Origin: Chionoecetes opilio
Taxonomy: Eukaryota > Arthropoda > Malacostraca > Decapoda > Majidae
Length of the DNA: 64,000 nucleotides
Direction: 5' to 3'
NCBI GenBank assembly: GCA_016584305.1
Contig: JACEEZ010000005.1
Location: 79,923 to 143,922, forward strand
Part shown: piece after piece, positions 1 to 64,000 of the stretch
Layout: every line of letters begins with the position of its first letter
Numbering within the stretch: position 1 is the first letter of the stretch
Position numbers and translations under genes: made by a program
The notes under the pieces: model-generated
What the model was told of the DNA's origin: nothing
What the model saw: the letters and a program-made list of their open reading frames with translations, nothing else
Databases searched by the model: none

Positions 1-257
1 TTGGAGGTATTTGGTACCTCGTCTTGGTATTTGTCATGCTTGGTTTTGTCTTTTATAAAGTTTTACAAGTAAAGGTTTGAATTTTAGTTTTTCTGATTTA
101 TCCATTATCCAGGAATTACTATTGTTAGTTATCAAAATTTGAATTATTATATTTATTCATCCTATTCATATTCCTACCAATTTATCAATTGTTTCCACTC
201 ATCAAAGCTTTCGGCAAATGTTTTAATCCAGTTTCTCTCTTTTTATATATATATATA

Positions 258-580
258 TTTTTTACATTTGTGCCTATAGCGCCTGTAGGCAGTGACCTCC
301 AGGGCTCGGATGGCAGGCCCTGGTTCACTTGAGGGCTGTGATGGTTGGCGCAGACAGGATTTTTATAGCGACGCCTGTGATTAGCGGCTCATGCCGCTCC
401 CCTGTGTCCTCTGATGCATTCGCAATCGAAGACCAAGTTAATGGGCAGCATGTGGGTATTCTTAGGTCACTCGACGGTGCAGAAGGATTTCAAGTGGATT
501 CTTGTTTTCATCGGGGATCGAACTTGGGTCACCGAGAACGCCACTCGGAGACGCTAACCACTCTGCTACCGCCTCCCTCC
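258..580 (-). mobile_element. tRNA-derived SINE, family A, copy 1
   Basis: Read on the - strand, it opens with a tRNA-like head: a box A-type segment TAGCNNAGTGGTTAGCG and a box B-type segment GTTCGATCCCCG. A conserved body follows and ends in an A/T-rich tail next to a TA run. The same unit recurs at 18455, 29667 and 44625. This copy is diverged and has small internal deletions. Open frames across it are not genes. Confidence 0.8.
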
Positions 581-914
581 ATGGTAGCTACTTGGTGTTT
601 TAGATTTGAGGAAACAGGTCCATTACCCCACGTCCCGCCAACAGGCAGATTCAACTAAACAGTAGTCGTTCTCTCTCTAGTAGAGAGTGAGATGAAATAG
701 AGCGAGGAATATACGAGACTGTAAGTAACGAAAATGTGAAGAGGATTAGTCCTGTCCTAAATACATAAGAGGAAGGACAACCAACATACAGGTTAATCCC
801 AATCCCTTCACATTAGCAGTGCATGATGAAGAAGGAATACTTAGTTCACAAAGTTGACGAACACAGGCTCTGCACAGGCGAGCGTAGTTACGCCACCAGC
901 CACACTCTATGCCG

Positions 915-1046
915 CACCACCAGGCCAAGATAGCCAGCCACTGTTAAGTACAACACAGCACCACCAGGCCAAGATAGCCAGCCACTGTTAAGTACAACAC
1001 AGCACCACCAGGCCAAGATAGCCAGCCACTGTTAAGTACAACACAG
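915..1046. repeat. 44-bp tandem repeat, three units
   Basis: A 44-bp unit starting CACCACCAGGCC and ending AACACAG occurs three times head to tail (starts at 915, 959 and 1003) with almost no divergence, so the expansion is probably recent. It lies upstream of GPCR exon 1. No coding function is seen. Confidence 0.85.
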
Positions 1047-1392
1047 GTGCGCAAGACAAGATGGTGAAGAAATGTCCTGAATACTTACTGCTTGAATTTA
1101 AATATTTCCATGACAGGCAAATCGTGTTCTGTTCAGTTATCAATAACACAAATGAGATGTATAATTCGAAAGAATAATTGAAAGAAAAAAGACTGAAAGC
1201 TCGAGAGGTTATCAGCAGCAGGACGTCACACAGCATCCGCCGCCAAGGCCTCAGAGCTTGACTTACAGGTTGGCTGGCGCCGGGCAGACTCACTTTCCAA
1301 CATCAAATAACCTGTATCATTAAAAAAAAAATCCTTTTCTAATTGTTATGCATGCTTGACTCGGTGCTGCGTTGAAGGAAAGTACACTGAAG

Positions 1393-1477
1393 ATGGCGGT
1401 GACTGAGACTTACAGCGCGGAGCTGCTGGGCGTCACCGCCGCCGGCGCCTTCTTGATCTCCATTGTTGGCACGGCAG
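1393..1477 (+). CDS. Rhodopsin-like GPCR, exon 1 (start of TM1)
   Basis: An ATG at 1393 opens 28 codons that run from a short polar N-terminus into a hydrophobic stretch (AAGAFLISIVGTAG). The exon ends in a good donor (CAG|GTGAGC) in phase 1, within a glycine codon. In class A receptors that Gly normally precedes the conserved Asn of TM1, so the break falls mid-TM1. The GC-rich context differs from the surrounding repeats. It is joined to the later receptor exons by strand, order and topology only. No transcript evidence is available and the link to 12144-16093 is inference. The start is the first in-frame ATG after an A/T-rich upstream stretch. Confidence 0.55.
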
Positions 1478-1503
1478 GTGAGCTTGTGCCTATCACTCAT
1501 TTC

Positions 1504-1504
<1 letters not shown>

Positions 1505-1594
<90 letters not shown>
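1505..1594. repeat. (CA)n microsatellite
   Basis: About 45 uninterrupted CA units begin 27 bases after the exon 1 donor. The CVCVCV- and THTHTH-type open frames here are translation artefacts. Confidence 0.98.
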
Positions 1595-1597
<3 letters not shown>

Positions 1598-1605
1598 GAA
1601 AACAC

Positions 1606-1876
1606 GTGTACATTACACTTGAGCTGCGTGGTCTATTGGTTTAGACTCCATGTCTGGCCATTCTGTGGTCACGCGTTCAATCCCCGCTCAATTCCGGGGA
1701 TTTTTCAGTGATAAAGGTGGGCAGTTATCGTCCTCCTTGAGCAAGGGGATGGTGTGTGTTTGGTGTGTGAGGTCCCAGCATTACCTAAGGGTCGGTCACT
1801 GTGAGCTCTAAGCACTTTCAGGGACGATAAAACTGGCGATCGCGAGTCCAGCTCGCGTGGGTAAGACCGTTGATGA

Positions 1877-1920
<44 letters not shown>
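1606..1920 (+). mobile_element. tRNA-derived SINE, family B, with (CA)n tail
   Basis: The head has a box A-type segment (TGGTCTATTGGTTTAGAC) and a box B-type segment (GCGTTCAATCCCC). The body contains a cCAGCATTACCTAAGGGTC-like core and ends in GATGAATTA followed by a (CA)n tail at about 1880-1920. Partial copies with the same body-to-CA junction follow at 1930 and 6640. The CA tail therefore seems to belong to the element. Confidence 0.7.
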
Positions 1921-1921
<1 letters not shown>

Positions 1922-1929
1922 CAACAAAA

Positions 1930-2129
1930 AAAACCACTGTCCTCCTTAAGCAAAGGGCTGGGTGTGTGTGGTCCCAGCATTACTCACAGATCGGTAATAA
2001 TGAGCTTTAAGCTCGCATGGTGGGTGAAACTGGTGATCGTAAGTCTGACTCGCGTGGACAAGAACATGGGTGAATGAGCACACACACAACACACACACAC
2101 CACATACACATACTGTGAGGACACATACT

Positions 2130-2173
<44 letters not shown>

Positions 2174-2205
2174 TACTGACACATACACACACACACACAC
2201 ACATC
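1930..2205 (+). mobile_element. SINE family B, 3' part, with interrupted CA tail
   Basis: It repeats the body of the 1606 copy (GTCCTCCTTAAGCAA, CCCAGCATTACT, GTGGACAAGAACATGG) without the tRNA head. It ends in a long CA tail broken by TACTGACA and TATACACATA variants. Confidence 0.65.
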
Positions 2206-2620
2206 TCGTTCGAGCCATAAGTAATTGTAAATAGTTTTGCTCTTATTTGTATATGAGTTTCCTCCTTTGTACATAACTTTGTTCTTTTACATTTTAATTT
2301 CTATATTCCGGTTTTGTAAGTTTGATTAATTGGAACCGGGCGGAAAAGTGATAACTCGATAACGGCTATATTTTGACAGCATTAAATCAGGAATGATGAA
2401 ATGGTCTGGACGATTACTTTAAAGAAAGAAGGTTGTTGTCCTCGTGGTTGGTGATAGGGAGAGCACAGCAGGTGTTGCGTAAGTACAGCTGAAGATCGCC
2501 AAGCTATGAAGGTTACAGTTGACTCATGGAAATAGAGGAGATAACAGCCCGCCAGTCCCTCTATTCCTCCTTCTATTCCTCAGAACGATTGGTTTCTTGG
2601 TATTGAAATATTTATCTGCT
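2206..2620. other. No gene seen
   Basis: A/T-rich unique-looking sequence between the SINE tail and the LINE 3' end. No convincing exon or repeat was recognised. Confidence 0.5.
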
Positions 2621-3296
2621 TATCAATCAATCAATCATTGGGGGCATACACCGGGGGGCGCGTCGCCTCGCCCACCCTACGACGCCACTCCCGGGGGTCA
2701 CCACGCGCGAGTTCCCATGCAGGCTCCTTTCCCATACCAAGCAGCTCTCGACAAGAAACATCACTTGCCCCCAGCCACGAGCCTTGTGGGCGCCCCCTTG
2801 GCCTCCTCCACGCGAATTGTCCCCTTACAGATACAACCCGATGAGAGGAATCGGTTTCAGGGTAGCGTGCCACATGCCCATATAGCCGAAGTTGGCGCTG
2901 ATGGGACTATGCAGGTAATAGGCCTCGATTCAGTCTCACGTGCAATCGCTGATTTGACACGTAATCATCCCAGCGATACTACCCATGATTCTGCGAAGAC
3001 ACTTTTTAACCAAAGGCATTGATTCGTCTCTTCAAGTCACTATTTAGTGTCCATGTCTCCAACCATAGAGTAAGACAGGGATCACAAGTGACTTGAAGAT
3101 CCGATTTTGTCCTTCTGCACAGGTACCGACAATGCCAAATACTCCCGCTGACAAATCCATAACACCGGGGCTATGCTAATCCGCCGTAAGACTTTTTGAC
3201 GTGGCCTGCCGTCATTAATGGACTGCGCTACCAAGGTATGTAAACTTTTCCAAGATCTCAATGTCCTCGCCACACGCATGAACAGACTGTACTGCT

Positions 3297-3907
3297 TCAT
3301 CTAGTAAGTCTCCAAACCACCTGGACCTTGGTCTTGAGCCAGGAGACCTCAAGTCCCAAAGGCTTTGCCTTATCGCGCAGCGCCTCGAGAGCCATCACCA
3401 GGACCTCCAGCGACTCAGCAAAGATTACTGCATCATCGGCAAAAACAAGATCAGTGATCTTGGTGTTGCCGACGGATGCTCCACAATCACTTTGATCTAC
3501 AACCTTGTCCAATACCCAGTCCATACAAGCGTTGAAAAGTGATGGGACAAGGACGCACCCTTGCCTCACTCCTGTATTCACAGGGAAGAAGATACACCTG
3601 CCCCACACTTCACAGCACTCTCAGTCCCAGAATACAGACCAGTTATCAAACCAATAGTCCTTGCAGGAATCCCTCGAAGTCGCAGAAGATCCCAAAGTGA
3701 CACACGATGCACTGAGTCAAATGCCTTCTTGAGATCAACATAGGCTGCAAGCATCGCCTGTTGAAACTCACGTTGGCGTTCCACCAGGACACGAAGCGCT
3801 AGGATACGGTCCGTTGTTGACTTACCAGGCGTGAACCCAGACTGCTGAGGTCTCTGATGCTTCACCAGATGACTGCGAATCCGTGTCAGCAATAGATGGG
3901 CAAGCAC
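3297..3907 (-). pseudogene. LINE reverse transcriptase domain (frameshifted)
   Basis: Two overlapping - strand frames together form a non-LTR reverse transcriptase core. The upstream frame (3578-3907) has SGFTPGKSTTDRI and then motif A as AAYVDLKKAFDSVHR, with the first catalytic Asp. The downstream frame (3297-3608) has the GVRQGCVL segment of motif B and then motif C as DLVFADDAVIF, with the catalytic Asp pair. A frameshift near 3590 separates the frames and the thumb region is broken again near 3300. It would copy element RNA at a nicked target in an intact element. Stops and frameshifts show that this copy is dead. Confidence 0.9.
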
Positions 3908-4095
3908 CTTGCCTGGTACACTGAGCAGTATAATATCGCATTAATTGTTGCAGTCCTGACGGTCCCCTTTCCCTTTCCAGATAGGGACTAGAATCACTAG
4001 AATCTCCTGAGAGACAGGTACCAGCCCCCTTTTCCAGTCAGGAGGAATGGTACCTGATTGCCACACGGCAGTCAGGACAGCATGCAACCCACGGA

Positions 4096-5222
4096 TCATG
4101 GCTTCGCCCCCAGCTTTGAGGAGCTCCAGGCACTGATATTACAAACACCAGCTGCCTTTTCACCCCTCAACTTTGCTACAGCCTCTCTGACTTCGTCAAG
4201 AGAGGGTGCGGTTTCGTCAATGGGAGGATCGGCATCCACTGCCTGTAACCCAGTGGTGTGAAGCTGCTCAGTTGGAGGGTCCACCGTGAACAACTCCCCA
4301 AAGTACTCAGCCCAACGAGCCATCTGCCCATCCATGTCCGACACGAGGCGCTCATCTGCTGTTCGAATAGCACTCGCCCGAGAAGGAGACTTGGAACGGA
4401 GCTTCTTCAGGGCTCGGTAGGCGGGTCGGAGGTCATTAGCATTCAAATGACCCTCGACATCCTCAGCGAGACTCCTGACATACGTCTCCTTGTCTCTCCT
4501 CAGGAGGGTTCTAGTCCGGCGTGACAGAGCCCTGTGCTGGTCCCGGTTCCCAGCCAGCCTGGCAGCGCGACTCTCCTCGATTTTCACCAGCGTCTCCGTC
4601 GAGACAAAACCACGCCTTGACCTCGGGCGCTCCCCAATACATTCCTTGGCAGCCTGTAGAGTTTCACGTTTGAAGGTATCCCACAGTTCTACAGGGTCCC
4701 CGAGAGCACCGAGCACATCAAACCGATTTGAGACTGCCACCGCATACTCATGAGCACATGTCAAGTCCTTCAGTTTCTCAAGATGAAACACAGTATGGTT
4801 ACCTCTTGAGATTCTTCTGGACTTGACATGAAGCTTAAGTGTAGCAACAACAAGTCTGTGATCTGTTCCAAAGAACTCAGCACTCCGGTAAACCCTGCAG
4901 TTCTGGAGGATCCTCCAACGAGTACTAACGAGGATGTGGTCGATCTCCTTAGCTACCCCTCCGGCATTACTATACTATGTCCAGCGGTGCAGCTCTGGCC
5001 TCTGATACCAAGAACCTGCAATTCTCAACCTTCTGGATCTTGCAAAGTTCAGAAGCAGAGAACTGTTGGTGCTTCTGGTACCGGAGCCATGGGGACCAAC
5101 ACATAACTCGTAGCCATCTCTCACAGTGCCAGTAGTAGCATTGAAGTCGCCCAAGACAATGAGTGTGGGCCCGAGGAGGACACTGGTCTAAAACAGAGTC
5201 GAGTTTGGCGTATCTGCTTATG
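4096..5222 (-). pseudogene. LINE endonuclease C-part and linker (broken)
   Basis: The - strand reading from about 5222 shows an endonuclease-type segment with LGDFNATTGT, then an EIDHILV segment and a TDHRLV segment. These match the late motifs of APE-like LINE endonucleases. After a frame change near 4800 an open frame (4791 to 4096) covers the linker up to the RT start (EVREAVAKLRGEKAAG). The N-terminal catalytic part of the endonuclease is absent because the element is 5' truncated. Confidence 0.82.
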
Positions 5223-5315
5223 ATGTTTGGAAAATTCTTTTTCTTTTTTATTCTTTCTCCTACTTCGCGACATTATCTTTATATTTTCTTTCTTCTTGAT
5301 AACATTATTATCCCC

Positions 5316-5364
<49 letters not shown>

Positions 5365-5374
5365 TCTCTCTTCA

Positions 5375-5458
<84 letters not shown>

Positions 5459-5508
5459 CTCTCGTCTCTCCTCTCTCTCTCTCTCTCCTCTCTCTCCTAC
5501 TCTTTACT
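5316..5508. repeat. (TC)n microsatellite, interrupted
   Basis: A long CT/TC tract with occasional extra T or G. The LSLSLS-type open frames across it are artefacts. Confidence 0.97.
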
Positions 5509-5509
5509 G

Positions 5510-5886
5510 CTTCTCTGTTCGTGACATATTTTTCTTTCTTTTTAATACCCATTATTATCATTATCTCCTTTTTCTCTTCTCTCTTTTCCTGTTCTCTTTC
5601 TCTTATTATTTTTTCTCTTTCATTCTCACCGTAATGGATTTGTAGCTTCCGTATTGTCTCACTGTCTCTCCTTCTCTATTTTTCTTATTTGAAAAGTATG
5701 TCTCTTCGTTACACTAATATTGTTTCTTCACTACGATCTCGTTCCATTTAATTTTCCTGTCTTTGAACGTAATGGATTTCTTATACTTATTTCTGTCTTT
5801 TTATTGTCTGTTATTTAAGAGCTGCACCGTTATACATCCATTTGACACTTCCTTCCATTAAATTTATATTCTGAATCCCTTCCCAG
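5510..5886. other. T-rich intergenic or intronic sequence
   Basis: A T-rich stretch that could be intronic to the GPCR. It ends in a good acceptor (CCCTTCCCAG) at 5886. No coding segment was seen inside it. Confidence 0.4.
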
Positions 5887-5979
5887 GAATTGTGCTGTTG
5901 GCTTTGTACCTGAGGCGAGTTCCACGCCTTCATTCAATCTCCGCCTGTTGCTCCCGTTGCGCCCCGTGCCTGTTCCTCG
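5887..5979 (+). CDS. Candidate GPCR exon 2 (end of TM1, ICL1)
   Basis: A strong acceptor with a pyrimidine tract (CCCTTCCCAG) precedes an open segment in the phase required by exon 1. It reads (G)IVLLALYLRRVPRLHSISA: a hydrophobic stretch and then a basic loop, as expected for the end of TM1 and the first intracellular loop. The conserved TM1 Asn would be Ile here, which is unusual. The 3' boundary is uncertain; a GT at 5980 is one option and the frame stays open somewhat further before a stop near 6030. Evidence is splice phase and topology only, so this could be a chance open segment. Confidence 0.4.
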
Positions 5980-6097
5980 GTGCCTACACAGCAGCTTTGG
6001 CGCATCCTCATTCCGGAAAAATATGGCTTTCTTTTTTCGGCTTCCGCTAGCCAGTGCACATCCCCCTCTGTGCCTGGCCTTAACAGTAGGAGAAGGA

Positions 6098-6122
6098 AGG
6101 AATGAGAGAGAGAGAGAGAAGA

Positions 6123-6178
<56 letters not shown>

Positions 6179-6192
6179 GAGAAGAGAGAGAG
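6098..6192. repeat. (GA)n microsatellite
   Basis: GA units with AAG/GGA interruptions. Confidence 0.97.
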
Positions 6193-6639
6193 ATCTTACA
6201 TCGTACCTGCATTTTACAATAAGAGAAGGCATTATATTGCCGCATAATACCGCCTCATGTACGCATTTCTAAGTTTGTGTATTTTCAACCAAAATGGATC
6301 TACAGTAAGACCTTATATCATTTGCACCATTCCTCTGAATCATTCATAATTTTCATGAATCTCATGACCTAGTGTTGCTGCGTTTCAACGGTTTTTTTTT
6401 CCTGAATCCTGACCTATTTTTTTTTAGCGTATTATCTGAATAAATTATACATTATTAACCAACATAGTTTTCCTCAAGACATGCGGGACCTTTAACCTCC
6501 TATTAAGTTTCTCATGCTTAAGTTTCTCCAAACCTCCCCCCCCCCCCCTAAACAACCTGTGTGTCAGATTGAAGCATTTCCGCTGTCTTTCAAACTCGCA
6601 ATTCAGCCCCGTGAGCGTGGATTCCGCTGACGCCATATG

Positions 6640-6786
6640 TACTTTCCTCCCTGAACAAGGAGGGATTGTGTGCTGGTTGGTCTAGTTACCTAAAGATAGG
6701 TCACTATGAACACTAAGCTCTTTCCGGAAGGGTAATAATAGATGGTGATCGCGTTTTCAGTGCGAATAGTCAAGATCGTGGGCGAA

Positions 6787-6826
<40 letters not shown>
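6640..6826 (+). mobile_element. SINE family B, 3' part, with CA tail
   Basis: The body matches the 1606 and 1930 copies (CTAAAGATAGGTCACTATGA, GATGGTGATCGCG, GGGCGAATCA) and ends in a pure CA tail at 6789-6826. The tail is the target of the next element. Confidence 0.65.
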
Positions 6827-6829
<3 letters not shown>

Positions 6830-6830
<1 letters not shown>

Positions 6831-7012
6831 GGCGTTTTCTGCGGGGATCCTGTTTGCAACCGAAATTTTTTCGGTTGCTCAAATTTCGATCCCTGTTCAA
6901 CCATCCAGGGAAGATGATTGGCCCTACCCGCAATCATTTGTTGTTGTTGTTGTGACCGTTTGCAATAGAAAATTTTCCGATTGCAACAAAAAATCCCCAG
7001 CAGAAAACGCCT
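6830..7012. mobile_element. 183-bp MITE with TAA target duplication
   Basis: The ends are inverted: AGGCGTTTTCTGC on the left and GCAGAAAACGCCT on the right. TAA flanks both sides (6827-6829 and 7013-7015). A three-base TWA-type duplication fits PIF/Harbinger-like non-autonomous elements. A second internal inverted pair is made by TTGCAACCGAAA and its partner near 6975. It lies inside a CA tail. Confidence 0.75.
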
Positions 7013-7168
7013 TAAGAAAACACATTTTGGCTGGAAGAGGATTCGGTCGGCGGATTTGGGCGAATTTAGAAATGGGAACTGGCGATATGACAGTCCATGA
7101 CCTGGCAACTCGATCACACACACACACACACACACACACACGCTCACGCATTGTTCCCCGAGCCGTCA

Positions 7169-7606
7169 CTGGGAGGCAGGGCATGTAGTTCGTTACGGTA
7201 CGGTACGAAATTACGGTACGGTACGGTAATTTAAGGGCTAAAAGTACGGTTCGATATTACGGTTCGATAAATTTCTTCAAGTTCGGTACAGTACGAAAGT
7301 TCGATATTTATTTCCGTACTTATATCGAACCATTTTCGTACCCAGCAGTATGGATGGTAGGCTACCATCCATACTGTCTATTAAACTTCATGTATATCTA
7401 TGTGTAAAAATCACTTGACTTCACCCCAGCTCAGGGACCAGGGGGCAGGGACTCAAGGAGCGGGAGTTGACCCCTTTAACACCACCGTGTGACCTCATTA
7501 CCAGGGAAGAATTTTTCATCCAGTACCTGGGGTCCTGGGACTCCTGGGGATAATGATTAATAGTTCAACAGGCCATGTGTCTAGTTCCTATCTACCTTAA
7601 TACATA

Positions 7607-7649
<43 letters not shown>

Positions 7650-8139
7650 CCTCACTTCAACCTCGTTAATGGTCACTGGTAATGGAAGAGCGAGTAAGTG
7701 AGGGCGTGAGTAGGTGAGGGCGTGGGTGGGTGGGTGAGTAAAGGCGTGGGTGGATTCGTGAATAAGTGAAGAGTGTGGGTGGGTGAAGGAGTGAGTGGGT
7801 TGGAGGGGTGTTGAAAAAATGAGTGTGGGCGTGGATGGGGTAGTGAGTAAGAGAGTGAGGGCGTGGGTGGATGGGCGGATAGAGGATTGAGAGTGAGCGA
7901 AAATTGACCCCATTAATTAAGTAACACCACCGTGTGACTTCATTAGCTAGGTAGAATTTCTGCCGAAAAAATAGAATTTCTCACTGAAAAAAAGACATGC
8001 AGAAGAATATAAGAAACTCTTGGATGATGCAAGTAACAATGCAACTCGAAAAAGAGAGAGAAAAAATATTTCCAACTATTTACCCTATACCCTACTATAC
8101 TATACTACTATACTGCTATACTATACCCTAATTTAGGTG

Positions 8140-8173
<34 letters not shown>

Positions 8174-8490
8174 ATATATATATTGTTTGTAGTATATAGA
8201 GATAAATGGGTAGAAGTTACTATATGTTGTATGTACCTGTAAAAGTATGTGTATATTAATCACAATTGAAAATGATTAGTAATTTTGTCAATTATTGATT
8301 TTCTTTATGAAAGTCAATTTTTTTTAAGTACGAAAAGTAGTTCGAAATTACGGTACGGAAATTAATCGTACTAGTACGGTACGATACAAATATTCAGGTA
8401 CGGAACGGAATTACGGTACTGTATTTATCTGAGGTACGAATTACCAAAAATATTACCGTACCGTACCGTACTACATGCCCTGCTGGGAGG
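7169..8490. mobile_element. Non-autonomous hAT element with 8-bp TSD
   Basis: The element spans 7177-8482 and is flanked by the perfect 8-bp duplication CTGGGAGG (7169-7176 and 8483-8490). Its ends are CAGGGCATGTAGT and the exact complement ACTACATGCCCTG. Inside each end lie short repeats of TACGG/CGGTACGG facing each other. The interior holds a (TA)n tract at about 7608-7645, a GTGGGTGAGTAAGGGCG-type minisatellite at about 7683-7900, and a second (TA)n run at about 8142-8184. No transposase frame is present, so it would need an autonomous hAT for movement. Confidence 0.9.
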
Positions 8491-8857
8491 GCACGCTCGC
8501 TCCGTGTTTACCTCGCTAGGCAGTAGACATTCCCACCCATGGAAAGTTTTGCTGCTGGTGTTTCTCGAGTTTCTGCCAGCACCTCTGCCCTTGTTAGAGT
8601 CACTTCACAGAACCCAAGGCGAACCCTGAAGGTTGGGTGCGTAGGCCCATTATATGAGGGGGTCCCTTAGAGGGGTACTGGAAAGGTCTGTGGAGAGGGG
8701 CCGCAGGGACTCTTGATAGGTCAGACTCAGTACCGAGTGGGGCAGCGTAAGGGCTGGTACGACGCCGTTTAGACGGTGGCCAGTTTAGCCCTCCTGACGC
8801 TGTAGGATAGTTGCTGAACGAGTTTACCATCCCCCGTCAGGTAGATGTGTTTTTGCC

Positions 8858-9263
8858 TTTGTGGCCAGTGGCGTACCTAAGGGGGGGGCGAGGGGGGGCT
8901 GTTTGAAATCGCCCCCCGGGCCCCCAAGAGAGGGGGGCCCCCAAATGCATCAATCAATCAAACAACACTCCTGTGATCCTCTACAAACTTGGCTTAAACT
9001 CCTTGGGGTTTGTGTTTAATTTGATCTGTATCTTTTGACTACCATCATAGGCTTTTTAATTCGGATTAAAAAGGATTTATGGGCATTGAAAGAAGTCTCA
9101 GAAAGTGTCAAAATACACCAAAATATGTTAATTTTCCAAAAATTTCCCGAAACCCCTCAGCTGGTTGCCTCCCCCCCAAAAACACCTGCAAAATTTAGAG
9201 GGGGCCCCTCCAGAAAGTAAGCCCCCGGCCCCCCAAATGTCTAGCTACGCCCCTGTTTGTGGC
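8858..9263. mobile_element. 390-bp hAT-type MITE with 8-bp TSD
   Basis: The element at 8866-9255 begins CAGTGGCGTACC and ends with the inverted match GCTACGCCCCTG. It is flanked by the perfect duplication TTTGTGGC (8858-8865 and 9256-9263). Poly-G and poly-C stretches near the ends add to the inverted pairing. Related ends (CAGTGGCGTAGC) occur at 44421 and 59022. Confidence 0.92.
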
Positions 9264-9344
9264 AGTCTGTTTTTGTTAGGTTTTTATTAAGCTTTGTTTC
9301 TGCCTCGTGCAGCCTTGGGTTGTAGGCGTTATTTTCCGAGTCAT

Positions 9345-10419
9345 GCCCCACTCTAACGGCATGGCCAAGTTCCAATCTCCTCGCCCTTCGTCAGGAGGGG
9401 AACTATCGCCCAGTGATAGATCAGTGAAGCATGCATCGAACCACCCTCGCATGACAAGACAATCTGTTGCTGCACACTGCCTCTCTCCTGTCGTCACCGC
9501 CGCTCCTACTCCTGCCCCTCACCCTGGCAAGACCCCTGCTCGCCCTAGCTCCTCCAAGAAAGCTGCTGCTACCCGTGCTTCCACTTCTGCTGATTGCCCT
9601 GAACCTTTCAAGGATAATACTGCTGCCTCTGCTTCGAACCACCCTCGCAAATCTAAACTAATCTGATGCTTCGATCCGCCGATCTTCTGACGCTGTCGTT
9701 ATTACTGTTCGCACTGCACGCCCTGGCTCGACCCCTGCTCGATCTGGAGCTGCTACAAAGACTCCTGCTGCCCCTGCTTCCTTTTCTACTGGTTCAGTTA
9801 ATACTGGTTCAGGCTCAACGAAACGCTCCCGCACCCACGACCTGTCCTCGGCCAGTTCTACCTCCTCCATTCACTCCACCAACCCTGCCCTTTTGTCGGC
9901 CCCGACCCCGTCAAACAAGCACCGACGTATCCATGAGCCTATTGAAGTTGATGATAACACTGCCTCCTCTAGTACCGAGGATGATGACTGACTTCATCTT
10001 AGTAGAGAGCAGGAACACAAAGAAAGGGCGTCCCCATGTCGTCAATGCTCCAACTACTGACGCCCACCAGACCCCTCCCTCTTTCAACGCAGCCAATGCT
10101 GATTCCGCTTCAATCCCGCCATACAGCCCATGCCCACAGCCTCCCCGTCGCGAGCCCCATTCAGTGTCTGTGTCATCCTCTCCTCATCAGGGCTTTTCTT
10201 TCCCGGCTTTTCGGGTACCACGGCAACAAGGCTTTCGACACCAACTTCGATGCCGTGGCAGCGCTGGAAGAAACTTTCCCGGACTTGAAAGTTCACAACC
10301 TGGTAGGGACGGATCTGTCGTCCGTTTTGGTGCCGCTGGACGAGGAGTCCTTCCTGCTACTGGAGGACACCGCCTTAGATCTGGATGCTCCTGTAAAATT
10401 AATCAAACTTGACCCATAG
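9345..10419 (+). pseudogene. Retroelement ORF1-like protein, frameshifted
   Basis: Consecutive + strand frames give a low-complexity Ala/Pro/Ser/Thr-rich N-terminal half and then an acidic hydrophobic C-terminal block (GNKAFDTNFDAVAALEETFP to about 10419). It continues past a stop as an IVMGYPLRLP-type segment near 10435. Such proteins are typical of nucleic-acid-binding ORF1 products of arthropod non-LTR elements. No zinc knuckles were seen. Frame changes near 9660, 9990 and 10200 and several stops make it a pseudogene. The reading is inference from composition and frame order. Confidence 0.45.
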
Positions 10420-10499
10420 ACAAAGTTGACCAAAGCAATAGTCATGGGGTACCCCCTACGCCTGCCCCCCGCCTTGAAGGTTTGAAGCAACTAGCTTTG

Positions 10500-11213
10500 C
10501 TTCATTCCACATAGCTTTCCAGTTATTTCGGAGATCTGTCAGTTCTACAAGCCAGGCCTCTATGTTTGATGGGTTCTATGGGCCTTCATGCCTTGACATT
10601 CATAATGGTCAAAATTCATTCGCTGACTCTACAAATTCAGCAAGGGATTCTAATAAGGCCACCATAACATTAAGGCATACTATTGGGTCCTGGAGAGAGA
10701 CTAGTCTTGTGGAAACGCTCCAGGATTGCGTTCCAGAAAACAAGAATAACTGCAGTTTCTAGTTCTCCAAGCTTCTTTAGGATTGACTGAGCTTGATTTC
10801 GGCATTCAACTTTATGTTCATTGTCAGAGGAGATAGTTTCTAAAGTTGTACAGATTGGGTTGAATCCTTTGTATAGGCACTTACTGATTCATACATTGCA
10901 GACCATCGAGTATCTGATAATCTTATGACAAGAGACATTCAGTGGCTTCAGTGCATCACTAAGTAGTTGCCAGCGATATGTAGAGACAGAGAAAAAGGTA
11001 TACACATTATCAACTAAATCAAAGAATCTTTCAACTACTGGACAAGATTTAGAAGCACTTTTCCCAACTAAATTGAGGGAGTGAGCAGCACATGGTATGA
11101 ATGTTGCATATGGGCAAAGCTGCTAAATTACATGTTGGACACCAACATACTTCCCACTCATGTTTGAGGCATTGTCATAAGCTTGACCTAGACAGTAGTT
11201 TATGTCAATTCCA
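10500..11213 (-). pseudogene. hAT transposase remnant (DUF4371/ZMYM1-like)
   Basis: Read on the - strand from 11213, it starts with CLGQAYDNASNMSGKYVGVQ, a motif typical of DUF4371/ZMYM1-like hAT transposases (the D-N-x-x-x-M-S-G block). It continues as FIPCAAHSLNLVGKSA, then ERFFDLVDNVYTFFS, and later LKKLGELETAVILVFWNAIL. Stops and frameshifts (near 11130, 10890 and 10700) break it. The C-terminal dimerisation region is not visible. No terminal repeats were found, so element limits are unknown. The remnant is sandwiched between pieces of a Penelope-like element. Confidence 0.78.
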
Positions 11214-11214
11214 T

Positions 11215-11320
11215 GGAATTGGAATTGGTAAACGATCGATGAGCGTAGTTCAGTCGGCAAACGGTCCTTAACATTAAAAAACGATCTTATCTTAAAACTG
11301 TTCACAGTTATGAACCTGAT
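11215..11320 (-). mobile_element. Penelope-like element fragment, inverted
   Basis: The - strand translation reads FNVKDRLPTELRSSIVYQF, identical to the start of the + strand piece at 11440. The two pieces therefore face each other, separated by about 120 bases. Confidence 0.7.
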
Positions 11321-11439
11321 GTCGAGCTGAGGATAAAATTGGGCTAAATTGCTTCTGAGCAGTTTTCAATTTTTTTTTATACATTACGTAAGTACGAAAT
11401 TCTAGCGTATATTTCCTCCTTTGCCACAGTAGGAATACT

Positions 11440-11935
11440 TTTTTAATGTTAAGGACCGTTTGCCAACTGAACTACGCTCATCAATCGTTTACCAATTCAC
11501 CTGCCCCAGCTGCCAAGCGGGGTACGTGGGCAGCACTATGCGAGCCTTCAAAACACGAGTCGATGAGCATAGAGGTCAGTCGAACAGGACGGGCCGGAGA
11601 CTCGGCTCCCCTCCTCACTCTGCGGTAAGGGAACACACTGAGACTTGTGGTGTTTTGCTGAATCCAGAAGATTTTAAAATCATTGATAATGTTAACGTAA
11701 AATTAAGAACATAGAGTCTTTGTATATTAAAACGCTGTCTCCTAAGTTAAACAACACTGTTTCTGCAGCACAACTTTACATATTGTAACTGTTATGATAA
11801 TTCTCACGCTATTTTTTTAACTCTTTTATAACTATGTATTATTTATCATTTCTATATTTTACCACTGAAGATGACATAATGAAATGTCGAAACTTCTGGA
11901 TACTACAATAAAGATGCTGTTTGTAACAACACTGA
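11440..11935 (+). pseudogene. Penelope-like element 3' end, GIY-YIG endonuclease
   Basis: The frame from about 11445 to 11714 encodes roughly 90 residues with SIVYQFTCPSCQAGYVGS followed by FKTRVDEHRG. This is the GIY-YIG core of Penelope-like retroelements: VYQF for GIY, GYVGST for YIG, then the conserved Arg and His. It ends at a stop at 11712-11714. The downstream tail (GAAGATGACATAATGAAATG, then an AATAAA-containing end near 11910) resembles PLE 3' UTRs. No reverse transcriptase remains. In an intact element this nuclease nicks target DNA for priming. Confidence 0.82.
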
Positions 11936-11948
11936 TCGTTCTCTTCCT

Positions 11949-11953
<5 letters not shown>

Positions 11954-11980
<27 letters not shown>

Positions 11981-12060
11981 CTCACACACACATACTCAAA
12001 CATATCAACACACACAAAATCACTCATACATATTAACACACACACACACATATTTATATT

Positions 12061-12119
<59 letters not shown>
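11954..12119. repeat. (TA)n and (CA)n microsatellites
   Basis: A TA run at about 11954-11980 is followed by broken and then pure CA runs (12064-12119). They lie immediately before the TM4 exon. Confidence 0.95.
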
Positions 12120-12122
<3 letters not shown>

Positions 12123-12143
12123 TTATATTCAAATTCATGGCAG

Positions 12144-12264
12144 GTTGGTGGCAGTGATGTGGCCGGTAAAGTACAGGCAGCTGATGCAACCAAGGAAAGT
12201 GCGAGTGTACCTGGGACTGTTGTGGTTATACTCGATGCTACTGTGGCTTCCGATCGCCTTAGGG
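12144..12264 (+). CDS. Rhodopsin-like GPCR exon (ICL2-TM4)
   Basis: The exon runs from an acceptor (GGCAG|G) to a strong donor (GGG|GTGAGT). It reads LVAVMWPVKYRQLMQP, then a basic KVRVYLGLL and the hydrophobic LWLYSMLLWLPIALG. This matches the class A pattern after the TM3 DRY motif: hydrophobic-AV-x-x-P-hydrophobic-x-Y, basic loop, then TM4 with conserved Trp and a Pro near its end. Phase is 2 at the start and 0 at the end, and the end fits the 15491 exon exactly. The acceptor lacks a clear pyrimidine tract because CA repeats lie upstream. The preceding TM2-TM3 exon was not found. Confidence 0.72.
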
Positions 12265-12755
12265 GTGAGTATGCGGCTTCTTCGTTTATATTAGTCACAC
12301 ATATGAAACCTCCCAAAGCAGCTGATCATCCTTTTTGAATCAAAGACTAAACATAATTCAATAATGGGAAATTACTGACGGGTAGTGGTAGCTTCAAAAT
12401 AATGTCAATCGTGCGGCATGTATAAATGTAATTTGCGATAGTGAAAGCCTCAATAGGAAATGACTTCACGAGTTTTCCTAGTACGTGAGCGGCTAGATTA
12501 CTTTACAAGATATTGAATACATGAAATCTATCTGTACTTATATCAGTTGCAGATAATCTTACGATATGATCATATTAAAATAAACGAGTTTAGGTAAATA
12601 AATGCAGAATTTATCAGCATATGAAGTGCAAGTATGATCGATCTGTTAACAATCACTGAACATTATCGTCTGCCCGCGGTAGGATTAAGATGCAACCATC
12701 AAACAATCGACTTTACTTGGTATTAAATCCAAACCCTATGACTACAACTACTACT
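12265..12755. other. GPCR intron sequence
   Basis: A/T-rich intron between the TM4 exon and the inserted Helitron. No repeat was recognised. Confidence 0.5.
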
Positions 12756-13472
12756 TCTATAATAATATAAGCGAAAGTGTGTGTGTGTGTCTGTCTGTCT
12801 GTCTGTGTGTCCGCTCTAGGTGCCGCCCCCTGTGGCGGAATCCCCTCATATGGCACAGTTTTGGAACCGGGTCGAGCAGGGGAAGGTTTTAAGCCCACTT
12901 ATGAGATGATCCGATCACTTTTTTCTTCTTTTTTTTAGCAGCCTATTAGCGAGAATTGTGAGAAAAAAAAGTGAGTTGCGAGAATTGAGGAAACCTTGAT
13001 GTAGGGTGATGGGTAATGGGTGAGTGAATGGGTGGGGTGATGAGTAATGGGTGTGGGGTGATGGGTGAGTGAATGGGTGGGGGGTGATGGGTGAGTGAAT
13101 GGGTGGGGGGTGATGGGTTGGAGGTGATGGGTGATGGGTTTGGGAATAGGTGGGGGGTGATGGGTAATGGGTGAGTGAATGGGTGTGTAGTGATGGGTAA
13201 TGGGTGGGGGGTGATGGGTAATGGGTGGGGGGTGATGGGTAATGGGTGGGGGGTGATGGGTAATGGGTGGGGGGTGATGGGTAATGGGTGAGTGAATGGG
13301 TTGGGGGTGATGTGAATGGGTTGGCGTTAATACATACATTTCTACATCCATGATTTCAGGAAAGTTAGAAGGGGCTATCTGGAGAGTCTGTGTTTGGTGG
13401 GCCGAAGGCCCACTAATAGCCCTCCGCAGGAGCTAGCCAAAAAGTCCGCCCGGAGGGCGGCTTTGCGGCTAG
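12756..13472 (+). mobile_element. Non-autonomous Helitron, copy 1
   Basis: It starts TCTATAATAATATAAGCG and ends with a GC hairpin (CCGCCCGGAGGGCGG), eight bases, then CTAG followed by T. A 5' TC, a 3' hairpin and a CTRR end without target duplication are the Helitron hallmarks. Inside are a (GTCT)n run, a minisatellite of GGGTGATGGGTAATGGGTGA-type units and a GGTGGGCCGAAGGCCCACC palindrome. No Rep/helicase is present. It lies in the GPCR intron. Other copies are at 16968, 32232 and 58312. Confidence 0.85.
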
Positions 13473-13488
13473 TAATAATATATATGCT

Positions 13489-13590
13489 GGTAGTAGTAGT
13501 AGTAGTAGTAGTAATAGTACTAGTAGTAGTAATAGTAAAAGTAGTGGTCGTCGTAGCAGAAGTAGTAGTAGTAGAAGTAGTATCATTCAG
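13489..13590. repeat. (GTA)n microsatellite
   Basis: GTA units with GTC and GAA variants lie just after the Helitron. Confidence 0.95.
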
Positions 13591-13934
13591 AGATGATTTA
13601 GATTTTTAAATGAATACTAGGGAAATTAGCAAGCAAGCTAAAATCTTTACATACGCTTGAATGTCACATCTATTTCATGACAGTCTTCTTCTTGTGGCCT
13701 CATTATCTCCCACGAGAAGTGTAGGATTTTCTCTCCACGAAATCCACGAACACTACCTGACTTCCTTGTGGGTACCAGCGTCATGCCACTCTGCACATAG
13801 TATCTCTAGTCCTCTACCTGGGCGCGCCAGTTCGAGTCACGCCTACCACCCCGGCGCTGCAGCGTGTCCATCCCATCGTTCACGACCTGCTGACGCGGCT
13901 GTAGCGGTGTCTCGCACCCCTACGCTGGCTCACA

Positions 13935-14293
13935 AACAACGCTGTCGGGGTCTCCATCCCCATGGCAAGAAGTATCTATATGGCATTTATCCGTTCAGTA
14001 TTTGATTACCTCTCTCCAGCCCTTACTCAACTCCCCAAGACAGCGCTGGATGGATCCTCTCGAAAATATCAAAATTAAGTAATAAATTGCATTCTGGGTT
14101 GGCTAATCTCCAGTAGGATTGCTAACATTCAGCAGGAGCTTCATTTCCCTCCTCTAGTGGAACTGATCTACACCAATGTAACACTCTCCACTGTTAAGTG
14201 CCTATATTCCCCCCATCTTTCTCCACACTACTCAAACATCATTAGAACGTCACTTGACCCCGCCTCTCCTCTGTCTCAGCTTCGCCCAGGTGG
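13935..14293 (+). pseudogene. Jockey-like RT C-terminal fragment
   Basis: The frame reads NNAVGVSIPMARSIYMAFIR, then SVFDYLSPALTQLPK, and after frameshifts RIANIQQELHFPPLVE and SPHLSPHYSNIIRTSLDP. This is the thumb and post-RT region typical of arthropod jockey-like non-LTR elements. It has stops and stops abruptly near 14293, where a different LINE begins. Sequence at 13600-13935 before it was not identified. Confidence 0.65.
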
Positions 14294-15235
14294 CTGCGCC
14301 CAGGGTCTTGCCTCATCACTCTTCAACACTTGTTAATGACTGGGTATTGGGCAAAGTTGTAGATCAAAGTGATTGTGGAGCATCCCTCGGCAAAACCAAG
14401 ATCACTGATCTTGTTTTTTGCCGATGATGCAGTAATCTTTGCGGAGTCGCTGGTGGTCCTGGTGATGGCTCTCTAGGCGCTGCACGAGGAGGCAAATCCC
14501 TTGGGACCTGAGGTCTCCTGGCTCAAGACCAAGGTCCAGGCGTTTGGAGGCTTACTAGATGAAACTACAGTCTGTTCATGCGTGCGGTGAGGACATTGAG
14601 ATCTTAGAAAGGTTTACATACCTTGGTAGCGGAGTCCATAATGACGGCGGGTTACGACAAGAAGTCTAACGGTGGATTGGCATAGCCCACGGTGTTATGG
14701 ACCCGCTCAGCAGGAGTATTTGGCGTTGTCGGTACCTGTGCAGGAGGACAAAAATACAGATCTTCAAGTCGCTTGTTATCTTTGTCTTACTCTATGGTTG
14801 TGAGACATGGACACTAAATAGCGACTTGAAGAGGCGAATCGATGCCTTTAGTAATAAGTGTCTTCCCAGAATCATGGGATATTGCTGGGATGATTAAGTG
14901 TCAAATCAGCGATTGCACCGTGAGAATGAATCGAGGCATATTTCCTGCATAGTCCGTCAGTGCCAACTTCGGCTATATGGGCATGTGGAACGCTACCCTG
15001 AAACCGATCCTTCCCACCAGGTTGTATCTGTAAGAGACAATCCGGCGTGGAGGAGGCCAAGGGGGCGCCCACAAGGCTCGTGGCTGGAGAAAGTTGATGT
15101 TTCCTGTCGAGAGTTGCTTGGTATGGGAAGGGAGCCTGCATGGAGACTCGCGCGAGGTGACCCCCGTGAGTGGTGTCGTAGGGTAGGCGAGGTGACGCGC
15201 CCAAAGGCGTATGTCCCCAATGATTGATTGATTGA
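14294..15235 (+). mobile_element. LINE copy 2 (RT motif C to 3' end)
   Basis: It is the same family as the element at 2622-5225, in the opposite orientation. It starts in motif B (a degraded GVRQGCVL region), has an FADDAVIF motif C broken by one inserted T, and continues through YGCETWTLNSDLKRRIDAF and HVERYPETDPSHQVVSVR to YVPND plus stop. It ends in the TGATTGATTGAT 3' run. Stops show it is inactive. It lies in the last GPCR intron. Confidence 0.88.
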
Positions 15236-15264
15236 TACGCCCTAGTGATTCCTTCAGAATCCGC

Positions 15265-15406
<142 letters not shown>

Positions 15407-15490
15407 GAAGCAATAAGGTAAGTTGAATAGGAGTACCTCATGTATTATTCGTCACAACACTCTTGAGTTCTCTGCCTCTGCTCTCCATAG

Positions 15491-16093
15491 GCGTTTGGTG
15501 GGTTGGAGTATGAGGAAGAGGAGCTGATGGCGGCCATGGATGAATCACAAGGCAAGGTGTTAAAAGGGATTCACGTTCTTTTTACATACATGCTTCCGAT
15601 CCTTTTTACCGGCACGTGCTACATCGCCATGTACTTAAAGGTGAAGATATACTTTGTTTTGCTGTTAATGTCTCATACACTCTTGGCAGAAAGCATGACA
15701 TTCATATGGTGGTTATTCCTGCAGGTACGCTACTCAAAGAGCAGACAGGCTCGCACCAGTCGGCAGAGTGAAGACGATGCAGTGGTTCAATGGGAGGACC
15801 ACGTAACAAAGACCATTCTCGTCATCTTTGTGTTCATGGTATTGTGCTGCGTACCACACCTCGTGATGCACATCAGGCATCTCTACAAGCGTCATCCCGC
15901 CGCCTGGTTGTTGCTTCACCTTGTCTTCTGGCTGCAATACTGCATCGACCCGTTGGTGTACGTGACTATAAGCTGCCAGTATCGCGCCGCCTGTGCCGAG
16001 ACTGTCGGCCAGTTGATGCAGTGTCTTGGATTGTCGAGGATATCACATCTCTGCCTTTCCACCCCAAGCTCGCTCACTGCTCAATATGTGTAA
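15491..16093 (+). CDS. Rhodopsin-like GPCR, final exons (TM5-TM7, C-tail)
   Basis: The coding parts are 15491-15640 and 15725-16093, with a short intron between them (GTGAAG...CTGCAG, 84 nt). The first part reads an acidic extracellular loop (EYEEEELMAAMDESQG) and TM5 (LFTYMLPILFTGTCYIAMYL). The second part gives a basic loop (RYSKSRQARTSRQ), TM6 (KTILVIFVFMVLCCVPHLVM) and TM7 (LLLHLVFWLQYCIDPLVYV), then a short C-tail with Cys residues and a stop at 16091-16093. The TM7 NPxxY motif appears as DPLVY. TM6 has CCVP in place of CWxP. The general pattern recalls tre1/moody-like insect receptors, but this is a weak match and the ligand is unknown. The phase 0 acceptor fits the exon ending at 12264. 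Confidence 0.82.
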   Translation, partial: AFGGLEYEEEELMAAMDESQGKVLKGIHVLFTYMLPILFTGTCYIAMYLKVKIYFVLLLMSHTLLAESMTFIWWLFLQVRYSKSRQARTSRQSEDDAVVQWEDHVTKTILVIFVFMVLCCVPHLVMHIRHLYKRHPAAWLLLHLVFWLQYCIDPLVYVTISCQYRAACAETVGQLMQCLGLSRISHLCLSTPSSLTAQYV

Positions 16094-16932
16094 GGGAGGT
16101 GAACCCTAAACAAATTGCTCACCTCGATGACAAGACTCAACCGTAACTCGAGAAATCCCAACCTACATAGTCTGGAGAAAATATAACATATTACTTTGAC
16201 GTGCGGTACTTGACTGACTGTTTGATTTTTTATGTTATAACGCTGCAACTTGTACAGTCACAAAGCACCGAAACTAAGTCGAAAAAGGTGACTTTCAATG
16301 AGAGCAATAAAAAAAACAATTAGCTGAAACAATACATAGATTGCAATAGTAGAGTCTCAGTCATGAAAGTAATAACTTTCTAGGATACTAAACAACATCA
16401 TATCAAAGAAGAGATTATTTTTATCCTGTATACGAAGTTAATATCACGTTTTGTACTTTTTCACAAAGACTTCACCGATGCTAAGGGTAATGACAAAAAA
16501 TAAATCGTTTATTTATACTTAAAGGGACCTGTTAAAATGGGCATTAACGGGCCCAGTCATGTTAAAAGACTTGTATATGTACATATAAACGCATATACTT
16601 TTTCCGATGGCAATAAACTTATCTGAATTTGAATTTGAGGAAGATGGTGGTATCCCTCACAAATCAAAGTCCATTGTGTCCCAGAGGAAGGCAAATCTTC
16701 CATTAGATCCAGAAAGGATCACCCATAAAATTCACCCATAAGATCTTCCATAAATTCTTCCATATGGATCTAGCAGTTCCGGCTGACATAGCTTCCTGCT
16801 AAACGTAGCACTTACATTATCCTAAAATGTCTCTTAGATCATGAAGTAACGCTTGAAATCAGTAAAATGTAAGCTATACATTCTGTGAGTACCTTACGGA
16901 CTGAAAATTAAGCAATATTAAAGGATTACTTC

Positions 16933-16967
<35 letters not shown>
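16094..16967 (+). other. Probable GPCR 3' region and a repeat tail
   Basis: A/T-rich sequence follows the stop. An AATAAA near 16306 is a candidate poly(A) signal. A GGCAATAAACTTATCTGAAT segment near 16605, followed by GAATTTGAATTT, looks like the 3' end of a retroelement, so the transcript end is uncertain. Confidence 0.4.
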
Positions 16968-17790
16968 CTAGCCGCAAAGCCGCCCTCCGGGCGGCCTTTT
17001 TGGCTAGCTCCTGCGGAGGGCTATTGGTGGGCCTTCGGCCCACCACCTGTTTTTGGTGGGCCGAAGGCCCACCAAACACAGACTCTCCAGATAGCCCCTT
17101 CTAGCTTTCTTGAAATCATGGATGTAGAAATGTATGTATTAACGCCAACCCATTCACATCACCCCCAACCCATTCACTCACCCATTACCCATCACCCCCC
17201 ACCCATTCACTCACCCATTAGGGCTATTGGTGGGCCTTCGGCCCACCACCTGTGTTTGGTGGGCCTTTGGCCCACCAAACACAGACTCTCCAGATAGCCC
17301 CTTCTAACTTTCCTGAAATCATGGATGTAGAAATGTATGTATTCCCCCCACCCATTCACTCACCCATTACCCATCACCACACACCCATTCACTCACCCAT
17401 TACCCATCACCCCCCCCTATTCCCTCACCCATCCCCATCACCCCCAACCCATCACCCCCCACCCATTCACTCACCCATCACCCCACACCCATTACCCATC
17501 ACCCCACCCATTCACTCACCCATCACCCTACATCAAGGTTTCCTCAATTCTCGCAAGCCACATTTTGTTTTCACAATTCTCGCTAATAGGCTGCTAAAAA
17601 AAAGACAAAAAAGTGATCGGATCATCTCATAAATGGGCTTAAAACCTTTCCCTGGTCGAGCTGGTTCCAAAACTGTGACATATGATGGGATTCCGCCACG
17701 GGGGGCGGCACCTATCGCTGGGCAGCAGACAGACAGACAGACAGACACACACACACACACCCCACACTTTCGCTTATATTATTATTATAT
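16968..17790 (-). mobile_element. Non-autonomous Helitron, copy 2 (internally duplicated)
   Basis: In reverse orientation it has CTAG and the GC hairpin at 16968-17000 and the TATAAGCGAAAGTGTG 5' region at about 17765-17788. The block from the GGTGGGCCTTCGGCCCACC palindrome through ATGGATGTAGAAATGTATGT appears twice (about 17020-17145 and 17224-17341). This shows an internal duplication. The minisatellite is CCCATTCACTCACCCATTAC-like. Confidence 0.8.
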
Positions 17791-17891
17791 ATATACAGAA
17801 AAAAATATACAATAACAACAAAAACAACATTCCTTATATTATTATATTAATAATATATAATATATATAATATATATATATATATATACATA

Positions 17892-19372
17892 GGCCATGAT
17901 CCGCGGGTTGCATGCTGTCCTGACTGCCGTGTGGTAATCAGGTACCATTCCTCCTGACTGGAAAAGACGTCGTCCCTATCTGGAAAGGGAAAGGGAACCG
18001 TCAGGACTGCAACAATTACTGCGGCATTACATGCTCAGCGTGCCAGGCAAGGTATGGGCCTTGGTATTGGGCAAAGTTGTAGATTAAAGTGATTGTGGAG
18101 CATCCCTCAGCAAAACCAAGATCACTGATCCTGTTTTTGCCGATGATGCAGTAATCTTTGCTGAGTCGCTGGAGGTCCTGGTGATGGCTCTCGAGGCGCT
18201 GCACTAGGAGGGAAAGCCTTTGGGATTTGAGATTTCTGGCTCAAGACCAAGGTCCAGGTGTTTGGAGGCTTACTAGATGAAACAGTACAGTCTGTTCATG
18301 CGTACGGCGAGGACATTGAGATCTTGGAAAGTTTTACATACCTTGGTAGCGCAGTCCATAATGACGGCGGGTCACGTCAAGAAGTCTTACTGCGGATTTT
18401 TTTAATTTTTATATTTTTTTATTATTTTATTTTTATTATTATTATTATTATTATTTTACATTTGTGCCTATAGCGCCTGTAGGCAGTGGTGACCCAGGGC
18501 TCGGATGGTAGGATCTGGAGGTTCACTTGAGGGCTGTGATGGTTGGTCCTCGCCCATTGGTGGCGCAGGCAGGATTTTTATAGTGTGACGCCTGTGATGT
18601 GATTTAGAGGCTCATGCCGCCCCCCTGTGTCTTCCGATGCACTCGCAATCGAAGGTAGAGTAGAGTTGATGGGCAGGGCATATGGGTGTTCTTAGGCCAC
18701 TCGACGGTGCAGAAAGGTTTTGGTTTTCGTCGGGGATCGAACTCGGGTCACCGAGAATGCCAGTCGGAGACGCTAACCTCTCTGCTACCGCCTCCCCGCA
18801 AACGTAGATATAGATTGGCATAGCCCACGGTGTTATGGAGTCTCGCTCAGCAGGAGTATTTGGCGTTGTCGGTACCTGTGCAGGAGGACAAAGATCCGGA
18901 TCTTCAAGTCGCTTGTGATCCTAGTCTTACTCTATGGTTGTGAGACATGGACACTAAATAGCGACTTGAAGAGGCGAATCTATGTCTTTGGTAATAAGTG
19001 TCTTCACAGAATCATGGGGTATCGCTGGGATGATTACGTATCAAATCAGCGATTGCACCGTGAGACTGAATCGAGACCTATTACCTGCATAGTCCGTCAG
19101 CGCCAATTTCGGCTATATGGACATGTGGCACACTACCCTGAAACTGATCCTTCCCATCGGGTTGTATATGTTAAGAGACAATCCGGCGTGGAGGAGGCCA
19201 AGGGGGCACCCACAAGGCTCGTGGCTGGGGCAAGTTGATGTTTCTTATCTTGAGTTGCTTGTTATGGGAAGGGAGTCTGCATGGGGACTCGCGCGTGGTG
19301 ACCCCCGGGAGTGGCGTCGTAGGGCGGGCGAGGGGACGCACCCCCCGGCGTATGCCCCCAATGATTAATTGA
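17892..19372 (+). mobile_element. LINE copy 3, split by a SINE
   Basis: It is the same family as 2622 and 14294. The first part (17892-18405) runs from MIRGLHAVLTAVW through a small deletion to FADDAVIFAESLEVLVMALE and LESFTYLGSAVHNDG. The second part (about 18810-19372) resumes with SIWRCRYLC and RIMGYRWDDYVSNQRLHRET and ends at AYAPND plus stop and a TGATT run. The gap is filled by SINE family A. Stops and deletions make it inactive. Confidence 0.87.
18455..18797 (-). mobile_element. SINE family A, copy 2, nested in a LINE
   Basis: The tRNA-like head (- strand GGGGAGGCGGTAGCAGAG) lies at 18780-18797, the body matches the other copies, and the tail is an (ATT)n/T-rich run at 18405-18455. 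It interrupts LINE copy 3 exactly where copy 2 reads GGATTGGCATAGCC. A four-base GATT on each side may be the target duplication. Confidence 0.87.
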
Positions 19373-19525
19373 TATTTTCGCACTGGAACGTTTTCTATAT
19401 CATTATAATCATAAAAGTATACTGATTCAGGAACCGTGCTTAAAAACTTAATGGGGTCAAACGTAGCCGAGCAATGAGGAGTTGAAGCCAAATAAGTTGG
19501 AGAAAATATGTATCCACTATTTAAC
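19373..19525. other. No gene seen
   Basis: Short A/T-rich spacer between the LINE 3' end and the piggyBac element. Confidence 0.4.
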
Positions 19526-20719
19526 TTAAAAACACGTTGCCTGCTATTTGCGCCACCGGTGGTACAACATGCACTCCCAGCTATCGCGTGTTGCGCCACT
19601 GGTGGTACAAATACAAAAAAAATATACTTATGAATATTTTAACTTACATACTTTTTTCTTATGACTTAGATGATTATATTACTTGATTTATATCAAATAA
19701 GGTTCAAATCAGAATATAATAAGCAAAACATGTAGATTTTATTATTTTTAAGTGCATACATTTTTAGCTGAAAATTGTACATTTAAAAAAAAAAAATATT
19801 ATAATGAATTCAATTAAATGTGTATTGTAACACATCATATGAATGATCTTACTGTAAAAATATATCTCCCAACAAAAAAATTGGTTATTTTTGGTTAGAA
19901 ATTTAATTTCCCAGAAAGACACAGTTCACCATCAGATATTTCATTAGAAAAGAAGACTCTTATCCATTTCCTGTATATTCCAAAATTTTATCTTAGACTT
20001 ATCATTATGCAATACCTATTTATAGAGAGAATACACATGCTGTAATATATACCAAATTAGCCTCCGAAAGCCAGAATATAGCTGCATAGTTACATGTAAT
20101 GAAAACAAAAACAATCACACATAAGACACAAAAACTGAGTCTGACTTCCGATAGTACTTAGTTAGAACTTGCAGAACTTGAATGTTTCTCAGCAAAGCAT
20201 TTTATGCATAAGTGAGGTATTCCTTCGCACTCTGGACAGAAAGTTGACGCTTTTCTTGTTTATGCCCCTTGCAATTTGATAGCCTTCATTCATAGAATTT
20301 ATTTTATAACAGCCTGGGCATCTTTTCTAGATTTGCTCTTTGAGCCAGTAGTCACTCATCGTCATTTAGGGAAAATAAGCCATCACTCTCATCTGATTCC
20401 TCACTTGGCATGTATTCCTCATCAGTAGATTCATTTACTTCATCCACCTCCACATTATATTTCCTGTAAATTGAAGATGTATTCATCTCTGCAACAAGAA
20501 CATAAGAATTTAGTTGTACGTACAGACATACACAAGCACACACAAAACGTATATACATATATGATCAAAATACAAGCAGAAGTACGCAACGCTGCAGTAC
20601 AGGTTAGGCCACACGTGGAACAATACGCCACTAAATACAATTAGGTCAACTCTATTGCGTCTTGTACCACCAGTGGTTGAACAAGGAGCTCCATCGGTGG
20701 TGCAGACGCAGTGTGTTAA
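19526..20719 (-). mobile_element. piggyBac-type element, internally deleted
   Basis: TTAA lies at both limits (19526-19529 and 20716-20719). The sequences just inside are inverted and imperfect, each with a G-C-rich GCCACCGGTGGTAC-like subrepeat. A residual transposase frame inside has the N-terminal acidic part and the C-terminal cysteine-rich part only. The limits are an inference from TTAA and the facing subrepeats. Confidence 0.6.
20158..20486 (-). pseudogene. piggyBac transposase, N- and C-terminal remnants
   Basis: The - strand ATG at 20486 opens about 44 codons with an acidic run (DEEYMPSEESDESDG) typical of piggyBac N-termini, then a stop near 20355. About 60 bases on, another frame (about 20290-20158) reads KASTFCPECEGIPHLCIKCF and ends at a stop. 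That resembles the C-terminal cysteine-rich zinc-binding domain of piggyBac transposases. The central DDD catalytic region (over 400 residues normally) is missing entirely. It is therefore non-functional, although the DNA-binding end is recognisable. Confidence 0.65.
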
Positions 20720-21149
20720 ATGAAAACATGTATCTATGGCGTGTTTTACCACGGATGAGGCACCAATTTTATTGTCTCATTAGCAACTGCTACCCACAGA
20801 GAGGGTACATACCTACTTTCAGTTTGGTGGCTTGCAGTGTAGTGGAGTAGCGCCAGATTGAACCCAAGGCGCCCAGCTACAGATGGCGGGAAACTCAAAC
20901 GCAGGCACGTGTTAATCCTCATTTTCGTATATTTGAGCTTACATTACAGTTACAAGCTTACAATAATGCAATGCAGAACTTCCACAGAAAAACGATGTTG
21001 GCCTCAATTTTTCTTAATATCAAATGGTATTGCCAGAAAATCGGGTAAGAGTGAGGTGTGTGAAGGAATAGATTTTAGATCAAGTCAGCCCAGTACTGGG
21101 CTGTCCATCTCCGGCGGCGACAACCGTAGATCCTTGACACACACTCTAG
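20720..21149. other. No gene seen
   Basis: Mixed sequence with no convincing exon. The + strand frame at 20858-21253 runs into the fold-back element and is not supported. Confidence 0.4.
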
Positions 21150-22670
21150 TCTTTAACCGAGACCACCGAGAGACAAGGCCTGGGACATCGCCCGTAACGT
21201 CACACCATAAGGATACCACCCGCTCCGCTCCCCGTACAAGTTTACCTACCTAATATGATGTTTATCAGTATAAAAGATATACTGTTATCTTCGGAAATGT
21301 TTGTTCTATAATAGTATCAAATAAAAAATCGTAAAACACACAAAGAAAATGCCATTATGAGACTTTAAAAAAATATGCATTAACTTAAACTTTTCGCCAT
21401 TTAATATTTTGCTCGCAAACATTTTACATTGAGAATATCAATAGAAGCGGAATTGAATTAGCTTTCCATTGATATATTTCGTTTAGTGATAAATGAATTA
21501 GCGGCATGCGTAAATTTGCGTTAACTATATATAAAAAATCATGAAATCGGGTAATTTCCTACCTAATACATGTTTATCCGTATAAAATATATACTGTTAT
21601 CTTCGGAAATGTTTGTTCTATAATATTATCAAATAAAAAACCGTAAAACACACTAAAGAAATGCCATTATGAGACTTTCAAGAAATATGCATGAACTTAA
21701 ACTTTTCGCCATTTAATATTTTGAGAAAAAACATTTTACATGGAGAATATCAATAAAAGCGGAATTTAATTAGCTTTCCATTGATATATTTCCTTTTCTG
21801 ATAAATGAATTAAAACCATGCATAAATTAGCGTTAACTAAATAAATACTATCATGAAATCGGGTAATTTTTCCCGATTGATGATGTTATTTATTTAGTTA
21901 ACGCTAATTTATGCATGGTTCTAATTCATTTATCAGAAAAGGAAATATATCAATGGAAAGCTAATTAAATTCCGTTTCTATTGATATCCTCCCTGTAAAA
22001 GGTTTTTTCTCAAAATATTAAATGGCGAAAAGTTTAAGTTCACGCATATTTCTTGAAAGTCTCATAATGGCACTTCTTTAGTGTGTTTTACGGTTTTTTA
22101 TTTGATAATATTATAGAACAAACATTTCCGAAGATAACAGTATATATTTTATACGGATAAACATATATTAGGTAGGAAATTACCCGATTTCATGATTTTT
22201 TATATCTAGTTAACGCTAATTTATGTATGCCGCTACTTCATTTATCACTAAACGAAATATATCAATGGAAAGCTAATTCAATTCCGCTTCTATTGATATT
22301 CTCCATGTAAAATGTTTGCGAGCAAAATATTAAATGGCGAAGAGTTTAAGTTAATGCATATTTTTTTTAAGTCTCATAATGGCATTTTCTTTGTGNNNNN
22401 NNNNNNNNNNNNNNNNNNNNNNNNNNNNNNNNNNNNNNNNNNNNNNNNNNNNNTGCTCCTTACGGTTTTTTATTTGTAGAATATTTATAGAACAAACATT
22501 TCCGAAGAGATAACAGTACATCTTTTTATACCGATAACCATTATATTAGGTAGGTAAACTTTAAACTTTGTACGGGGGAGCGGAACGGGGGTTATCCCTT
22601 TGGTTGTTGACTGCACGGGCGATGTACCAGGCTTATAATGCTCGGTGGCCAACGCTTAAAACTCTGTGAA
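21150..22670. mobile_element. Large fold-back element (about 1.5 kb palindrome)
   Basis: The left arm (about 21150-21863) and right arm (about 21872-22670) are inverted copies around a centre near 21867 (ATCGGG...CCCGAT). Each arm itself contains two tandem units of about 310 bp that share TGTTATCTTCGGAAATGTTT and CTTTTCGCCATTTAATATTT. The outermost part includes ACATCGCCCGT and CGCTCCCC segments. No coding frame is visible. Part of the right arm is an N gap. Confidence 0.85.
22396..22453. other. Assembly gap (58 N)
   Basis: A run of 58 N lies within the right arm of the palindrome, where assembly of inverted arms is hard. Confidence 1.
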
Positions 22671-23189
22671 AATAAACCATTTATCAAGCTTTCAAGCGGT
22701 TAAATATTATCAACCGAATTTTTAATAAATTACTCAGAAATTGTTTCGTACAATTACAAAAACATGTTAACATAAATAAATATTAAATAGATGAAAGCAT
22801 ACATAAAAAAAAACAATACTAAAGGTATATGCGTTCATGGTATTACATTGTATATTATAGTTCTGGTTTTCAAGGGTCGCGTATTGGATCAATTTTCTGT
22901 TTAGTGGTCACGCCACGTTACCTCAGGACCTGAGTATCCCCTATTCCGACGTGCGAGTGTCCTGACCGCGTGTAAAATTGGCTTTGGTTTTCTTGGTTTT
23001 ATGGTTTAAAATGGCCCAGCAAAGCTGAATAGTACACACGTGCGATCAATGGTAGGATAATTGAGTGGAACATAAATTTGAAAAAAGATCCATGGATTTA
23101 CGTGTGATATCATTGAGGAGTACTGTAGGACAAAATTTCGTGTCAGAAAACCTGCACATAAACAGCTGGTTCTTGTAACGTGTCTTCAC
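22671..23189. other. No gene seen
   Basis: A/T-rich sequence without a recognised repeat or exon. Confidence 0.4.
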
Positions 23190-23525
23190 GGTGCCTCTTT
23201 AACCACGGTGCAAAGGAGGATTAGTGCCTTTAACCATGGTGCAAAGGAGATTAGTGCCTTTAACCCTGGTGCAAAGGAGATTAGTGCCTTCGCCAGGGTG
23301 CAAAGGAGTAGTTGCTTTAACCATGGTGCAAAGGAGATTAGTGCCTTAACCATGGTGCAAAGGAGATTAGTGCCCTTTAACATGGTGTAAAGGAGTTAGT
23401 GCCTTAACCAGGGTGCAAAAGGAGATTAGTGACCTTTACCATGGTGCAAAGGAGAGATTCAGGCCTTTAACCAGGGTGCAAAGGAGATTAGTTGCCTTTA
23501 ACCAGGGTGCAAAGGAGATTAGTGC
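23190..23525. repeat. Minisatellite, unit about 29 bp
   Basis: About a dozen units of the type GGTGCAAAGGAGATTAGTGC + CTTTAACCAT, with CATGG, CCTGG and CAGGG variants and one-base indels. Open frames on both strands are repeat artefacts. Confidence 0.92.
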
Positions 23526-24599
23526 GACAAAGATTTCAGACAAGTGGAAGAGGGGCAAACAAAAAAAAAATCTGGAAATCTCGATGCATCCTGGTTGAAT
23601 ATTAATGAGAATGAAATCAAGGAAAACACTTTGGTTCCTGAAACTGCGATGGGTCGAGTCTGTAGTTATATCCCCCGTAATGTGGGTGACTGCTGACGGT
23701 GGGTGTATCGTGCGAAATCTCCGGGAGCGTGATGTGGGGACCCTCCTCGGAGGATGCGTGGACACAAGATAACGATTCAGGTCATCACGCAGGATGTTGA
23801 TCTGAGTCATCTTTATATGTTGAGGGACCACAATATCACCACCTTCACTACTACCACTACTACACACTAGTGACTGCTACCAATACTTACTATTACCCAC
23901 TTTTTCATACAATTCAGGCCTATTGGCGTTGTAGGCAGATAATTTAGGTCACACGTTGGAAATATGATCTGATCATCCGACATCTTTTGTATCCGAGAGA
24001 CTGTGTTGACCACAGAGATTCATCCATTCACGTATACAATATACCAATACTACAATTACTACAGTGCTACCAAGACTACGACTGCCACTTGATTTTCAGG
24101 ACATTCAGCCTATAGGTCGATAGACAGTGTTTTCCTTGAGGGCTCGAGGTTTTAGCCTTAGTGTTCATGTGAGGTTTGTGATAGCTGGACCTGACCGTGG
24201 TGGCATGCAGGTCAGGGGTGGTATGGTTTATTCATATTCTTGGTTAAAAACGCTTACCGGCCCTATAGTACGGATTCAAAATTAGCTTATTAAGGGCTAG
24301 TAGGTAGTTCAGCTTTTAACCATACCAGTGTTGTGTTTAAACATATGCAAGGTGGTTTGAAAGTGATGGTTAAAAAAGCTAGAAGTGGCCCGGAGAACGG
24401 GAGAACTTATTCTACAGGAAATACAAAGTGAGGGCCTCACGGCCTCCTCTGGTAGCTTCATTATTTTCTTATGTTCTTTATGTTCTTAATCCTTATCCAG
24501 AGTCTGAAAACTGCCACAGTGGACCTGTAATTTTGGCGGGCATATGACATGTTTAATAGATATGAGCTACCACAAACCGCAAACATCGATCAATTATCC
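23526..24599. other. No gene; a diverged SINE-A-like piece
   Basis: Mostly unrecognised sequence. The stretch at 24110-24235 (CAGCCTATAGGTCGATAGAC, TTCATGTGAGGTTTGTGATA) resembles a diverged 3' half of SINE family A; this is a weak match. Confidence 0.35.
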
Positions 24600-25335
24600 C
24601 ATCTGGAAATTTAGTGTTATTGAATAAATACGAATGCAATGTACAACTGAAAAAGATTGTATATTCATTTTGAAAAAATATTAATATAATGTTATTTACG
24701 CGGCAAAAATTAGATGTATACACCTGAATTAGAGATACGTCATGAACAGTATTACTACATGTGTTGTGTATGGCACACCTCTACCACATGTTGTTCTGTT
24801 TGTATGTCACCACATACACACAGGCGCTCCTCGAGAGGAAGGCGACCACGTCCGCGCCTGTTCCAGCGTCCCGTTTCCACTACTAAACTATGACCACAGA
24901 CTCGAAAACGTGTAAACGACATCCTATGTAGGTCGTTAATTACATGTTTCTTTTCATAAATGTCATGTACTTTAAATTCAGGGTTATTGTTTTATATACA
25001 TTGCATCATGTTGCCTCAGAGTTAGCAATTGTATTATGTACATTATACAACATAGAGGACATGTGAGGGACATTATTGTGTGTCATGTGGGCCACAAGTT
25101 TTCCAACCGAGGTATTTAAAGACATAACATACTTAAGAGCGAAAGACAAAGGGTCATCGTTCATGTTACGTCTCTCTGACCACATACTATGATAAAACTT
25201 GTGTTGTTTGTGTCTTAGAAGGTCAGGCAGCGAGGGGTATCCTAACTCAGCATAACATACATTATTGGTAGTGGCTCTCCTTACCCCTAACAACTCCTTC
25301 ATGGCCCAAAACTACCCAAGACTCACAGCCATACA
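24600..25335 (-). pseudogene. Non-LTR element 3' coding fragment (second LINE family)
   Basis: The - strand frame from about 25335 gives SLLYGCESW, then after a frameshift MKELLGVRRATTNNVCYAEL and LRHKQHKFYHSMWSERR. It continues through an intervening stop to HRMSFTRFRVCGHSLVVETG and RGRGRLPLEERLCVC. This is the post-RT region of a non-LTR element different from the 2622 family. The upstream side is cut by a CA tract and the 3' side fades near 24600. It is inactive. Confidence 0.7.
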
Positions 25336-25346
25336 GTAAAGAGAGA

Positions 25347-26340
<994 letters not shown>

Positions 26341-26546
26341 ATGAGGTTTCTCCAAGTGATTTTACACTTTAAAGCAGCTTTCCTCTGTGGTCGGGAGTCC
26401 CCTAAGGTGGTCTGCCAAGACGCATCCTTAAGAGTCCTCCCCTACCTCTTCAACTCTAGGGGAATCAAATTATTCACCCTCCGCACACATCGTTGTCCCC
26501 TCACTAGTAACTCCACTGACCTCACAATTCCCTGTCCAACAGTATG

Positions 26547-26791
26547 GAATTTAGCTATTTTCCTGAAGGCCATTGCGAACGAGGCATTTCTCCCTTAAAA
26601 ATTAATATATCTTCCACTTTTGAGCCCCATAAAACCTTTCCCTTGGACTCAATAAATAATTATTTATTCTCAATAAATAATTATTTATTGAGTCTAAGGG
26701 ACAGGTTTTATGGGGCTCAAAAGTGGGAGATATATTAATTATTAAGAGAGAAATGCCTCGTTCGCAATGGCCTCCAGGAAAATAGCAAAGT
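26547..26791. repeat. Inverted repeat (arms about 122 bp)
   Basis: The left arm from TTAGCTATTTTCCTGAAGGC is matched in reverse by the right arm ending GGCCTCCAGGAAAATAGC. The centre is AATAAATAATTATTTATT near 26670. By eye the arms differ at only a few positions. The open frame at 26341-26598 enters the left arm and is not supported as a gene. Confidence 0.85.
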
Positions 26792-26934
26792 TCTGTTCAA
26801 TATTCAATATCTGTACTCCAATGTTTATCCCATGATTTTAAAATCTTACTTAAGGTGTGATAGCCTTCCCGGAGGTGTTGAGCCGGGTCATTTATTGTGG
26901 GATCTTGTATGTCTTCCCTAGTTTCTAATAAGGG

Positions 26935-27430
26935 ATGGCCAATGTTATAGATTTAATAGCTACAGAAGGGAAGTACCACAAGCAATGCTATGTTGAATTC
27001 GAGCGAAGGTTGAAAAGAAAGAGAGCACGTCATTCTGAGTGCTCAGATCCAATCCTGAATGACCTAGGGGACATGTTATTGGCGGGCCTGTCTGCTGGTA
27101 ATGTGTATGATATGGGAAAAGCTTGGGAGAAGTATGTGGAACTATCTAATGCAACGGAGCAAGCTATCCCTGAAAGCTACTTGTCCAGAAGGCAGACGTT
27201 ATAGACTGCTATGCAGAAGGTTATTGGTGATGAAGGTTCCTTATAAGACCATGCAATTGAAAAGGACTAATTCTTCTTTTTCCTGCAGTGACAAATCTCA
27301 GTATGTTATTGCCAGTGCCCTGTCAGAGATCTCTGAGGGAAAGGATGACTGTGATAGTACATCCATGACATCCGAACAACAGCTCCTTTCAGTCAATGAG
27401 TTGTACCACGCATGTTACCTGGGTTATTAA
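26935..27430 (+). pseudogene. Unidentified protein remnant, two frames
   Basis: The first frame (26935-27204, 89 codons) has VIDLIATEGKYHKQCYVEF, in which YHKxCY looks like part of a metal-binding site, followed by a Lys/Arg-rich stretch. It ends at a stop, and a shifted frame continues with KSQYVIASALSEISEGKDDC. The style is that of a transposon or domesticated-transposon protein. From memory, similar N-terminal blocks occur with the nuclease family found at 51152, but this is not established. Upstream and downstream parts are missing. Confidence 0.35.
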
Positions 27431-27702
27431 ATAATTTATGTACGGCCTTTGACCTTTGACAGTGATTTTGAATTTTGTTGAATTGTGCCCATTTTCAAAC
27501 CTACCCGGTATATTTAACCCATAAGTGCACCTAGCAAGTTTCGCCATAATCCGTCAATCTGTTCTCGAGTTATCGTGTTCACAGACAGACAGACAGAGAC
27601 ACACACATAGATGCAGACGAAAACACTACTCCCAATTCCCTTCGTGGACGGTTATAATAATTATTATAACCGCCCTGGAAGGAAAACAAAATATTGCAAG
27701 TG
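27431..27702. other. Upstream region of the astacin gene, repeat-like
   Basis: It holds a CAGACAGACAGAGACACACA low-complexity stretch and a GGTTATAATAATTATTATAACC palindromic segment (27649-27671). No clear TATA box was identified. Confidence 0.35.
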
Positions 27703-37175
<9,473 letters not shown>

Positions 37176-37296
37176 GGGAACCACTTGTAGACTTGTAGAC
37201 CTGGAAACTGACCTAGCCATCATACAACCAATATATATCAGCGTGTTCTCCAATGTCCTTTGACTTGAATACCTTTAAGAGAGAATTCTGAAACTG

Positions 37297-37302
37297 AATA
37301 AA
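37297..37302 (+). promoter_or_regulatory. Candidate poly(A) signal of the astacin gene
   Basis: AATAAA lies 122 bases after the stop codon, in an A/T-rich 3' region. It is the first canonical signal after the stop. Confidence 0.6.
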
Positions 37303-37400
37303 CCTTCCTTCTTGAAACTATGTCACAGTACATATTTTAGGAACAAGGGATTAAATGCTTTCTTTCAACATGTTCTACAGTTCTTGGGGAGCCTCCTGAG

Positions 37401-37593
37401 TAAAATAAGATGTAAAATAAGATAAAATAGGGTAAACTAGGGTGAAAAATAAGGTAAAATAGGGTTAGATAAGGCTAAAATAGAGTAAAATATGTGCAAA
37501 GTAGGTTAAAATAGGTTCAAATAGTGTTAGTTAAGTCTAAAATAGGGTAAAATAAGGGTAGATGAGGGTAAAATATGGGTAAAATATGGTAAA
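37401..37593. repeat. TAAAATAGGG-like minisatellite
   Basis: Degenerate 10-15-base units of the type TAAAATAGGG repeat over about 190 bases. Confidence 0.8.
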
Positions 37594-37623
37594 ATGTCCA
37601 CATATCTAAACTTATCTTCCGCC

Positions 37624-37945
37624 GTGTGTGGGTTGTCACTAGGAGGTTCCCGTGGTGTAACGGGAAGCACAGCCACCCGGCATGCGGAAGGCCCGGGTTC
37701 GAATCCCGAGTGGTGCAACCTTTATTGGTGAGACCCCCTACTCTAACATGGCGCAGTGAGTAGGATCGTGGATGCACATTCCCCCGGTTAGGCCTGCGGG
37801 AGGCAGCCTTAGGGGGGAGATGTGTGGGTTGTCACTAGGAGGTTCCCGTGGTGTAACGGGAAGTACAGCCGCCCGGCATGCGGAAGGTCCCGGGTTCGAA
37901 TCCCGAGTGGTGCAACCTTTATTGGTGAGACCCCCTACTCTAACA
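37624..37945 (+). repeat. Tandem tRNA-like repeat units (two, period 196 bp)
   Basis: Two units contain tRNA-like heads at 37645-37720 and 37841-37917. Each has a box A-type TGGTGTAACGGG and a perfect box B GGTTCGAATCCC, with an anticodon-like loop in a CCGC/GCGG stem. The acceptor ends pair only partly (GGTT with AACC), so these are tRNA-derived repeats rather than functional tRNAs. Confidence 0.7.
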
Positions 37946-38691
37946 CGCCGCCATCCATTTTCCCTTCTCAAAACTTCAATATACTCTTTTATATATAGAT
38001 AAGCATATCGTCATAAACTATTACCATCCCCTTGTAGAAGAAAGCCTCAATCAATACTAAGTAAAATAAAGGCGTTTCATCACTCTGATCTGATGAACTC
38101 CACCTAGTAAAGGCAAACGCATACTCGGCTGCTCGTCTATACTCACCGAGGCATTAGTGGGATTAACTAAGTATCCCGCTGCATATACTGTACTGACTGA
38201 TATCTGTGTATTAATCACCACTCGAGCAATCTTTACTTGCCAAGAAAGAGTACAAGGGAAGACATGAAAGAGCCTCCGTTTTAACACACACAAACAAGAC
38301 CTCGAGCACTAACAACCCTGTAAGTGCCGCCTGTTCAGCCCTCGCATGACTGCTGTATGATTCCAGGGTAAGCTTTTATGTGTTAAAGCATCTATTATAT
38401 TTATTTTGTATTTGTGCATTAAGAATATCATATTGCAACAAATAAAATAAAGCGAAAATATGTAATCTTTGTAATGTAAAGTACAGGATGGCGAGTAAGC
38501 TCAGGGCAGATATATAATTATTTATTAGCTTTCATTGAATCCATAGAAGCAAGATAGAAAATAAATAACCATAACATTTTAAAAAGATGTCAAGGTCATC
38601 TGCTGATCTTACCATAAATGTAATGCCGACTGCATAGACACATGAGGCACATGGCACAACATAATAGTTGAGACATGAGAATTAACCCTTT

Positions 38692-38915
38692 GAGGCCCAG
38701 AACGTAATTTCCATTGTAATTTAGCTACCATTAGACGATTGAATGTAATATAAGCAATATTTTTAAATTGAAGATAAGCAATATTTTATAGACATGACCT
38801 GTTTAGTATCTTGTCGACTAACTGATTTGGTATATTAAGTGACTTTTCTTAATTTTATGGCTCGACAACATACATTTTTTATAGCAAAGGAAAGATCTGG
38901 GCGTGAAGGGGTTAA
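38692..38915. mobile_element. piggyBac-type MITE, copy 1
   Basis: TTAA flanks both sides. The ends CCCTTTGAGGCCCAGA and TCTGGGCGTGAAGGGG are inverted. A second copy lies at 46841. It has no coding capacity. Confidence 0.75.
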
Positions 38916-39549
38916 AGAAATATTTGCCAAGACATATTGGTATATCGATCAGCATATGAAGAAACCCACAGCTGTTTAACAGGGTTTATTCTTATGAAAC
39001 AAAGGTCATAGGCATCCATGATAACCTAATAAGCAGGCAGCATACATGACTATAGATAGGCTACGTGCAACTTAAACACACACAAGAAACATTACATATT
39101 GTGATTCAGAGAGATTTTAATTAAGTTCAGGAGGACGGACAGATACTCTGGGTGTTAGTTCTTTTCCAAATTGCACAGAACACAACAATGCTTGAAAAAA
39201 ATTAAGTAATATATATTTTTTGAGCTTAGATTTTAAAACGATAAATACAATGGTGGAGATTGGCATAATCAGATAAGGAAGATAAATAATAATGAGATGA
39301 ATACGATAAGGAAGAATGATCCGGTGATAAAGAGATAAGGTAAATATGTCATTAGAAAAGTAGCTATATATAATTCAAGTGTTCAGCAACATGTTAAGCA
39401 TTGTTCTGACCATTACTGTTCTTAGTGATGATATTATAGGTGTAATACTTTCTTTGTTAGTCTGGATTACATGCATATGTAACTTGAAGAAAAATTACTC
39501 AATGTAGAAACGTCTGTAATCTTCTTCCATACCTCTCAACATCTCCTCG

Positions 39550-40119
39550 GTCTGATTTTCTACTAGGGAAGGGGCGTGGGTAATTACCTAGGGGGGCGTG
39601 GGTAATTACCTAGGGGGGCGTGGGTAATTACCTAGGGGGGCGTGAGCCACGAGGGAAAAGAGAAAAAGGAAGAACTGCCAAGTATTTAACTTGAAGCTCG
39701 GCCTTCGCTTTAACATAAAGCTCACTCGCGAGGGTGAGCGAAGAAAGTCGCTACAGAGAAGCAAGTGTGGCTGAACAACTCTGCGGTGACGCCTTGCCAT
39801 ATTTCACTAACTCCGTAGAGTTTATTGCAATGGTATTTTTTGTTATTATCATTGCCATTAATACTGTTATTTCAATAATGATTATTAGAGCGCGTAGCTT
39901 CTGGTGTGCGGTGGCCCTTAAACGTGATCTTAACTAATCTACTATGGTGTAAATTTGTAATTATGTGCACAATAATAGTGCTAAAAACACGCATTTTTCT
40001 GTTTTCTTTCTGATTCTGGATTGTTTTGATATATCTTGGTTGAAGAAGTGAAGGAGGGCATGGAGGCAAGAACCAACTACTAACGGGGGCGTGGTGGTAA
40101 AAAGGTTAAGAATCACTGC
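39550..40119. mobile_element. hAT-type MITE within arm A
   Basis: The right end reads GGTTAAGAATCACTG (- strand CAGTGATTCTTAACC). The left end is a degraded GGGGCGTGGG stretch with three tandem GGCGTGGGTAATTACCTAGG units. The arm B copy shows a better left match (GGTTAAGAACC). CTATAGAG-like flanks suggest an 8-bp duplication with a mismatch. Confidence 0.6.
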
Positions 40120-40736
40120 TATAGAGTGTACGCAACCATTGTTGTGTCTAGCTAATGAACCGTAGCATTTCTTGAATTTTTTTTTTATCCAGATGCAAGA
40201 GCGTGAAATGAATAACAAGACTATCTGACATTATTAACAATTCATTAGTGTTCAAGTCTTCGTATATTTAGGTTCAGCGTCTAGTCAAACTATCGTTGTG
40301 TTAATGAATGATTCCCGCCATCAATGTAATTCTATGCGGTGAAGAATGAGATTTGCATTTTAGTCAACGATAACCAAAGCACTGCGAGTACTTTGCTTAT
40401 GAACATGCTATCTTACAGTACAATACAGGTTAAAAATAAGCATATGAAACTCATATACGTCAAGGCTATTTACTCCACCGAGGCATCAGTGAACGGTGCT
40501 CCGAAGTTTCGACACTGGGTTTGATTGTTTTGCTGGCCGGTAATTGGAGGAGGCGATCAGTGGCGAGCTGGCGGCCACACGCGGACGAGTTGCCGCTGAG
40601 GGGTGTGCCGACAACTTACTATTACGGACCAGAAGAGAACAAGTCTGTGCCTGGAGACTGAGAAAGATCTGGAGGGAGAAACCAACGAAGATGAAAGGAT
40701 AAAGTAATATGGATCAATTTGTGGTAAGTGTTTGTA

Positions 40737-42010
40737 TGAAGTGAGTGGCTGTTATGGCGTGCGTGTGATGGGAGTGGCTGTTATGGCGTGCGTGTGATGG
40801 AGTGGCTGTTGTGGCGTGCGTGTGATGGAGTGGCTGTTGTGGCGTGCGTGTGATGGAGTGGCTGTTGTGGCGTGCGTGTGATGGAGTGAGTGTTGTGTCG
40901 TGCGTGTGATGGAGTGGCTGTTGTGGCGTGCGTGTGATGGAGTGGCTGTTGTGGCGTGCGTGTGATGGAGTGGCTGTTGTGGCGTGCGTGTGATGGAGTG
41001 GCTGTTGTGGCGTGCGTGTGATGGAGTGGCTGTTGTGGCGTGCGTGTGATGGAGTGGCGTGGTTTTGTGTGGCTGTTGTGGGGTGTGTGATGGAGTGGCT
41101 GTTGTGGCGTGCGTGTGATGGGAGTGGCTGTTGTGGCGTGCGTGTGATGGAGTGGCTGTTGTGGCGTGCGTGTGATGGAGTGGCTGTTGTGGCGTGCGTG
41201 TGATGGAGTGGCTGTTGTGGCGTGCGTGTGATGGAGTGGCTGTTGTGGCGTGCGTGTGATGGAGTGGCTGTTGTGGCGTGCGTGTGATGGAGTGGCTGTT
41301 GTGGCGTGCGTGTGATGGAGTGGCTGTTGTGGCGTGCGTGTGATGGAGTGGCTGTTGTGGCGTGCGTGTGATGGAGTGGCTGTTGTGGCGTGCGTGTGAT
41401 GGAGTGGCTGTTGTGGCGTGCGTGTTGATGGAGTGGCTGTTGTGGCGTGCGTGTGATGGAGTGGCTGTTGTGGCGTGCGTGTGGAGCTGTTGTGGCGTGC
41501 GTGTGAGGAGTGGGCTTTTGCGTCGTGTGATGGAGTGGCTGTTGTGGCGTGCGTGTGATGGGAGTGCTGTTGGGCGTGCGTGTGATGGGTGGCGTGTTTG
41601 GAGTGGCTGTTGTGCATCGTGTGTCGTTGAGGCGTGCGTGTGATGGATGGCGTTGTGCTCGTGTGAGGAGTGGGTTGTGCGTGCGTGTGATGGATGGCAG
41701 TTGTGGCGTGCGTGTATGGGTGGCAGTTGTGGCGGGGTGTGATGGAGTGCAGTTAAGGGGCGTGTGATGGAGTGGCTGTTTGTGGCGTGCAGTGATGGAG
41801 TGGCTGTTGTGGCTGCGTGTGATGATGCTGTTTTCGTAGAGTCGTGCTGGATGAGTGCTGTTTGGCGTGCGTGTGAGCATGGCTGTTGTGGCGGCGTGTG
41901 ATGGAGTGGCTTTGTGGCGTGCGTGTGGAGTGGCAGTTGTGGCGTGGTGTGATGAGTGGCATGTTGTGGCGTGTGTGATGTTAGTGCCATTGGCGGGCGT
42001 TGTTACCATT
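40737..42010. repeat. 28-bp minisatellite array, arm A
   Basis: Units of GTGTGATGGAGTGGCTGTTG + TGGCGTGC, 28 bp, near-identical in 40780-41450 and increasingly degraded towards 42010. The 431-, 412- and 278-residue - strand frames (HHTHATTATPSH type) arise only because 28 bp reads through all three frames without stops. Confidence 0.97.
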
Positions 42011-43245
42011 GTGCAAGGGGTGTAAGTTGGACTGTTGTGGCGGCGTGTTATCCAGTTTGTAGCGAGATGAGTGACTGTTTATCTTGGTGAAGCAGTTGTG
42101 GCGTGCCGTCTAAGTTACTGTTATAAGCTGATTGGTGTGATGGGATGCATGTATCAGTGGAGACTTATGGGGCTTTTCGCCGTGTATGGGTATGTACATG
42201 TTTGGCGAGGTCACATGATACAGTTTCTGCGTACAGGAGTCTGTTAGTCAATGCTTTTCGTTTATACTTCTCTCTGAGTGACTGTTTCAATGCGTGTTAA
42301 ATGCCGCAAGTGCTCTTTTGCTGCTTGTAGTTATTTGGTGCATGTCATGCTCTTCTGAACTTGTAAACTGATGCTCCATTGTGGCGTGCGTGCTACAGGG
42401 CTTTCGTCTATTATGATCCCTGTTTGCTGGTCCATCTCGCTGCAAGGTTAATCATATCTTTATCTTTCACCCTTCAACTGAGTCAACTCTGGAACTTTGT
42501 CCTGTTTCGTTATTTTTTCACTTTCTAGACTTAACTAAGACGACGGTACAGACGACTTCTCAACTAAATTTGACCTATCTGTTCTTCTATTTTATTATCT
42601 TACATGTCTTACTTGTATAGGAATCTCAACTAACGGCTTTGTGCTACCAGTCTTTGTATGCCTTGGCCAGTCTTGTTAAAAAGTACAATATCAGCGTATT
42701 GGCCTACTGTTATTTATTCTCTTACATGTTCTTAAAACATTTCCCGTTTGTTACCCTTGCCAACTCCATTGTAAAATAAGAAAGTGGTAAGCCCCCTCCT
42801 ATCAAACTTGGGCCCATCTGGCCTTGCTGGCGTATTCTGTATAAGTGCTCTAAATACCTCACCACTGATGACTGAATTCTTTACGTATTATGCTATGCCC
42901 TTATAGCCCTCCCACCCCCTCTCGCTGTTTTTTACCATGGTAACAGTAGCTTACCTTTCATCCAGCTTGTGCCACATGTAAACTCCGCCTGACCTTAGTG
43001 AATACGTCCTTCTTTATGCGAACTCGCCCTTCCCTTGCACCGAACATCCAGATTACTTTTCTAATGCTATACGATCCACTGCGTTAATCTGATTAAGCAA
43101 ATCCTAGACCTAAAAGATAATTAACGGCCCACAAACAAGGTAGAAAAAAATATATATCTACCCATAAAGCTCTGCGACGCTGTTAACGAGTTCAAAGCAC
43201 TAACAAACCCCATCAATATAAATTAAATAAAAATAAGGTATTATT
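42011..43245. other. No gene seen
   Basis: The minisatellite fades into ordinary sequence. No exon or transposon end was recognised. Confidence 0.4.
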
Positions 43246-43246
43246 C

Positions 43247-43759
43247 TAGTGTTTGCCCATACTCCCCCCTCTCCCCCAAAACAAGCTAGGGGATCTGGGA
43301 GAATGCAGGATATATGGCTGGGGTACAAAATATGCGTCGCAACCACATACTTTTTGAGTTATGGATGTTAAAAAAATTCCTTAGATCTAGGGAAAATTAT
43401 GGATTTCTTCTGAGTCCAGAGACTTGTGAACCTGACGATCCTCACAGAATGATGACCGAAGTGTCGAGAACACCCCCAACCCCCCGCTATGAGGTTAGGG
43501 TAGGTTAGGTTAGATTTGGTTAGGTTAGATTTGGTTAGGTTATCAGTGGGTCAAGCCCCCCGCTAGGTTAGGTTAATTTTGGTTAGGCAAATTTCTCCAG
43601 ATATAAGGAAATTACCCTAGATCTAGGGAATTTTACCCCCCTAAACAACTCTTAAATTACGTGTTTCCGACGCATAATCTGTTCCCCACCCAAAAACCAA
43701 GCATTCCCACAGGTCTCCAAACTTGTTTGGGGGAAGTGGGAGAGTATGGGCAAACACTA
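43247..43759. mobile_element. TA-flanked inverted-repeat MITE with TTAGG-like core, copy 1
   Basis: The ends are GTGTTTGCCCATACTC and the complement GAGTATGGGCAAACAC, with TA on both sides. Sub-terminal parts are also inverted (CCCCAAACAAG-like, ATGCGTCG, TAGATCTAGGG). The core contains AGGTTAGGTTAGATTTGGTT-type repeats. TA flanks would fit a Tc1/mariner-like MITE. Confidence 0.82.
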
Positions 43760-44404
43760 GAAGTTTACCAAAAATACTATAAAACTATATCAACACTGTT
43801 ACTAACTCACATTTACTAACATTTAAGACTGAAGTAACGTTACAGGCAAGAATTATGTCAAAGATCAACAGATTAAGGGCGTGGGAAGGAAATCAAGAAG
43901 AGGGTTAGTGTTTGGAAGCAGTGTGGAGTTCCTGGAGTAATCCGGTACGAGCGACAGTTTAGGGCGATCCGGCAGGACGCTTATGCAGGCAGCTGGGAGG
44001 AAGAAGGGGATGATTTTTGGTTAAACAACGCTTTATTTTGTAGTTTTTCTTCATATTTCTGCCGCGTAACGTAATAGAGAGAGAAAGGGAGAGGAATGAG
44101 TGGGCTGTGGCGGATCTAGGGGGAGGCCACGGCCACCCCTGTAATCTCATTGGCCACCCCAGATCTGAGTCAGGTCTAATGAAAATTCAACCATTTTTTT
44201 AATGTATGCCATGGCCACTCCACTAATTTGTGTCCAACCTTGGCCACCCCAGTCAAAATTTCCTGGCGGCGCTACTGTGAGTGGGAGAGGGAGGGAGGAG
44301 GGAAGGAGGGAGAGCTTAATTTTAAGTGTGATTTGAGGTTGTTTAGTCCTCCCTGCAAAGTAATGGCTGTTGCCTCTGATTATTATTTTCTACCTTATAT
44401 AACG
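43760..44404. other. No gene seen
   Basis: A G/C-rich GTGGCGGATCTAGGGGGAGG ... CCTGGCGGCGCTAC stretch (44105-44275) may be another MITE. Nothing else was recognised. Confidence 0.35.
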
Positions 44405-45118
44405 TCAGATCGGCTATAGCCAGTGGCGTAGCTACGGGGGGGAACGTGAGAATCCAAAGGCGAAGCCCCCCCAGGTGACTCTCCCCCCTCCACTGGCGTA
44501 GCGAGGTATCTATCAATTGGCGGCCCCTGGGGGGGGGGGGCATAGATGAGAATGGTAATATAATAGCAATAGCTGCCGTAATCTGTTTGGACCTGTGACT
44601 GACGATTTTTTTTATATTATTTTTTTAGCATTTGAGCCTATAGCGCCTGTAGGCAGTGGTGACCCAGGGCTCGGATGGTAGGCTCTGGAGGTTCACTTGA
44701 GGGCTCTGATGGTTGGTCCTTGCCCGTGGTGGCGCAGGCAGGATTCTTATAGTGACGCCTGTGAAGCTCATGCCGCCCCCCTGTGTCCTCCGATGCACTC
44801 GCAATCGAAGGTAGAGTTGATGGGCAGGGCATGTAGGTGTTCTTAGGCCACTCGACGGTGCAGAAAGGTTTTGGTTTTCTTCGGGGATTGAACTCGGGTC
44901 ACCGAGAACGCCAGTCGGAGACGCTAACCACTCCGCTACCGCCTCCCATATGCCCTAATACCCTTCTATGTGGCATCAGAATGTCCCTGAACTCCGCGCT
45001 TGCCATAGTGCCCCCCCATTCTCATCTATGCCCCCCCCCCCCCAGGGGCCGCCAATTGATAGATACCTCGCTACGCCACTGTGTGGAGGCGTGGTGGAGG
45101 AAATATGGTAAATTTCTA
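44405..45118 (-). mobile_element. hAT-like composite repeat, copy A (holds a SINE)
   Basis: Ends of the type CAGTGGCGTAGC occur at 44421 and in reverse at 45083. An inner pair (GGTATCTATCAATTGGCGGC and its complement) lies at 44506 and 45045. The same sequence lies in reverse at about 58195-59040. A SINE family A copy sits inside. No coding capacity is seen. Confidence 0.75.
44625..44947 (-). mobile_element. SINE family A, copy 4
   Basis: The head (- strand GGGAGGCGGTAGCGGAGTGG) is at 44928-44947, boxes A and B are intact, and the tail is T-rich in + orientation at 44605-44625. Comparison with 58890-58925 shows the sequence before insertion. Confidence 0.9.
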
Positions 45119-45785
45119 GTGTTTGCCCATACTCTCCCACTTCCCCCAAACAAGTTTGGGGACTGCGAGGTTTTCATGTGGGGAACAAATTATGCGTCGG
45201 AAACACGTAATTAAAGAGTTGTGTAGGGGGGGTAAAATTCCCTAAATCTAGAGTAATTTCCTTATATCTAGAGAAATTTGCCTAACCAAAATTAACCTAA
45301 CCTTGCCAAATTTAACCTAACCTAGCGGGGGGCTTGACCCACCGATAATCTAACCTAACCAAATCTAACTTAACCTAACCAAATCTAACCTATCCTAACC
45401 TATCCAATTCTAACATAACTTAACCAAATCTAACCTAACCTAACCAAATTAACCTATCTTAACCTAACCAAATTTAACCAAAATCTAACCTAACCTACCC
45501 AAATATTACCTACCCTAACCTAACCAAATACCTGCTGCCTCCTGGGGGGGTTGGGGGTGTTCTTGACACTTCGGTCATAATTATGTGAGGATCGTCAGGT
45601 TCTCACGTCTCTAAACTCAGGAAGAAAGCCAATGAATTTTCCCTAGATCTAGGTTTTTTTTTCAACACCACTAACTCAAAAACTATGTGGTGCGACGCAT
45701 ATTTTGTACCCCAGCCAAATATCCCGCATTCCCCCAGGTCCCCAAGCTTGTATTGAGGGAGAGGGGGGAGTATGGGCAAACACTA
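45117..45785. mobile_element. TA-flanked MITE with CCTAA-like core, copy 2
   Basis: The terminal repeats are the same as in the 43247 copy, with TA at 45117-45118 and 45784-45785. The core (about 45285-45540) is a run of AACCTAACCAAATCT-like 15-base units. Poly-C/G stretches lie in the sub-terminal regions. Confidence 0.85.
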
Positions 45786-45898
45786 AATATACGGAAATAT
45801 TTACGGGTGGTGCTGCTGTGTGTGTGTTAAGATCGTCTTGTATTGCCTTGTTCGTCTGAAGATATGCATGCATGCGTGCGTGCGCATTTGACTGACAG

Positions 45899-45935
45899 AA
45901 TATCTCTCGCTCTCGCTCTCGCTCTCGCTCTCGCG
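45899..45935. repeat. (CTCGCT)n microsatellite
   Basis: Six-base CTCGCT units. Confidence 0.95.
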
Positions 45936-46840
45936 CACTGTCTGCATGTATTGCTCATCTGCCTGTCTGTCTTTCTATTTGTCTGTATGCTGTCTGTGCT
46001 CTCTCTATCTCCTCGACTATTATTTCCTTCCTCCTTGACTATTAAACTTGACTAAAGCCTTCTTTTCTTTTCGGACAATACACGACACTTAATTTATCTG
46101 CTCACTAATATCTAGATCTTTCCATTTTGTATGTTCTACCCTACATTATATCGAAATACGGTATCTCAGAATGAATTCTGAAAGATTTTCAATCTGTGGC
46201 ATGAAGTTATTTATAAGTATAGTTTTCATATCCTGTGATGACCATATTGTAGCATACATAAAGTTTCATCGTGCTGAAGGAGTATCTAATACGGTGGTGA
46301 CAACTTTTTTTTTATATTACTTCTTTTAATTTTATTTATTACATGTTACGTGAAGTCAATCTTGACATGTGACTTGCTAACGTGGTTCTTACAAATACTG
46401 ACTGTTCCTCATTCTGTGCCCTTCGGGTCGTATCCCTGGCACGCCAACCGTCACCACTGACATCGCTGAATTGCCAGTGTCTTCCCCATATGGATACCCG
46501 TGTTATGAGTAACGATGTGTCTTGGACTTCGTACCTTGGACCGTGGTCTGGGTGAAGAAAAGTCTGAGATTTGAGGCAACATAGCGAAGTACTGCGTTTT
46601 TAGTGTGTTTGTGAAGGAATATTGGGCATAAGAAAACAGAGATAACACCGATAAATGGGAGTTGGAGACAGAGCGAGGAATTTAGAGGTGGGGGGATTGG
46701 GAGAGGCGTAGGTGGGGTTTATTGTGGAGAGGATCATCACTGCACGAATTATGTTTATCACTAGGCATGTTAAGAGGACCCGGCAGTGTAACTGTAGTTA
46801 CCCATTCAAGTATTAGTAAGAGTACAGGTGCGTAGAAAGA
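45936..46840. other. No gene seen
   Basis: No supported exon or transposon end. Confidence 0.4.
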
Positions 46841-47044
46841 TTAACCCCTTGAGGCCCAAGTAATTTCCATTTTAATTTGGCTGCCATTAGACGATTTTAA
46901 TTAAAATAAACTGTTTTACAGATATGCCCTGTTTAGTATCCTTGTCCACCAGCTGATCTGGTATATTAAGTTGCTTTTCATAATCTTATGGCTGACAACA
47001 TACGACTTTCTATAGCCAAGGAAAGATTTGGACGTCAAGGGGTT
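46841..47044. mobile_element. piggyBac-type MITE, copy 2
   Basis: It starts TTAACCCCTTGAGGCCC and matches the 38692 copy throughout (TGCCATTAGACGATT, TGTTTAGTATC). It ends GGACGTCAAGGGGTTT, where the right TTAA has mutated. Confidence 0.75.
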
Positions 47045-47579
47045 TGCTTGTTTCAATAGTGGTAGTATTGATGATATGACCAGGTACTACGGTATCTTTG
47101 ATTAGCAATATCTGTGTACATACATGATATTAAAAAAAAAGGTGTGGAGACTTCTGTAACCTTAACCTAAACCCATATGGATGGTCCTCCTATTCTACTT
47201 TTGTTTTATTCAGAAGTAATGAAAGTACTTAAGGTTCAAGCTATCCTACTCACAGATAGTCATTGTCTAGATAGTCAATTGTTTTTAATTAATGGGTTAC
47301 TTCATATATTAGTTATGTTTGAATGTGAGTGAGATCAGGTAATAATTAGTTTATTTTATATATGATCCGTCGCGAAACAAGCATATCGACGATCGTCCTA
47401 TAGATTCATAAAAAAAAACGTCTGTTTAAGATCTACTATGAGCAGTAAGTTTTGTCTCCAACTAAAGTAATTTCTCTTTAAGTAGACAGTCGTGGGTTGC
47501 GTTTTAAACGTTTGACTGAATACTGTGATAATTATTGTAAGGTCCTGTATTTCCATTTTACTTAATCCCATCTTCTCTG
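47045..47579. other. No gene seen
   Basis: A/T-rich unrecognised sequence. Confidence 0.4.
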
Positions 47580-47760
47580 TATAGGTTACCCAGTTACCTT
47601 CCCTGTTTCAGGTACCCATTTTCAACCATCACCGAAGGAAGATGAACAGCTAGTGGGTTGGCGCAATGTTGATGGTTCGAACAGGGTCGAATTCGTAGTA
47701 GGCGCGCTAGCCACTACACACGGGGCGAATGATCGACACCCGATGTCACACTAACCAGTG
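47580..47760 (-). mobile_element. tRNA-derived SINE, family C, copy 1
   Basis: The - strand reads GTAGTGGCTAGCGCGCC (box A-type) followed by a GTTCGAACC box B-type segment, then a 3' body with GGTACCTGAAACAGGGAAGG. It matches 57330-57560 in reverse. Confidence 0.65.
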
Positions 47761-48511
47761 TGGTAACGGTTCTAAGAACCTCAACTAACACGAGATGGAT
47801 GGCCACGCAGCTCGTAGTTCTTTACTTTTTTTTATAGTTGCGAGTCAGAAAGAGTCATAGACTGATAGCTCCATGACCGTTATACTCCTTCTTTACATGC
47901 AATATTTTTATACTCTTACTTACCTTTTCAGTTCTGTTTTGAATTGGGTTTTAGGGTCTATTAAGTTTTCTATTTTTATATTGATTTCCGTGGGGGAAAT
48001 CAGCATACCGACGATCGTCCTTGGTCTGTCTCAAATCTGAGCGGGTTTCATCAAGATCTTAGGAGCATCTAATGTTTTAGTCCCTATATTTAATACCAAA
48101 GGCATTTCTTGAAGCTAAGACATACCTGTGCTGGAGTATCGATTGTTCAACTTATATTGTATTGTAAGAAGGAGGCGAGAAAAATATTACTTTTAAGCCC
48201 ATTTTCTTCATTTGTTACCACAGCACTTTTTAACTAAATTTGTCAAACGAAAAAGATGAAAAGTCTGGAGTTGGCTCCGCACTATTTTGATTCCATTGAA
48301 TAGGTAATCTGTAGTGACTCATCAACAACAGTAGTTTTAGATAGGATATGAAGGTTACGGTGGAAGGGTTGGAAGTTTGTGATTCCTGAACGAGTGTACG
48401 CGTCACAGGTTCACTCACGGGTGTGTCAGGACAGCAGCGGAGGGCGTAAGGCGTAAGACGGTGGTGGGGCGTGTGGTCATGGGCAGGGGAGGTAAGTGTA
48501 TCAGCCATGTC
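47761..48511. other. No gene seen
   Basis: No supported exon or transposon end. Confidence 0.4.
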
Positions 48512-49328
48512 CAGTATCACCAAAGACATTCTACAACAAGATACCTCACTCCGGGGTGCCCTGTGGTGCGCGTGAAATCGACCTCCGCCGTGCGGCAGGA
48601 GTTAACCAGTCTGCTAGCCCATTCACTTGCTGCATATGACTATCAATGAAAATCTTATAGACTATGGTTTATCAGTATATATGATATACTGTTATCTTCG
48701 TAAATGTTTATTCTATAATATTTTCAAATAAAAAACAGTAAGACACGCTAAAGAAATGCCATTACGAGACTGAAGAAATATGCATGAACTTATTATTCAC
48801 TTCAACTCTTCGCCATTTAAAACTTTGCGAGTCAACATTTACCATGGAACATATCAATAGAAACGCAATTTTATTACCTTTACATTGATATATTTCGTTT
48901 TCTGATAAATGAATTAGAACCATGCATACATTACCGTTAACTAAATAAATAACATCAATCGGTTAATTTTCCGAATTGATGATTTATTTATTTAGTTAAC
49001 GCTAATTTATGCATGGTGCTAATTCATTTATCAGAAAACTAAATATTTCAATGGAAAGCTAATAAAATGGCGCTTCTATCGATATGTTTCATGGTAAATG
49101 TTGACTCGCAAAGTTTTAAATGGCGAAGAGTTGAAGGTAAAAGGAATTTTACCTTTTTACCTTTACCTATGACCAAAAATTCTTTGGTCATATGCAGCAA
49201 GTGAATGGGCCAGCAGGCTGGTACAACTCCTGCCGCACGGCGGCGCCACCGTCGGCGGACAACAGAAGTTGCATTGGAGGGACCGCGAGTGAGGTATCTT
49301 TTTGTAGTGTCTTTGATATCACCAATGC
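48512..49328. mobile_element. Fold-back element related to the 21150 palindrome
   Basis: The outer arms (48512-48640 and 49190-49328) pair through GCAGCAAGTGAATGGGC and CTCCTGCCGCACGG. The inner arms share the CGCCATTTAA, TTATCTTCG and TTTAGTTAACGCTAATTTAT blocks with the 21150 element. The centre is near 48972 (AATCGGTTAATTTTCCGAAT). Non-coding. Confidence 0.85.
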
Positions 49329-49569
49329 CGCTCTAATAGTTTAGCAGGAATTGGCGCAGTCCACCCTTGCAAGTGTTGTTATATATTGACTACCGACCGT
49401 GAGGGGTTCAGGAAATATTACCCCAATGAAATGTTGTCCTACATTCATGCATGAAATTTGTACCTGTAGTAAAGAATAACTATGATTTTGTTTGTTGAAA
49501 GGCTATTGTTGAAGTAAACATTTTGTTTCTTAACCACCACCATACTTTTTTTTATCATTCATCCCTTCC

Positions 49570-50178
49570 TTGTTCCGGGGACCCTCCGAGGTATTTTCGA
49601 CTTAGTAAGGCTCGTACAGTACAGTTTTTTAAGGCTCTAAAAAGTCCATGATAGTAAGGCCCGTACAGTACAGTTTTTTAAGGCTCGAAAAAGTCCATGA
49701 TAGTAAATTTTAATAGCAGAAAAGTGTCATAATAGTTACATAGTACACATTTTAAGGCCATTCATATAGCATATCATTCAAAGGCCAGTAATGATATAAT
49801 ATTTCATCATTAACTGGCATTTGAGTTTAAATATGCTATATGAATGAAAAAATATGTATTATGTAACTATTATGACACTTTTCTGCTATTCACTTTTTGC
49901 TATTAAAATTTACTATCATGGATTCTAGCAGAAAAGTGAATAGCAGAAAAGGGTCATAATAGTTACATAATACATATTTTTTTCATTCATATAGCATATT
50001 TAAACTCAAATGCCAGTTAATGATGAAATATTATATCATTACTGGCCTTTGAATGATTATGTAACTATTATGACACTTTTCTGCTATTAAAATTTACTAT
50101 CATGGACTTTTTCGAGCTTAAAAAACTGTACTGTACGGGCCTTAAAGTCGAAAATACCTCGAAGGGTCTCCGGAACAA
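49570..50178. mobile_element. Fold-back MITE, 609 bp
   Basis: The ends TTGTTCCGGGGACCCTCCGA and the complement at 50150-50178 are inverted. Inside, an A/T-rich block (TGTCATAATAGTTACATA, CAGTAATGATATAATATTTC) occurs four times in alternating orientation, and GTCCATGATAGTAA occurs several times. No gene is present. Confidence 0.85.
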
Positions 50179-50501
50179 AACTACTAACGCAAGAGAAGTT
50201 AATAAAAAACCTAAACTCCGTGATTTTTTTATTAATTCAAAACCTTTGCTGTAGGGCCAATAAATGAAACATTGACTGAACACTCAAGAAAGGTGTGTTT
50301 CATCATCATCAGCAGCAGCCGGTCCCCCGCAGCTGCCGGTGCAGGAGTGTCTTCCCACACGCCATCTGCCGGGGTTCGTCTGAGCTGTGTAGCGCCGCCA
50401 CCTGATGGTCACCGGGTTTTACGGGCGGTGAGCTGCTGTCTTGCGACACTGTGGGGATAAAATAGAAGTCTGAAATGTGCACTGAATGTGTAATGTGACT
50501 G
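50179..50501. other. GC-rich block, function unknown
   Basis: The stretch at 50310-50450 is G/C-rich with a + strand frame of about 60 codons. No domain or splice structure supports it as a gene. Confidence 0.3.
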
Positions 50502-51151
50502 TAGACTAGGAATATTATGTGAAGAGGCCCAGAACTCACATGAGGGGTAACGGCTTGTTACAAGCTATCACCCATACTAGGATTGAACCATGACACCTGA
50601 GCAAATATTAGCCTGGATGACACTTGATATTTTTATTTGGGACCTCACAGTGGGTTATTTTGTGTTAGAGGTCAATCGCGAAATATCAGATTTTCTCGAA
50701 AATACAAAAATGTCAATAAAATTACCAATACTGCAGTTATAAACTTATTTTTGGTGTCAAAATGAGCAGAATAACAAGCCATATTGTAAAAATATTGGTT
50801 TATGCTATAGAATTGGGAAATGTTAAAAAGAATGGCAAAAACTACTGTAATGGATTCCTAATCCTTTGAATCCTTTATAAACTATAGACGTATCGACTAT
50901 ATCTGTTGTTTATTGTTGCATCTATGATTCGATATCACGTGCATCAGTAATTTTCATAGAGGCCAATTTGGTGAGTTTAACATTTATATGCCTGCTTCAG
51001 AGGCTATTTAAGCTCTTATATTCATTAATTAGTCATATAACAATCTTGTGTGGCTCGTGATACATGTGTTATGGTATAATTCGTTACTTACGGCTGTTAT
51101 ATGAAAGAGGCTTAGGCTGATGCACAGTCACAGAGTCCTACACTGACGACA

Positions 51152-51988
51152 ATGTGTACACTAGAAACGAGGAAGGATGCTAGTCAAAAGGGTCAAACCA
51201 TCAAAGCGAACAGGCTTCTGTTCCAGCGGCTTCTTGTGGCACAGGACTCTGGACGTGATATAGACCTTAAAAGTCTTCTGAGTCATGAACTAACACCGGT
51301 ACCACTGTCATTGGCAGACACGACAGGACGCCTACGTCCTACGAATAAAGCTGCGCTCGGGAAGATCTTGGAGGATGGAGTAACTGTTGAGGTCCTGCCA
51401 AAGTCTTCGCTTAAGACATGTTTTATCATAGATGGTCAGGCATTGGTACAAGCCATTGGAAAACCAACGGGGGAAAAGTCATTTGGAGATCTGGCTGATG
51501 TCTTCAATGCATCGGTGTTCAGTCATTTCAATGAGCACTGCTCAAGAGTCGATGTGGTTTTCGATCGATATCGTATCACATCAATCAAGTCTGGGACCCG
51601 GGAAAGGAGAGAGGGGCGAGTACGTTCTATCCGGCGCAAGATCGACAGCAGAGAGATTCCACTCCCTGCCAACTGGAAGCAGTTCATGGACTTACCAGAA
51701 AACAAGGCAAATCTTACCAAGTTTCTCAGTGATCAAATAATGTTAGAGGCAAAAAAGAGCCGACCCACTTGTGAGTTGATCACTGCAGGTGGGTTTGAGG
51801 AAGAAACCAAAGTAGCATCGTCACATGGGTCTGATGTTGAACAGCTGCAATCATCTCACGAGGAGGCCGATACACGTATAATATTGCATGCCAAGGCGAC
51901 CTATATGGATGGATACGAACGGATCATAGTCTCGTGCAGGGACACCGACGTATTGGTACTGCTCACACACTTCGCGGGACAATTAATT
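51152..51988 (+). CDS. XPG/FEN-like nuclease, N-terminal part (transposon-encoded)
   Basis: The open frame from 51152 carries about 279 family residues before an inserted element changes it. Acidic positions follow the order of XPG/FEN nucleases: D94 in CFIIDGQALV, D138 in DVVFDRY, E237/E238/D240 in SHEEADTRI, and D264/D266 in CRDTDVLVLL. In FEN1 the matching series is the N-terminal Asp, the second Asp, EAEA and the DxD pair. The role would be metal-dependent cleavage of branched or nicked DNA, here presumably linked to the transposon's own movement. The ATG at 51152 is the first in the frame; proteins of this family may extend further N-terminally, so part may be missing. Past 51988 the frame reads the inserted element and ends at 52153. 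Confidence 0.75.
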
Positions 51989-52869
51989 AGAGAGAACTGC
52001 AACTCCGAAATGCCAGTGGTCGCTGGCAGTTTTAACTCACAATTTGGTGAAAAGTTGGTCAACTTGAAAGAAAAATATGGGCTTATTCCACTGCACTTAA
52101 AACACAAAAGTATAATTTTAGGAACGATTTTCTTCTATATGTATATTGTATAGAAGCCTGAGTCTGTAAAACATGCATTTAACCAAATAACCAAGTAGGT
52201 TATAGTTGAGGAGGCGAGGTAAATGTTACTCTATGATATTATATAGTCAATAACGTATGTTTAGAAGTTATCTATACCTAGGCAGTCATATTTTCCTGTT
52301 ATTATTGTGTATCAATCAGATAGAAAGCCTGGAAGTGCAATGAGTCGACGCGTGAAGTGGCAATGTTTTGATTCAATCTCCCCGCCACAATCTCCCCGCC
52401 CACCACTCCCCGCAGCGGCGTGTCGCCTCCACAATTATAACCTACATTGTCGCAGCAACAAGCCGATTTCGGCATTCTTTATTCTTCGTTTTTCCAAGGC
52501 ATTGCTTATTGTATTTTGACAAGCGTTTGCCAGACGCAGCAGTACTGTCTTAGAAAACAGTGTGAACATCACCCAAATTTTACATGCCACAATATACATG
52601 TAAAAAATATATTAAGCTTTGCTACTCGAGGCGAGTAATTTGCATTAAATTGCTATTATAGAACGTTCCATCGTAATGAATGTCATCCATATAATTAGTA
52701 GAACAACAGAAGAACTATATTTTTTGGTATTCAGATGCGGTGCATCAATGTTTATCGCGAAATTAATTTATGAAAAATATTAGTCGCGGAGCCAAAACAC
52801 AGTAGACCAACCTTTGAGTTAAAACTGCCAGCACCACTGGCATTTCTCGAGTTTCAGTTCTCTCTAATT
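51985..52869. mobile_element. 877-bp TIR element with AATT target duplication, copy 1
   Basis: The element at 51989-52865 starts AGAGAGAACTGCAACTC and ends with the complement (CAGTTCTCTCT). Near-perfect inverted repeats of about 52 bases contain a small TGCCAG...CTGGCA hairpin. AATT lies on each side (51985-51988 and 52866-52869). It is non-coding and inserted in the nuclease gene. A second copy lies at 61703. Confidence 0.9.
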
Positions 52870-53610
52870 GGAGAGCTCTGGATGAGAACTGGCACAAGGC
52901 AGGAACGGCGTTATGTGGCTGTGCACGACATACAGTTGACACCGACCATGCAGCGTAACATCCTGGTGTACCATGCGGTTACAGGATGTGACACAGTCAG
53001 TCAACCAAGTGGACACGGGAAAAAGACGACATGGAAGGTATTCCAGCAACATGGAGCATTGCTTGATGACCTCGGACGTGGCACGCTGTCAGAATCCACC
53101 ATACGGAGTGTGGAAGAGTTCTTCTGCCCGATTTACTCACCAGCTTCGGACGAAACTAACATCAACGATGTGCGATACCGCATGTTTCAAAAGGGCACCA
53201 AAGACCAAGAAAAGCTTCCGCCAATTCGAAAATGTCTTCAACAACACATCAAACGCGCACACCACCAGGCTCAGGTGTGGTTCCAGGCAGATGTACCAAT
53301 CCCTGAAATCGAGTCGCCCATTGGAAGTGGATGGTACAAGGATGCTACGAGGAGACTACACACACACGTCAGTGTGGACGATCCTCTGCCAAACGAGTTC
53401 ATAGACATAGTTTGCTGCAAGTGCAAAAATTGTGCAACTTCCAGATGCTCTTGTAGGGCCAAGAACTTTAAGTGCATAGCAGCATGTACCTGTAATAACG
53501 GAGTGTGTCACAACCCATACAGTGTGGCAATTGAAACGGACTTGAGTGACTTAAACACGACATTCTTTCATTTCATTTCATGTACATGTAAACTTGCATA
53601 TATGCAATGA
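52866..53610 (+). CDS. XPG/FEN-like nuclease, C-terminal part with CXC cluster
   Basis: The frame resumes after the inserted element with GELWMRTGTRQERRY. It then has YHAVTGCDTVS, equivalent to the GCD(Y) Asp that closes the XPG/FEN active site. A region without known motifs follows (about residues 45-170). Near the end lies a cysteine cluster, CCKCKNCATSRCSC then KCIAACTCNNGVCHNP. Its spacing (CxC, C, CxC, x6, C, x3, CxC, x4, CxN) resembles one CXC repeat of TSO1/tesmin-type DNA-binding proteins. The stop is at 53608-53610. The frame has no other internal stops, so decay is slight. Confidence 0.75.
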
Positions 53611-54177
53611 TGCGCCTTTTTCGTCCATCGTTCACTATTGCGTTACTTAAATTTTCACTAGATGTATGTTATGTTTGTAATAAGTAATTAGATCTACTCA
53701 TTATTATAGCATACACCAATATTTTTACAATATGGCTTGTTATTCTGCTCATTTTGACACCAAATATAAGTTTGTACCTGCATTATTGGTCATGCTATTG
53801 ACATTTTTGTATTTGCGAGAAAATCCGATATTTCGCGATTGGCCCCTTTTCATATAATATTCCTAGTCTATACTCATTATCATAGTATAAAGCAATATTT
53901 ATACAATATGACTTGTTATTTTGCTCGTTTTGACACTAAAATAAAGTTTGTAACTGCAGTATTGGTAATTTTATTGACATTATTGTATTTTCGAGAAAAT
54001 CTGATATTTCGCGATTGACCTCTTTCACAAAATAACCCACTGTGAGGTCCCAAATCAAAATAGCAAGTGTCATCCAGGCTAATATTTGCTCAGGAGGTGT
54101 CATGGTTCAATCCTATCATGGGTGACAGCTTGTAACAAACCCCTCATGTAAAATTTTGAGATTATATTCCTAGTCTA

Positions 54178-55435
54178 TTGGTATACCTTTACAATAAATC
54201 CTTACTCGTAGAAATTGTGATTTTTCAAAGTGGTTCATATCAAATGGAGTCATTCATACTTAGGCGTCACCAAATACTATGCAATAGCTCCAAACAATAT
54301 CGAGGCAATTACTACGGTCGCAATTGACTTACAGCCTTTGAGTATTGTTTGTATACTAAGCCTTTCGCTATATTATAGGTTTTCTTTCAAATACATTATA
54401 TCTAATAGTTGACTGCCGCAGATTTTTTTATTATGCGTACACATGTATTGATCTAGTGGGAAGTATTGCGCTGTATTACCATTATCACATATTTTGTTTA
54501 GTAATCATGCCTGTTTATCCTTAGTAAACATTTAAATCTTTACTTATTGTTGAGAGCAGTTGTATTGTCTTGTTCTCTCATACCCCACGCCTCAATTTGT
54601 CGTTCAGGAAGCGTGGAGTTCGAGAGTACAAGTAAGTACAACTCCCAGCTATCAGGAGATATATAAATGTTTATGGAGGTTAAACAGGTGTGATCATTCA
54701 ACAAAATTTGTGATGATGGTTGTACAGAGAAGTACTTACCCACAAAATAAATCAGTGTACATATAATACAGTTATAACTGCGTCACTCAAATGATCTGAG
54801 ATAATTTAGATTTGCAAGGATAGTATACAAACAAGACTTAAATCTGCATATTTGAAAGAAAAAAAATGCTTAGTTTAGCAAGACCTGCTTTAGAACAAAT
54901 ATTGAAATCATTTATTTAAAGCAGTTTTAGTATTGAACTGAACATACCTCATCAAAGATTTAGTTACATAGAACTGTGATAATAATAATAGCAATATTAT
55001 GAAATTCTTAACTGCGGCTCCTAAATCACTATTCGTAAGCTTCATGATTTTGTGATAATTATAATACGAAAATACTAATGTCTTTTCTCGAAATTAAAGT
55101 CAAGTGCGATCAGTAATTCTGCTCAGTCTTGAAAATGGGTCTTAAAGTATCTACCGATTCGCCTCACTTTGTTAAATGAATATTTCTTACTGAACCATTA
55201 CAATATTGTTTGTCCCAAAAACTGTGTCCAAGCTAATATTGAACGGATGTGGTAATGGACAAAGTGTATTTATACTCACTACTGAAGAGGAGGAAGAGAA
55301 GGGGCGGCGTACGCGGCACAATCTTCGTTCATAAGGGCCTGTTGGAAACCACAACAATAAGGTAATGTAATATTCAGAGAAATTGCACCTTTTACAACAC
55401 TTACAATGAATGTATGTGAAGGTAAGTATTCAAGG
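54178..55435. other. No gene supported
   Basis: A/T-rich sequence. A short - strand segment at about 55280-55350 (ALMNEDCAAYAAPSLPPLQ, preceded by a TTTCCAACAG acceptor) could be a terminal exon, but the evidence is weak. Confidence 0.35.
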
Positions 55436-55439
55436 CTGT

Positions 55440-55525
55440 GTGTAGGTGTGCGTGTGCGTGTGCGTGTGTGTGTGCGTGTGCGTGTAGGTGTGTGCGTGTG
55501 ACTGTGTGTGTGTGTGCGCGCGCAA
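55440..55525. repeat. (GT)n/(GTGCGT)n microsatellite
   Basis: GT units with many GC variants. Confidence 0.95.
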
Positions 55526-55529
55526 TTCA

Positions 55530-56409
55530 TCCACGGTCCCATCACCCGCTGAACATGAGATCTCTAGCTGTTACCCTCCTAAAAATAGGTAAGAGCTCAG
55601 TGACAAATTTTTTGGTAGAACTGCGCCTTCACACACCTCACACAGCCCATCTCCTTGCTCAAAGAGGGACAGTAACTGCTTGCACTCTCACCGTAAAACC
55701 TTAGGGGATTGAGCGGACTTTTAACTCTCGTCCGGTTTAAAGCCAGACTGAGAAGTTTTCAGTTTTCCACCAAGTCATGCAACCGTGTGTGTGTGTGTGT
55801 GTTTGTGTTCAGTTAGGTACTTATGATATCTAGTTGGAATCTTCTCTTTTATGTTTCTTTTGATCTTTCTTAACACTTCTTACATATACCATAAACGCCC
55901 CTAGATTCCCTGAGCCGAAGGTTTTCCATGAGAAAGATCAATGTCAATTACTCATCGGAAGCGTCTGTCACAATGGAGTGGTGTATCTTCTTTGATGCTT
56001 ATTTATTCACGGATATATATATATATATATATGACTTTCTCGCTTTCTGATTCTGTGACGAGGACGAGGGAATTTTATTTAGATTTCAAGTAAAGTTTGA
56101 CACTTCGTGAAACTCAACCGTCGATGTGAGATAAACTTTGTACCTAAATGGGTTTTTTTCCTCCTTTTTTTTTGGTTGCATGTACATTATATATTTATGA
56201 AGTTTTTTTCTTTCACATAATGACATGAAAACTATGATATAAAACAAAATTTGTTATCCTCATGGATTAATAAACTTTTTTCTCTCATAACTTTCTTTTT
56301 TCTCACTGGCAAATATAGTTAAGAAAAGCTGTTCCATGACGCTTGTAACTCAATAATGAATTCGAAAATATATTGCAGCTTTAACAAAGGCCTAATTGAG
56401 TTGGATTTC
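55530..56409. other. No gene seen
   Basis: T-rich sequence with short GT and TA runs. No exon was supported. Confidence 0.4.
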
Positions 56410-56750
<341 letters not shown>

Positions 56751-56847
56751 ACAAATTACGATACTTAAGTTGAATCAATCGATACTCCAGGCACTAAGAA
56801 GTATGTCCTCATCGGATGCCTGGTCGAAGTAAATAGCGCCAAACTAA

Positions 56848-57045
56848 TTAAGAGATATAATGAAATACAATATTGTGGAGCCCACCTCTCAAGACATCTT
56901 TCCAGCAGTGGTCGTCTCCCTGAAAGATCCTTGACTGAAACCCGCTGCAGATTTGGAGAACCCAGACCAATGGCATCCAGATTCGTGCTGGGTGTTCCTG
57001 GCAGTTCATCAGCTCCCATGCAAAGTGGAAGATGGCAAACAAAAT
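56848..57045 (-). CDS. Possible terminal exon of an unknown gene
   Basis: On the - strand a good acceptor (TTTTTTCTATTTCCTTACAG) precedes 65 codons and a stop. The product reads ILFAIFHFAWELMNCQEHPA, then RIWMPLVWVLQICSGFQ and RIFQGDDHCWKDVLRGGLHN, ending HYIS. The mixed Trp/Cys/His composition is not like the surrounding simple repeats. Two hydrophobic patches could be membrane-associated. I do not recognise the family. No upstream exon was identified between 57046 and the window end, and no AATAAA is close downstream, so the call is tentative. Confidence 0.4.
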   Translation of the reverse strand: MLFAIFHFAWELMNCQEHPARIWMPLVWVLQICSGFQSRIFQGDDHCWKDVLRGGLHNIVFHYIS

Positions 57046-57329
57046 CTGTAAGGAAATAGAAAAAAGCTTAAATTAGACCCAAACAACCCAACTTCATAAA
57101 ATGTGTTGCAGAACTGTCACAAAGGAGAAGGTGTTGCTAAAAGAGAGGTCACTATAAATATATTGTTGCATGTAAGAGTAGAGGAGTATAAACAGAGGCA
57201 CATGGGAGCTATTCAGTCTATGACTCTTTCCTGGAGGCTGACGCCATGGACCTATGAAGAAAGGTAAAGTAAAGACGGGAGCTTACGTTATGCTGCGCGT
57301 GGCCTCTATGCTCATCTCAGTCGCATTAG

Positions 57330-57560
57330 CCCTTGAGCCTGCTGTCGTGGGTGAGAACCCGTTACCCCGGGACACTGGGTTAGTGTGACATCCGGGTGTG
57401 TCGTCATCCATGTCGCCCCCGTGGTGTAGTGGCTAGCGCGCCTAGCTACGAATCTGTGGGCTCTGGTCGAATCTGTCAGGACGTCTGCGTCAGCACTAGC
57501 TGTACCTTCCTTTCGGGATGTTGATAAATGGTACATCGGAACCCGGGGTAACTGGGTACC
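57330..57560 (+). mobile_element. tRNA-derived SINE, family C, copy 2
   Basis: GTGGTGTAGTGGCTAGCGCG is box A-type; CTGGTCGAATC is a weak box B. The 3' body has GGTAACTGGGTACCAGAGGG. Sequence before the head (GTTAGTGTGACATCCGGGTG) is shared with the 47580 copy, so the element may begin upstream of the tRNA part. Confidence 0.65.
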
Positions 57561-57735
57561 AGAGGGAAGGAATGTTAATATACATTGGAAATGTGATTTA
57601 CAATAATTATTACACATGTATTCAAGTCAAACCCGTTCATACAAACTGCAAACCCCACCACCGTACTGTCTTTACTTTCAAAGAGAGTGACTTTGTGTTT
57701 AGTTGGTAGGACAAAAACAATATTTAGGACTGTTT

Positions 57736-57793
57736 AGGAGAGAGAGAGAAGAGAGAGGAGAGAGAGAGAGAAGAGCAAGGAGAGAGAGAGAGA

Positions 57794-57892
<99 letters not shown>

Positions 57893-58012
57893 GAGAGAGA
57901 GAGGAGAGAGAGAGAAGAGAGATGGACGAGAAGAGAGAGAGAGAGACGAAGAAGAGAGAGAGAGAGGAGAGAAGAAGAGACGAGGAGAGGAGAGAGAGAG
58001 AGAGAGATTCTG
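57736..58012. repeat. (GA)n microsatellite
   Basis: A GA tract with AAG, GGA and GACGA interruptions. Confidence 0.97.
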
Positions 58013-58078
58013 TCAGTCAATGCGCACGCACTCATGCATGAATGCATTCAGACAAACAAGGCAATACAAGATCTTAAC

Positions 58079-58110
58079 ACACACACACACACACACACAT
58101 ACACATACAC

Positions 58111-58166
<56 letters not shown>
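58079..58166. repeat. (CA)n microsatellite
   Basis: CA units with TA variants. Confidence 0.97.
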
Positions 58167-58167
<1 letters not shown>

Positions 58168-58194
58168 CAGCAGCAGCAACCACCCGTAAATATC

Positions 58195-59040
58195 CCTCCA
58201 CCACATCCACACAGTAGCGTAGCGAGGTATCTATCGATGGGCCCCCTGAGGGGGGGCACATCTGTGTATGGGGGGGCACTATGGCAAGCATGGAGCTCAG
58301 GGAGATTCTGATCTATAATAATATAAGCGAAAGTGTGTGTCTGTGTGTGTGTGTGGTATAGGTTCCGCCCCCGTGTGAATCCCATCAATGGCAGTTTGGA
58401 ACCAGGTTGACCAGGGAGGTTTAACCCATTTATGGATGATCGATCATTATTTTTTTTAGTAGGCCTATTAGCGAGAATGTGAGAAAAAAAGTGGGTTGCA
58501 GAATTGAGGAAACCTTGATGTAGGTTTGAAGGGTAATGGTGAGGAATGGTGGGGTGATGGGTGTGGGGTGATGGGTGAGTGAATAGGGTGGGGGGTGAGG
58601 GTGATGGGTGAGGGAATAGGGGGGGGAGATGGGTAATGGGTGAGTGAATGGGTGTGTGGTGAGGTAATGAGTGAGGAATGGGTGGGGGTGATGGTTAATG
58701 GGCGAGTGAATGGGTTGGGGGTGATGTGCAAGGGTTGGCGTTAATACATACATTTCTACATCCATGATTTCAGGAAAGTTAGAAGGGGCTATCTGGAGAG
58801 TCTGTGTTTGGTGGGCCGTAGGCCCACCAATAGCCCTCCGCAGGAGCTAGCCAAAAAGTACGCCCGGGGGGCAGCTTTGCGGCTAGTGCCACATAAAAGG
58901 GTATTAGGGTATGTCGTCAGTCACAAGTCCAAACAGATTACGGCAGCCATGGCCAGTGGGAGGGGGTCACCGGGGGGGTTCCGCCTCTGGATTCTCACGT
59001 TCCCCCCCGTAGCTACGCCACTGGCTATAGCCGATCAAAT
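58195..59040 (+). mobile_element. hAT-like composite repeat, copy B (holds a Helitron)
   Basis: It is the reverse counterpart of 44405-45118: CAGTAGCGTAGCGAGGTATC at 58212 and GTAGCTACGCCACTG at 59008-59022, with the shared GGCTATAGCCGATC beyond the end. Helitron copy 4 is inserted at 58312-58886. Confidence 0.75.
58312..58886 (+). mobile_element. Non-autonomous Helitron, copy 4
   Basis: It starts TCTATAATAATATAAGCG after A (58311) and ends GCGGCTAG before T (58887). The hairpin is degraded (CGCCCGGGGGGCAG). It is shorter than the others, with a rearranged minisatellite. The empty site is available in the other copy of the host repeat (44969-44983). Confidence 0.9.
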
Positions 59041-59369
59041 TTTAGCTAAATCCGACAATATTTAGGAGTAGTTATTCACTTTTTGGCTCACGAATGGTTC
59101 CACTCCCCTTACGCGAATGGGTCTTATGGTAAGTGGCAGCTCGCTTCGCTCGCTGCCAATAATCCTATACACCACCTTGAAACTGACTGGTAACATAAAT
59201 GAGAACCGAAACAAAACTACCGTCCAAACAAACTTCTCCTCCAAAGATAAGTCAGTCAGTCAGTCGTCAGTCTCTCATACTGACACACGATGAAAATATA
59301 ACAAACACGTCCCCACATACACAGTCCAGCACGTGATCAGGCCGTGGGTGAAACAAAAACACCATAAAA
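59041..59369. other. No gene seen
   Basis: It contains the GCTCGCTTCGCTCGCTGCCA stretch, a (CAGT)n run near 59253, and A/T-rich sequence. No exon was supported. Confidence 0.4.
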
Positions 59370-59377
59370 GCCCAGCC

Positions 59378-60592
59378 GGCCCACTCCATCACACGCACGC
59401 CACAACAGCCACTCCATCACACGCACGCCACAACAGCCACTCCATCACACGCACGCCACAACAGCCACTCCATCACACGCACGCCACAACAGCCACTCAT
59501 AAACACGCACGCCACAACAGTCACTCCATCACACGCACGCCACAACAGCCACTCCATCACACGCACGCCACAAACAGCACCTCCATCACACGCACGCCAC
59601 ACAGCCCTCCATCACACGCACGCCACAACAGCCACTCCATCACACGCACGCCACAACAGCCACTCCATCACACGCACGCCACAACAGCCACTCCATCACA
59701 CGCACGCCATAACAGCCACTCCATCACACGCACGCCACAACAGCCACTCCATCACACGCAACGCCAACAACAGCCACTCCAATCACACCACGCCAACAAC
59801 AGTCACTCCATCACACGCACGCCACAACAGCCACTCCATCACACGCACGCCACAACAGCACTCCATCACACGCACGCCACAACAGCCACTCCATCACACC
59901 ACGCCACAACACCACTCCATCACCACCACCACCCACAACAGCCACTCCATCCACGCACGCCACAACAGCCACTCCATCACACGCACGCCACAACACCCAC
60001 TCATCACACGCACGCCACAACAGCCACTCCATACACGCACGCCACAACAGCCACTCCATCACACGCACGCCACAACAGCCACTCCATCACACGCACGCCA
60101 CAACAGCCACTCCATCACACGCACGCCACAACAGCCACTCCATCACACGCACGCCACAACAGCCACTCCATCACACGCACGCCACAACAGCCACTCCATC
60201 ACACGCACGCCACAACAGCCACTCCATCACAACGCACGTCATAAACAGCCACTCCCATCACACGCACGCCATAACAGCCACTCCATCACACGCACGCCAT
60301 AACAGCCACTCCATCACACGCACGCCACAACAGCCACTCCATCACACGCACGCCACAACAGCCACTCCATCACACGCACGCCACAACAGCCACTCCATCA
60401 CACGCACGCCACAACAGCCACTCCATCACACGCACGCCACAACAGCCACTCCTCAACCGCACGCCACAACAGCCACTCCATCACACGCACGCCACAACAG
60501 CTACTCCATCACACGCACGCCACAACAGCCACTCCATCACACGCACGCCACAACAGCCACTCCCATCACACGCACGCCATAACAGCCACTCA
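59378..60592. repeat. 28-bp minisatellite array, arm B
   Basis: About 43 units of CCACTCCATCACACGCACGC + CACAACAG in the + direction. Degraded units lie in the middle (59760-60030) and clean ones flank them. The 303-residue + strand frame is a repeat artefact. Confidence 0.97.
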
Positions 60593-61212
60593 CTTCATAC
60601 AAACACTTACCACAAATTGATCCATATTACCTTATCCTTTCATCTTCGCTGGTTTCTCACTCCAGATCTTTCTCAGTCTCTAGTCACAGACTTATTCTCT
60701 TCTGGTCCGTAATTGTAAGTTGTCGGCACACCCCTCAGCGGCAACTCGTCCGCGTGTGGCCGCCAGCTCGCCACTGAATTGACTCCAATTACCGGCCAGC
60801 AAAACAATCGAACCCAGTGTCGAAGCTTCGGAGCACCGTTCACTGATGCCTCGGTAGAGTAAATAGCCTTGACGTATATGAGTTTCATATGCTTATTTTT
60901 AACCTGTATTGTACTTTAAGATAGCATGTTCATAAGCAAAGTACTCGCAGTGTTATGGTTATCGTTGATTAAAATGTAAATTTCATTCTTCACCGCATAG
61001 AATTACATTGATGACGGGAATCATTCATTAACACAACGATAGTTTGACTAGAAGCTGAACCTAAATATACGCAGACCTTTACACTAATGAATTGTTAATA
61101 ATGTCAGATAGTCCTTTTATTAATTTCACGCTCTTGCATCTGAATAAAAATAATTTTTAGAAATTATATGGTTTATTAGCTGGAAACAAGAATGGTTGCG
61201 TACACTCTATAG

Positions 61213-62607
61213 CAGTGATTCTTAACCTTTTTACCACCACGCCCCCGTTAGTAGTTGGTTCTTGCCTCCATGCCCTCCTTCACTTCTTCAACCAAGATAT
61301 ATCAAAACAATCCAGAATCAGAAAGAAAACAGAAAAATGCGTGTTTTTAGCACTATTATTGTGCACATAATTACAAATTTACACCATAGTAGATTTAGTT
61401 AAGATCAAGTTTAAGGGCCACCGCACACCAGAAGCTACGCGCTCTAATAATCATTATTGAAATAACAGTATTAATGACAATGATAATAACAAAAAATACC
61501 ATTGCATAAATATCTACGTAGTGAAATATGGCAAGGCGTCACCGCAGAGTTGTTCAGCCACACTTGCTTCTCTGTAGCGACTTTCTTCGCTCACCCTCGC
61601 GAGTGAGCTTTATGTTAAAGCGAAGGCCGAGCTTCAAGTTAAATACTTGGCAGTTCTTCCTTTTTCTCTTTTCTCTCTTGGCTCACGCCCCCCTAGGTAA
61701 TTCGAGAGAACTGAAACTCGAAAATGCCAGTGGTCGCTGGCAGTTTAAACTCACAAGTTGATAATAAGTTGGTCTACTGGAAAACAAAATATGGGCTTAT
61801 TCCACTGCACTTAAAACACAAAAATATAATATTAAGAACGATTTTCTTCTATATGTATATTGTGTAGAAGCCTGATTTTGCTAATCATGTATTTAACCAA
61901 ATAACCATGAAGGTTATAGTTGAGGAGGCGATGGAAATGTTACTCTATGATATTATATAGTCAATAACGAATGTTTAGAAGTTAATTATACCCAGGCAGT
62001 CATATTTTCCTGTTATTATTGTGTATCAATTAGATAGAAAGCCTGGAAGTGCAATGAGTCGACGCGTGAAGTCGCAATGTTTTGATTCAATCTTCCCGCC
62101 ACAATGCGCGGCATGCCGCCTCCACAATTATAACCTACTTGGTCGCAGCAACAGAACGATTTCGGCATTTTATATTCTTCTTTTTTCCAAAGCATTGTTT
62201 ATCGTATTTTGACAAGCGTTTGTCAGACGCAGCAGTACTGTCTTAGAAAACAGTCTGAACATCGCCCCCAATAAAACATGCTACAATATACATGTAAAAA
62301 ATATATTAAGCTTTGATACTCGAGGCGAGTAATTTGCATTAAATTGCTATCCTAGAACGTTCAATCGTAATGCATGTCATCCATACAATTAGTAGAACAA
62401 CAGAAGAACTATATTTTTTGGTATTCAGATGCGGTGCATCAATATTTATCCCAAAATTAATTTATGAAAATACGAGTCGCGGAGCCAAAACAGAGTAGAC
62501 CAACCTTTGAGTTAAAACTTCCAGTGGCATTTATCGAGTTTTAGTTCTCTAGAATTACCCACGCCCCCCTAGGTAATTACCCACGCCCCCCAGGTTAAGA
62601 ACCCTTT
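61213..62607. mobile_element. hAT-type MITE in arm B, interrupted
   Basis: It begins CAGTGATTCTTAACCTTTTT and ends CCAGGTTAAGAACCCTTTC, with TCTATAG- and TATATAG-like flanks. It is the same element as in arm A (39550-40119), here split by the AATT-type element. Confidence 0.65.
61699..62556. mobile_element. 850-bp TIR element with AATT target duplication, copy 2
   Basis: The element at 61703-62552 runs from CGAGAGAACTGAAACTCG to the inverted end TTTTAGTTCTCTAG. AATT lies on each side (61699-61702 and 62553-62556). It matches 51989-52865 over its whole length, including GCAATGAGTCGACGCGTGAA and GAGGCGAGTAATTTGCATTA. Non-coding. Confidence 0.92.
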
Positions 62608-62975
62608 CTATATAGAAAATCAAGAGCCGAGGAGGATGTTGAGAGGTATGGAAGAAGATTACAGACGTTTCTACATGGAGTAATTTTTCTTCCAGTTACA
62701 TATGCATGTAATCCAGACTAACAAAGAAAGTATTACACCTATAATATCATCACTAAGAACAGTAATGGCAGAACAATGCTTAACATGTTGCTGAACACAT
62801 GAATTTTCTATACTGTAGTTACTTTTTTAATTAAATATTTACCTGACCTCTTTATCACCGGATCATCCCTCCATATCTTGTTATGTCAATCTCCACCATT
62901 GTATTCAGCGTTTTGAAATCTAAGAAGCTCAAAGAAAAAAATATTACTTACATTTTTTTCCAAGCATTATTAAGA

Positions 62976-63167
62976 AAAATATCTTTATTGGTAGAGGTCA
63001 ATTTAACGACTGCACGCACCATCAAGTCACACTCTAAAAGTTGTCCCTGATGCATGACCACCAAGGTGACACGCACGGAAGTATACATAATATAGAGCGT
63101 CTATATTGATACTTATAACTTGTATTTCAATGCTAACAGGAGCACGCACACGCACACACACATGTGG
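62976..63167. other. No gene seen
   Basis: Short unrecognised spacer. Confidence 0.4.
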
Positions 63168-63470
63168 TACTCTGTGGTGTAAGGGATAGCACGCTCGGTC
63201 CACAACCGAGAAGTCCCGGGTTCTATCCCCGGGCGGAGCGGAAACAAATGGGTTGTTTCCTTAAAACCTGAGCCCCTGTCCACCCAGCAGTGAATGGGTA
63301 CCGGGTGTTAGCCGGGGTTTGTGACCTGCTCTCCGGGGTGCTGGCTTCGGCCAACACAAAGCAATAAGGATGAATTATATAAAAATGTTGATATGGAGAC
63401 AGGGCCACACGAGCATTACTCTGGCCCTGTAAAATACAACTAGATGAATACAACTAGATGAATACACACA
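63168..63470 (+). mobile_element. tRNA-derived SINE, family D (Val-like head)
   Basis: The head is TGTGGTGTAAGGGATAGCAC (box A-type) and GGGTTCTATCCCC (box B-type). An anticodon-like stem CTCGG/CCGAG has loop TCCACAA, which would give CAC (Val). A 200-base body follows and the 3' end is two units of ACAACTAGATGAAT. The acceptor ends do not pair well, so this is not a working tRNA. Confidence 0.85.
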
Positions 63471-63754
63471 CAGATCCTTTTCTTCCAGCATAAAGCCTTG
63501 CATCGTTTCCCTTTATACTTCCCGTCCAGCGGCGCGCTGTGGGGAGTGTGGAGACTAATTAATAATTAATTACTGTCATCAAGAAGTGACCACTTGAGAA
63601 AATTGTCTTCCTTTGTCCACCGCCGCCACCACTAACACCAACAACAAGACCACCACAGCCACCACAGAGAAGCAAAACGATGAAAAAATATACTTAAGCA
63701 TAGGTTGAATGAATTCTTTTTATGACGACTTTAATCACATAATAACAAAGGAGT

Positions 63755-63756
<2 letters not shown>
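63471..63756. other. No gene seen
   Basis: Contains a CCACCGCCGCCACCACTAAC low-complexity stretch. No exon was supported. Confidence 0.4.
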
Positions 63757-63800
<44 letters not shown>

Positions 63801-63817
63801 GGGAGAGAGAGGAGGGG

Positions 63818-63878
<61 letters not shown>

Positions 63879-63880
63879 GG

Positions 63881-63915
<35 letters not shown>

Positions 63916-63955
63916 GGGAGAGAGAGAGAGAGAGAGAGGGGAGAGAGAGAGAGAA
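63757..63955. repeat. (GA)n microsatellite
   Basis: A GA tract with GGGG and AAG interruptions near the window end. Confidence 0.97.
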
Positions 63956-64000
63956 GAAAAAAAAGTCTATTATGCCATTCACGCATCTCAGATAAATCCC

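Follow-up and report, generated by a model that had tools for sequence, protein, structure and literature searches.

We found that the element at positions 50502-54178 of the window (the whole stretch of Chionoecetes opilio DNA analysed, 64,000 nucleotides) is very probably a copy with an internal deletion, likely non-autonomous, of a DNA transposon that spread recently and is likely of the Academ type (AcademX). Stretches of a likely D-D-E transposase are kept by sister copies, and the remainder in the window is a predicted nuclease with a CXC-like tail. The nuclease-only look of the window copy is therefore due to deletion, which accounts for the apparent absence of a transposase beside the nuclease.

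The initial annotation had placed inverted ends of about 310 bp around the gene. We confirmed these at both ends as three arm pairs (50502-50523/54156-54177, 50552-50598/54095-54141 and 50596-50808/53882-54094) with complementarity of 86-93%. At the right end there was an additional tandem partial terminal repeat (53695-53849 compared with 53871-54025, 86% alike). The open reading frames 51116-52153 and 52774-53610 together make one nuclease-CXC protein interrupted by a foreign element, which is bounded by inverted repeats of its own and is separate from the nuclease gene. The acidic motifs were present in these two frames in the order previously described: IIDG (D codon 51431), VFDRY (D 51563), EEAD (51860-51871), DTD (51941-51949) and GCDT (D 52990), followed by the terminal cysteine cluster. 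The description of the frame as nearly intact did not hold, as the 877-bp insert splits the gene, the N-terminal half is gone and one base is missing before the usual stop. That base was carried in the same context by 8 of the 11 sister copies shown; without it, the window frame reads through the usual stop.

Features of the transposon copy in the window
Feature	Position	Strand	Remarks
5' terminal inverted repeat	50502..50809	+	starts TAGACTAGG; identical left end in 20/20 sister copies read
5' leader	50810..51123	+	common to sister copies, up to varying points
Internal deletion junction	51123..51124	+	window copy is missing about 1.4 kb of coding sequence that L018 has upstream
XPG/FEN-like nuclease coding, first part	51124..51984	+	first Met codon 51152; IIDG, VFDRY, EEAD, DTD; fold predicted for P0001 (91% identical)
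Separate inserted element	51985..52869 (element proper 51989-52865, 877 bp)	+	inverted ends of about 64 bp, AATT on both sides
Nuclease coding, second part	52870..53412	+	GCDT
CXC-type cysteine cluster	53413..53519 (about)	+	from sequence
Tandem partial copy of right terminal repeat	53695..53870	+	inverted/direct repeat comparison
3' terminal inverted repeat	53871..54178	+	terminates in CCTAGTCTA

The nuclease fold was reached solely by structure prediction, as the sequence-only route failed. Pfam assigned no family to the two window frames, phmmer and a 67-row profile gave only chance matches against PDB sequences, and the XPG/FEN family was absent from the 25 shown of 26 Pfam families matched among 67 relatives. 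Structure models, among them that of P0001 (91% identical to the window), predicted an EXO1/FEN/XPG fold for the nuclease part. Foldseek results for the predicted nuclease model were modest (best E 1.2e-4, 7 matches at E ≤ 0.001), and VIA-align showed a clear separation for the EXO1/FEN/XPG-type fold. In the alignment of nuclease relatives (67 of 68 selected, P0188 left out) the conserved acids followed the FEN order. The earlier suggestion of an XPG/FEN-type nuclease thus gained support, and we regard the remaining half as a predicted nuclease of this type with a CXC-like tail. EXO1, FEN1 and XPG 5' nucleases showed approximately 11-16% identity to it in the structure-comparison rows; the nuclease part differs from them in that neither PDB nor Pfam gave a match to it by sequence, and in that it lies within a transposon protein with a CXC tail.

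The tail resembles the Tesmin/TSO1 CXC domain (Pfam TCR) in its cysteine pattern, and P0001, P0003 and P0171 are so named in UniRef. TCR was matched in 10 of the 67 aligned relatives at E ≤ 1, and P0197 scored 25.4 bits against a cut-off of 23.5. The window frames, P0001 and P0003 gave no TCR match. The closest named proteins were from Chionoecetes opilio, at 83-94% identity. Changes of catalytic acids were observed in two predicted relatives from this crab, P0001 reading IIAG at residues 92-95 and P0003 reading DTG; therefore the gene-model names there cover decayed copies. These results suggest that at least some crab and coral proteins named 'Tesmin/TSO1-like CXC', such as P0001, P0003 and P0171, are pieces of such transposons.

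Longer relatives have the domain order DUF6589-type, nuclease, CXC; among the named sources, Porites, Phaedon, Frankliniella and Nucella for example have both halves. Among ten proteins scanned with Pfam, P0138 scored above the DUF6589 cut-off and P0136 just below it; the family was matched in all six long relatives (16.8-31.4 bits, cut-off 27) and, at E ≤ 1, in 10 of the 67 aligned nuclease rows. Relatives some 1,530 residues long (P0232, P0238, P0291) carry an extra N-terminal Cys/His region. In 44 relatives of at least 1,380 residues, C136, H185 and C188 of this region and D482, D485, D647 and E885 (P0232 numbering) were each conserved in at least 97%. The DUF6589-like half with its D-D-E residues is likely the transposase core. 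A model of P0138, which is without the first D, was searched for structural similarity to DDE folds; the matches listed span the nuclease part only (467-828). The initial annotation had noted that no DDE region was visible in the window, and tblastn with 15 longer relatives agreed. No coding sequence of the D-D-E side was detected, only the linker-nuclease-CXC part was matched, and the sole other matches were two of 27 residues at 58944-59024 (E 0.36 and 0.93).

We analyzed target duplications in the 15 copies with both ends (14 sister copies and the window). The other six of the 20 sister copies read were excluded, five (L009, L013, L019, L025, L027) because the aligned stretch did not contain the right end and L028 because its right end was without the last bases. 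Direct repeats of 3 bp abutted the ends in 12 of the 15 copies, corresponding to 11 of 14 independent sites. When flanks were re-paired 20,000 times, the mean was 2.2 matching copies and the number never exceeded 8. A matching repeat was not formed in L018, L021 or the window copy, whose flanks read CTG and TTG. The ends can also be read as TA|GACTAGG with a 'TA' duplication, a reading dropped for the 3-bp repeats adjoining TAGAC.

Academ has been counted among the DDE/D superfamilies (PMC10294476). In the accessible part of Kojima's description, AcademX has duplications of 3 or 4 bp and AcademH, of the same superfamily, has 9 or 10 bp, a difference tied to nuclease versus helicase (PMC10045372). 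The family described here resembles AcademX, so far as that part of the description goes, in its terminal inverted repeats, its nuclease-bearing protein (predicted fold, conserved acids) and its 3-bp duplications. It differs in that the window copy is without the D-D-E half and that a CXC tail is not in the same part of the AcademX description (PMC10045372). The AcademH features in that text (PMC10045372), the helicase and the 9-10-bp duplications, were not seen: duplications here are 3 bp, and no helicase family was matched at E ≤ 0.1 in the six long relatives. Candidate signs of a DDE/D domain were the DUF6589 matches and the conserved D-D-E of longer relatives and of parts of sister copies. 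The pointer to Academ in the initial annotation is supported. We consider this likely a new family of AcademX; the membership rests on architecture and duplication length, compared with Academ by description and not by sequence.

It is improbable, though of the alternatives the least so, that the family belongs to a separate, related DDE superfamily, distinct from Academ and likewise equipped with an XPG-type nuclease. The only Pfam name of the N-terminal half is DUF6589, which we did not find in the open literature searched, and Academ is known here by description only. Neither was the architecture DUF6589, nuclease and CXC found in the literature searched, a scope excluding subscription papers and Repbase. 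Against this alternative, the nuclease and the 3-bp duplications fit the available portion of the published AcademX description (PMC10045372). Counted against the AcademX reading itself were the three of 15 both-ended copies without a 3-bp duplication, the window among them, as well as a K at the E position in L009 and a stop at the first D motif in L033.

The 1.94-Gb genome was searched with the nuclease part. We scored 40 of 422 first-look candidates, at 96-100% identity and with the window among them, so that at least 39 other near-identical copies are present. As this query contained 66 bases of the inserted element, we used the figure of 257 obtained with a cleaner 601-base query. First-look candidates by segment numbered 26 for the D-D-E N side (618 bp), 129 for the D-D-E C side (528 bp), 257 for the nuclease (601 bp), 261 for the CXC part (601 bp) and 569 for the terminal repeat (308 bp); these are rough counts, with 26, 40, 40, 40 and 40 candidates scored, respectively.

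Twenty sister copies of about 9.4 kb each were read; these were the best-scoring and not a random sample (C6468, near a contig start, was skipped). All 20 keep more upstream coding sequence than the window, their right arms beginning at 1-1382 of the L018 reference and that of the window at 1429. L018 was the right-hand reference and so gives the right deletion ends of the other copies only. In L012 and L017 a single tblastn match covers P0137 from about residue 190-198 up to 919. Of the 20, L018 and L025 extend the most in the upstream direction, beginning at about residue 558 of P0232, and the first D is absent from them. A second set comprised eight loci around the D-D-E N side (L029-L036), one being the place of L025. 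Here L030 retains ADNIDI, TLDEQLY and ALEHVN and has lost the nuclease, and L033 covers the three motif regions together with the nuclease start, with a stop in the first D motif. The second D position was D in 10 of 10 rows (9 places). The E position was E in 15 of 19 rows (14 places), with K in L009 and three rows unreadable. Among the copies read in this genome there was neither a full-length copy nor one with an intact D-D-E triad plus nuclease.

Compared with a composite of several copies, by which 'deleted' was judged, the 20 sister copies and the window all had internal deletions, with left and right ends distinct except in L011 and L020. Some junctions carried short unmatched filler, approximately 66 bases in L010. 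The window deletion joins the leader, which in five sister copies continues as GCTGATGCAATGTGACA, to a coding stretch preceded by AAATTG in the 11 copies shown; two copies, L010 and L014, belong to both groups. Read in frame, this coding stretch gives a linker peptide which by eye is like that of longer relatives. L011 and L020 lie approximately 54 kb apart on the same contig (C2109) in opposite orientation and have flanks, target duplication and deletion junction in common. They are probably one duplicated site, which suggests an inverted segmental duplication.

The search of genomic copies for the missing N-terminal part thus found stretches of the DUF6589-like half upstream of the nuclease, bearing out the option, raised in the initial annotation, that a DDE region had been deleted. 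Since the D-D-E half is kept to different lengths with different deletion ends, it was lost piecemeal, and the form that spread had it. It is therefore quite unlikely that the family is DDE-less, with the XPG/FEN-like nuclease alone driving transposition, even though the two D-D-E-side segments had 129 and 26 first-look candidates, against 257 for the nuclease and 261 for the CXC part, and many copies are without much of that half. L030 lost the nuclease instead of the D-D-E motifs, and single copies, examined for purifying selection on a nuclease-only product, showed none. The claim that a nuclease replaces the DDE transposase as the main product accordingly found no support.

Divergence from the majority sequence in the nuclease-CXC part of 21 copies was 0.85-2.19%, except for 5.39% in L011, which is probably a misalignment around an internal insertion. 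Changes were mostly private: 263 replacement and 101 silent, a ratio of 2.6, where 2.4-2.9 would be expected under neutrality. With L011, L020 and the window excluded, there were 210 and 77, respectively (ratio 2.7). Stops and frameshifts were present in many of the 20 sister copies, and the majority nuclease frame was open across 509 codons. From the low divergence, the private neutral-looking changes and the open majority frame we infer that an intact source spread recently and that single copies have drifted since. The recent activity suggested by the initial annotation thus fits the family (with L011 as the one outlier) but not the window copy, with its missing D-D-E half and its interrupting insert. 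A domesticated nuclease-CXC host gene, with ends left from its transposon origin, would explain why P0001, P0003 and P0004 are predicted genes in this crab; it is very unlikely in view of the at least 39 other near-identical copies, the neutral-looking changes, stops and frameshifts, and the split window gene. Unrelated MITEs flanking a captured or host nuclease gene by chance are practically ruled out, despite the abundant end sequence (569 first-look candidates, 40 scored) and the unmatched flanks of the window copy, by 14 sister copies at 13 sites in which the two ends enclose this same gene, 3-bp duplications being present in 12.

In P and hAT cut-and-paste elements, interrupted gap repair after excision yields distinct internal deletions that leave both ends in place. 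For the likely AcademX transposon described here, the D-D-E part would cut and join the transposon ends, the FEN-like domain may trim the 5' (non-transferred) strand or 5' flaps at the ends or target, and the CXC tail may aid DNA binding. The internal deletions could come from interrupted repair after excision, and the deleted copies would be mobilised, if at all, by protein made elsewhere. A further, rather unlikely idea is that the FEN-like domain processes strands for the D-D-E transposase. Once the 3' ends had joined the target, it would remove the old flanks, left as 5' flaps at the transposon ends, and so resolve a branched joint into clean cut-and-paste with a 3-bp duplication; the loss of internal sequence in every copy read would then be a side effect of the nuclease acting on the donor or gap. 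A young, multi-copy, nuclease-bearing transposon family offers a setting to test the unexplained role of XPG/FEN nucleases in DNA transposition.

The element inserted in the nuclease gene was found again in the sister copy L020 (99.2%) and elsewhere in the window (88.6%). This element of approximately 0.88 kb, with inverted ends of about 64 bp, was thus seen at three places (window 51985-52869, window 61698-62556 and L020 5479-6366, oriented). It is flanked by AATT at all three, and two of these are inside copies of the nuclease transposon. The empty sites in L010 and L014 read AAGT and AGTT, not AATT. Just left of the nuclease transposon, at 49570-50178, inverted repeats lie densely nested (among others 80 nt at 100%, 68 nt at 97% and 51 nt at 98%), an arrangement that resembles a fold-back element or a nested MITE.
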